From Actinomycetota bacterium (GTDB taxonomy: Bacteria > Actinomycetota > Actinomycetes > Nanopelagicales > Nanopelagicaceae), in assembly GCA_947372915.1 (NCBI GenBank), contig CANBVO010000005.1, forward strand, positions 1-40,857: a stretch of 40,857 nucleotides of DNA, given 5' to 3'. Numbering within the stretch: the stretch's first letter is position 1; the number at the start of each line of letters is the position of its first letter. Position numbers and translations under genes: made by a program. Of the stretch, positions 1 through 40,857 are shown piece by piece. Under the pieces are notes generated by a model. It saw only the letters and a program-made list of their open reading frames with translations. It was not told the origin of the DNA and did no database searches.

Positions 1-146
1 CCTAAAGCAAGCCAACTTCCTCAAGCAAGCCAACTTCCTCAAGCAAGCCAACTTCCTCAAGCAAGCCAACTTCCTCAAGCAAGCCAACTTCCTCAAGCAA
101 GCCAACTTCCTCAAGCAAGCCAACTTCCTCAAGCAAGCCAACTTCC
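1..146. repeat. 18-bp tandem repeat array (VNTR-like)
   Basis: Eight head-to-tail copies of an 18-bp unit (cctcaagcaagccaactt) run from the window edge to position 144. Seven are identical and the first differs by one base; two further bases start a ninth. Because 18 is a multiple of three, frames stay open through the array. On the plus strand the frame starting at base 2 reads a hexapeptide (LKQANF) repeated and stops at 149-151. On the minus strand a frame reads a GLLEEV-type hexapeptide and runs off the window. The array is cut by the window edge, so total copy number and host gene are unknown. Near-perfect identity suggests recent slippage expansion. Confidence 0.95.
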
Positions 147-160
147 AATAAACTGCCGAC

Positions 161-463
161 ATGGCGACATCGAAAGAGCTCCTTCAAGACAGGGCCCTTG
201 CCGACCTGAAGCTCTGCTTTCAAATTATCGAAGAAATTCACCACCAAGAAAATAAATCCAAGCTACCTATTTTCGAGAACTCACTCCGATTTACCTTTCA
301 AGAACTTGCTCGCACTCTTCATGCGCTAAATGAAATCGTCCCTGATTCGACGTTGATCGAGAAATCTTCATTTCTGACCCCGCTCCCATCGACCTTGAAT
401 ATTCCCGAGCTCCAACCTCAACTTCTTGCACTTCAGAAATACTTGCTCGCCACTCTTCTTTAA
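161..463 (+). CDS. hypothetical protein, 100 aa
   Basis: The product is not recognised. The ORF starts at an ATG 10 bases after the stop that closes the repeat-array frame, and it is in that same frame, so it could be the downstream part of a gene interrupted by that stop. The residues look like a soluble, mostly helical protein: charged N-terminal stretch, then leucine-rich segments ending in LQKYLLATLL. There is no signal peptide or membrane segment. No Shine-Dalgarno sequence precedes the ATG. It ends about 110 bases before argG. The call rests on length and plausible composition only. Confidence 0.4.
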   Translation: MATSKELLQDRALADLKLCFQIIEEIHHQENKSKLPIFENSLRFTFQELARTLHALNEIVPDSTLIEKSSFLTPLPSTLNIPELQPQLLALQKYLLATLL

Positions 464-474
464 TTTAGGACGCT

Positions 475-486
475 GCATATTTATGC
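475..486. promoter_or_regulatory. candidate ArgR (ARG-box-like) operator
   Basis: The palindrome GCATA-TT-TATGC lies about 85 bases before the argG start, inside larger potential pairing (gacgc at 469-473 with gcgtc at 485-489). AT-rich palindromes with TGCAT/ATGCA arms are the general form of ARG boxes, and argG is a usual ArgR target. No ArgR gene is in the window. It could also be a weak hairpin ending the upstream ORF. Confidence 0.3.
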
Positions 487-559
487 GTCAGCGCCCATCA
501 GCCCTGATAAAACCTTCTTCCGCTTATCAATCAGGGAACAAGCACCTTCTCTATGCCCG

Positions 560-1900
<1,341 letters not shown>

Positions 1901-2116
1901 ACACCTGCCTGAAAAGTTGTAGTGGTCGACGGGCTCGCCAAGAATATTTTCAGAGTGCTTTTAGTTCTTTTCTCTTGCCGTACTTCAGTAAGCGTTGACG
2001 AAAAGTTTGCAATTAGTCAGGTTGTATAAGCCTCTTTATCGCTGTGCTCGCGTACCCTTCAGGTATCAGTGATACGAATACTCGCATCACATCGCTTTAC
2101 ATATCTGGAGGAATCC

Positions 2117-2719
2117 ATGGCAACACAAGAGAACCAAGTTCAAACCATCGTCAATGTGCAGTTGACTGGCCGCAATAAGGCAACCGCCTTCTTTCGCTGG
2201 ATCTTAATTGCACCAGTCGGAATTTTGCTCTACGCCTTCTCATCCCTCGTCCACACAGGGACATATGCAACTGGCCTAATAGTCGTGCCAGTCGTACTCA
2301 CACTTCTCTTCCGCGGCGTTTACCCCAGCTATGTTCTTACCTTTAATCACGCACTCCTCGAGTTCAACACCCGCTTAACCGTTTACGCACTCCTCCTCAA
2401 CGATGACTATCCATCGATTGAAGCTAATCCCAATGTTGCCGTTCTCTTGCCTGATGTTGAGGGTGGAGCCAAGCTCAGTCGCGGACTTCCGCTCATCAAA
2501 TGGCTCTTCGCCATCCCGCTTTATATCGTTGGAATGTTCTATTCAATTATTGCGCTAGTGCTCACCGCATACGCCTGGATTGTTACATCAGCAACCGGCA
2601 CCTACCCAGAATCAGCAGCAAAGTTTGTTCTGGGCACACTCGAATACTGGAACCGCGTGGTGGGTTATGCGCTCATCATGGTGAGCGATGAGTACCCACC
2701 GTTCACGCTTTCTTTCTAG
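2117..2719 (+). CDS. DUF4389 domain membrane protein
   Basis: A 200-residue integral membrane protein matching the DUF4389 pattern: short soluble N-terminus, paired hydrophobic segments at about residues 23-75, a soluble stretch with a YPSIEANPN-like motif, and two more segments at about 140-175. Function of the family is unknown. The start is placed at the ATG at 2117 because a strong GGAGG lies 5 bases before it; the frame is open to an earlier start at 2069 that has no such signal. It faces the DinB-like gene convergently with 30 bases between. Codon use resembles the neighbours. Confidence 0.75.
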   Translation: MATQENQVQTIVNVQLTGRNKATAFFRWILIAPVGILLYAFSSLVHTGTYATGLIVVPVVLTLLFRGVYPSYVLTFNHALLEFNTRLTVYALLLNDDYPSIEANPNVAVLLPDVEGGAKLSRGLPLIKWLFAIPLYIVGMFYSIIALVLTAYAWIVTSATGTYPESAAKFVLGTLEYWNRVVGYALIMVSDEYPPFTLSF

Positions 2720-2749
2720 AGCAAATACTTTCAGATATAAAAGAAAGAA

Positions 2750-3211
2750 TTACTTAGTTAAGTCGCGAAGTTGTTGGGCATGCTCGGCATTGTGCCCAAC
2801 AGCTTTAGCGAAGAATTGCTTCATCGGAATTTCACCGAGTTCAAAGTGAACCCCAACTCGCTCCCAGTCGGCATCGGATGCGTTATCGAGAATATTTTCA
2901 ATCACCTTATGAATCGCCTGATAGAGCGCGAGTGAATCTGCGGCAGAACGCTTGGCATAGTTGGTGCGATCTGGATAGGCCTCTTCGGCAAAGTTAATAA
3001 TGGTGGGCTTATCGCTGGTCAGAATATGCATGTAGCGCGTAGCAAAGTGAACTTCGGCATCGACCATATGGTGAATAACAAATGCGGGCGGCCATTCGCC
3101 ACCAGGCATTGGCTTATTGAGCTCTGCCGCGGAAATTGAAGAGGCAACCTCGACGAAATCTTTACCATTTTTCTTATATTGTGCGAGAAGTTCTGCTGGT
3201 GTTTGGCTCAT
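2750..3211 (-). CDS. DinB-fold (YfiT-like) protein
   Basis: A 153-residue four-helix-bundle protein of the DinB/YfiT superfamily. Histidines at the usual metal-binding places are visible: His47/His48 in the second helix (FVIHHMVDAE) and His140 and His144 near the C-terminus (VGHNAEH). Relatives include metal-dependent thiol transferases that use bacillithiol or mycothiol, but the substrate cannot be told from sequence. It stands alone on the minus strand between two plus-strand genes. A purine-rich AAGGAAAG lies upstream of the ATG but rather far from it. Confidence 0.75.
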   Translation of the reverse strand: MSQTPAELLAQYKKNGKDFVEVASSISAAELNKPMPGGEWPPAFVIHHMVDAEVHFATRYMHILTSDKPTIINFAEEAYPDRTNYAKRSAADSLALYQAIHKVIENILDNASDADWERVGVHFELGEIPMKQFFAKAVGHNAEHAQQLRDLTK

Positions 3212-3388
3212 GATTGGCTCACTTTCCTTAAATAATTTAAATTTCTAGCCCGCTACGCAAGAAAGTAGCGGTAACTCCCTTGATGGAGCAACCTTACCGA
3301 GTAACCTAGGGCTTATGCACGGGGTTAGCCCCGGTTCTTACTACATCAGTACCCCTTACCAGCACCACCTCACTAACAGGAGATAACA

Positions 3389-3502
3389 ATGGCTAACAAA
3401 GAACAGAAGAGCAACGCAAATACTAAGAAGGAACCAAAGCTCTCCCTCAAGGAGAAGCGCCTTGCTAAGGCTGAAAAAGCCGACAAGAAATATAAGGATT
3501 AA
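3389..3502 (+). CDS. lysine-rich microprotein, 37 aa
   Basis: A short gene reading MANKEQKSNANTKK at its start and continuing with dense Lys/Glu/Ala helix-forming sequence, ending YKD. It has a clear Shine-Dalgarno (AGGAGA at 3378-3383) 5 bases from the ATG and a TAA stop, and the next gene starts 3 bases later, so the two look co-transcribed. Nearly half the residues are lysine or glutamate, with no hydrophobic segment. Function is unknown; a nucleic-acid or ribosome-associated role is only a guess from charge. It is not a shadow of another gene: no competing ORF covers this stretch. Confidence 0.65.
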   Translation: MANKEQKSNANTKKEPKLSLKEKRLAKAEKADKKYKD

Positions 3503-3505
3503 TTA

Positions 3506-4504
3506 ATGGCCCAGACAGCGCCCCTTCGTTGGGGAATCTTGAGTGCTGGTTCGATTGCCGAACAATTTACGCGTGACGTTCTTCGCCTAGAAGATCACCG
3601 CGTAGTTGCCGTCGGCTCTCGCACTATCGAAAAGGCAAATGCGTTTGCGGATAAATTCGCAATTCCTAACCGCCATGCCTCGTATCAGGATTTGGTTAAT
3701 GACCCCGCTGTCGATGCTATTTATGTAGCGACTCACCACCCGATGCACCGCCGCGATGCCGAACTTGCAATGAATGCCGGCAAGGCTGTTCTCTGCGAGA
3801 AGCCGCTGGCAATGTCTTATGCCGAAGCCGAGTCCATGGTCGCAACTGCCAAGAAGAACAATGTGCTCTTCATGGAAGCAATGTGGGCGCGCTACTTGCC
3901 ACATATGATCCGCATTCGCGAAATCATTAACTCCGGTGTTCTCGGTGAGATCATCAGTGTTCGCGCAGATCACGGACAATGGTTCCCGGCAGATCCGGAA
4001 TTCCGCTTATTTAAGCCAGAACTTGGTGGCGGTGCGCTCTTTGATCTAGGTATTTATCCAGTTTCTTTCGCGTCGATGGTTCTGGGAACACCTACTCAAA
4101 TCACTGCTCGCTCGACTAAGGCATTTACTGGCGTCGATGGCCAGACTTCCATTATCTTGCAATACGCATCCGGTGCACATGCCATCTTGAACACCACCAA
4201 CTTGGCCGCAACCCCTAATACTGGTTTGATTGTTGGCACTAATGCGCGCATCGAAATCGATCGCACTTTCTATACGCCATCTAAGTTCCGCGTCATCAAC
4301 AATAAAGATGAAGTTATTGATGGCTGGGATAAGGCATATTCGGGCCACGGCCTTCGCGAAGAAGCGGTCGAGCTTGCACGCGCTTTCCGCGCTGGCGAAA
4401 AAGAGAGCCCAATGCTTCCGCACTCTGAAATCTTGTCGATCATGAAGACGATGGAAGATATTGCCAATCAGATCGGTTTGGAATACCCCGAATTCATTAT
4501 GTAG
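3506..4504 (+). CDS. Gfo/Idh/MocA family oxidoreductase
   Basis: A 332-residue NAD(P)-dependent dehydrogenase. The N-terminal Rossmann fold begins WGILSAGSIAEQF (residues 9-21), and the family EKP motif is at residues 98-100. The C-terminal half carries GGGALFDLGIYP (about 174-185), typical of the branch that includes dimeric dihydrodiol dehydrogenase and sugar dehydrogenases. The substrate is probably a sugar or polyol but cannot be fixed. It starts 3 bases after the lysine-rich microprotein, whose promoter it likely shares, and ends 21 bases from the convergent giant surface-protein gene with no obvious terminator between. Confidence 0.88.
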   Translation: MAQTAPLRWGILSAGSIAEQFTRDVLRLEDHRVVAVGSRTIEKANAFADKFAIPNRHASYQDLVNDPAVDAIYVATHHPMHRRDAELAMNAGKAVLCEKPLAMSYAEAESMVATAKKNNVLFMEAMWARYLPHMIRIREIINSGVLGEIISVRADHGQWFPADPEFRLFKPELGGGALFDLGIYPVSFASMVLGTPTQITARSTKAFTGVDGQTSIILQYASGAHAILNTTNLAATPNTGLIVGTNARIEIDRTFYTPSKFRVINNKDEVIDGWDKAYSGHGLREEAVELARAFRAGEKESPMLPHSEILSIMKTMEDIANQIGLEYPEFIM

Positions 4505-4525
4505 GTTGACTTCACAAGTAATGCT

Positions 4526-7500
4526 TTAGACGTTATTGAAGATCACTCGCAGCGCTGGCGTATTTGACACTGCTTCGCCAGCCGGAGTAATCACTGCGGC
4601 TCGGCCCATGGAGACCCCAGTGGTAAAGCCATTAGCGCTCATATAACTATCGGGAATGCTTAACGTTATCTTTGTAGGAGTTCTGCTGGTTATATAAGCG
4701 GTCGCGTTTCTATTATCCACGTTGCGACCAAAGTTCACCGTCACCGATCCAGCGGTAGTCCAGAAGTTCGCTCCTACTATTTCGATGACGACGTTTGAAA
4801 ACGAGCCGATACCGCCAGCCGTCTGAGTAATCGAGGTTATCACCGGCGCAATCGTCGTCGTAGAACTATCTGCTGCCGTAGTAATTGTGGTTGTTTCTAA
4901 ATAGTTATTGAAATCAAGAATGATGGTGTGAGATCCGCCAGCGCTTTGATTAGAACCATTAAATCCGCTGGTGAAAATGTAGAAGTTGATGGTGCGAGTG
5001 TCACTGGCCGCTAGGTAGTTACTGGTTTGCGGTACAGAGATATTAACGACACAAGCGGTCGCAACACTGGAATAAAGAACGCCAGTGGCAGACATAGTGC
5101 AGCTGCCAGTCACCAACGTCCATGTGACAGTGACGGTATCAACTCCGACGCCAGTGGCGTACAAGGTAATAGTCTCGTTTGCTGCACCCACATAAAGGTT
5201 GGAATAGGCAGCGTTATCGATCCGTAAAGCACGGGTCGCTCTTCCAATTGAAAGAGTCGCAGTCTCGTAATTGGTGTATTGGTAATACGCCAACTGGCCA
5301 CCGCTCACCGTTCCATAGCTGACCGCCGTAATCAGCGGTGTTATTACGTAATTGCCAGCCTTCTTCGGAAAGACTGTGTTTGTTGCAGAATAAGTTTCGC
5401 CGGAGAATGCGGTGCCGCTGTAGTAAATGGCAGTAGTTACGGTGTCGTTATTGACCAGGGGAGTAACCGAGACGGTCTCATTCCAAGTAATGGTGTCGCC
5501 ATTGTTATAGACCAGACCTACCGGTGTTGTTGGCGTGACGGTGACGGTATCGGCTTTAGTGACAGTCAGGGTTTCGAGCAAGGTATAGGTCTGGGCAAGC
5601 GCATCCACAACAGTGATGCTGTCTGCATAAATGCCTGGAATAAGTGAAGTGGCGTTGGAGTAAATAACTGATACGCCAGATGACGTATCGGCGATGATTT
5701 TTCCGTTATAGGTATTCCGAAGAGTTAAGGTATATGGCGCGGTTCCGCCGAAGACAACAACGGTGGGGGAATACGAAACAGTGCCATATTTGGCGGTCAT
5801 GCTTGCAGAGAGTCCAGAAGAGTTATTGCGCAGCATTCCTATAAATGCATCATCATCAGCTTTGGGGAGAAAGGTGAAGCTATCTAAAGTAGTGGTGTCA
5901 TTAATGACACCGGCCGCTGCCATATTGCCTAGTGGGTCTACGGCAATCGCTTTGATTGTGTCTGCAGTATTTGCAGCGCCACCATATGCGGCTAGATAGA
6001 CAGGTGAACCATTCGCTGAATATTCAATGAGTGGATTAATCTTGCCGGTGTAGTTGTAAGTGACGCCATTCAAAGTAACTGCATCTTTGATGCGTCCAAC
6101 CAAGTACGCATTCCCGTTTTGATCAGCGCCTCCTGAATACCAATATGAATCATTGTACGAATCGCTTGTTAATTGCTTACTCCAGAGTCGATATCCGGAG
6201 TTATCAAACTTTATTGCGACAGCAGCCAATTTAGCGGTGATTCCATCAGAGAATGGATATTCAATGCTATTTAGAGTTGTTCCTCCGAATGTTCCACCCG
6301 CCACATAGACAGCACCAGAAGGATCAGTGAACCCAGTAAAAGCCTGATCTCCCTGTCGAGGAAAGCTACTGTTCATTCCGGAAATCCCGCCGCCATCTTG
6401 GCTAACCCAAATGCCGTTTCCATCGCTATCTAACTTCATGGCAAAGAAGTTTCCATAACCTCTATATCGCGCGCTTAGGCTGAGTGATCGGAAACTAACC
6501 GAGTCATCTACCGTTCCGGTAAGTAAGAGATTGCCATATGGATCGACATCAACAGAGGCGAAGGCCACATTGGCACTTGAATTCGCTGTGTTGTATACCC
6601 AGATGAGATTGCCTTGTGCATCAACTTTAATGAGGTAAGCGCTCTCGTATCCATTACGACCATTAATTTCGTAGGCGCGAGCAGAACCACATGAACCCGA
6701 GAGCCAGAACCCTACGGTCGTTGTATCGTTACATGCAATGTTGGTCGCAATATTTGCAGGTGAAGCATAGGCAATCTTTCGTGTTTGAATTCCTGCGATA
6801 TACACATTTCCAGATGAATCGACTGCCAATCCGCGGACATCTCCATATAAACCTCGTGGACTGGTTCCGTTCACCGCGTCCTGATTGGTTCCACTGCTGT
6901 TATCTATTCTTGCAATCCAGGTTGTCGCGCCCGCACTATCCATCTTGACAATGAAATCTCCAATAACAGGATATTCAATGCTGTTGAATAGTTGCCAATG
7001 ATTATCAAACATCACCGCACCTGACCCAGATGCCGCAAAGTAGACGTTGCCGGAGGAATCAACAACTATTTTCTTTCCCCAAATTCGCCCGTAAATGACG
7101 TTGTAGGTCATCGCTTTGGCATACTTAATCCACTGAACGACACCATTCTTATCAATCTTTACGAATTGGTAGCCATTGAATGTCATAGGAGAAGTACCTG
7201 TCATCGCAAAGCCTGAGTCGCTAGCACCGAAACCATAGACATTTCCCTGTGCGTCAATAGTCACGTTAGTGAAGGAACTCTTACCTTTCTTGCCACTGAG
7301 AGAAAAGCTCGTACCGGTATCTACCCAAGAAAAGACATCGCCGACCATCAAGATTGGCAAGCTACCCACATAGACACTTGCCGTCTCGGTTAAGAATGCA
7401 CCTGCTGCATCCGTTGCTTTAACGGTTAATAAATATTGCGCAGGCTGAGTGGTAATTCCAGCAGTAATGATTGCGGTAGCAGAATCAATAGTGATGCCCG

Positions 7501-10500
7501 TCGGTGGAGATACCAAAGACCATTTAATTGGAGTGACTCCGCCGGTTGAAGTGAAAGCAAGCGACGAGGCGGCGATGCCATAAGGGGTTCTAATTGCACT
7601 GCCACCACCTGTTAACGTGAATTGATCAAAGATCGTGAGCGTTGCCGAGTCTGTGTAGGCGCTAAAGGTCTCAAACGTGGTGTTGTTAGTATCGATGAGT
7701 TTCGCCCTAAAGCGCATCCCCGACATAGATTTATCTGCAATTGAGTTGAATGAGTTTCCGATGGCGAGAGTAGGCGTGGAGTAATCAAAGAAAATAAAAT
7801 CGAAGTTGGAGCCATCAATCGTCGTCCATGTTGAAGTTCCTGAATCCTGTTTCTGCCATTGGTACGAACGGGTATACCCAGTGATGGGATCTCCGCTCAC
7901 GGAGAATGAAGTAATCTGTCCAACAGAAGTCTTGGTATCTACTGGGCTAATAAATTCCATTGAGCTAGTTGGATAGAGCAAATAAACAACTCCGGTGCCG
8001 CCTCGGCCACCATTAATCTGGCAACTATCTCCACCACCGCCGCCGCCACCACCGTAAAACGCGAAAGCATCGGTTCCTGGGTTTCCTGCACCACCACCAG
8101 CGTTTCCGGATCCGCCTTGCGCATTTCCATTATCGCCGCCACCGTTAGAACCAGCAATATTCCAACCACCAGAACCGCCGCCGCCGCCATAGATATGGGT
8201 CGTTCCTGTTATTGAATCCGAAGTTCCGGCAGCAGCATCACTAGGTGCGCCTTGGGCTGGATCGATTAATCCGCCACCAGTTCCAGTAAAGCTCTTAATA
8301 ACTGTGATGCCGGTGGTTGATGTTGGTGCACCACCAGCAGATGCAGAAGCATTGTAGTTAGCTGCTTCAGTACCAGCGGTTGGATTCTGGCAACGATTAT
8401 CTTTCCAGTGGTTAGGTCCGCCAACTCCGCCAGTAACAACTGCGTTAACGGTGTTATCGGCAGAAATTATTGAAGTAGTACCGCCAGTTCCACCTACAAA
8501 AATCGGAGCAGTTGGTACAGCCGAGTTATAGGAATAACTATTAATTCCACCGGTGCCCACTTTAATTTTCAAACGTGAAGTTGTAGTTGTTGTGACTTTT
8601 CCTTTGAGAACTCCACCACCAGCGCCGCCATATCCAGCGTTACCGGTACCACCGCCACCGCCACCGACCAACATTGCGGTGGGGAAAGCGCTGGCTTTAG
8701 GGAGCGACCATCCGCCATATGAGTTAATGATGGTGCGCGGGAATTGATAGAGGCGGTTGCTGCCGACAACTGATGAAGAATCCACGGTCTGGGTAGTCCA
8801 AGGGGTGCCAGTTGGAATTAAATCACTCAGACCCATGGCAGTTGCATCTCGATCGTGAAGAACCGTGCCCGTCTCATTGAAGTTGTAATAGGCAAAGAGG
8901 CCAGAGGTGGATGTATCTACGGCATCGTGCAGATCAGTGCTGATAGAAGTTCTTCGATTGCTGTTCCAGATTTTAATTTCATCAATCTGACCATCGAAGT
9001 AACCTGTACCTCCGCCGCTACCCACATAAAGATAGTTATTTGCTGCTGGGACAAAGGTTCCGGTCGTCGATTCAACTTCTTGGCCGTCGTAATAGGCATA
9101 CCAAATTCCATTATTAAAAGTCATCGCCAAGTGATGCCATTGATTGAGTTGCGGGGCTTGATTGAAGTTGATGTCGTTATTGGTACTACCGGAATAAAGC
9201 TTTCCGTGCCATTCATTACTTCGACAAGTAAATCCAATAACGTTATTGAAATTCATGGCATAGCTATCGGTGGCACTTGAACAAGATGTCGTTCGATTCA
9301 CCCAGATCTCAGCAGAGATAGTAGAAGCGGAAAAGGTGATCGGCGCAGTAGATTTCGCCTCTTTATTAGTGCTAAAGGTCGCCGCATAATCCGCGTCGAG
9401 ATCGCCCGGCGCTCGAACTGTGAGCGTCGCTGACTCAGTATACGAGGTCACGGTTTCGCCGGTCACGGTATCGGAATCAATAATCTGAACTCGGTAGTGA
9501 TATTGATTGCGCGCACGATTATTCTGTTGCGGCAAGGTGTAAGTCGTAGTGTCATAGCCAGTGCCATCAGTGACATTGAGCCAGGTGGTTCCAGTTGAAG
9601 TTTCATACTGCCAGCGATAGGTGCGAACAAGCGAACCTACCGGAGTGCTCACAATTTTAAATGTCGGGGTATCGCCCTCTGCAACTGATGTATCGACTGG
9701 AGAAGTAGATGTTGGGGTATCGGTGATGTATCGCAGCACGATAATTCCAGAGCCACCACGCCCGGAGTAGGCAGTAATCGCAGCACCATTAGTAAATGCG
9801 GTCGCGCCACCGCCGCCACCACCACCGGTGTTATAGCAACCATCTCCACCGTACTGTTGGAAAACGTTTGCACCTTTTCCGCATGTGCCAGTACCGCCTA
9901 ATCCTGGTGGTGCGCTGAAGTACATATTTTCGTAAGACGGATATGTATAACCACCAATACCACGAGCTCCACCACCACCAGCTGAATACTGAACTGCAAC
10001 GCCAGTAATACTTAATGTGTCACCGGGTCCACCATCAGGGCGTGTACCGGTTGATCCCACTGTGGTGCTATCACCTAAGGTGCCAGAAATACCTGGACCT
10101 GTTGCACCGCCACCGCCACCAGTGTTGCGATAGTTTCCATTGAGAATAGATGGTGCGCCGGCATAACCTTCAGGAGGTGTGTAGCCACCGGTGTTACCAG
10201 TTCCACTATCTTGCGCCCACGCAGCAGAGAAAGATCCACCACCACCAGAACCACCAGAAAATCCTTTACCTTGATTCTGAACGCTGCTGGGACTTGCGCC
10301 ACCTGCGCCGCCACCGTGTGCAACCAGAGTTCCTACTGTTGAAGATTCGCCACTTCCAGCAGTACCGCTACCTGCCGCGCCGTTACCACCCATACCTACT
10401 TGAATTTTTGTATACGTAGGAAGGGAGTTAAGAATTGTGTAGATACGACCACCCGCACCGCCACCGCCACCTCGGTCTGCACCACCTGCGCCACCACCGG

Positions 10501-13500
10501 CAACATTGAGCACGCGAATTGATCCTGAAATTTGTGGAACTATCCAGCCACTATTAATAGTGATGTAAGAACGAAGGAATTTAATAATCGTTACACCAGT
10601 AGCAGTGGTGGTATCAACTACTCGGTGTTCAACAACCGAAACCGAATTCTTATAAATGAGATCGGTCGTACCATTCGAAATTACCGAACGATCATAAGCG
10701 CGGGTAGATGATGAAAGCTCATTGAAATCCCAGTAGATGAGTAAACCAGCGCTGTTTCCGGCCGTGTAGTTATGCATACCAGTCTTGATTTCAGCTGCGG
10801 TGCGAATAGTGCTCCATACTTTGATTTCATCGACTTGCCCAGAGAAATATTCAATGGTCGCAGATCCGCCGACGGTCCATGCGCTCGAGGTGTCCTTCAT
10901 CGAAGCCATAGTTCCGGTATTCATGGCGCCGCCGTTGTAATACAAAGTCACGGCGCCAGTGGTTCCGTTGCGCGTGATTCCCAAGTGCTGCCAAGTGCTG
11001 GTTTCCACAATCACGTTGAAATCTATTGGCGCAAGCGCGGTGCCGCCGGAGTCGTATCCAGTGGCATAAAAGCGATTGTCGTGACAGTCGATATTTAAAA
11101 AGGTGGTCTTACGCAGAATCCGTTGATTAGTCGCGCCGGCGCAACCGAGGGTTGGCTTCACCCAGAGCTCGACCGTAAAAGTATCGCTGACATTTACCGC
11201 GGCATAGGTAGTCGCATAATTCGATCCGCTGAGCGAAAGCACCGTATCTGTATCACTGGATGTTGGGGGAGTTGAAACAATGAGAGAGGCATACGTTTGA
11301 GAGGCCCCCGAGAAAGAAGCGGCATTACTTCCAGATGGTGTTGTCGTGTCGGTAATTAGTAATCGATAGAGATATCCATTTGCCGTAGTTGATTCCACTG
11401 GAGTGACGTACGTATTGGTATCGGAAGTAGTAGATGTATTGGCCAGCGTGGTCCATGTGCTGCCGGAGTTGGTCGATAGCTGCCATTGAGTTGTACGGAA
11501 ATAACCAGTTGCAGGTTTGCTATATGCGGTATATGTATCTACATATCCGCGGATGATCGTGAGCGTGTTATAAATTGGAGAATATTCCACTGGGATGTAA
11601 CGGACGATGACTACGCCAGAACCACCCGCGCCACCGTAGACACGTTGGTTATATTGGTTGATTCCGCCATCATCGCCGGCTGAACCAGCACCACCACCAG
11701 AGCCAGTATTAGCTACACCGTTTGTACCGGTGCTTGTTCCCAATCCTTTGAAATGTGCAGCACCTGTACCACCATTTCCACTTCCGCCAATAACGCCAGC
11801 ACAGTTGGCAGCATTCATTACATCGCCAGCGGTGTAGATATTGCCACCACCGCCGTCTGAGTAAGTCATGCTCGATCCAGAAAAAGCTAGCGAAGTGCCT
11901 GTGCCACCTACGCCACCGAATGCACATGATGCACCGCCGGTAGGTCCACTTGAAACAGCAGATCCTCCGTTAGCGCCCGCAATTCCAGCACCGCCACTTC
12001 CACCGGTTCCACCCAAACCGCCAGTTTGGCTAGCTGATACGGAGCCGCCGCTTGCTGTGACGGATAAGCCAGCACCAGAAAGTGTTGAGTTAGCACCTGC
12101 TGTTGCGTTACCTCCACCCCAAACGCCACCCAAACCACCTGTACCGATTGCAATTGATACCGAGGCTTTAGGGGTTACTACGGAATAGGTGTCATAACGA
12201 ATTTCGCCACCACCACCACCGCCATATATATCGCCACTTCCGCCAGCGCCACCACCGACAGCTAGAAATGAAAGTGAGGTAACGCTTTCAGGAACAGTCC
12301 AGGTACCACTTCCGCCAGTAAAAGTGAGAATGCAATAGTTAGCTATGATGTTGACTGAAAAACTAAGTCCCGCGCTTACTGTTTGCGCACCACATTTTCC
12401 GGCAGCAACATAGACGGTATTGACCGAAGCACTCGAAAGTAAATTATCTGAATCAACTGCATAGCCCACATATCGCCCGGGTGGCAGGCCAGATAAAGAG
12501 ACATCCTGTCCAGTATTAGCTGTGGCAATCGAAACATTTATGCCTTTGCCTGCGGAAACTAAAGTGGTGAGATCAGATACCGAATTAACAGTTGCAGTGT
12601 CGCGGACCAAGTAAAGGTTGCCAACAGCTGTGCTGAAAACAGTTGCGGTTGTGGAATCTTTCTGTACCAACTTTGGAGTTGGTGGATAGGTAATGACTAC
12701 CGAACCAGGGGCGCCACAACCTGAGTTGTTTGTTGCAACTGAAGGGTTAGGGTTGCCATGAGTGCCATCGGTGTAGTTTGCGTTTGTGGTCCAACCAGAA
12801 GTTGTGAATCCCGTACCGCAGTTAGTGGTAGTTGCATTCGTACCATAAAGCAGCGTGCCTTCAATCCACGAAGTTGTCAGCGTTATTGAATCGCTTGGCA
12901 AACCGAATGTTCCGGCGCTTCCACCAAAACCAAATAATTCAGAGCTATTACTTACTTTGACCGTATCGCCACCTTTACCGCCGCGATATCCACCGCCACC
13001 ACCGCCACCTTGACCGCCATCGCCGCTGACGGTCGTGCCCGCGGAGGTTGTATTCGTAGAGGCGCCGCCGCCCGCACCGTTATATCCATTGACGTCAGTG
13101 CGATTGCTTTGAGCGCGAGGTGAGGTTTGAGTAGTCACGGAATCTGAATATGGAAGCGAGCTAGTAATAGTGTCGTAGTAAGAAATATTGTTTCCGCCAC
13201 CAGAGCCACCGCCACCAGGTGCAATTATTTGCGTTTTGCCGTTGATGATGACGACCGTGGCCGCGCCACCACCACCACCGTTTCCAGAACAAGAGGTGTT
13301 AGTGACTGCACCTTCACCACCATTGAAATCTGCGATGGGATTGAGTCCCTTGCGGCTGGAATAGGAAGCACCGGCACCACCAACGCAACCATCACCATTT
13401 ACTCCGCCGGAACCAATTGCAATCGTGACGGTGTCACCGGGCCGAACCGAAAATGTGGCAAGGATCCGCCCAATCTTTCCGACGTGGCCACCGTTCCAGG

Positions 13501-13768
13501 TATCCGAACCACCTTTACCGCCAGTACCGCCTCTCATATCTACAGTTATTCGGTAGACCGAATCTGGGACAACAAAGTATTTGAGTGCACCGTCGTAGGT
13601 GTAGGTGACTGAGGGATTGGTATTTTTTAACGCTGCGGATTTATCAATGAAGAAAGTTGGATCAGGGATAACCACTTGGAAAAAGCCAAGTAACAGGGTG
13701 ACCAATAGCGTGCGAACAACTGTCGCGGTCAACCCTGAACGCAAGAAAGGAGCGGTCGGCCGAATCAT
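4526..13768 (-). CDS. giant modular secreted surface protein, 3080 aa
   Basis: Unusually large for a small actinobacterium. Approximate domain order from visible sequence: hydrophobic signal/anchor segment (15-35); glycine-rich domain 1 (50-360); linker; glycine-rich 2 (478-725); Ig-like (730-845); LamG-like lectin fold 1 (846-1013); glycine-rich 3 (1069-1349); Ig-like (1356-1456); LamG-like 2 (1461-1633); glycine-rich 4 (1676-1931); Ig-like (1934-2040); putative-Ig (2053-2140); SBBP-type beta-propeller with repeated VDSSGNVY-like units (2146-2656); Ig/MBG-like repeats (2656-2930); IPT/TIG (2970-3080). There is no LPXTG or other sorting signal. Paired Gly-rich, Ig and LamG units point to internal duplication. 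A role in adhesion, polysaccharide binding or a surface coat is inferred. The frame is unbroken over 9.2 kb; the start lacks a Shine-Dalgarno sequence. Confidence 0.9.
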   Translation of the reverse strand: MIRPTAPFLRSGLTATVVRTLLVTLLLGFFQVVIPDPTFFIDKSAALKNTNPSVTYTYDGALKYFVVPDSVYRITVDMRGGTGGKGGSDTWNGGHVGKIGRILATFSVRPGDTVTIAIGSGGVNGDGCVGGAGASYSSRKGLNPIADFNGGEGAVTNTSCSGNGGGGGAATVVIINGKTQIIAPGGGGSGGGNNISYYDTITSSLPYSDSVTTQTSPRAQSNRTDVNGYNGAGGGASTNTTSAGTTVSGDGGQGGGGGGGYRGGKGGDTVKVSNSSELFGFGGSAGTFGLPSDSITLTTSWIEGTLLYGTNATTTNCGTGFTTSGWTTNANYTDGTHGNPNPSVATNNSGCGAPGSVVITYPPTPKLVQKDSTTATVFSTAVGNLYLVRDTATVNSVSDLTTLVSAGKGINVSIATANTGQDVSLSGLPPGRYVGYAVDSDNLLSSASVNTVYVAAGKCGAQTVSAGLSFSVNIIANYCILTFTGGSGTWTVPESVTSLSFLAVGGGAGGSGDIYGGGGGGEIRYDTYSVVTPKASVSIAIGTGGLGGVWGGGNATAGANSTLSGAGLSVTASGGSVSASQTGGLGGTGGSGGAGIAGANGGSAVSSGPTGGASCAFGGVGGTGTSLAFSGSSMTYSDGGGGNIYTAGDVMNAANCAGVIGGSGNGGTGAAHFKGLGTSTGTNGVANTGSGGGAGSAGDDGGINQYNQRVYGGAGGSGVVIVRYIPVEYSPIYNTLTIIRGYVDTYTAYSKPATGYFRTTQWQLSTNSGSTWTTLANTSTTSDTNTYVTPVESTTANGYLYRLLITDTTTPSGSNAASFSGASQTYASLIVSTPPTSSDTDTVLSLSGSNYATTYAAVNVSDTFTVELWVKPTLGCAGATNQRILRKTTFLNIDCHDNRFYATGYDSGGTALAPIDFNVIVETSTWQHLGITRNGTTGAVTLYYNGGAMNTGTMASMKDTSSAWTVGGSATIEYFSGQVDEIKVWSTIRTAAEIKTGMHNYTAGNSAGLLIYWDFNELSSSTRAYDRSVISNGTTDLIYKNSVSVVEHRVVDTTTATGVTIIKFLRSYITINSGWIVPQISGSIRVLNVAGGGAGGADRGGGGGAGGRIYTILNSLPTYTKIQVGMGGNGAAGSGTAGSGESSTVGTLVAHGGGAGGASPSSVQNQGKGFSGGSGGGGSFSAAWAQDSGTGNTGGYTPPEGYAGAPSILNGNYRNTGGGGGATGPGISGTLGDSTTVGSTGTRPDGGPGDTLSITGVAVQYSAGGGGARGIGGYTYPSYENMYFSAPPGLGGTGTCGKGANVFQQYGGDGCYNTGGGGGGGATAFTNGAAITAYSGRGGSGIIVLRYITDTPTSTSPVDTSVAEGDTPTFKIVSTPVGSLVRTYRWQYETSTGTTWLNVTDGTGYDTTTYTLPQQNNRARNQYHYRVQIIDSDTVTGETVTSYTESATLTVRAPGDLDADYAATFSTNKEAKSTAPITFSASTISAEIWVNRTTSCSSATDSYAMNFNNVIGFTCRSNEWHGKLYSGSTNNDINFNQAPQLNQWHHLAMTFNNGIWYAYYDGQEVESTTGTFVPAANNYLYVGSGGGTGYFDGQIDEIKIWNSNRRTSISTDLHDAVDTSTSGLFAYYNFNETGTVLHDRDATAMGLSDLIPTGTPWTTQTVDSSSVVGSNRLYQFPRTIINSYGGWSLPKASAFPTAMLVGGGGGGTGNAGYGGAGGGVLKGKVTTTTTSRLKIKVGTGGINSYSYNSAVPTAPIFVGGTGGTTSIISADNTVNAVVTGGVGGPNHWKDNRCQNPTAGTEAANYNASASAGGAPTSTTGITVIKSFTGTGGGLIDPAQGAPSDAAAGTSDSITGTTHIYGGGGGSGGWNIAGSNGGGDNGNAQGGSGNAGGGAGNPGTDAFAFYGGGGGGGGDSCQINGGRGGTGVVYLLYPTSSMEFISPVDTKTSVGQITSFSVSGDPITGYTRSYQWQKQDSGTSTWTTIDGSNFDFIFFDYSTPTLAIGNSFNSIADKSMSGMRFRAKLIDTNNTTFETFSAYTDSATLTIFDQFTLTGGGSAIRTPYGIAASSLAFTSTGGVTPIKWSLVSPPTGITIDSATAIITAGITTQPAQYLLTVKATDAAGAFLTETASVYVGSLPILMVGDVFSWVDTGTSFSLSGKKGKSSFTNVTIDAQGNVYGFGASDSGFAMTGTSPMTFNGYQFVKIDKNGVVQWIKYAKAMTYNVIYGRIWGKKIVVDSSGNVYFAASGSGAVMFDNHWQLFNSIEYPVIGDFIVKMDSAGATTWIARIDNSSGTNQDAVNGTSPRGLYGDVRGLAVDSSGNVYIAGIQTRKIAYASPANIATNIACNDTTTVGFWLSGSCGSARAYEINGRNGYESAYLIKVDAQGNLIWVYNTANSSANVAFASVDVDPYGNLLLTGTVDDSVSFRSLSLSARYRGYGNFFAMKLDSDGNGIWVSQDGGGISGMNSSFPRQGDQAFTGFTDPSGAVYVAGGTFGGTTLNSIEYPFSDGITAKLAAVAIKFDNSGYRLWSKQLTSDSYNDSYWYSGGADQNGNAYLVGRIKDAVTLNGVTYNYTGKINPLIEYSANGSPVYLAAYGGAANTADTIKAIAVDPLGNMAAAGVINDTTTLDSFTFLPKADDDAFIGMLRNNSSGLSASMTAKYGTVSYSPTVVVFGGTAPYTLTLRNTYNGKIIADTSSGVSVIYSNATSLIPGIYADSITVVDALAQTYTLLETLTVTKADTVTVTPTTPVGLVYNNGDTITWNETVSVTPLVNNDTVTTAIYYSGTAFSGETYSATNTVFPKKAGNYVITPLITAVSYGTVSGGQLAYYQYTNYETATLSIGRATRALRIDNAAYSNLYVGAANETITLYATGVGVDTVTVTWTLVTGSCTMSATGVLYSSVATACVVNISVPQTSNYLAASDTRTINFYIFTSGFNGSNQSAGGSHTIILDFNNYLETTTITTAADSSTTTIAPVITSITQTAGGIGSFSNVVIEIVGANFWTTAGSVTVNFGRNVDNRNATAYITSRTPTKITLSIPDSYMSANGFTTGVSMGRAAVITPAGEAVSNTPALRVIFNNV

Positions 13769-13777
13769 TAGACGGTT

Positions 13778-13783
13778 AGTTTA
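13778..13783 (-). promoter_or_regulatory. -10-like hexamer for the giant surface-protein gene
   Basis: Read on the minus strand, TAAACT lies 9 bases before the ATG at 13768. The identical hexamer precedes trhO with a 7-base gap. The spacing implies a leader of only a few bases. Confidence 0.4.
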
Positions 13784-13874
13784 GGGGAAAAAGAGGGTTA
13801 TCCCGAGATGTCTAATGTGGCGCTCGTGCGGGCCTGAAGGTGAATTTACGCTCGAAATTTTGCCGAAAAAGCTC

Positions 13875-14504
13875 TTAGTAGCTAGCGCTCTCGATAGTGG
13901 TCCTATTTACCGCAGAATTTGTGGCCAATGGGACGGCACCGAGGTTGGTTTGCAGGATCCATTTGTAGTCGCCGTTAGTCGCATCAAAATCCAGATATTC
14001 AATGCCATCGTCATAAAAAATGTTCTGGCCAGCGCTGTTGATGATGCTTACTGCATCGAGGCGTTGTTGGTTAGTGGAAATTGTGCACACTTTACATACG
14101 CTGAGCATGACTCGGTTTGCATTTGCACCGTTGGAATCAACGAAGAGATCAAGTGCTTTAGTTGCGCCGGTTTGCCAAAGTTGAATTTTAAAGTTAACAC
14201 CCTTGCAGTTAGCTGCATCCAATCCCATGATGCGCATGCCATTAACGCGCGATGTGCCACCGGGATAAGTTGCTGCGGTGTAAGTAGGAACAATTCCTAC
14301 CCATTGATCGCAAGCAGTAATGCGAAATAGACCTTGACCGAATTCAGTATTTTTCTTGGCATTAATCGTGATATTTGCCGCGACCGTGGTTGTAATTCCG
14401 GCTAATAAAATAAGTACACCACCGAAAATGAGTTTGGCAGAACGCGACCGTGAATGCTCGGTCAGCTCCTCTGCATACTCATCATCTTCGTTGTACTCGA
14501 TCAC
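13875..14504 (-). CDS. single-span extracellular protein of unknown function
   Basis: A 209-residue protein with an acidic, charged cytoplasmic N-terminus (MIEYNEDDEYAEEL), one membrane segment at about residues 24-43, and a 165-residue outer domain. The outer domain has cysteines in three places (ITACDQW, AANCKGVNF, VCKVCTIS) that could form disulfides. The architecture resembles a membrane-anchored or pilin-like secreted protein, but the family is not recognised. The start is a GTG with GGAG 7 bases upstream. It lies 106 bases upstream of the giant surface-protein gene in the same direction, so the two may belong to one cell-surface system. Confidence 0.7.
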   Translation of the reverse strand: MIEYNEDDEYAEELTEHSRSRSAKLIFGGVLILLAGITTTVAANITINAKKNTEFGQGLFRITACDQWVGIVPTYTAATYPGGTSRVNGMRIMGLDAANCKGVNFKIQLWQTGATKALDLFVDSNGANANRVMLSVCKVCTISTNQQRLDAVSIINSAGQNIFYDDGIEYLDFDATNGDYKWILQTNLGAVPLATNSAVNRTTIESASY

Positions 14505-14573
14505 TTAATCTCCAATAGTGGGCTAGGGCTGAGTTTAGCCCAGATAAGCCCCTAATAAAGAGGTGGAATCAGA

Positions 14574-14579
14574 TAGGTT
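14574..14579 (+). promoter_or_regulatory. -10-like hexamer, leaderless start at 14586
   Basis: TAGGTT lies 6 bases before the GTG start of the membrane protein gene; no ribosome binding site is present. Confidence 0.5.
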
Positions 14580-14585
14580 GAGAGT

Positions 14586-15167
14586 GTGCTCCTGACATAT
14601 TTGGCTTTGATTGGCGTGGTCTTCGGATTCAATCTGATGCCCGCATTCGCGCCGCCCACCTGGAGCGTCTTAGTTCTCTTTAGTTTAAATAGCGATATTC
14701 CGGCGGTTCCCCTTGTCGTCGTAGGGGCAATAGCCGCAGCATCAGGTCGAATGTCACTGGCGTATGCAACAGGTTTGCTCCGAAACCAAGTAAGTCAGAA
14801 GCAGCGCCGCAATCTGGAGGCCGCCGGCGAAGTCCTCAATCGCCGAACTTCCCACCACATCGTTGGCCTATTGATCTTTGCAATTTCGCCGCTGCCATCG
14901 GCTCAACTCTTTGAAGCAGCGGGGCTTATTGGAATGCGCATCGTTCCGCTGACGCTGGCCTTCTTCTCTGGTCGAATCGTGAGTTATTCCATTTATGTAG
15001 CCGGAACCGCATCGCTTAAAGCCCAAGGTTTAAGTGATGTCATTAAAGAGTCGCTCACTTCCCCGCGGGGAATTGCTTTCCAGCTTGCGATGCTCTTTGG
15101 GATTTACTTATTAACAAGAATTAATTGGGTTAAATTACTTCCCAAGAAAACTACTTCTGCGGATTGA
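14586..15167 (+). CDS. small multi-span membrane protein (VTT/DedA-like?)
   Basis: A 193-residue membrane protein with hydrophobic segments at about residues 2-20, 25-53, 93-110, 115-145 and 160-180. The stretch around FAISPLPSAQLFEAAGLIGM resembles the re-entrant region of VTT/SNARE-associated (DedA) proteins, which are lipid scramblases or transporters, but the match is weak and the name is tentative. The GTG start fits a leaderless transcript. The gene is divergent from the anchored extracellular protein upstream and overlaps the 3' end of the convergent dehydrogenase gene by 17 bases. Confidence 0.65.
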   Translation: MLLTYLALIGVVFGFNLMPAFAPPTWSVLVLFSLNSDIPAVPLVVVGAIAAASGRMSLAYATGLLRNQVSQKQRRNLEAAGEVLNRRTSHHIVGLLIFAISPLPSAQLFEAAGLIGMRIVPLTLAFFSGRIVSYSIYVAGTASLKAQGLSDVIKESLTSPRGIAFQLAMLFGIYLLTRINWVKLLPKKTTSAD

Positions 15168-16194
15168 TGTGAATCTTCGGTCCAGCACCTGCACCAGTTG
15201 GACGCGATCCTGCTAGAGCGGCTGCAACTTCATCTAAACCGATTACGGCAGCAACAATTTCAGAAGGATTAACTAAATTATTGCCGTATTTTTCAATGGT
15301 GCCGGCAAGACCGGGGGATGCGGAGAGAATTCCGACAGCGGTAATGTCTTTGAGAACTAATGTGCGAGTATCGATTGTGCTGGGTTCGCCTGAAATACCA
15401 ATATAAACAACTCGGCGACCTGGCTCTAATAACTCGAGTGCGCGTCCGGGAATTTCGGTTGAAAATGTGGCATCAATAATTCCGTGAAAGGCGAGGGCTG
15501 GAATCTCATCGAGTGCCCAAACACCAGCAATCTTGTTGCGAGAAGCGAATTCTTTGGCATATTCCAATGAGCGACCAGGACGTCCTGCTAAGTGAACTTC
15601 GTAACCGGCTTCAACGGCGAAGAGTGCACAGAGCAAGCCAATTGTGCCCGGCCCAAAGATGAGCAAGCGTTCACCCTTTTTTAGCTGAGCCGATTGCACA
15701 GAGCGAAGTGCATTGCCACCTGGTTCGACAAGCGCGCCCAGGGTTGCATCCATGTGATCGGGAATCTGGTGGAGTGCGAATTCGGGAACAACAAGCAGCT
15801 CTGCAAGAGCGCCGGCATAGCCATTGCGAATACCAATTTCATTACGATTTTCACATAAGTATTGATATCCGGTTGCGCAACGCTCGCATTCTTGGCATCC
15901 CAGCATCGTGTCACCTGTGACGCGCTTTCCGACCCACGATTGATCAACACCGACACCAACTTCGACAATCGTGCCGCACCATTCGTGGCCAATCTGCATG
16001 GGATATTTCGCATGACCACTATGCAAGTAGGCCATATCGCCATTGAAGAATTCGACATCCGTGCCACAAATTCCCACGCGCTCCACTGAGACTAGGACAT
16101 CACCTGACCCAGGAACAGGGTTGGGCAATTCAACGACAGCACCTTGTTGAGGGCCGGTGATATGAAAGGCGCGCATAATAAGTAAGTCTTTCAT
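15151..16194 (-). CDS. zinc-dependent alcohol/polyol dehydrogenase
   Basis: A 347-residue medium-chain dehydrogenase. The catalytic zinc site is visible as GICGTD (about residues 42-47) and the GHEWCG motif (about 69-74). A structural-zinc-like cluster of cysteines (CQECERC...LC) follows at about 100-113. The Rossmann motif GPGTIGLL is near 176-183. Such enzymes oxidise sugars or polyols; with the dehydratase, lactonase and ABC importer nearby, a sugar dehydrogenase opening an oxidative pathway is inferred. A second ATG six codons in (16176) is an alternative start, and neither has a good ribosome binding site. It is divergent from the dehydratase with only 39 bases between, so the promoters overlap. 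Confidence 0.88.
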   Translation of the reverse strand: MKDLLIMRAFHITGPQQGAVVELPNPVPGSGDVLVSVERVGICGTDVEFFNGDMAYLHSGHAKYPMQIGHEWCGTIVEVGVGVDQSWVGKRVTGDTMLGCQECERCATGYQYLCENRNEIGIRNGYAGALAELLVVPEFALHQIPDHMDATLGALVEPGGNALRSVQSAQLKKGERLLIFGPGTIGLLCALFAVEAGYEVHLAGRPGRSLEYAKEFASRNKIAGVWALDEIPALAFHGIIDATFSTEIPGRALELLEPGRRVVYIGISGEPSTIDTRTLVLKDITAVGILSASPGLAGTIEKYGNNLVNPSEIVAAVIGLDEVAAALAGSRPTGAGAGPKIHINPQK

Positions 16195-16233
16195 ACCTAT
16201 CTCGAATCTCTCGATTCATGTAGCCTTCGAAAT
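16195..16233. promoter_or_regulatory. compact divergent promoter region
   Basis: These 39 bases separate two divergent genes, so both promoters must lie here or inside coding sequence. A short inverted repeat (GAATC-TCTC-GATTC) is centred near 16210 and could bind a shared regulator; its arms are only 5 bases and this is weak. Confidence 0.3.
16221..16226 (+). promoter_or_regulatory. -10-like hexamer for the dehydratase gene
   Basis: TAGCCT fits TANNNT and ends 7 bases before the GTG at 16234; no Shine-Dalgarno sequence is present. Confidence 0.45.
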
Positions 16234-17961
16234 GTGAGCGACGAAAAATTTAGCCGGAGAAGTCAGAACTGGTTTGGCCAAAAGGGCAAGAACGGTTTCA
16301 TCTATCGCGAACGCCTGCGCAATCAGGGCTACGCCTCCGATGTCTTCGTCGACAAGCCCGTTATTGGTATCGCAACAACCTGGTCAGAACTCAATCCCTG
16401 CAATGCTCATCTCGATCGCGTTGCGGAAGCAGTGAAGCGCGGAGTCTGGGAAGCCGGTGGTTTTCCACTTGAATTTCCTGCCATGTCCTTGGGCGAGACT
16501 CTGATGCGCCCCACAACCATGTTGTATCGCAATCTGCTGGCAATGGAAGCTGAAGAACTCATTCGCGCCAATCCTTTAGATGCAGTTGTGCTTCTTGCGG
16601 GCTGCGATAAAACGCCACCTGGATTATTGATGGGTGCAGCGAGTGTGGATTTACCAACGTTGATGATTACCGGCGGCCCCATGCTCAATGGTCGATATAA
16701 GGGAAAGACTCTGGGATCAGGCACCGCAATCTGGAAATATTCAGATGAAATGCGATCTGGAAAAATCACGCAAGAAGAATTCTTTGCCATGGAATCGTGC
16801 TCTGCTAGATCTAATGGCAGTTGCATGACCATGGGAACTGCATCAACCATGGCATGTGTAACAGAAGCGCTTGGAGTTCAACTACCCGGCAGCGCCGCAA
16901 TTCCTGCAGTCGATGCCCGACGTTATTCGACATCCCAAGAAGCAGGCCGTCGCATTGTGCAGATGGTTCACGACGATCAAAGACTGTCGCAAGTTCTAAC
17001 GCGCGAGGCTTTTGAAAATGCCATCAAAGTTAATGCTGCCATCGGGGGCTCGACCAACGCGGTCGTGCACTTACTGGCTATCGCTGGTCGAATCGGCGTA
17101 GATCTTAAGCTTGAAGATTTTGATCGCTTGGCACGAGATGTTCCAGTCTTGGTTAACTTGCAACCATCCGGCGAATTCTTGATGGAAGAGTTCTTTGATG
17201 CTGGTGGTCTGCCGGTTGTGATGAAAGAAATCGAATCACTTCTGCACACTGGCGCGATCACCGTTTCCGGTAAAACAGTGGGCGAGAATATTGCGGGTGC
17301 TGAAAATTATCGCCCCGAAGTTGTGACACCTTTTGCTACACCTTTCCAAAAAGCAGGCTCCGGCATCGTCGTTGTTAAAGGATCACTCGCTCCAGATGGT
17401 GCAGTCCTTAAGGTCTCAGCCGCGACTCCAGAACTCATGGTTCACACGGGTCCCGCATTTGTCTTTGAAAATATCGATGACTTCCATGCGCAGAAAGACG
17501 ATATGAACTTAGCGGTGACCAAAGATTCAATTTTGGTACTCAAGAATGCTGGGCCAAAAGGATTCCCCGGTTTTCCTGAAGTAGGCAACATGGCAATTCC
17601 TAAGAAGCTATTGGCTGAAGGCGTAACCGATATGGTCCGCATCTCTGATGCGCGCATGTCCGGAACTGCTTACGGAACAGTCGTATTGCATACGTCTCCT
17701 GAAGCTGCTGTCGGTGGGCCACTCGCGTTAGTGAAAACCGGTGACATGATCGAACTCAATGTCCCCAATCGCGCACTCAATTTATTAGTTTCTGACGAAG
17801 AGTTAGAAAAGCGTCGCAAGGAATGGAAGCCACTGCCACCGCACGCAAAGCGTGGCTGGGTCAAGCTCTATACCGAACATGTGCAACAAGCACACCTCGG
17901 AGCAGATTTAGATTTCTTAGTGGGCAATAGCGGATCTGAAGTTCCGCGCGATTCACATTAA
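16234..17961 (+). CDS. IlvD/Edd family sugar-acid dehydratase
   Basis: A 575-residue iron-sulfur dehydratase. Cluster cysteines are visible at residue 56 (NPCNAH), 124 (AGCDKTPPG, with Lys126) and 197 (SNGSCMTMG). The C-terminal SGTAYGTVVLHTSPEAA signature is that of L-arabinonate/xylonate-type sugar-acid dehydratases rather than true IlvD or Edd, and the length fits that group. The reaction would be removal of water from an aldonate to a 2-keto-3-deoxy acid. With the adjacent dehydrogenase and nearby lactonase it fits an oxidative non-phosphorylative sugar route. No aldolase or semialdehyde dehydrogenase is in the window, so the branch and the sugar are unresolved. Confidence 0.92.
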   Translation: MSDEKFSRRSQNWFGQKGKNGFIYRERLRNQGYASDVFVDKPVIGIATTWSELNPCNAHLDRVAEAVKRGVWEAGGFPLEFPAMSLGETLMRPTTMLYRNLLAMEAEELIRANPLDAVVLLAGCDKTPPGLLMGAASVDLPTLMITGGPMLNGRYKGKTLGSGTAIWKYSDEMRSGKITQEEFFAMESCSARSNGSCMTMGTASTMACVTEALGVQLPGSAAIPAVDARRYSTSQEAGRRIVQMVHDDQRLSQVLTREAFENAIKVNAAIGGSTNAVVHLLAIAGRIGVDLKLEDFDRLARDVPVLVNLQPSGEFLMEEFFDAGGLPVVMKEIESLLHTGAITVSGKTVGENIAGAENYRPEVVTPFATPFQKAGSGIVVVKGSLAPDGAVLKVSAATPELMVHTGPAFVFENIDDFHAQKDDMNLAVTKDSILVLKNAGPKGFPGFPEVGNMAIPKKLLAEGVTDMVRISDARMSGTAYGTVVLHTSPEAAVGGPLALVKTGDMIELNVPNRALNLLVSDEELEKRRKEWKPLPPHAKRGWVKLYTEHVQQAHLGADLDFLVGNSGSEVPRDSH

Positions 17962-17981
17962 TGTAAAGAGAGTTGTTAAAT

Positions 17982-18011
17982 AAAAGACCCCAATTTCTTG
18001 GGGTCTTTTTT
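17982..18011 (+). terminator. intrinsic terminator after the dehydratase gene
   Basis: A perfect 12-bp stem (AAAAGACCCCAA paired with TTGGGGTCTTTT, loop TTTC) runs into a T run, 20 bases after the dehydratase stop codon. Confidence 0.92.
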
Positions 18012-18015
18012 ACGC

Positions 18016-18029
18016 CATTGACTACGGCG
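18016..18029 (+). repeat. 14-bp direct repeat copy 1 (tRNA anticodon-arm-like)
   Basis: The 14-mer cattgactacggcg recurs exactly at 18185-18198 inside the tRNA-like gene. Here it is preceded by cgc, giving a better anticodon-stem-like pairing (CGCCA with CGGCG), and a T-arm-like TTCGAA follows at about 18049. It may be a decayed second tRNA copy. Confidence 0.7.
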
Positions 18030-18155
18030 CAAAGATTCTATCGAAGTTCGAACCTAAATTTGCATTTAATAATAATTATCAACAGAAAGTACTTTTCCAC
18101 AGTTCAACTGTTGCTAAATCTTTACAGAGTGCATCGAGCTCTACCTTCTGCAGGC

Positions 18156-18228
18156 GCCTCTATAGCTAAACGGATAGAGCACGTCATTGACTACGGCGAG
18201 GTTGCAGGTTCGAATCCTGTTAGGGGCA
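18156..18228 (+). tRNA. tRNA-like gene, tRNA-Arg(ACG)-like body with aberrant anticodon arm
   Basis: A 73-nt cloverleaf can be drawn: acceptor gcctcta with taggggc (one G-U pair), D-arm gctaaacggatagagc (fourth pair A-G mismatched), variable aggtt, T-arm gcagg-ttcgaat-cctgt, discriminator A, CCA not encoded. The D-arm and T-arm match actinobacterial tRNA-Arg(ACG), and its typical GACTACGG core is present but shifted 4 bases 3'-ward. In register, the anticodon would instead be GAC (Val) with an improper U at position 37 and an A-C mismatch closing the stem. This is either an odd functional tRNA or, more likely, a rearranged pseudo-tRNA. Confidence 0.5.
18185..18198 (+). repeat. 14-bp direct repeat copy 2, inside the tRNA-like gene
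   Basis: Exact copy of 18016-18029, covering most of the anticodon arm of the tRNA-like gene. The two copies are 169 bases apart. Confidence 0.7.
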
Positions 18229-18238
18229 GATCAGAGGG

Positions 18239-18275
18239 AAGGGCTTTACTACTAGTCACACTAGAGCCTTTTCTT
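18239..18275 (+). terminator. probable terminator after the tRNA-like gene
   Basis: An outer stem AAGGGCT with AGCCTTT (one G-U pair) and an inner hairpin CTAGT-CAC-ACTAG are joined by a bulge, then followed by a T-rich tail. It sits 10 bases after the tRNA-like gene and before the convergent lactonase gene. Confidence 0.35.
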
Positions 18276-18288
18276 AACTCACTAATTC

Positions 18289-19164
18289 TTAGAAATTAAA
18301 TTGCAGTGTGGGAGTTCCGAGCACTCCGGGCTCAAGAATAAAAGTCATACCCGCTTGCTTGTTCTCAGTTTCACCCTGATGCGCAGTGGTCGCAATTAGA
18401 TATTGCAATTTATCGCCGGCAAACGCGCAGCTGGTGACATGGGGAACGGGAAAGCGAATCTCTTCGGTAACGCGATAACCCGAATGTGGATCGATCCGGC
18501 GCAAGCACCCGCCATTCCAGAAAGCGGCCCAGATGCCATCCTCGGCATCAACGCACATGCCATCGGGAAGCCCTTGAGATTTATCTTCGGTGCGCCAAAT
18601 CGTGCGCTTCTTGCTGATTGCGCCATCGCGATAATCAAAGGCATCGATGCCACCGGTTGGAGTATCAATGAAATAGAAGGTATCTCCTGCTTGGTTCCAG
18701 CCCATTCCATTAGAGATGGTGGTGCCAGAAAGTATGCGCTCTAATTTCAAATCATCGGGATGCACGCGGTAGAGCGCAGCAGCGCCAGGTTCGAGTGCGT
18801 AGGTCAAAGTGTTGAGAAAGAGAAAGCCATCGGGCGAAACTTTGGCATCGTTCCATCGAGTCGGTAGTAGGTCTACTTTCTTATCGGCATCGCGGCGAGT
18901 AGGAAATTCTTCACGTTCGCCCATGGAATCAATCGCAATCGGGCCATTGGCCGTTCCGAGAATAAATCCGCCAGATGTACGTGGAATGGCAAAACCAACA
19001 TCTTCCTCAGTCAAAAATTCATTGGTGATATCTGTACGAAGATTGCGTGAAAGAACTTTATGTCCGATGATGTCGACCCACATCACTTCTTCATTATTGG
19101 CACCTAAGGAAATTGGGCCTTCGCCGGTATGACAAGCGCGCGGATCGAATATTTCAGGTCTCAC
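18289..19164 (-). CDS. SMP-30/gluconolactonase/LRE family protein
   Basis: A 291-residue six-bladed beta-propeller lactonase. Family metal-site motifs are visible: GEGP near residue 14 (metal-binding Glu), RWNDAKVSPDG around 102-112 (Asn/Asp), SNGMGW around 151 (Asn) and PDGMCVD near 200 (Asp). These enzymes open sugar lactones to aldonic acids, which fits a step between the dehydrogenase and the dehydratase in this cluster. The start is a GTG whose GTGA overlaps the stop of the upstream FAD-oxidase gene, so the two are translationally coupled. Confidence 0.9.
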   Translation of the reverse strand: MRPEIFDPRACHTGEGPISLGANNEEVMWVDIIGHKVLSRNLRTDITNEFLTEEDVGFAIPRTSGGFILGTANGPIAIDSMGEREEFPTRRDADKKVDLLPTRWNDAKVSPDGFLFLNTLTYALEPGAAALYRVHPDDLKLERILSGTTISNGMGWNQAGDTFYFIDTPTGGIDAFDYRDGAISKKRTIWRTEDKSQGLPDGMCVDAEDGIWAAFWNGGCLRRIDPHSGYRVTEEIRFPVPHVTSCAFAGDKLQYLIATTAHQGETENKQAGMTFILEPGVLGTPTLQFNF

Positions 19165-20531
19165 GGAAGTTTCTTACCGGGATTCATAATGTTGTTGGGG
19201 TCAAGTAATTTCTTTATTCCGCGTTGCATCTCAACAACTGTTGGCGAAATCTCGTTAGCGACCGCAGCGCTCTTGATTGATCCAATTCCATGTTCGCCAC
19301 TTGCCGTGCCACCCAATTCTTGAGCGATGGCGATGATTTCGTGGAAGGCAGCTTCGGCATTAGCTGCAGCAGTGATATCGCCATGTTCGTAGACGATGGT
19401 CGGATGCATATTGCCGTCACCAGCATGACCAAAGATGCCAATGGTGAGGCCGCGATTGATGCCCAACTGTTCTACCCGACGTACTAGCTCGGCAATCTGA
19501 GAAATCGGAACCGCAACATCATCCAAAATAGTGGCGCCCATACGCTCAAGCGCTGGAAAAGCTAATTGCCGAACGCGCAATAAATCTGCGGCATCGGCCG
19601 GGTCATCCGAACTAACACCGTCAATCATAGAAAATTCTGCACACAGTTCGAGTGCTCGCTCCAGTTGGTGATGGTTCTCATCCATCTGCATCAAGAGAAC
19701 AGCGCCGGCGACTTCAAAGCCAAGTGGATGCCACGCTTCAACTGCTTTTAACGTGGTCTGATCGATGATTTCAAGCATTGATGGTCGAAATTTCATCATC
19801 GCGATTGCTGCGGCAGCGGCTTCAGTACTGGAAGGGAAAGTAGCCAACATTGTTGCGGCGGGCTTAGGGCGGACAACTAATCCGAGGGTTACTTCGGTAA
19901 TTATTCCGAGCGTTCCTTCAGAACCAACAAAGAGGTGCAAAAGGTCCAGCGTCGAGACCGATTTCTTGGTTGCTTTGCCGAGTTCAACAATTTCACCACT
20001 TGCCAAAACCACCGTGATGGCACGAACGTGATGTGATGTGACGCCGTATTTGACGCAACACATTCCACCAGCATTCGTTGCTACGTTACCGCCGATAGTT
20101 GACCAGGAACGACTTGCCGGATCAGGCAGATAGGCCAGCCCTAATTCTTGAGCTGCTTTATCAACATCTAAATTAAGTACACCTGCTTGCACTCGTGCTA
20201 CTTGATTAACTTCATCCAGGGCGATTATTTGATTCATTTTTTCGAGCGAAATAACAATGCATCCATCCATCGAATTCGCGCCACCAGATAATCCGCTTCC
20301 AGCACCTCGCGCAACAACTGGTATTCGATGTTCGTTCGCAAATCGAACCGCGAGTGCAACATCTTGAGTAGTGCGTGCGAGCAGAACGCACAACGGGAGA
20401 GCGGATTGCGCGAAGAGCGCGTGGTCACGTGAATATGAGATGGTGATATCAGGATCTGAGATGAGCGCTACACCTTCGCCGAGAGCACTACGTAACTGCT
20501 CCACGGTTTCATCGGGTGTGGCTGGCTTCAT
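19161..20531 (-). CDS. FAD-linked oxidase, glycolate oxidase GlcD / D-lactate dehydrogenase type
   Basis: A 456-residue flavoprotein. The PCMH-type FAD-binding domain occupies the N-terminal half, with RGAGSGLSGG near residues 75-84 and STIGGNVATNAGG near 143-155. The C-terminal substrate domain ends with GEHGIGSIK (metal/FAD site) and NPGKKLP. The family oxidises 2-hydroxy acids such as glycolate, D-lactate or D-2-hydroxyglutarate. No GlcE or GlcF partner is present. It is coupled to the lactonase gene by a 4-base overlap, so oxidation of a 2-hydroxy acid made from the imported sugar (for example glycolate from glycolaldehyde) is a reasonable inference. The ATG follows a -10-like hexamer. 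Confidence 0.9.
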   Translation of the reverse strand: MKPATPDETVEQLRSALGEGVALISDPDITISYSRDHALFAQSALPLCVLLARTTQDVALAVRFANEHRIPVVARGAGSGLSGGANSMDGCIVISLEKMNQIIALDEVNQVARVQAGVLNLDVDKAAQELGLAYLPDPASRSWSTIGGNVATNAGGMCCVKYGVTSHHVRAITVVLASGEIVELGKATKKSVSTLDLLHLFVGSEGTLGIITEVTLGLVVRPKPAATMLATFPSSTEAAAAAIAMMKFRPSMLEIIDQTTLKAVEAWHPLGFEVAGAVLLMQMDENHHQLERALELCAEFSMIDGVSSDDPADAADLLRVRQLAFPALERMGATILDDVAVPISQIAELVRRVEQLGINRGLTIGIFGHAGDGNMHPTIVYEHGDITAAANAEAAFHEIIAIAQELGGTASGEHGIGSIKSAAVANEISPTVVEMQRGIKKLLDPNNIMNPGKKLP

Positions 20532-20537
20532 TCACTC

Positions 20538-20543
20538 AGTCTA
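20538..20543 (-). promoter_or_regulatory. -10-like hexamer for the FAD-oxidase gene
   Basis: On the minus strand TAGACT ends 6 bases before the ATG at 20531. No ribosome binding site is present, consistent with a leaderless mRNA. Confidence 0.5.
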
Positions 20544-20559
20544 AGTCAGGCATCTGGAC

Positions 20560-20573
20560 TCACCTGAAGGTGA
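20560..20573. promoter_or_regulatory. inverted repeat TCACCT-GA-AGGTGA
   Basis: A perfect 14-bp palindrome about 16 bases upstream of the FAD-oxidase -10 hexamer, where it would overlap the -35 region and could act as an operator. The 15-mer cctgaaggtgaattt that includes its right half also occurs at 13833-13847, upstream of the giant surface-protein gene in the same orientation. Confidence 0.4.
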
Positions 20574-20601
20574 ATTTTGGATAGAGAGCTAGTATCGGGT
20601 T

Positions 20602-20623
20602 CAACTTTTACGATACAAAGTTG
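20602..20623. promoter_or_regulatory. inverted repeat CAACTTT-N8-AAAGTTG
   Basis: Perfect 7-bp arms with an 8-base spacer (tacgatac). An overlapping pair gtatcg (20592-20597) and cgatac (20611-20616) adds further symmetry. The form suits a dimeric repressor such as a GntR- or LacI-type sugar regulator, none of which is encoded in the window. Confidence 0.4.
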
Positions 20624-20766
20624 TGGGTTAATTGCCGCCTCGTGGAGAGCTGCTGCATAGATATACAGAGATTAAGCGCAGATCCGCGAAAGAGTGGGGG
20701 CCGCCGAAGCGTTCAAAACGTTCAATAGGTGGCCACGCTCGAAAAGGGGGAATTTCTCACATTTTG

Positions 20767-20783
20767 AAGAGTTTATAACTCTT
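20767..20783. promoter_or_regulatory. inverted repeat AAGAGTT-TAT-AACTCTT
   Basis: Perfect 7-bp arms around a 3-base centre, about 130 bases before the binding-protein start codon. It is not followed by a T run, so an operator is more likely than a terminator. Confidence 0.4.
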
Positions 20784-20913
20784 TGGTAAAGATGCTTGCC
20801 CGATATTGATTGTTTCCATACGCTAAGGAGCAATCTCGAGCAATTAGTTGGAGCGCCCCTAGTGCTTCTCTTAGTTGGACGAGGTATTCACACCCCTAAC
20901 TTGGAGGTATCAC

Positions 20914-22260
20914 TTGGTTAAGCACATCGCTTCACGCAAGGCGCTCGCACTGGCTTCAGTGCTTGGTCTCGCAGCAAGCATCGTCACAGTTACCACCAGT
21001 GCTGCAGCTACAGACAAAACTTGGGCATGTACGCCAAGCAAGTCAAAGCCAGTAACTGTTCGTTTGATTGAGTACTTCGCAGGTCCTGCGCGTACTCCAC
21101 TTCTCAATGCTTTCGCTCGCCAATATGAGGGTTCACACCCTGGCGTGAAGGTTGAAATTATTTCTCCATCACAAGCTGACTCACCAGCGAAGATCACACA
21201 GCTTCTCCAAGCAGGCGCTGTTGATATCGTCGAGCCAGGTGGAGCGATTCTTGGTCAAGCAATGTCAGCAAAGCAATTGGCTGATATCTACCCATACATC
21301 TCCAAGGCAAAGTCTTGGAAGGGTCTGACTGCTTATTCACAATTCCAAGCACAGTCATTTGGAAAGGGAACGGCTTATGTAATTCCTAACGGTTATTACA
21401 CCAAGGCAGCATTCGTTCGCGTTCAACCATTCAAGGATGCAGGTATTGCAATTCCTAAGACCTGGACCGACATCTTGGCTGCTAAGCCAATCCAAAAGGA
21501 CAACTCATACGTTTACTCAATGCGTGGAGCTCGTGCATCATTTACACAAGCAATCTTCGCAATCCGTGCGTATAACGCTCCTGATCTAAACTCAGGCGGA
21601 TACTTCAATAAGTCCACTGGTACTTCAATGTTCAACAATGCTAAGTCAAAGACTGCATTGGATACGATCATGAAGATCTGGCACGAAGTTTCACCACCAG
21701 CATCTGTTTCATGGGGTTACCCAGAAATGGTTCAAGGCTTCATTGATGGAACAGCTAACTACCTCATCCAAGACAACGAAGTTATCCAGATGGTTGATGA
21801 GAAGTACGCTCCATTCACAAGCGGCAAGTGGGTCATGGCTCAAATGCCAAAGGGTCCTGGCGGATATTCAGCACAAGATGTATCAGGTACCGGCTGGGCC
21901 GTTACTAAGGCATCAAAGTGCAAGAACGTCGCAGCTGGATTCATTGACTTCCTATCCACCGATCCACAAGCATCAATCTTTGCTCGTGCATACGGCGTAG
22001 GACCTTTCACCGTTGGTGCTGCAAAGGATCCATTCTTTAAGACTGGCGCCTGGGCTATCTACAACACCATTGGACAAGATCCAAAGGAAATGAAGCTCAA
22101 CGGTATCGATGTTAACCAGGCTTGCTACGGTCAGTTCTTCACAGACGCTGACAAGGATATGCAGGCTATGTATGCCGGAACACTTACAACAACCGATGCG
22201 TTGAAGAAGTGGGCTACATACTGGGATAGCAGCGCTTGTATCAATGACAGCAAGCAATAA
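20914..22260 (+). CDS. ABC transporter sugar-binding protein (family 1 solute-binding)
   Basis: A 448-residue secreted substrate-binding protein of the MalE/UgpB type that captures a carbohydrate outside the membrane. The start is set at the TTG at 20914 because a perfect GGAGG lies 6 bases before it; the frame is open further upstream but without such a signal. The N-terminus (VKHIASRKALALASVLGLA) is a signal peptide with a likely cleavage after SAAA near residue 34; no lipobox cysteine is seen at the usual place. The frequent use of a narrow codon set and the strong ribosome binding site suggest high expression. It is first gene of the importer operon, followed by two strong hairpins and the permease genes. 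Confidence 0.93.
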   Translation: MVKHIASRKALALASVLGLAASIVTVTTSAAATDKTWACTPSKSKPVTVRLIEYFAGPARTPLLNAFARQYEGSHPGVKVEIISPSQADSPAKITQLLQAGAVDIVEPGGAILGQAMSAKQLADIYPYISKAKSWKGLTAYSQFQAQSFGKGTAYVIPNGYYTKAAFVRVQPFKDAGIAIPKTWTDILAAKPIQKDNSYVYSMRGARASFTQAIFAIRAYNAPDLNSGGYFNKSTGTSMFNNAKSKTALDTIMKIWHEVSPPASVSWGYPEMVQGFIDGTANYLIQDNEVIQMVDEKYAPFTSGKWVMAQMPKGPGGYSAQDVSGTGWAVTKASKCKNVAAGFIDFLSTDPQASIFARAYGVGPFTVGAAKDPFFKTGAWAIYNTIGQDPKEMKLNGIDVNQACYGQFFTDADKDMQAMYAGTLTTTDALKKWATYWDSSACINDSKQ

Positions 22261-22294
22261 TTCTTATCTAGCTATCTAAATAACTAGATAAGAA
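22261..22294 (+). promoter_or_regulatory. mRNA hairpin 1 after the binding-protein gene
   Basis: A perfect 11-bp stem TTCTTATCTAG / CTAGATAAGAA with a 12-base loop starts at the base after the stop codon. There is no T tail. Confidence 0.7.
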
Positions 22295-22303
22295 GTACAA
22301 GTG

Positions 22304-22341
22304 AGTAATAATGGTTCCTCGTAAGGGGAACCATTATTACT
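22304..22341 (+). promoter_or_regulatory. mRNA hairpin 2 before the permease genes
   Basis: A perfect 15-bp stem (22304-22318 with 22327-22341) and an 8-base loop. It lacks a T run, so it is more likely an mRNA-stabilising or partially terminating element that raises binding-protein yield over permeases. Confidence 0.75.
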
Positions 22342-22378
22342 ACGTTCATGAAAAATTATTGATAGGAATAGCCGAATC

Positions 22379-23302
22379 ATGGCAAGCTCAATTTTTAGAG
22401 TTACACATAAAAACGGTCGCAAGACCCGAAGCCTCTTAGCTCCCTTCCTCTTCTTAACTCCCGGCCTCATCATGGTCGCCATCTTTATTTACTACCCAGT
22501 CTTTAAGACTGCCAATCTCTCCTTCCAGCACTTCGCCCTCTTTGATCAGGGTCATATTTTTTATAACGGCTGGGATAATTTCCGTGGCATTTTCCACGAT
22601 GTTCATTTCCACCGTATTATGCAGAACACCATTATTTGGGTCGTCGTCTCACTCTTCTTCCAATTAACCATTGGCTTCATCATTGCGCTCTATCTAAAGA
22701 ACAAATTCAAATTCTCTGGTCTTTACCAAGGCATCATCTTTATTCCATGGGCACTCTCCGGTTTCTTAATGGGCTTGGTCTGGAAGTGGATCTTCGACGA
22801 TAACCTCGGCGTGCTTAACGATATTTTAAAGAACTGGGGAATTATCGAGAAGCCAATTCCGTGGCTCTCTAATCCCAACTGGGCCATGGCAGCCGTTATC
22901 GTTGCCAACATTTGGTACGGCGTAACCTTCTTTGTAATTATGATTTTGGCAGCGTTGCAAGGTGTGCCTAATGAAATTCTTGAAGCAGCCGAACTTGATG
23001 GTTGTTCCCGCGCGCAATCACTATTTCGTGTCATCATTCCTTACATCCGCCCAACCCTCATCTTGATTGTTCTGCTTCGCGTTATCTGGATTACCAATTT
23101 CCCGGACATCATCTTTGGCATGACATCAGGTGGACCAAATCAAAATACCCACATCTTGTCTTCATGGCTGGTTCAAAAAGTTACTTACGATCAGGACTGG
23201 GGAAGTGCATCTGCACTTGGTCTGGTAATGCTCGCCATCCTCTTTATTTTCAGCATCTTCTACTTGCTGGCCACCCGCCTAGAGAAAGATTCGGAGCTCT
23301 AA
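22379..23302 (+). CDS. ABC sugar transporter permease (MalF type)
   Basis: A 307-residue inner-membrane permease with six predicted spans; the first is at about residues 20-42. The EAA loop that contacts the ATPase is visible as EAAELDGCSRAQSLFRVIIP near residues 203-222. It pairs with the following permease gene and the binding protein. The start is an ATG with only a weak AGGA upstream. Family identification is firm; the transported sugar is not deducible. Confidence 0.93.
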   Translation: MASSIFRVTHKNGRKTRSLLAPFLFLTPGLIMVAIFIYYPVFKTANLSFQHFALFDQGHIFYNGWDNFRGIFHDVHFHRIMQNTIIWVVVSLFFQLTIGFIIALYLKNKFKFSGLYQGIIFIPWALSGFLMGLVWKWIFDDNLGVLNDILKNWGIIEKPIPWLSNPNWAMAAVIVANIWYGVTFFVIMILAALQGVPNEILEAAELDGCSRAQSLFRVIIPYIRPTLILIVLLRVIWITNFPDIIFGMTSGGPNQNTHILSSWLVQKVTYDQDWGSASALGLVMLAILFIFSIFYLLATRLEKDSEL

Positions 23303-23305
23303 GCC

Positions 23306-24130
23306 ATGTTTAAGACTCTCGGTAAAGCCACCAAAGTATCTGTACTGACTATCTGGTTTGTATTTACGATTTTTCCTTTGTATTGGATGTTCCTGACTTC
23401 TATTCGTCCAGTGCGAGAAACCACCAAGCATTTCTACTACCCACACGCTAACTCGACGTTAGAGAACTATCGCAAACTCTTTAGCCAATATGCCTTTGGC
23501 ACCTATATGCGCAACTCTTTTATTGTTGCCTTCGCCGCCTCGGCATTCGTGATCTTTATCGGAATGATGGGCGCATACGCGCTTGCACGATATCGCTTTA
23601 AGGGCAAAGCACAGATTATGTTGGTCTTCCTCGTGACCCAGATGATTCCCGGGCTCATCGCGTTGGCTCCGCTCTATCTCTTGCTCTCCAAAGTTCACCT
23701 ACTCAATACTTTGTATGCGCTAATTCTCTGTTACGTCGGAGGAATGATTCCGTTCGCGACGGTGATGTTACGTGGCTTCCTGCAGCGCATTCCGCCAGAA
23801 CTTGATGAGGCGGCTTTAATCGATGGATGCAATCGTTTTACTGCGCTCTTCCGCGTCGTCTTCCCGGTTGCCCTTCCTGGTATTGCCGCAACATTTATCT
23901 TCTCGTTCGTCCAATGCTGGAACGAACTCTTCCTAGCAATGGTCTTAATTGACTCTGATGGCAACAAAACATTCCCAGTCGCAGAGCGCTCCTTTATCGG
24001 CGCGTATTACATCGAATGGGGCGGCCTTGCTGCTTCCGTCATGATTGGCATCATCCCAACCGTGGTGATGTTTGCGCTCATGTCTAAGTTCATGATTTCT
24101 GGTTTATCGGCCGGAATTGTTAAGGGCTAG
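23306..24130 (+). CDS. ABC sugar transporter permease (MalG type)
   Basis: A 274-residue permease of the second subunit type, with about six spans. Its EAA motif reads DEAALIDGCNRFTALFRVVF near residues 167-186. It starts 3 bases after the first permease. The importer lacks its own ATPase gene here, so it probably uses a shared MsmK/UgpC-type ATPase encoded elsewhere. Confidence 0.93.
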   Translation: MFKTLGKATKVSVLTIWFVFTIFPLYWMFLTSIRPVRETTKHFYYPHANSTLENYRKLFSQYAFGTYMRNSFIVAFAASAFVIFIGMMGAYALARYRFKGKAQIMLVFLVTQMIPGLIALAPLYLLLSKVHLLNTLYALILCYVGGMIPFATVMLRGFLQRIPPELDEAALIDGCNRFTALFRVVFPVALPGIAATFIFSFVQCWNELFLAMVLIDSDGNKTFPVAERSFIGAYYIEWGGLAASVMIGIIPTVVMFALMSKFMISGLSAGIVKG

Positions 24131-24139
24131 TGGCCACTA

Positions 24140-25291
24140 ATGAACTTTGACCTCGAAGAGTATAAATCCGAGTGGACGCTTGATCCTGCCGTTCACCACA
24201 TCAATCACGGATCCTTCGGCGCAATCCCCAATGTAGTTCGCGCAGAACAAGCTCGCTGGTCTGATCATGTGCAGAACAATCCGGTTAAGTTCTACGCTCG
24301 CGAAGCGATGCCTGCTGTTCAAGATGCGCGGGCAAAGATTGCAGCTTTCTTGGGACAGCGTGCCGATCAAATAGCTTTGGTTCGAAATACAACTGAAGGT
24401 TCATCAACCACGATGCGCGGATTTCCCTTTAAGGCCGGCGATGAAGCAATCGTGTTAGATCATGAATATGGCGCAGTCACCTATGGCGTAGAGCGTGCCA
24501 TCGTTGCTGCCGGCGGACGCCTTATTGAAATAAAGGTTCCGCGACTCGCTTCCGATGAAGAAGTCGTCAAGATTGTGGAAGCCTCCTTTACTCCCAAGAC
24601 CCGGATGTTCGTTGTTGATCATGTAACTTCTGCAACCGCCCGCACCTTCCCAGTTCAAGCGCTGAGCGATCTCTGTCGCTCTCGTGGAATTGCAATCGTT
24701 ATCGATGCTTCGCACGTTCCTGGAAATATCGATGTTGACCTAGATAAATTAGATCCAGATTTCTGGTTTGGAAATTTGCATAAATGGTGTTCTGCACCGT
24801 TAGGCACTGGCGTTTATCGCATTGCTGATCGCTGGAAAGAGATTATGCGTCCGCTGATTGTTTCTTGGCAGGATTTTGAGCCCTACCCATTGCAATGGGA
24901 CATGCTCGGTACGGTTGATTTGAGTGCTTGGCTAGCAGCGCCCACAGCTATTGATTTCTATTCCAAGATTGGTTGGGAGCGTTCCCGTAAGGCAAATACT
25001 GCACGCATGCGCTACGGCCGCGACTTGGCGATGGCAGAACTCGGAATTGGTGTTGACCAGTTGCGCGAAGAAGAGCTCCCGTTAGGCGTCGTGCCACTGT
25101 ATAACGTCAGTGGTGGCCGAGAAGGATGTGCTGCATTGCAAGCAAAGATTGCCAATGAGTACAAGATTGAAGTTCCTATTACAACTTATAGCGATAGCAA
25201 TCTCTATTTCATGCGAATTTCCGGTCAGCTCTATAACGATGCAAAGGATTACGAAGCGCTCGTTCCGATGATCCGCAAAGAATTGAAATAA
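24140..25291 (+). CDS. class V aminotransferase, isopenicillin-N-epimerase-like
   Basis: A 383-residue PLP enzyme. The N-terminal NHGSFGAIPNVV motif (about residues 22-33) is typical of the isopenicillin N epimerase-like branch. The cofactor Asp lies in DASHVPG near residue 190, and the PLP lysine is Lys215 in NLHKW. Relatives include cysteine desulfurases, epimerases and serine/alanine-glyoxylate aminotransferases, so the reaction is open. It sits 9 bases after the permease gene and 2 bases before the E1-like gene, so it is operon-embedded. It may handle a nitrogen-containing substrate or transaminate a keto acid of the pathway. Confidence 0.87.
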   Translation: MNFDLEEYKSEWTLDPAVHHINHGSFGAIPNVVRAEQARWSDHVQNNPVKFYAREAMPAVQDARAKIAAFLGQRADQIALVRNTTEGSSTTMRGFPFKAGDEAIVLDHEYGAVTYGVERAIVAAGGRLIEIKVPRLASDEEVVKIVEASFTPKTRMFVVDHVTSATARTFPVQALSDLCRSRGIAIVIDASHVPGNIDVDLDKLDPDFWFGNLHKWCSAPLGTGVYRIADRWKEIMRPLIVSWQDFEPYPLQWDMLGTVDLSAWLAAPTAIDFYSKIGWERSRKANTARMRYGRDLAMAELGIGVDQLREEELPLGVVPLYNVSGGREGCAALQAKIANEYKIEVPITTYSDSNLYFMRISGQLYNDAKDYEALVPMIRKELK

Positions 25292-25293
25292 CT

Positions 25294-27669
25294 GTGGCGA
25301 TTGATCCGCAAGAACTAAAGACGTTAGAAGAGATTCAAGCCAGAATTCTCTGGTTGGCGGTGCGCATGATTGATCATGCAAATCATGATCGCCCCAACAT
25401 TGACGGTCTCAAAGTCGGCGGGCACCAGGCATCTAGCGCATCGATGACCAGCATTATGACTGCGCTCTATATGCATCATCTCGATGCTCATGATCGAGTC
25501 AGCGTTAAGCCACATGCTTCGCCTATCTTTCACTCCATCCAATACTTGCTTGGAAATTTGGATAAGAAATACCTCACCACTCTTCGCCAAGCTGGGGGAT
25601 TGCAGTCCTATCCATCGCGCACTAAAGATCCAGATACCGTTGATTTCTCCACCGGTTCAGTAGGACTCGGCGCAGCCGCTCCGCTCTTTGCCGGCGTTAC
25701 TCGTCGATATGTGGATGCGCACTTTGGCAAACGTCCAGATTCACGATTCATTGCGCTCATTGGCGATGCCGAACTCGATGAAGGAAATATTTGGGAGGCG
25801 GTTGCCGATCCCGCAACCGATGCATTAGGAAATGTAATGTGGGTCGTGGATTTCAACCGACAATCCCTCGATCGCGTCATTCCTGGAATCCGAATTGCAC
25901 AGTGGCGTTCCCAATTTGAAGCTGCAGGTTGGCACGTTCATGAAGTGAAATACGGCTCAAAACTTAAGCGGGCATTTGCCGAGAACGGTTCGGAAGCCTT
26001 TAAACAATGGTTCGACGACATTCCGAACGAGCAATATCAATCGCTCTATGCACAAAAGAGTGAAGATCTCCGCGGTCGCTTCCTCGATGGCGCACCTGCC
26101 GGTGTCGCAGAATTTCTCAAGCGTTATTCCGACTCCGAACTCTTTGAAATCCTCAGTGACCTCGGCGGCCACAATCTCGAATCTCTCGTCGAAACTTTTG
26201 AAGCGGCAGATGCGATTACCGATCGCCCTAGTGTTGTCTTTGCTTACACTGTAAAGGGTTGGGGACTACCTATCGCGGGGGATCCACGAAATCACTCGGC
26301 TCAAATTTCTACTGAACAAATTGATGCGCTGCGAGCTAAGCATGACTTATCTAAAGATAATGAATGGGATGCCTTTTCATTAGAGAGTACAGCTGGCAAA
26401 TTCTGTGCACTTCGCTCTGCTGCCCTTCGCCGTCCCGATAATACCGGCATCATCGATGCGGTTATTCCAATCACCACGAATGTGAAGAGCACGGGAATGA
26501 CCTCCACCCAAGAAGCATTTGGTCGAGTCCTTTCTGAAATCAGCCGCGATGAAAAGATACGCCCTTATTTAGTGACAACTGCACCCGATGTGGCGACATC
26601 GACTAACCTCGGCGGTTTTATCAATAGAACTGGTGTCTTCCATCCACAAGATTTACGTCGCTGGAATGAAGATGCAGTTCTTAAATGGGCTGAAGGACCT
26701 ACGGGTCAACATATCGAACTCGGTATTTCTGAGATGAACCTATTTATGTTATTAGCGATGCTTGGACTTTCTGGCGATCATCACAATCAACCACTGATTC
26801 CGATCGGAACTGTTTACGATCCATTTGTACTTCGCGGCCTAGATGCATTTATTTATGGCGTTTACTCTGGCTCTAAGTTCATTATTACCGGCACACCATC
26901 TGGCGTAACCCTCGCCCCTGAAGGCGGAGCGCATCAATCCACCATTACTCCTTCGGTGGGAATGGAAATTCCTGGTGTGGTTCTCATGGAACCTGCTTAC
27001 GTTCAAGCACTTGACTGGCTGTTATGTGATTCCATCGCTCACGTCGCTGGCAGTAAGAGCGATACAACTCCAGATTTGCGGCCCAACGAACTAGCTTTCT
27101 ATTTCCGTCTAACCACTCGGCCAGTTGATCAAACACCATTTAATGAGGCACGCGAACGTTTGGGTGAAGCGGTCCTCCGGAGCCAAGTGCTCGCTGGCGC
27201 ATACCGGCTTGTCGATGGGCGTGCAGCAGCAACCGAACTTGTGGATGATCCAAACGCTCCTGTTGTTCATCTAGTCGGAACTGGTTCGGTTATGCCAGAG
27301 ATATTAGAGGCAGCTAAAGAATTAGCCTCCGAGGGCGTCATCGCACATGTCGTCGATATAACTTCACCAGGCCGTCTCTACGGTGCTTGGCAGCGAACTC
27401 TGAAGCAAGGAATTCGTACGGCGGCAACGCCATCATTCCCAGGTTCGATGCGACCAATCTTTACTGAACGCGCACCGATTGTCTCCGTCCATGATGGTGC
27501 ATCACATGCACTTGCTTGGTTGGGTTCAGCGCTCGGAATGCCGCAGGTTGCGATGGGCGTTGACTCCTTTGGGCAATCTGGCACCATTCAAGATCTCTAC
27601 AAGATCCATGATTTAGATTCAGGTTCAATTGTGAATGGCGCACTCGCTGCGCTTAGCCTTAATGTATGA
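25294..27669 (+). CDS. thiamine-diphosphate enzyme, pyruvate dehydrogenase E1 (AceE)-like / transketolase family
   Basis: A 791-residue ThDP enzyme with the whole E1 in one chain. Visible are an N-terminal GGHQASSASM (about 42-51), the ThDP/Mg motif GDAELDEG starting near residue 157 followed by VVDFNRQSLD, a transketolase-type middle domain (ELGISEMNLFML around 477-488, with the usual activating Glu), and a C-terminal domain. It is shorter than typical AceE (about 890 residues), and no E2 or E3 gene is nearby. It may therefore be a stand-alone 2-oxo-acid or ketose-cleaving enzyme rather than the cell's PDH. GTG start 2 bases after the aminotransferase stop. Confidence 0.82.
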   Translation: MAIDPQELKTLEEIQARILWLAVRMIDHANHDRPNIDGLKVGGHQASSASMTSIMTALYMHHLDAHDRVSVKPHASPIFHSIQYLLGNLDKKYLTTLRQAGGLQSYPSRTKDPDTVDFSTGSVGLGAAAPLFAGVTRRYVDAHFGKRPDSRFIALIGDAELDEGNIWEAVADPATDALGNVMWVVDFNRQSLDRVIPGIRIAQWRSQFEAAGWHVHEVKYGSKLKRAFAENGSEAFKQWFDDIPNEQYQSLYAQKSEDLRGRFLDGAPAGVAEFLKRYSDSELFEILSDLGGHNLESLVETFEAADAITDRPSVVFAYTVKGWGLPIAGDPRNHSAQISTEQIDALRAKHDLSKDNEWDAFSLESTAGKFCALRSAALRRPDNTGIIDAVIPITTNVKSTGMTSTQEAFGRVLSEISRDEKIRPYLVTTAPDVATSTNLGGFINRTGVFHPQDLRRWNEDAVLKWAEGPTGQHIELGISEMNLFMLLAMLGLSGDHHNQPLIPIGTVYDPFVLRGLDAFIYGVYSGSKFIITGTPSGVTLAPEGGAHQSTITPSVGMEIPGVVLMEPAYVQALDWLLCDSIAHVAGSKSDTTPDLRPNELAFYFRLTTRPVDQTPFNEARERLGEAVLRSQVLAGAYRLVDGRAAATELVDDPNAPVVHLVGTGSVMPEILEAAKELASEGVIAHVVDITSPGRLYGAWQRTLKQGIRTAATPSFPGSMRPIFTERAPIVSVHDGASHALAWLGSALGMPQVAMGVDSFGQSGTIQDLYKIHDLDSGSIVNGALAALSLNV

Positions 27670-28304
27670 GTTCGTCACAATCATTAACTCTGCCGCTTCT
27701 TGTTGAACTAGCGCGCGAGCTAGCCGCCGCTGGTGAGCGCCAGATTTTAGGTGTCTGCGGGGCACCAGGTGCTGGCAAATCCACCGTCACATCTGCAATT
27801 GTCGAAGCACTTGGTCCAGATCTTGCAGTGATTGCACCGATGGATGGTTTCCATATGGTCAATGAAAAGCTTGAGGAATTAGGCAGGCGAAATCGAAAGG
27901 GCGCGCCCGACACCTTCGAGGTAGATGCTTTTGTTGAATTACTTTCTCAGATTCGCCATCAAACAGAAGAGTTAATTTCCGCGCCAGACTTTGATCGAAC
28001 TATCGATGCTCCGCGAGACGGCGCAATTTCCATCAAAAAGAGCGTCCCGCTCGTTATCACCGAAGGCAATTACTTGCTTCACGGTCATGGGGGTTGGGAG
28101 CGAGTTGCACCATTACTCACGCAATCATGGTTTGTCATGCTCGATGATGAGATTCGACAAGAGCGACTCATTCGACGCCACATGAGTTTTGGGATGAGCG
28201 AAGCGCTAGCACGAGCGTGGACACTGGGAAGTGATGAAAAGAATGCGCAAGGAGTTCGAGAAGATGTTCTTCGCGCAGATTTAGTTATTACACTGGCAGA
28301 ATGA
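27666..28304 (+). CDS. P-loop kinase of the uridine kinase / phosphoribulokinase / FrcK family
   Basis: A 212-residue kinase. The Walker A motif GAPGAGKST is at residues 32-40, and the substrate-side MDGFH motif characteristic of the panK/uridine kinase/FrcK group is at 59-63. An ITEGNYLL strand (near residue 130) and an arginine-rich lid (RQERLIRRH) follow. Members next to sugar ABC systems are thought to phosphorylate the imported sugar or a nucleoside; the substrate is not known here. Its ATG overlaps the stop of the E1-like gene (ATGA) and its own stop overlaps the next start in the same way, so it is tightly coupled. Confidence 0.85.
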   Translation: MSSSQSLTLPLLVELARELAAAGERQILGVCGAPGAGKSTVTSAIVEALGPDLAVIAPMDGFHMVNEKLEELGRRNRKGAPDTFEVDAFVELLSQIRHQTEELISAPDFDRTIDAPRDGAISIKKSVPLVITEGNYLLHGHGGWERVAPLLTQSWFVMLDDEIRQERLIRRHMSFGMSEALARAWTLGSDEKNAQGVREDVLRADLVITLAE

Positions 28305-29305
28305 CAGGCTTCGCACTCTTTATAGCAGTATTTCTTGCATGCGCAGTTGAGGCTGTTGAGGCCACCACCATCGTTCTCGCCGCCGGCACTGCACGAAATT
28401 GGAAGTCGGCGCTCCTTGGAACGGCATCAGCGCTCGGATTGCTGGCATTGATCATCGCTCTCTTCGGGCCATCCATCTCCGGCCTACCCATTAATTCATT
28501 GCGAGTATTTGTCGGGACTCTTCTACTGGTCTTTGGCCTTCAATGGATTCGCAAGGCAATCTTACGAAGCAGTGGATTTAAAGCGCTGCACGATGAAGAT
28601 CAGATCTTTCAAGATGAAATGGCACAGGCGGGTAAGGCAGAAAACAATTCGAAATTTGGAGTGAGTGACTGGTATGCCTTCACTCTCTCATTTAAGGGAG
28701 TGTTGCTGGAAGGACTTGAAGTAGCATTTATAGTTCTCACCTTTGGCTCTATTCAAAAAGATGTTGGCCTAGCAAGCATTGCAGCGCTTACCGCAGTCGT
28801 GATTGTCGTTATCGCAGGAGCAGCGCTCAGAAAGCCATTAGCGCGCGTTCCTGAAAACACCATGAAATTTATTGTTGGCATCATGCTCACCTCATTTGGA
28901 ATTTTCTGGGGAGCGGAGGGTGCGGGTGCGCTCTGGCCTGGAAAAGATCTCTCCATTCTTGGAATTATCGCTTTCTTACTCATTCTGTCTTACATGCTTA
29001 TTTTCTGGCTTAAGAAAGTTCATGCTGGGATTGGCCAGCCGCATAAGCTCGAGGTGGATTTCGACGAGGCTGATGAAGTCGCAGTACTGGCCGACCGCGG
29101 AGCACTCAAGGCGCTCAAGGCCTTTGGCTATTTTTGGTATGACTTCCTCATCGGTGATGACTTAATTGGAACCGCACTAGTGGTTATTGCCCTTGAAGCA
29201 ACGAATCTTGCATTTCATTCAGGGAAGAATTGTTGGTGGATATTGCCGCTTGCTGTCGCAGTTGCACTTATTCGCAACCTACGTAAAATCTCAATTAGTC
29301 AATAA
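28301..29305 (+). CDS. multi-span membrane protein, COG4280-like putative ion transporter
   Basis: A 334-residue membrane protein with about eight hydrophobic segments. Two similar acidic motifs lie in membrane segments: EAVEATTIVLAAGTARN (near residues 17-33) and LLEGLEVAFIV (near 137-147). The latter resembles the REGLE motif of FTR1-type iron permeases. The general look fits the uncharacterised COG4280 proteins and suggests two inverted halves binding a cation. It is the last member of the importer operon, joined by an ATGA overlap to the kinase gene. No function is asserted. Confidence 0.65.
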   Translation: MTGFALFIAVFLACAVEAVEATTIVLAAGTARNWKSALLGTASALGLLALIIALFGPSISGLPINSLRVFVGTLLLVFGLQWIRKAILRSSGFKALHDEDQIFQDEMAQAGKAENNSKFGVSDWYAFTLSFKGVLLEGLEVAFIVLTFGSIQKDVGLASIAALTAVVIVVIAGAALRKPLARVPENTMKFIVGIMLTSFGIFWGAEGAGALWPGKDLSILGIIAFLLILSYMLIFWLKKVHAGIGQPHKLEVDFDEADEVAVLADRGALKALKAFGYFWYDFLIGDDLIGTALVVIALEATNLAFHSGKNCWWILPLAVAVALIRNLRKISISQ

Positions 29306-29315
29306 TTAACAAAAT

Positions 29316-30593
29316 ATGAATTACCTGAAAGATTTTCTCCCGCGCAGAAGCGACTACTTACCTTTTCGAGCAACGCTTCAATCTAATTTAATTGCTGGTA
29401 TTACCGTTGGCATCGTTGCTCTACCGCTTGCTCTCGGCTTTGCAATCACGACCGGCGCTGGCGCTTCTGCCGGTATAACAACCGCTATTTTGGCTGGCTT
29501 TGTTGCAGCACTTTTTGGCGGATCCAATTATCAAGTTAGCGGCCCAACAGGAGCGATGACAGTTGTGTTGGTCCCTGTGGTTGCAACTTACGGCGTAGCT
29601 GCTCTCGCGCCATTAGGCATCCTTGCAGGCGCAGTAATCGTAGTGATGGGGCTACTGAGACTCGGTGGACTCATCGATCGGGTGCCAATCTCTGTGATGG
29701 AGGGCTTCACCTTAGGAATTGCAATGGTGATTGGTCTGCAACAAATTCCTCTCGCTCTCGGAGTAAAGAAAGAGCCCGGAACTCACACTGTTCTCGTCGC
29801 ATGGGATACCGCGTATAAGGCAATATCAACAAGTATTAATTGGAATTCACTAGTCATTGTTTTTGGCGTACTTCTCGTCAAATATTTGTGGAATCGATTT
29901 AACCATCATGTGAAGTTGCCATTTCACCTACCGGCCAGCATCGTGGCCATTGTTGTCGCAACTCTTCTCACCACTCTTGCAGGAATTAAAGTTGCAACTA
30001 TTGGCTCGATACCTCAAGGATTTCATATCCCCAATAATTTATTTGGAGCAATTTCTCGTATTCCATTTATCCACTTGGCATATCTGGTCATCGTCATTGC
30101 CCTGCTAGGTGCAATCGAATCGTTGCTCTCGGCCCGAGTCGCCGATGGAATGGCGCATGTTGCCATTGATCATCAACGTCCTAAGCATCATCCCAATCGC
30201 GAGTTACTGGGGCAAGGCTTGGGAACAATAGTCGCCTCAATCTTTGGTGGCATTCCCGCAACCGGCGCAATCGCTCGCACCAGCGTCAATGTCCGCTCTG
30301 GCGCCCGAACCCGTTTTGCATCCATGGTTCATGCATTGTTCTTACTTCTTGTGGTGCTTGCGCTCTCGCCACTTGTCTCCCACGTCCCCACCGCAGCTCT
30401 CGCGGGAGTATTGCTGGCAACTTCATATCGGATTGCTAACCCCACCAATATCCGTGAACAGTTACGTTCAACCTGGGGGACTTCGCTCACCTTTATTGTT
30501 ACAGCAGTAGCAGTTCTCGCAATTGATTTAATCTGGGGACTTGCAATTGGCTTAGTTGTGCACGCAATACTTAAAAAATTAGGAAAGCTTTAA
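29316..30593 (+). CDS. SulP (SLC26) family anion transporter lacking STAS domain
   Basis: A 425-residue membrane protein with the SulP core. The N-terminal signature region (AGITVGIVALPLALGFAI, about residues 28-45) and the GGSNYQVSGPTGAMTVVL substrate-site region (about 68-85) are clear. Typical SulP proteins have about 550 residues with a cytoplasmic STAS domain; here the chain stops soon after the last span (HAILKKLGKL), so STAS is absent. Sulfate, bicarbonate or another anion could be the substrate. The gene starts 10 bases after the COG4280-like gene and ends overlapping trhO convergently by 4 bases. Confidence 0.88.
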   Translation: MNYLKDFLPRRSDYLPFRATLQSNLIAGITVGIVALPLALGFAITTGAGASAGITTAILAGFVAALFGGSNYQVSGPTGAMTVVLVPVVATYGVAALAPLGILAGAVIVVMGLLRLGGLIDRVPISVMEGFTLGIAMVIGLQQIPLALGVKKEPGTHTVLVAWDTAYKAISTSINWNSLVIVFGVLLVKYLWNRFNHHVKLPFHLPASIVAIVVATLLTTLAGIKVATIGSIPQGFHIPNNLFGAISRIPFIHLAYLVIVIALLGAIESLLSARVADGMAHVAIDHQRPKHHPNRELLGQGLGTIVASIFGGIPATGAIARTSVNVRSGARTRFASMVHALFLLLVVLALSPLVSHVPTAALAGVLLATSYRIANPTNIREQLRSTWGTSLTFIVTAVAVLAIDLIWGLAIGLVVHAILKKLGKL

Positions 30594-31498
30594 CCAATAA
30601 GTTCTTTGTCGCGCTTCTTGGATGGGTCATGAGTGCAGCGCAAGTTTGCCGGCAGAGCGGCACAGTCATCGCAAAGCAGAATCAAATCGTGACAGGTGGC
30701 GGTTGAACAATTGCGGAAGTGCTTGGTAGGCGCGTTGCACTTTTCGCATTCCCCAATAACAGGAGTGTCTTCCGCAAAATCTACGACCATGCGAGAGTCA
30801 AAGGTATAAAGCGAGCCCTTCCAGTGACCATCTTTGCCATATTTATTCCCGTAGCGAACAATGCCGCCATCAATCTGATAGACCTCTTTAAAGCCACGCT
30901 TGATCATCACTGCTGACAAGATTTCGCAACGAATTCCACCGGTGCAGTAGGTAACGATTGGCTTCTCTTTAAGATGGTCGTACTTTCCACTTTCGATTTC
31001 TGAAACAAAGTCATGTGATGTCTCTACATCAGGAACGACTGCACCTTCGAATTTACCGATCTTGGCTTCGAAAGCATTTCGTCCGTCAAAGAATGTAACC
31101 TCATCGCCGCGCTCTTCCACCAATTTATTGACTTGATACGGCTTGAGATGGACCCCGCCACCGACGACACCATTGTGATCAACGGTAATCTCGTTGGGGT
31201 GACCGAAAGCAACAAGTTCTTTCTTGTTCTTAACGGAGAGACGTGGAAATTCGTTGCCGGTTCCTTCTGACCATTTGAAATCAATCTTGCGAAAGCCCGA
31301 ATGCATCTTGGTTGCCTTCACATATTTCTTGAGCGCCTCCATCGGACCACCGACAGTTCCATTAATTCCATGTGGCGAAACGATGATGCGCCCTTTAATT
31401 CCCAAGTTTTGACAGAGCTCTAACTGCCACAACCGCACCGCTTCGGGGTCGCCGAGCGGGGTAAAGCAGTAGTAGAGGAGAACCTTCTGTAAATCCAT
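30590..31498 (-). CDS. trhO: tRNA uridine(34) hydroxylase
   Basis: A 302-residue rhodanese-domain enzyme that hydroxylates uridine 34 in tRNA, a step toward 5-methoxy- or carboxymethoxy-uridine. An N-terminal acylphosphatase-like domain is followed by a rhodanese domain whose active-site loop YCTGGIRCE holds Cys185 and Cys191. A C-terminal cysteine cluster (GECEKCNAP, CHDLILLCDDC) could bind zinc, as in many family members. Length and motifs match the YceA/TrhO family throughout. The ATG is preceded by a -10-like hexamer and no ribosome binding site. Confidence 0.93.
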   Translation of the reverse strand: MDLQKVLLYYCFTPLGDPEAVRLWQLELCQNLGIKGRIIVSPHGINGTVGGPMEALKKYVKATKMHSGFRKIDFKWSEGTGNEFPRLSVKNKKELVAFGHPNEITVDHNGVVGGGVHLKPYQVNKLVEERGDEVTFFDGRNAFEAKIGKFEGAVVPDVETSHDFVSEIESGKYDHLKEKPIVTYCTGGIRCEILSAVMIKRGFKEVYQIDGGIVRYGNKYGKDGHWKGSLYTFDSRMVVDFAEDTPVIGECEKCNAPTKHFRNCSTATCHDLILLCDDCAALPANLRCTHDPSKKRDKELIG

Positions 31499-31505
31499 AG
31501 AAAGT

Positions 31506-31511
31506 AGTTTA
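31506..31511 (-). promoter_or_regulatory. -10-like hexamer for trhO
   Basis: On the minus strand TAAACT ends 7 bases before the ATG at 31498, consistent with a leaderless mRNA. Confidence 0.5.
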
Positions 31512-31720
31512 AAGGGGACGGGTGAGCCTGCAAATTTGCGAAAAATCGGACATTTATCACAATTTCTTCTCGGCGAGTTTTAAGGAAAGTAGTGATTTCC
31601 TCGCGAAATGAGCGCACACTAGAGCCACTGACCACGACGAGGTGCTTTGTTGCCCTCAGCCGTGGCGCAGCTGAACTCCTTAAACGAGGAAGTCAGAATG
31701 AGACCCACGGAGGATCTTTA

Positions 31721-32491
31721 ATGGTTAATCTAACAAGCGGTCAATGGGGAACGTTGTACAACGTATTTTCATTCGGCCTTATCTCGATGCTCGCATGCAC
31801 CGTGTACACATTGGTGTCACAAGCTCGAGTGCTTCCTAAGTACCGCAATGCGCTAGTTCTATCTTCAATGGTTACATTCATTGCTGCATATCACTACTTC
31901 CGCATTTTCAACTCATTCAACGAGTCATCACACGATGGCGGAGTAACAATTGGAACTTCACAAGGTGCATTCAACGAGGCATACCGCTACGTTGACTGGA
32001 TCCTTACTGTTCCACTATTGCTCGTAGAAGTTATTGCAGTACTTGCTCTTGCAAAGGCTGCTGCTTCATCTCTTATCGGTCGCCTTGTACCTGCATCTGC
32101 AGCAATGATCGCACTTGGTTACCCAGGTGAAATCGCAACTGCTAACGGTACAAAGATCGTATGGGGCATTCTTTCAACAATTCCATTCCTCTACATCCTT
32201 TACGTATTGTTCGTAGAGCTTGGTAAGTCACTTGAGCGTCAACCAGAAGGCGTTGCAGCAACAGTAGGTCGCCTACGTTTGCTACTTATCGCAACATGGG
32301 GCGTTTACCCAATTTCATACCTTCTTCCAATCTTGCACAAGACCACTGCTGAAAACGCAGCTGGTTCCTTCGTGGGTCGCCAGATTGGTTACACAATTGC
32401 AGACGTACTTGCAAAGTGCGTATTCGGCCTAACAATCTACAAGATTGCTAAGTTGAAGTCCGCTGCAGAAGGCATGAAGGAAGATCACTAA
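31721..32491 (+). CDS. actR: actinorhodopsin, light-driven proton pump
   Basis: A 256-residue seven-helix retinal protein. The proton-pump triad reads D92 (acceptor), T96 and E103 (donor) in DWILTVPLLLVE. Leu100 sits at the spectral-tuning position, as in green-absorbing proteorhodopsins. The retinal Schiff-base lysine is Lys232 in IADVLAKCVFG. His58 (AYHYF) lies where proteorhodopsins have the counter-ion-linked histidine. The ATG at 31721 is chosen over an upstream in-frame start because GGAGG lies 8 bases before it. Codon use is biased like the binding-protein gene, suggesting high expression. A strong terminator follows. Retinal is presumably supplied by the Brp/Blh gene 1 kb downstream. 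Confidence 0.96.
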   Translation: MVNLTSGQWGTLYNVFSFGLISMLACTVYTLVSQARVLPKYRNALVLSSMVTFIAAYHYFRIFNSFNESSHDGGVTIGTSQGAFNEAYRYVDWILTVPLLLVEVIAVLALAKAAASSLIGRLVPASAAMIALGYPGEIATANGTKIVWGILSTIPFLYILYVLFVELGKSLERQPEGVAATVGRLRLLLIATWGVYPISYLLPILHKTTAENAAGSFVGRQIGYTIADVLAKCVFGLTIYKIAKLKSAAEGMKEDH

Positions 32492-32507
32492 TCTGATCGA
32501 CTGAATT

Positions 32508-32544
32508 AAAAATAGGGAGTGCCGATTCGGTACTCCCTATTTTT
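32508..32544 (+). terminator. intrinsic terminator after actR
   Basis: A perfect 13-bp stem AAAAATAGGGAGT / ACTCCCTATTTTT with an additional inner GCC/GGT pairing and loop GATTC, ending in a T run, 16 bases after the stop codon. Confidence 0.93.
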
Positions 32545-32557
32545 ATGTCTAAATAGA

Positions 32558-32563
32558 TATATT
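32558..32563 (+). promoter_or_regulatory. -10-like hexamer for the small membrane protein
   Basis: TATATT ends 8 bases before the ATG at 32572, just after the actR terminator, so this gene probably has its own leaderless promoter. Confidence 0.45.
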
Positions 32564-32571
32564 CTTTGGCT

Positions 32572-32808
32572 ATGACAAATTATCGCTGGGGCGGATATCT
32601 GCTCGTCGCATTAGGACTTATCAATCTCCGTTACCAGACCGGTCAGTCACACGTTCTTGCGCATAGCTTGATCATCATTGTCCCTGGAGCGCTGCTACTC
32701 GCTGCAACCTGGACTAAACCATTAGCCAGCACACTGGCAAAGAAGTCGGTCAAGATTTCGGCAATAATCATTGGGCTTGCGCTCGTTGCTTATTCCTTGC
32801 TCAACTGA
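32572..32808 (+). CDS. small membrane protein, 78 aa
   Basis: Begins MTNYRWGGYLLVALGLINL and has three hydrophobic segments, at about residues 8-20, 29-45 and 59-76. The family is not recognised. The ATG at 32572 is preferred to an in-frame TTG two codons earlier because it fits the leaderless hexamer. Convergent with the lycopene cyclase pair, ending 3 bases from it. Its position in the rhodopsin/retinal locus is suggestive, but no role can be claimed. Confidence 0.6.
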   Translation: MTNYRWGGYLLVALGLINLRYQTGQSHVLAHSLIIIVPGALLLAATWTKPLASTLAKKSVKISAIIIGLALVAYSLLN

Positions 32809-32811
32809 CTT

Positions 32812-33120
32812 TTACTTTTCGCGCTGAATTCCTCTGCGACCCCAGTAGACCCACATTCCTTGAATCAAGAGGATGAGCGAGAAGCCAAAGAGTAAATCTT
32901 CAATGGGTGCGCCTGCTAAACGTCGGCCAATGATTGCGGCCGGTGAATACATCACGATATCGCGCGAGGTTAACCACCAGTTTGTGATCAATTGAAAGGG
33001 AAGAATGATGGCGTACGAAGTCCAAAAGACGGACTTAGTCAGTAGTGAAGTCTTGAGCAAGAAGAGATCAACCAGCACTGCTACAAGGACTGAAGCTAAA
33101 GCAATATCGGTATAAATCAT
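32812..33120 (-). CDS. crtYd: lycopene cyclase subunit (CrtYd/CrtYf type)
   Basis: A 102-residue membrane protein of the split lycopene cyclase family, with three hydrophobic spans. The catalytic-type motif GAPIEDLLFGF holds Pro72, Glu74 and Asp75. It acts with the other subunit to cyclise lycopene to beta- (or epsilon-) rings; with the Brp/Blh enzyme nearby, beta-carotene is the likely product. Its ATG overlaps the stop of the partner gene (ATGA), so the two are translationally coupled. Assignment as the second subunit rests on order and motif; Cyclase ring type cannot be read from sequence. Confidence 0.85.
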   Translation of the reverse strand: MIYTDIALASVLVAVLVDLFLLKTSLLTKSVFWTSYAIILPFQLITNWWLTSRDIVMYSPAAIIGRRLAGAPIEDLLFGFSLILLIQGMWVYWGRRGIQREK

Positions 33121-33461
33121 TTTGCAGATGCCTCTTCATCGCCAACCGGCCAATGCTTCTTTACTGAACGCACGCCCTCTAACGTCAGAATGGAGGCTAA
33201 TGGAACGATGAGAAAGAAGAGGAATTCCTCGAGCGGTATGTGGAATGGACCATAAATTCCCAAAATTTGTTCTGGATCAAAGCTCCAGTGACCCTGCTTT
33301 ACTGCATAGGCATCCCAGATAATGTAAAAGATCGAGATCGGGAGAATCGAAAGTGCGGCGCGTTTAATTCTACGAAGGACTCTAGTTTTTAAAACAAGCT
33401 CGAGCCAGAAGGATCCAAAAATCGTGAAGAGCAACATCGCGAGATAGCTAAATTTCAGCAT
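33117..33461 (-). CDS. crtYc: lycopene cyclase subunit (CrtYc/CrtYe type)
   Basis: A 114-residue three-span membrane protein with the family motif IPLEEFLFF (Pro76, Glu78, Glu79). It forms the lycopene cyclase with the next gene. The frame is open upstream to 33665, but the ATG at 33461 is chosen because GAGGTG lies just before it, the homologous domain begins there, and the longer form would run into the divergent Brp/Blh gene and its promoter. Upstream carotenoid genes (crtE, crtB, crtI) are not in the window. Confidence 0.87.
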   Translation of the reverse strand: MLKFSYLAMLLFTIFGSFWLELVLKTRVLRRIKRAALSILPISIFYIIWDAYAVKQGHWSFDPEQILGIYGPFHIPLEEFLFFLIVPLASILTLEGVRSVKKHWPVGDEEASAK

Positions 33462-33532
33462 ACGCACCTCACAAGTGGCTCTGGAGTGAAAACCTTTCCT
33501 TGAGTGTAATCCATTCCTCGGCCAATTCTTCG

Positions 33533-33538
33533 TATACT
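33533..33538 (+). promoter_or_regulatory. -10-like hexamer for blh
   Basis: TATACT ends 6 bases before the ATG at 33545, in the 83-base gap shared with the divergent lycopene cyclase operon. Confidence 0.55.
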
Positions 33539-33544
33539 TATTAA

Positions 33545-34519
33545 ATGAATTCAGGAGCAGCTTCGGTCTACCTGCTCGCGCGAAAGATTTCAACAACGTC
33601 GGCCGTAGCAGCCGCGTTACTCTCGCTCGTAATCGTGCACCTTTTTCATGTGGATGCCATTTCATGGCAAATCGCTTTGGCTACAAGTGCTCTTGCCTTA
33701 GGAATTCCCCACGGCGCGGTTGACCACCTGATCTCGTTGCCAAAGAATTCACCACGCAAGCTTCTTCTCTTCATTCTGATTTATGTTGCGATTGCAGTTG
33801 CAGCAGGAGCTGCAATATTTCAATGGAATCTCATCGGCTTCCAACTCGTTCTCTTGATGAGTTTTCTCCACTTCGGCTTTGGAGATGCAACGTTTTTGGT
33901 TGAACTTGGGGACGCGAAGGAGCAACCGAGAAAACAAATCTTTATCAAGTTTTTCTATGCTCTCTCATCAGGCGCGCTGCCAGTCTTTCTACCGCTCACA
34001 TCTCACGAAACTCAAAAAGCGCTGAATAAAATCCATCCCGCACTTATTGATTGGGCGGGAGCCGGGGCGAGCAGGATTAGAGCTGCAGTCCTCATCTGTG
34101 CCGCCATCACCGCGCTCCTTCTCATTTTTACTCGCGGGTGGCGCGATCTCTTCGACTTAGCAGCGCTCTTCGCACTTGGCCTCTTTGCGCCACCACTCGT
34201 TGCCTTCGCAATCTATTTTGGGCTCTGGCATGCACTGCGCCATACCGCGCGACTGACTCAATTGCTTCCTCGCGCCCATGAATATTCGGAGGCCGGCAAT
34301 GCCGGTCGAGCGCTTATCTCGGCGAGCGTTCCTGGTCTACCTGCCCTGGCCGGTGCCCTTGTACTCGCAGCAGGGTTCATAATTTTTCGCGGCGAAAACT
34401 TTTCATCTGACTTCTTCTGGAACTTACTTGTGATTGTCTGGGCTCTAACCGTCCCTCACATGCTAGTTACTGCCCGCATCGACCGCCGAGTACTCAATGA
34501 ATTCTCTACCAGGCATTAG
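33545..34519 (+). CDS. blh: Brp/Blh family beta-carotene 15,15'-dioxygenase
   Basis: A 324-residue multi-span membrane enzyme that cleaves beta-carotene to two retinal molecules. Iron-ligand histidines typical of the family are visible: H56 and H61 in GIPHGAVDHL, H109 in LHFGFGD, H229 and H233 in YFGLWHALRH, and H305 in LTVPHML. The product is the chromophore of the actinorhodopsin encoded 1 kb upstream. It is divergent from the lycopene cyclase pair that would supply beta-carotene. The ATG fits a leaderless mRNA. Its TAG stop overlaps the -10-like hexamer of the next gene. Confidence 0.93.
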   Translation: MNSGAASVYLLARKISTTSAVAAALLSLVIVHLFHVDAISWQIALATSALALGIPHGAVDHLISLPKNSPRKLLLFILIYVAIAVAAGAAIFQWNLIGFQLVLLMSFLHFGFGDATFLVELGDAKEQPRKQIFIKFFYALSSGALPVFLPLTSHETQKALNKIHPALIDWAGAGASRIRAAVLICAAITALLLIFTRGWRDLFDLAALFALGLFAPPLVAFAIYFGLWHALRHTARLTQLLPRAHEYSEAGNAGRALISASVPGLPALAGALVLAAGFIIFRGENFSSDFFWNLLVIVWALTVPHMLVTARIDRRVLNEFSTRH

Positions 34520-34522
34520 GCT
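34517..34522 (+). promoter_or_regulatory. -10-like hexamer for the methyltransferase-like gene
   Basis: TAGGCT overlaps the blh stop codon and ends 6 bases before the ATG at 34529. Confidence 0.45.
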
Positions 34523-34528
34523 TGGGCT

Positions 34529-35290
34529 ATGACAAACGTACTTATTATTGCTGGATTCGCGCTTGTAATCCTTGCTCTTGCATATGCAATCCGCACGATC
34601 CGCGCTATCCATCCCAAGCTGGCCAAGGTCTTAGCTGCGCAAAATGAGTTACGTGTTCAACAGCTTTCGATGGCAAAAGAGGCGGGAAATCATTACCGTC
34701 AAAGCGAAGCATTTGCTCAGTTGGTAAAGATCTTGGACCTCAAGGCGCCGATTCCTGCTACACGCGGTTGGGCTGGTTCACCAGATTTATTACTCACCCT
34801 GGTTTCGCTAGTTCGTAAATACAAGCCAAAGACAATTGTGGAATTAGGTTCTGGTGTCTCGACTTTGGTTTTAGCAAAGAGCGTTGGTCGCGGTGGCAAA
34901 GTAATTAGTATTGATAACTCTGAAGAGTATGCCGGCTATACCCGCGAGATGCTAGCCGATCATGGAATTCGCAATGTCCAAATAATTGTTGCTCCGCTGA
35001 AGAAATATCCTGGCGGTAGCGAGTGGTACGACCTCTCCAAGTTAAAGACAATTAAGCGAGTCGATCTCCTGCTTGTGGATGGCCCGCCAGCAACTTCTGA
35101 CCCAGCTGCACGATTCCCAGCACTCGCGGAGTTCTCATCTAAATTATCAGCTCGCGCAGTGGTGGTGCTGGATGATTCCATTCGTGAATCAGAAGCGAAG
35201 CTTGCTGATGCGTTTGCAAAGGCAATGCCAAAGCACAAGCTCACTAAATTGCCCCATGAGAAGATCACTTCTGTTATTGAGCCTAAGTAG
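34529..35290 (+). CDS. membrane-tethered class I SAM methyltransferase-like protein
   Basis: A 253-residue protein with one N-terminal membrane segment (about residues 4-22), a helical linker, then a Rossmann-type domain. The SAM-binding motif I reads VELGSGVSTLVLA (about 104-116), with an acidic motif II (ISIDNS, about 126-131) and VDLLLVDGPPA (about 179-189). The pattern resembles O-methyltransferase-3/MT_24-type domains. The substrate is unknown; tethering suggests action at the membrane surface. It directly follows blh but has its own leaderless promoter signal, so a link to carotenoids is not shown. Confidence 0.8.
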   Translation: MTNVLIIAGFALVILALAYAIRTIRAIHPKLAKVLAAQNELRVQQLSMAKEAGNHYRQSEAFAQLVKILDLKAPIPATRGWAGSPDLLLTLVSLVRKYKPKTIVELGSGVSTLVLAKSVGRGGKVISIDNSEEYAGYTREMLADHGIRNVQIIVAPLKKYPGGSEWYDLSKLKTIKRVDLLLVDGPPATSDPAARFPALAEFSSKLSARAVVVLDDSIRESEAKLADAFAKAMPKHKLTKLPHEKITSVIEPK

Positions 35291-35303
35291 CTTGTAATTA
35301 GAG

Positions 35304-35474
35304 ATGCTTGGCGGGATTGATAACGGGCTTTTTTTGCAAGCTTTTGCAGGTTTCTTGGTTTTCCCGATCATCATTATCTTTTTAAGATGGGCGTTTCCTT
35401 CCAAGAGGGACCCGAATGAAAAAGCAATTCGAAAGGCTCTCAAAAAAGAATTACAGCAACTTCGAAAGAAGTAG
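35304..35474 (+). CDS. membrane microprotein, 56 aa
   Basis: Starts MLGGIDNGLFLQ, has one strong hydrophobic segment (about residues 9-28: LFLQAFAGFLVFPIIIIFL), and ends with a highly basic amphipathic helix (KAIRKALKKEL and LRKK). The pattern of an uninterrupted span followed by a charged tail argues for a real gene. It starts 13 bases after the methyltransferase-like gene in the same direction and fills most of the gap to the next gene. No good ribosome binding site is seen. Function unknown. Confidence 0.55.
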   Translation: MLGGIDNGLFLQAFAGFLVFPIIIIFLRWAFPSKRDPNEKAIRKALKKELQQLRKK

Positions 35475-35493
35475 CTAGGCCCTGGTTGAACGA

Positions 35494-37083
35494 TTAACCG
35501 CGCGAGCCCGTTCTCAATCCAACAACAATCTTAAGCGAGATAGATGAATTCGAGATCAGCGGATTCGTCGGGACTGCAGTTGCAGAGAGCATAATTTCAC
35601 CGTGTTGTGTGGGCTTCCACGAACAGGTAGCAACAATATTTGGCGATGTTCCTGACGTTGGACGGCTTTTACAGCCAACAATAACTCGACCATTTAATTT
35701 AAAAGTTACCTTTGATGGGGTTGAAACGTTTGCGGTGACGAGAACGGGGGTTCTGTATGGAGTGGTCTTTACGGAACCAGCTAGAGAGAATGAAGTAAAT
35801 GTGGAGATTGTGTTGAGGGTTCCAGGACCAGTCGGAGGGAAAACGTAATCTGATTTATAGAATTTAGGAGCGCTGTAATCACCCATGAGATATGAGCCCA
35901 GAATGTGGTTGCGACCTAAGAATGTGGCATTGCTAGTTGTTGATGAGTCTGCGGTGGGCGAGTTAATCGGACAGAGCGAACCGGATACTCCCGTTGTCGC
36001 CGTGCACGTACCAGATCCAGAACCGTTAAAGACAATGTATGAGGGAGCACCAGACTGGAGTGCATAAACTTTATATCCGCTGCTGTATCTAATTTCATAT
36101 AAGTAAGTTCCGTCAGTTGCAATACCGTGTTCATCATCTGGCCAACCAGATTGGGTGTCGGCAAGCACGATGTTTTCAGAGAAAGTAAAAGTTGCAGTTT
36201 TTCCAGTGCCAACGACATTGAAGAGTTTTAAAATCTTGCAGTACATTCCTGATGGACATTGTCCCGCACCTGTTCCAACCCCATTAGGGGCAGCGGTATT
36301 AGGAGCACTTACTGCACCAATTCGACCGTCAGGGAAGTCGATAATATTTCCGGTTAACCATCCGCTACCGGCGTACCAGTTCTGCGGAAGGGTGAGTGAG
36401 TTAACGGTCCAGTCACTCGTATCGATGCAATAGATATTGTTATTTGCTGATCCATTGGGGCGGAGGAAAATACAACCGCTGCTATAAGTCAGATCAATGG
36501 AATCAATGCCAATGGCCGAGAGCGTTGATCCAATATTGATGGCTTGCTTTACGTATCCGCTCATATCTACTTTGCAAAGATAAGTGGTGGCGTTAGATGG
36601 TCGGAAATATACGAATGTGCCATCGGATGTAATTCCGCGAACGTCGCCACCTGTGCAACTTGCTGCATTAGGAACAGATCCCGTCGGATCGGTAATGGTG
36701 ACGATCGAGCCACCAGATGCGATCAATCGGGCAGAGAGCGGAATGCTCCATTTTGCGTACAGAGTGATATCGGAATTAAGGGTAATAGTTCCAGAGCCAG
36801 CTGTGTAATTATTTCCCAAGCCACTACTTAAAGTATTCCAACCTTCAAAAACAAAGCCTTGTCGCGCTAAATTTCCGCTATTACTTGCAACAGTGACGAG
36901 CGTTCCCGCGGCGTAGCTTGTGGGAGAGGGAACGCTGCCTGAAGTTACGCCGGTCTGGTGCTGAGACTCATTTGCGTTATAAGTAATGGTGTAATTGATT
37001 GCGTGTGCGGGAGATATTGGCGAAGCAATCCAATAAATAGGCAGCAGCACTAGGGCGAGGAGAATCCGGAGCCGAGCGCGCAT
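35494..37083 (-). CDS. secreted InlB-repeat surface protein, 529 aa
   Basis: A secreted protein with a clear signal peptide ending SPAHA (residue 28). An InlB B-repeat/Listeria-Bacteroides-type domain follows at about residues 31-113, with the typical FEGWNT and LYAKW motifs. The middle (about 120-420) looks like a beta-propeller with ITSDGTFVYF and IATDGTYLYE-like blades. The last 101 residues (429-529) form a domain shared with the secreted protein at 37721-39565, including the Cys pair GCKS/ATCSWKP and a basic RTGSRG tail. No LPXTG signal is present. A surface adhesive or structural role is inferred. The ATG follows a -10-like hexamer. Confidence 0.85.
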   Translation of the reverse strand: MRARLRILLALVLLPIYWIASPISPAHAINYTITYNANESQHQTGVTSGSVPSPTSYAAGTLVTVASNSGNLARQGFVFEGWNTLSSGLGNNYTAGSGTITLNSDITLYAKWSIPLSARLIASGGSIVTITDPTGSVPNAASCTGGDVRGITSDGTFVYFRPSNATTYLCKVDMSGYVKQAINIGSTLSAIGIDSIDLTYSSGCIFLRPNGSANNNIYCIDTSDWTVNSLTLPQNWYAGSGWLTGNIIDFPDGRIGAVSAPNTAAPNGVGTGAGQCPSGMYCKILKLFNVVGTGKTATFTFSENIVLADTQSGWPDDEHGIATDGTYLYEIRYSSGYKVYALQSGAPSYIVFNGSGSGTCTATTGVSGSLCPINSPTADSSTTSNATFLGRNHILGSYLMGDYSAPKFYKSDYVFPPTGPGTLNTISTFTSFSLAGSVKTTPYRTPVLVTANVSTPSKVTFKLNGRVIVGCKSRPTSGTSPNIVATCSWKPTQHGEIMLSATAVPTNPLISNSSISLKIVVGLRTGSRG

Positions 37084-37089
37084 AGGGGA

Positions 37090-37095
37090 ATTCTA
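37090..37095 (-). promoter_or_regulatory. -10-like hexamer for the InlB-repeat protein gene
   Basis: On the minus strand TAGAAT ends 6 bases before the ATG at 37083, the same hexamer and spacing as argG. Confidence 0.55.
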
Positions 37096-37163
37096 AGGGG
37101 GAATGAAAAGGCCCAAACCTGTGGAAAGTGCTAATCTTTTGAAACTCTTCGTCATAGAGGAAA

Positions 37164-37189
37164 AGTCCCTTTGAGAAATCAAAGGGACT
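37164..37189. terminator. orphan terminator-like hairpin in a divergent gap
   Basis: A perfect 11-bp stem AGTCCCTTTGA / TCAAAGGGACT with loop GAAA. On the plus strand it is followed by ctctcttttctc. It lies between two divergent genes that both look leaderless, so it is not in either 5' leader and has no obvious gene to terminate. Its direction is uncertain. Confidence 0.5.
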
Positions 37190-37229
37190 CTCTCTTTTCT
37201 CGCTGCAGGCAATTAAGTGGGTTACGAGT

Positions 37230-37235
37230 TACCCT
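37230..37235 (+). promoter_or_regulatory. -10-like hexamer for the VOC protein gene
   Basis: TACCCT ends 6 bases before the ATG at 37242; no ribosome binding site is present. Confidence 0.45.
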
Positions 37236-37241
37236 TCCTCC

Positions 37242-37718
37242 ATGAAACTCACCACCTGCCTATGGTTTAACGGCCAGGCTCGCGAAGCGGCTAATTTCTA
37301 CACCAGCATTTTTCCCGACAGCTCGGTTGCCGATAATTGGATTGCCCCCACTGATACTCCCGGAAACAAGCAGGGCGAAGAGATCGTTGTTAATTTCAAG
37401 ATATTTAGTCAAGATTTCATCGGCCTTAATGGCGGCCCACAGTTTCCTCATAGCGAAGCAATTTCATTCCAGATTCCGTGCGCTGATCAAAATGAGATTG
37501 ATAAGTATTGGTCGATTCTCACTGCCGATGGTGGAGCCGAAAGCCAGTGCGGTTGGCTCAAAGATAAGTTTGGAATTTCGTGGCAGGTCACTTCACCAGA
37601 GATGGGTAAGTATTTGGGTGGCTCAGATTCTGAAGGCGCGCAGCGTGCGACTAAGGCAATGCTTGAAATGAAGAAGATTGATTTGGCGGCAATGGAGAAG
37701 GCTTACTTAGGAAAGTAA
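37242..37718 (+). CDS. VOC family protein (3-demethylubiquinone-methyltransferase-like / PhnB-like)
   Basis: A 158-residue vicinal-oxygen-chelate fold protein. It opens with CLWFNGQAREAANFYTSIFP (residues 6-25), the usual first beta-alpha-beta unit of the 3-dmu-9_3-mt/PhnB-like branch, and includes FIGLNGGPQF and WSILTADGG...CGWLKDKFGISWQV. Members are often annotated as glyoxalase-like or methyltransferase-like with no proven activity. It starts at a leaderless-type ATG and is followed 2 bases later by a secreted-protein gene that appears to share its transcript. Confidence 0.88.
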   Translation: MKLTTCLWFNGQAREAANFYTSIFPDSSVADNWIAPTDTPGNKQGEEIVVNFKIFSQDFIGLNGGPQFPHSEAISFQIPCADQNEIDKYWSILTADGGAESQCGWLKDKFGISWQVTSPEMGKYLGGSDSEGAQRATKAMLEMKKIDLAAMEKAYLGK

Positions 37719-37720
37719 GC

Positions 37721-39565
37721 ATGCAAAGAACTTCTCGCGTATTTCTTTTCTCACTTCTCGCCATTTTTCCCCTGGTCTCGGTGCCCGCTCCTGCGCACGC
37801 GGCAGTCCCAACCGTAACTTCAGTCTCGCCCGTGTATAGCCCACTTACTGGCGGGGTCACATCCACAATCGTTGGAACCGGGTTCACAGGAACTACCGGT
37901 GTGACGATTGGAGGAAGCGCAGCAACGATTTCCTCGGTCACGGATACTGAACTAGTTGTTGTAACTCCGGCCCTGGGTTCAAATGGAAATAAAACTCTTG
38001 TCGTTACCAATGCCGATGGGTCAGTAACAGCTGCAAACGCATTCGTTTATTACGACACCGCAGTTAATTGTGGCACCAGCGGTGCTTTCTATATTCAAAG
38101 CAACTCAGTCATTGCTGCCGTCAATTGTGTAGGAACAGTCAATGTTCCATCTGGCGTGACAAATATTGGTGGATGCTCATTTGGAAATGCAATTGGTGGA
38201 AACTGCGGAACTTTATCGGGTAATGCAATTACCGCAGTGACTCTTCCGAGCAGCCTGCGAACTATTACTGGCGCGGGATTCTTGGGTGCCTCAACTATGA
38301 CTTCCGTGAACATTCCCGAGGGTGTCACGACTATCGGAAACTCTGCGTTTTATATGGCTGGTAAACATGCCTTAAATATCCCGACAACAGTTACTAACAT
38401 CGATAACGCGTTCTATCGTTCGAACCTAACCGAAATTACTTTTTCGACCCCTACAAGCCTAAGAGCTATTGGCGCAAGTACATTCCGCGCATCTCCAAAT
38501 CTCACATCATTGATCCTCCCGGACGGCATCACATCACTCGCTTCAATTTCCGTGGGAAGAGATCCAAGCGATTTAAGTAATACGGCAAATCTCAAGTGGG
38601 TTTCACTGCCAAGCTCTCTCACCTCGACTACAGCGACTACATTCGGTCTTCTTCCACTTACCTGCGTTGTTAACCGTGGAGATACCGCTTATCTCAATGG
38701 TCTTACCTATCCAAATAGCCCAACAGTGGTGACGGATATAAATAGTTGCCCAGCTCCCACATTCACTTCAGTATCGCCCACATCTGGCACTACTCAAGGT
38801 GGCATATCCACGACTATTACCGGTACAAATCTTTCCACGGTGAACTCGGTAACTATTGATGGCCTAGAGGCCTCAATCACAAGTCGCACTGCAACCGCTC
38901 TTACTTTTAACACCCCTGTAGGAACTGTGGGAGCAAAGAACATTGTGTTAACAACCTATGGCCCCACTCTTACCTCTACTGGCGCCTATACATACCTACC
39001 TTTGCCCAGCATTACGTCGCTATCGGTGACCTCTGGTCCGGTTGCGGGCGGAACTTCCACCATTGTGACTGGCACAAATCTTGCGAGCATTACCGTCGCA
39101 ACAATTGGTGGCGCAAATGCCACGCGTGCGAGCAATACATCTACTTCAATCACTCTGACCACTCCGGTTGGAACAGCCGGTGCGAAAGATCTCGTAATCA
39201 CCAATGTCAACGGAACCATCACCCTGTCTGGGGCTTTTACTTACGTCGTGCAAACCGCATCTTTTAGCGCGTTCTCGCTAGCCGGGTCTGTAACCATCAC
39301 GCCTTACCGCACGCCCATAAATATCACTGCCACCGTCGCTTACTCTTCGCGAATAACTTTTAAATTTGGAAATCTACGCATCCCTGGCTGCGTGAGCATT
39401 CCAACGGCTGCCTCAGCTCCATATACCGCGGTATGCAAATGGAAGCCTTCACGTCGCGGTACGTACGCGCTCACGGCTGTTGCTGTTCCCACAACAGGAG
39501 GAATTTCAGTCGGGGTCGCTTCGCCAATTACGGTTTCGATTAACAATCGAACTGCAAGTCGTTAG
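37721..39565 (+). CDS. secreted IPT/TIG and BspA-type LRR surface protein, 614 aa
   Basis: A signal peptide ends near PAHA (residue 27). Domain order: IPT/TIG 1 (about 29-110); a BspA-like leucine-rich-repeat block with repeats such as LPSSLRTIT, IPEGVTTIG and LPDGITSLA (about 120-340); IPT/TIG 2 (about 345-427); IPT/TIG 3 (about 428-510); and a C-terminal domain (515-614) shared with the protein at 35494-37083, with Cys residues in PGCVS and AVCKWKP and an RTASR tail. BspA-type LRR proteins commonly mediate surface binding. No sorting motif is present. It starts 2 bases after the VOC gene, so is probably co-transcribed. Confidence 0.87.
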   Translation: MQRTSRVFLFSLLAIFPLVSVPAPAHAAVPTVTSVSPVYSPLTGGVTSTIVGTGFTGTTGVTIGGSAATISSVTDTELVVVTPALGSNGNKTLVVTNADGSVTAANAFVYYDTAVNCGTSGAFYIQSNSVIAAVNCVGTVNVPSGVTNIGGCSFGNAIGGNCGTLSGNAITAVTLPSSLRTITGAGFLGASTMTSVNIPEGVTTIGNSAFYMAGKHALNIPTTVTNIDNAFYRSNLTEITFSTPTSLRAIGASTFRASPNLTSLILPDGITSLASISVGRDPSDLSNTANLKWVSLPSSLTSTTATTFGLLPLTCVVNRGDTAYLNGLTYPNSPTVVTDINSCPAPTFTSVSPTSGTTQGGISTTITGTNLSTVNSVTIDGLEASITSRTATALTFNTPVGTVGAKNIVLTTYGPTLTSTGAYTYLPLPSITSLSVTSGPVAGGTSTIVTGTNLASITVATIGGANATRASNTSTSITLTTPVGTAGAKDLVITNVNGTITLSGAFTYVVQTASFSAFSLAGSVTITPYRTPINITATVAYSSRITFKFGNLRIPGCVSIPTAASAPYTAVCKWKPSRRGTYALTAVAVPTTGGISVGVASPITVSINNRTASR

Positions 39566-39619
39566 CCTTCTAAAATTTCAGCCATCTTAAGCCAAGGCAA
39601 TCTGTTATCGAGAGCGGTA

Positions 39620-39636
39620 GGAAAACAAAGTTTTCC
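39620..39636. other. hairpin-forming sequence after the TIG/LRR gene
   Basis: GGAAAAC-AAA-GTTTTCC is a perfect 7-bp stem with a 3-base loop, 55 bases past the stop codon, without a T tail on either strand. It might weakly terminate or protect the mRNA. Nothing else is seen in 39566-39690. Confidence 0.35.
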
Positions 39637-39690
39637 AATTGGATGCGACTGGGGACTTTATTTGCATGTAGAAATCTGCTTGATTTCATG

Positions 39691-39711
39691 AAGTGGGTTG
39701 TGAGGGACTCG
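39691..39711. repeat. attachment-site-like duplicate of the tRNA-Lys 3' end
   Basis: The 21 bases aagtgggttgtgagggactcg match 40721-40741 at 20 of 21 positions, in direct orientation. The right-hand copy is the 3' end of the intact tRNA-Lys plus 3 flanking bases. Confidence 0.75.
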
Positions 39712-39819
39712 TTATCAAACCTTCAAACCATTCCCTTTGACCCACTATGCGGATATATCCGTTCTTGACTCATCTCCAATATTAGGGATAGCCAGTGACA
39801 AATCAAGAGCAGAGAACAT

Positions 39820-40659
39820 GTGGCTTCCATTTATTGGAGAACACCAGCCTGTTACCCTTTTTTAGTGTCTGCTTTGATTCCTGTCTACTCCATCTCTAAG
39901 CCATTCCTTGCTGAAGCAGTCATCGCACTCAAAATCCCGCTGGATTCCCAAATTGGCCAATATGTCCCAGGCCTGCATGAATGTTACAAAGGCAGAATTA
40001 TTTCTGACCTCTTGAATCACACTTCAGGGTTAGACGATTACGGTGACATGCCCGAGTATCAAGAAGCCGTGAAAGAAGGCAAGCCTGCATGGGGAAGAGA
40101 ATTACTGCTCGCCAAAGCATCAATACGGACTCACAATAATGAGGGTTTTCGTTATTCAAATATCGGATATCTACTATTGATAATGCTCCTAGAGGCGAAG
40201 AGTAAGAAACATTACTTTGAAGCATTGTCGGAATTAGTTTTTAAACCATTGCACATTAATAGTTTTGTAGAATGGAAAACTGCACATCCTGCCATTCCCT
40301 ATTATGATCCAAATTGGGTCTATTCAGGAACTTTTCTTAGTGATCCAAAAACTATTGCTCCATCACTTATGAAACTTGCACGGCATCGTCATGATTCCAT
40401 GGGACTTGGCGTTGGTATAACTCAACTTTCATACATTGATACTGGATTTGAAGAGCCTGGTTATGGACTTGGATTCATGTCTGATGGAGGTTGGTCAAAT
40501 TCTGTCCCCCGCTTCGTTGGGCATGGTGGTGGAGGTCCTGGTTTTAGTTTGATGGCTCTTGTGAATACTTCTAACTGGAAGTCAGGGCTTGAATATTCAA
40601 CGGAAGGTTTTGACCAAAGTCAGGCTATTACTAAATTGATTAAAAAAATTGGTGATTAG
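39820..40659 (+). pseudogene. N-terminally truncated beta-lactamase-family serine hydrolase
   Basis: A 279-residue class-C beta-lactamase/DD-peptidase-like protein. Catalytic motifs are all present: SISK (Ser24, Lys27), YSN (Tyr112-Asn114) and HGG (His235-Gly237). However, SxxK lies only 24 residues from the GTG start, whereas the family normally has a signal peptide plus a 40-60 residue beta-strand region before it. Overlapping ORFs in the other two frames just upstream (starts at 39794 and 39818) stop within 40 codons and do not restore it. The gene is therefore either a pseudogene or an intracellular short form. It is the only cargo of the tRNA-Lys islet. Confidence 0.65.
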
Positions 40660-40711
40660 CCGTACTTTGTTATTTGAAAACATCTAAAGGTTTGGACATA
40701 GAACTCGGATT

Positions 40712-40725
40712 CACTTACGTAAGTG
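40712..40725. other. 14-bp perfect palindrome at the tRNA-Lys 3' flank
   Basis: CACTTACGTAAGTG overlaps the tRNA 3' terminus. A shorter palindrome (TTCATGAA, 39685-39692) sits at the same place beside the left repeat copy, so both junctions carry dyad symmetry that could be a recombinase site. Confidence 0.4.
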
Positions 40726-40796
40726 GGTGGTGAGGGACTCGAACCCCCGACCCGGTGATTAAGAGTCACCTGCTCTACCAACTGAGCTAACCACCC
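40724..40796 (-). tRNA. tRNA-Lys(CUU)
   Basis: A complete 73-nt cloverleaf on the minus strand: acceptor GGGTGGT with ACCACCC, D-arm GCTCAGTTGGTAGAGC, anticodon stem GGTGA/TCACC with loop CTCTTAA (anticodon CTT), T-arm GGGGGTTCGAGTCCC region, discriminator A. CCA is not encoded. Its 3' end faces the islet and is duplicated at 39691-39711. Confidence 0.95.
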
Positions 40797-40857
40797 GAAG
40801 CATCCAGGCGCCGGAAACGCTTGAATGCAGGTGGAAACCTATCAGCAATTTTGGCCT

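Follow-up and report, generated by a model that had tools for sequence, protein, structure and literature searches.

Gene cassettes associated with tRNA repeats have already been published for other streamlined plankton. In 'Ca. Methylopumilus', the additive island fGI-2 is preceded by repeats, varying in number, of the final 20 nt of tRNA-Lys(ctt) (PMC10872708), and fGI1 of 'Ca. Actinomarinales' is described with tRNA-repeat gene cassettes (PMC7771536). Tycheposons, described for Prochlorococcus, are elements of 4-200 kb with a tyrosine recombinase, as summarised in PMC10872708. Here we analysed a 40,857-nucleotide stretch of Nanopelagicaceae DNA (the window; contig C5 of a 118-contig assembly), at the end of which a single gene lies between two copies of a tRNA-Lys 3' end. 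We consider it probable that this locus is a non-autonomous one-gene integrative cassette, which would have entered site-specifically at tRNA-Lys(CTT) with the aid of a helper acting in trans.

The putative integration target, tRNA-Lys(CTT) with a GGGTGGT/ACCACCC acceptor variant, was located by ARAGORN at 40723-40796 on the minus strand. The 21-bp core repeat AAGTGGGTGGTGAGGGACTCG (40721-40741, minus strand), which consists of the last 19 bases of this tRNA and 2 bp, was found again by sequence search at 39691-39711; this copy has the same orientation and differs at a single base (20/21), and the distance between the two copies is 1,030 bp with one gene inside. When up to three mismatches were allowed, the window contained no match besides these two, and 0/100 dinucleotide shuffles contained a match, confirming the repeat pointed out in an earlier sequence-only reading. 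Regarding the tRNA-Val of the window, no comparable repeat was found, the best other match being 16/20 at 36273. The G+C content of the insert is 0.416, lower than that of the window (0.488), and the single ORF in it belongs to PF00144, in agreement with the description of the insert as one foreign-looking gene without its own integrase.

This ORF, mechanically called at 39820-40659, matched the Pfam family Beta-lactamase (PF00144) with an E-value of 1.5e-18, the profile match beginning from position 49 of 329. Since the homologues in G277 and G270 (genus g32) begin at the residue corresponding to 39865, the coding sequence is likely 39865-40659 on the plus strand, encoding an S12-type serine hydrolase of 264 aa, a type assigned from Pfam and PDB relatives. 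The motifs SxxK, YxN and HxG are all present (S9-I-S-K12, Y97-S-N99 and H220-G-G), and about 50 N-terminal family residues before SxxK are missing in all three proteins (window, G277 and G270). Close homologues were found in only two others among 296 family genomes, with about 70-72% amino acid identity (72% for G277, 70% for G270), so that the situation which would have spoken against an insertion, namely all relatives carrying the same gene and both repeats, was not encountered. In comparison with G277, dN was 0.19 and dS was 0.95, and dS was saturated in comparison with G270; as judged by sequence comparison, the hydrolase is under purifying selection. The nearest solved structures in the PDB were S12 D-Ala-D-Ala carboxypeptidases and D-peptidases, and a role as peptidase or esterase is a guess. 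An AlphaFold2 model built on the three sequences was discarded (pLDDT 34). The last ~65 residues (window 40460-40659; L178 5192-5400) are nearly identical to G277 and the rest about 65%, which suggests recombination inside the gene.

The core was searched in the 296 family genomes and occurs in exact form at least once in 138 of them, with the copy in the tRNA itself counted. About 90 loci were read, part of them picked for having repeats, so that the following counts are no frequencies: in 27 family loci the tRNA 3' end was seen again behind the tRNA, and in 27 others, including L050 and L100, no such repeat followed over at least 4 kb. A PF06983 (PhnB-like) gene lies directly behind tRNA-Lys in repeat-free loci, within 166 bp of it in the same-genus genome G008 and within 75 bp in G158 of g32. 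In the window, this gene (37242-37718, plus strand; Pfam and locus comparison) marks where the variable stretch ends on the far side and is situated, seen from the tRNA, beyond the cassette and a neighbouring TIG/LRR surface-protein gene (37721-39565, plus strand; likewise assigned), which is missing here in G008 and G158. The TIG/LRR gene, for which a repeat of its own was looked for and not found, is probably an older island gene. A gene for another predicted surface-type protein, of 3,080 aa, is located at 4526-13768 on the minus strand of the window.

Fifty-three cassettes were read, with a median length of 1,370 bp, most of them 0.5-2 kb and without integrase. Their cargo elsewhere includes isochorismatase, SMR transporter with DUF5360, SOUL, TMEM175, DUF402 and DUF3472 proteins, and the same-genus genomes G009 and G015 carry other genes at the same distal end as the window. 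Tandem arrays were also observed, with four cassettes in a row at L165 and three behind the tRNA at L140, and 53 of the 73 ORFs of at least 120 aa were oriented toward the tRNA. Relatives without the insert, which the sequence-only reading had named as confirmation, and different cargo at the same site, which it had thought possible in other strains, were thus both found, and insertion at tRNA-Lys is supported by the repeat-free relatives, the other cargo and the tandem arrays. A bounding repeat, unoccupied relatives and variable, stacked cargo, as in an additive tRNA-anchored island or cassette, were all found.

Several features of individual loci were also recorded. L157 (1502-2455) and L184 (7597-8549), from genera g20 and g29, contain nearly the same 952-953-bp cassette (SMR transporter and DUF5360) with a B-type end. 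G270 has a second near-full-length tRNA-Lys, with two core mismatches, 1,365 bp behind the first (L179 122-140 and 1487-1505). A secretion-signal-like N-terminus, MRIRGSLAKGLLLALALTLIP...SAQK, recurs in the cargo of L047, L048, L139, L140, L151, L152, L153 and L176, followed by a C-K-V...YTC-IKSGKKLVWN module and varying C-terminal parts; it often starts right after an A-type end.

The element is defined by its ends, not by its cargo. Distal ends were classified into A, B and C, with a duplication from the T arm, and D, with one from the anticodon loop. The type A end of the window (39712-39806, minus strand), delimited by query search and alignment, adjoins the core and recurs beside other cargo in five or more genera: a 116-bp query comprising the core and A gave about 89-98% identity in genera g1, g18, g20, g22 and g32, with different cargo. 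At the tRNA side, 40687-40720 (minus strand) is what is left of the conserved proximal end P1, its first ~34 bp; 46 bp present in contig C17 of the same assembly are lacking here. P1 (78 bp) was found in 36 of 261 genomes from 7 genera, starting at a core nearly always, and in G277 the hydrolase gene likewise lies behind a core and a P1 end. Regarding relations among ends, B and C are related (0/1000 shuffles as good) and A and C weakly related (15/1000 shuffles), and an inverted-repeat relation of distal A to proximal P1 was not significant (33/1000 shuffles). Complementarity between end and core exceeded chance for type B only (p = 0.0035, compared to 0.24 for A and 0.13 for C), and the A end folded modestly better than shuffles (z = −2.25). 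A scan of the cassette for promoters and terminators gave sites no more frequent than in shuffles. In IMG/VR viral contigs, none of the ends A, B, C and P1 and no 250-aa integrase (see below) were found; the core and its 2 bp occurred in four viral contigs that we judged unrelated, one without any tRNA and three with tRNA-Lys(ttt), which in two of the three lies in a phage tRNA cluster. D-type ends, which the window does not have, contain a ~40-nt hairpin just 5' of the duplicated tRNA half, variable in sequence with the pairing kept (L046, just 5' of 3-21; L107 5280; L154 6972; L170 10262; L171 1199; L175 6815). In these six sequences, 11 of 14 pairs showed compensatory changes, with a covariation of 0.776 compared to 0.228 in shuffles (0/500).

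Regarding recombinases, PF00589 is represented in G000, the genome of the window, by only two genes of Xer size (contigs C14 and C49), and no third recombinase gene was found beside tRNA-Lys(CTT) in the genus. No integron integrase was found beside tRNA-Lys on C5 or C17 or elsewhere in G000 (assembly 91% complete). A 250-aa integrase (PF00589 and PF14659) adjoins tRNA-Lys(CTT) in two genomes, G143 and G070, and in G236 its neighbour is a D-type copy; a 406-aa integrase lies behind tRNA-Lys in G148. Relatives of the 250-aa integrase adjoin tRNA-Arg(ACG) and tRNA-Arg(TCT), and the closest ones have the tRNA in common. Tyrosine integrases of this ~250-aa family lie directly 3' of these tRNAs (L107 8589-9341, L170 4483-5238, L175 1220-1987 and L213-L232). 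The 250-aa integrases belong to D-type elements, with distal end D and proximal end P2, and the integrases found beside tRNA-Lys go with this other end class; no recombinase was found with a link to the A and P1 ends.

Core position 13 is A or C, following the tRNA, and the tRNA and the first distal copy had the same base in 25 of 26 pairs (16 A/A and 9 C/C), the exception being the window (Fisher test: 5e-7 for the 25 pairs, 3e-6 including the window, kinship ignored). This match would be expected if the tRNA of the respective host had been the insertion target, and by itself the pattern could also arise from gene conversion. It gives in addition a separate reason to distrust the end of the window, where the contig stops 61 bp upstream of the tRNA. 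By sequence matches, the proximal end, tRNA and upstream region at 40687-40857 (no strand assigned) correspond to another genus, g32: 40770-40848 is 100% identical to two g32 genomes, and 40687-40848 is 99.4% identical to G133, one of these two. Contig C17 ends within the same hydrolase gene, behind a tRNA-Lys which has another acceptor-stem pair and is preceded by amtB-glnB as in relatives. The 3' end of this tRNA is identical to the distal repeat of the window (21/21), 2 mismatches are seen over 176 positions between the C5 and C17 tails of the hydrolase, and the G+C contents of C17 and the C5 body are 0.494 and 0.488; the gene order of the C5 body is common to the same-genus genome G007 (locus L060). 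C5 switches at AACCTT, a 6-bp microhomology, where the 46 bp of the proximal end are absent. The terminal ~170 bp of the window, comprising the tRNA and its upstream region, are thus most likely an assembly chimera, in which a g32-type tRNA was probably joined by assembly, the native-type tRNA and junction being on C17; this would explain the single repeat mismatch, probably not native. We infer that the assembler left the host path within a cassette that a g32 organism also has, implying near-identical cassettes in two genera, although such a copy in the second genus is deduced from the contig end only and the nearest copy in family genomes is 71% identical. The mosaic end could instead be real if the lineage had taken up the tRNA-Lys of g32 and its upstream region with or after the cassette and now had two tRNA-Lys(CTT), and indeed the contig runs unbroken over the junction, with the switch at a 6-bp microhomology instead of a long shared k-mer. 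However, the expected tRNA is present on C17 in its conserved amtB-glnB context with C17 ending inside the same cassette, relatives examined have one tRNA-Lys(CTT) per locus, and the sole discordant pair coincides with a contig end, so that we regard a real mosaic as unlikely. Since near-identical cassettes may be common to different genera, this case is a warning that metagenome assemblies can go chimeric at such sites.

As to the origin of the insert, the observations to be explained are the repeats, repeat-free loci, variable cargo, tandems, cross-genus ends and the absence of an integrase inside the cassette. In the explanation we favour, the cassette would have entered by site-specific recombination at the tRNA-Lys(CTT) 3' end, from the T loop to the acceptor end, leaving the conserved P1 beside the rebuilt tRNA and type A beside the displaced 3' copy. 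The ends and core would be acted on by a recombinase encoded elsewhere, probably of the tRNA-targeting tyrosine type, and as the outcome genes would be exchanged among genera and stacked in tandem behind the tRNA; both its action in trans and present-day mobility are what we infer. The sequence-only reading had offered movement in trans or the scar of a larger element, and of these movement in trans, itself conditional, fits better because the ends are conserved across genera, the cargo differs and most cassettes are short and lack an integrase. That an integrase and most genes were deleted from a larger island is conceivable in light of the 4-6 kb elements with the 250-aa integrase that G143 and G070 have at this tRNA, and of the 46 bp lost from the proximal end in C5, but those elements have the D and P2 ends, and independent scars would not yield both window-type ends kept across genera around different single genes, which makes a scar improbable. 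Equally improbable, in our estimation, is a spread by ordinary homologous recombination through tRNA-Lys and the conserved flanks, without any site-specific recombinase active at present. It would find 80-120 bp of ends and tRNA near-identical between genera, and it would suit the hydrolase whose C-terminal part alone is near-identical to G277, but exchange of whole cassettes with their flanks would import donor bases, not the host base seen in the distal copies, and tandems with a core at every junction are expected from repeated site-specific insertion. A similarity due to chance, or to plain tandem duplication of a tRNA, which the alike T-arm sequences of many tRNAs might bring to mind, was rejected as having a negligible probability: the shuffles gave no match, and a reversed control pattern was unmatched in every genome listed, whereas the true core is found again next to conserved ends across many genomes.

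If one-gene cassettes at a single tRNA form a pool common to these genomes, this would show where part of the differences between strains, in secreted proteins, small transporters and hydrolases, is kept and exchanged, and the defined ends give a handle for finding the helper recombinase. In the literature searched, cassette ends shared across genera appear undescribed and such cassettes are unreported for Nanopelagicaceae, a novelty that is provisional. The insert lacks its own integrase and the transfer or phage genes of an autonomous element (IME/ICE or prophage). It resembles tycheposons in being a tRNA-anchored cargo element of streamlined plankton (PMC10872708), but at 1,030 bp and without a tyrosine recombinase it departs from them in both size and gene content. 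The island fGI1 differs in involving several tRNAs in an envelope-polysaccharide island, and conserved ends and a recombinase are unaddressed in the consulted part of its report (PMC7771536). The island fGI-2 has in common the tRNA-Lys repeats, a gene content that varies and a freshwater host with a streamlined genome, although this host belongs to another phylum, the island ranges from 330 bp to 42 kb, and cross-genus cassette ends are undescribed in the part of the source consulted (PMC10872708). With integron gene cassettes, the elements have in common that they are one-gene tandem units, each closed by a recombination site and interchangeable between hosts; here, however, the primary site is a tRNA gene, the cargo is mostly oriented toward it, and no integron integrase was found in G000. 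The kept pairing of the D-end hairpin may recall integron attC sites, and the A end folds weakly better than chance. Less likely than not, in our view, is that the tRNA-Lys(CTT) locus of this family is an integron-like platform. With the tRNA gene as primary site, recombinases supplied in trans would then capture one-gene cassettes in tandem, each closed by one of a few classes of conserved or structured ends, and in these small, streamlined genomes the cassettes would be drawn from a gene pool common to several genera.
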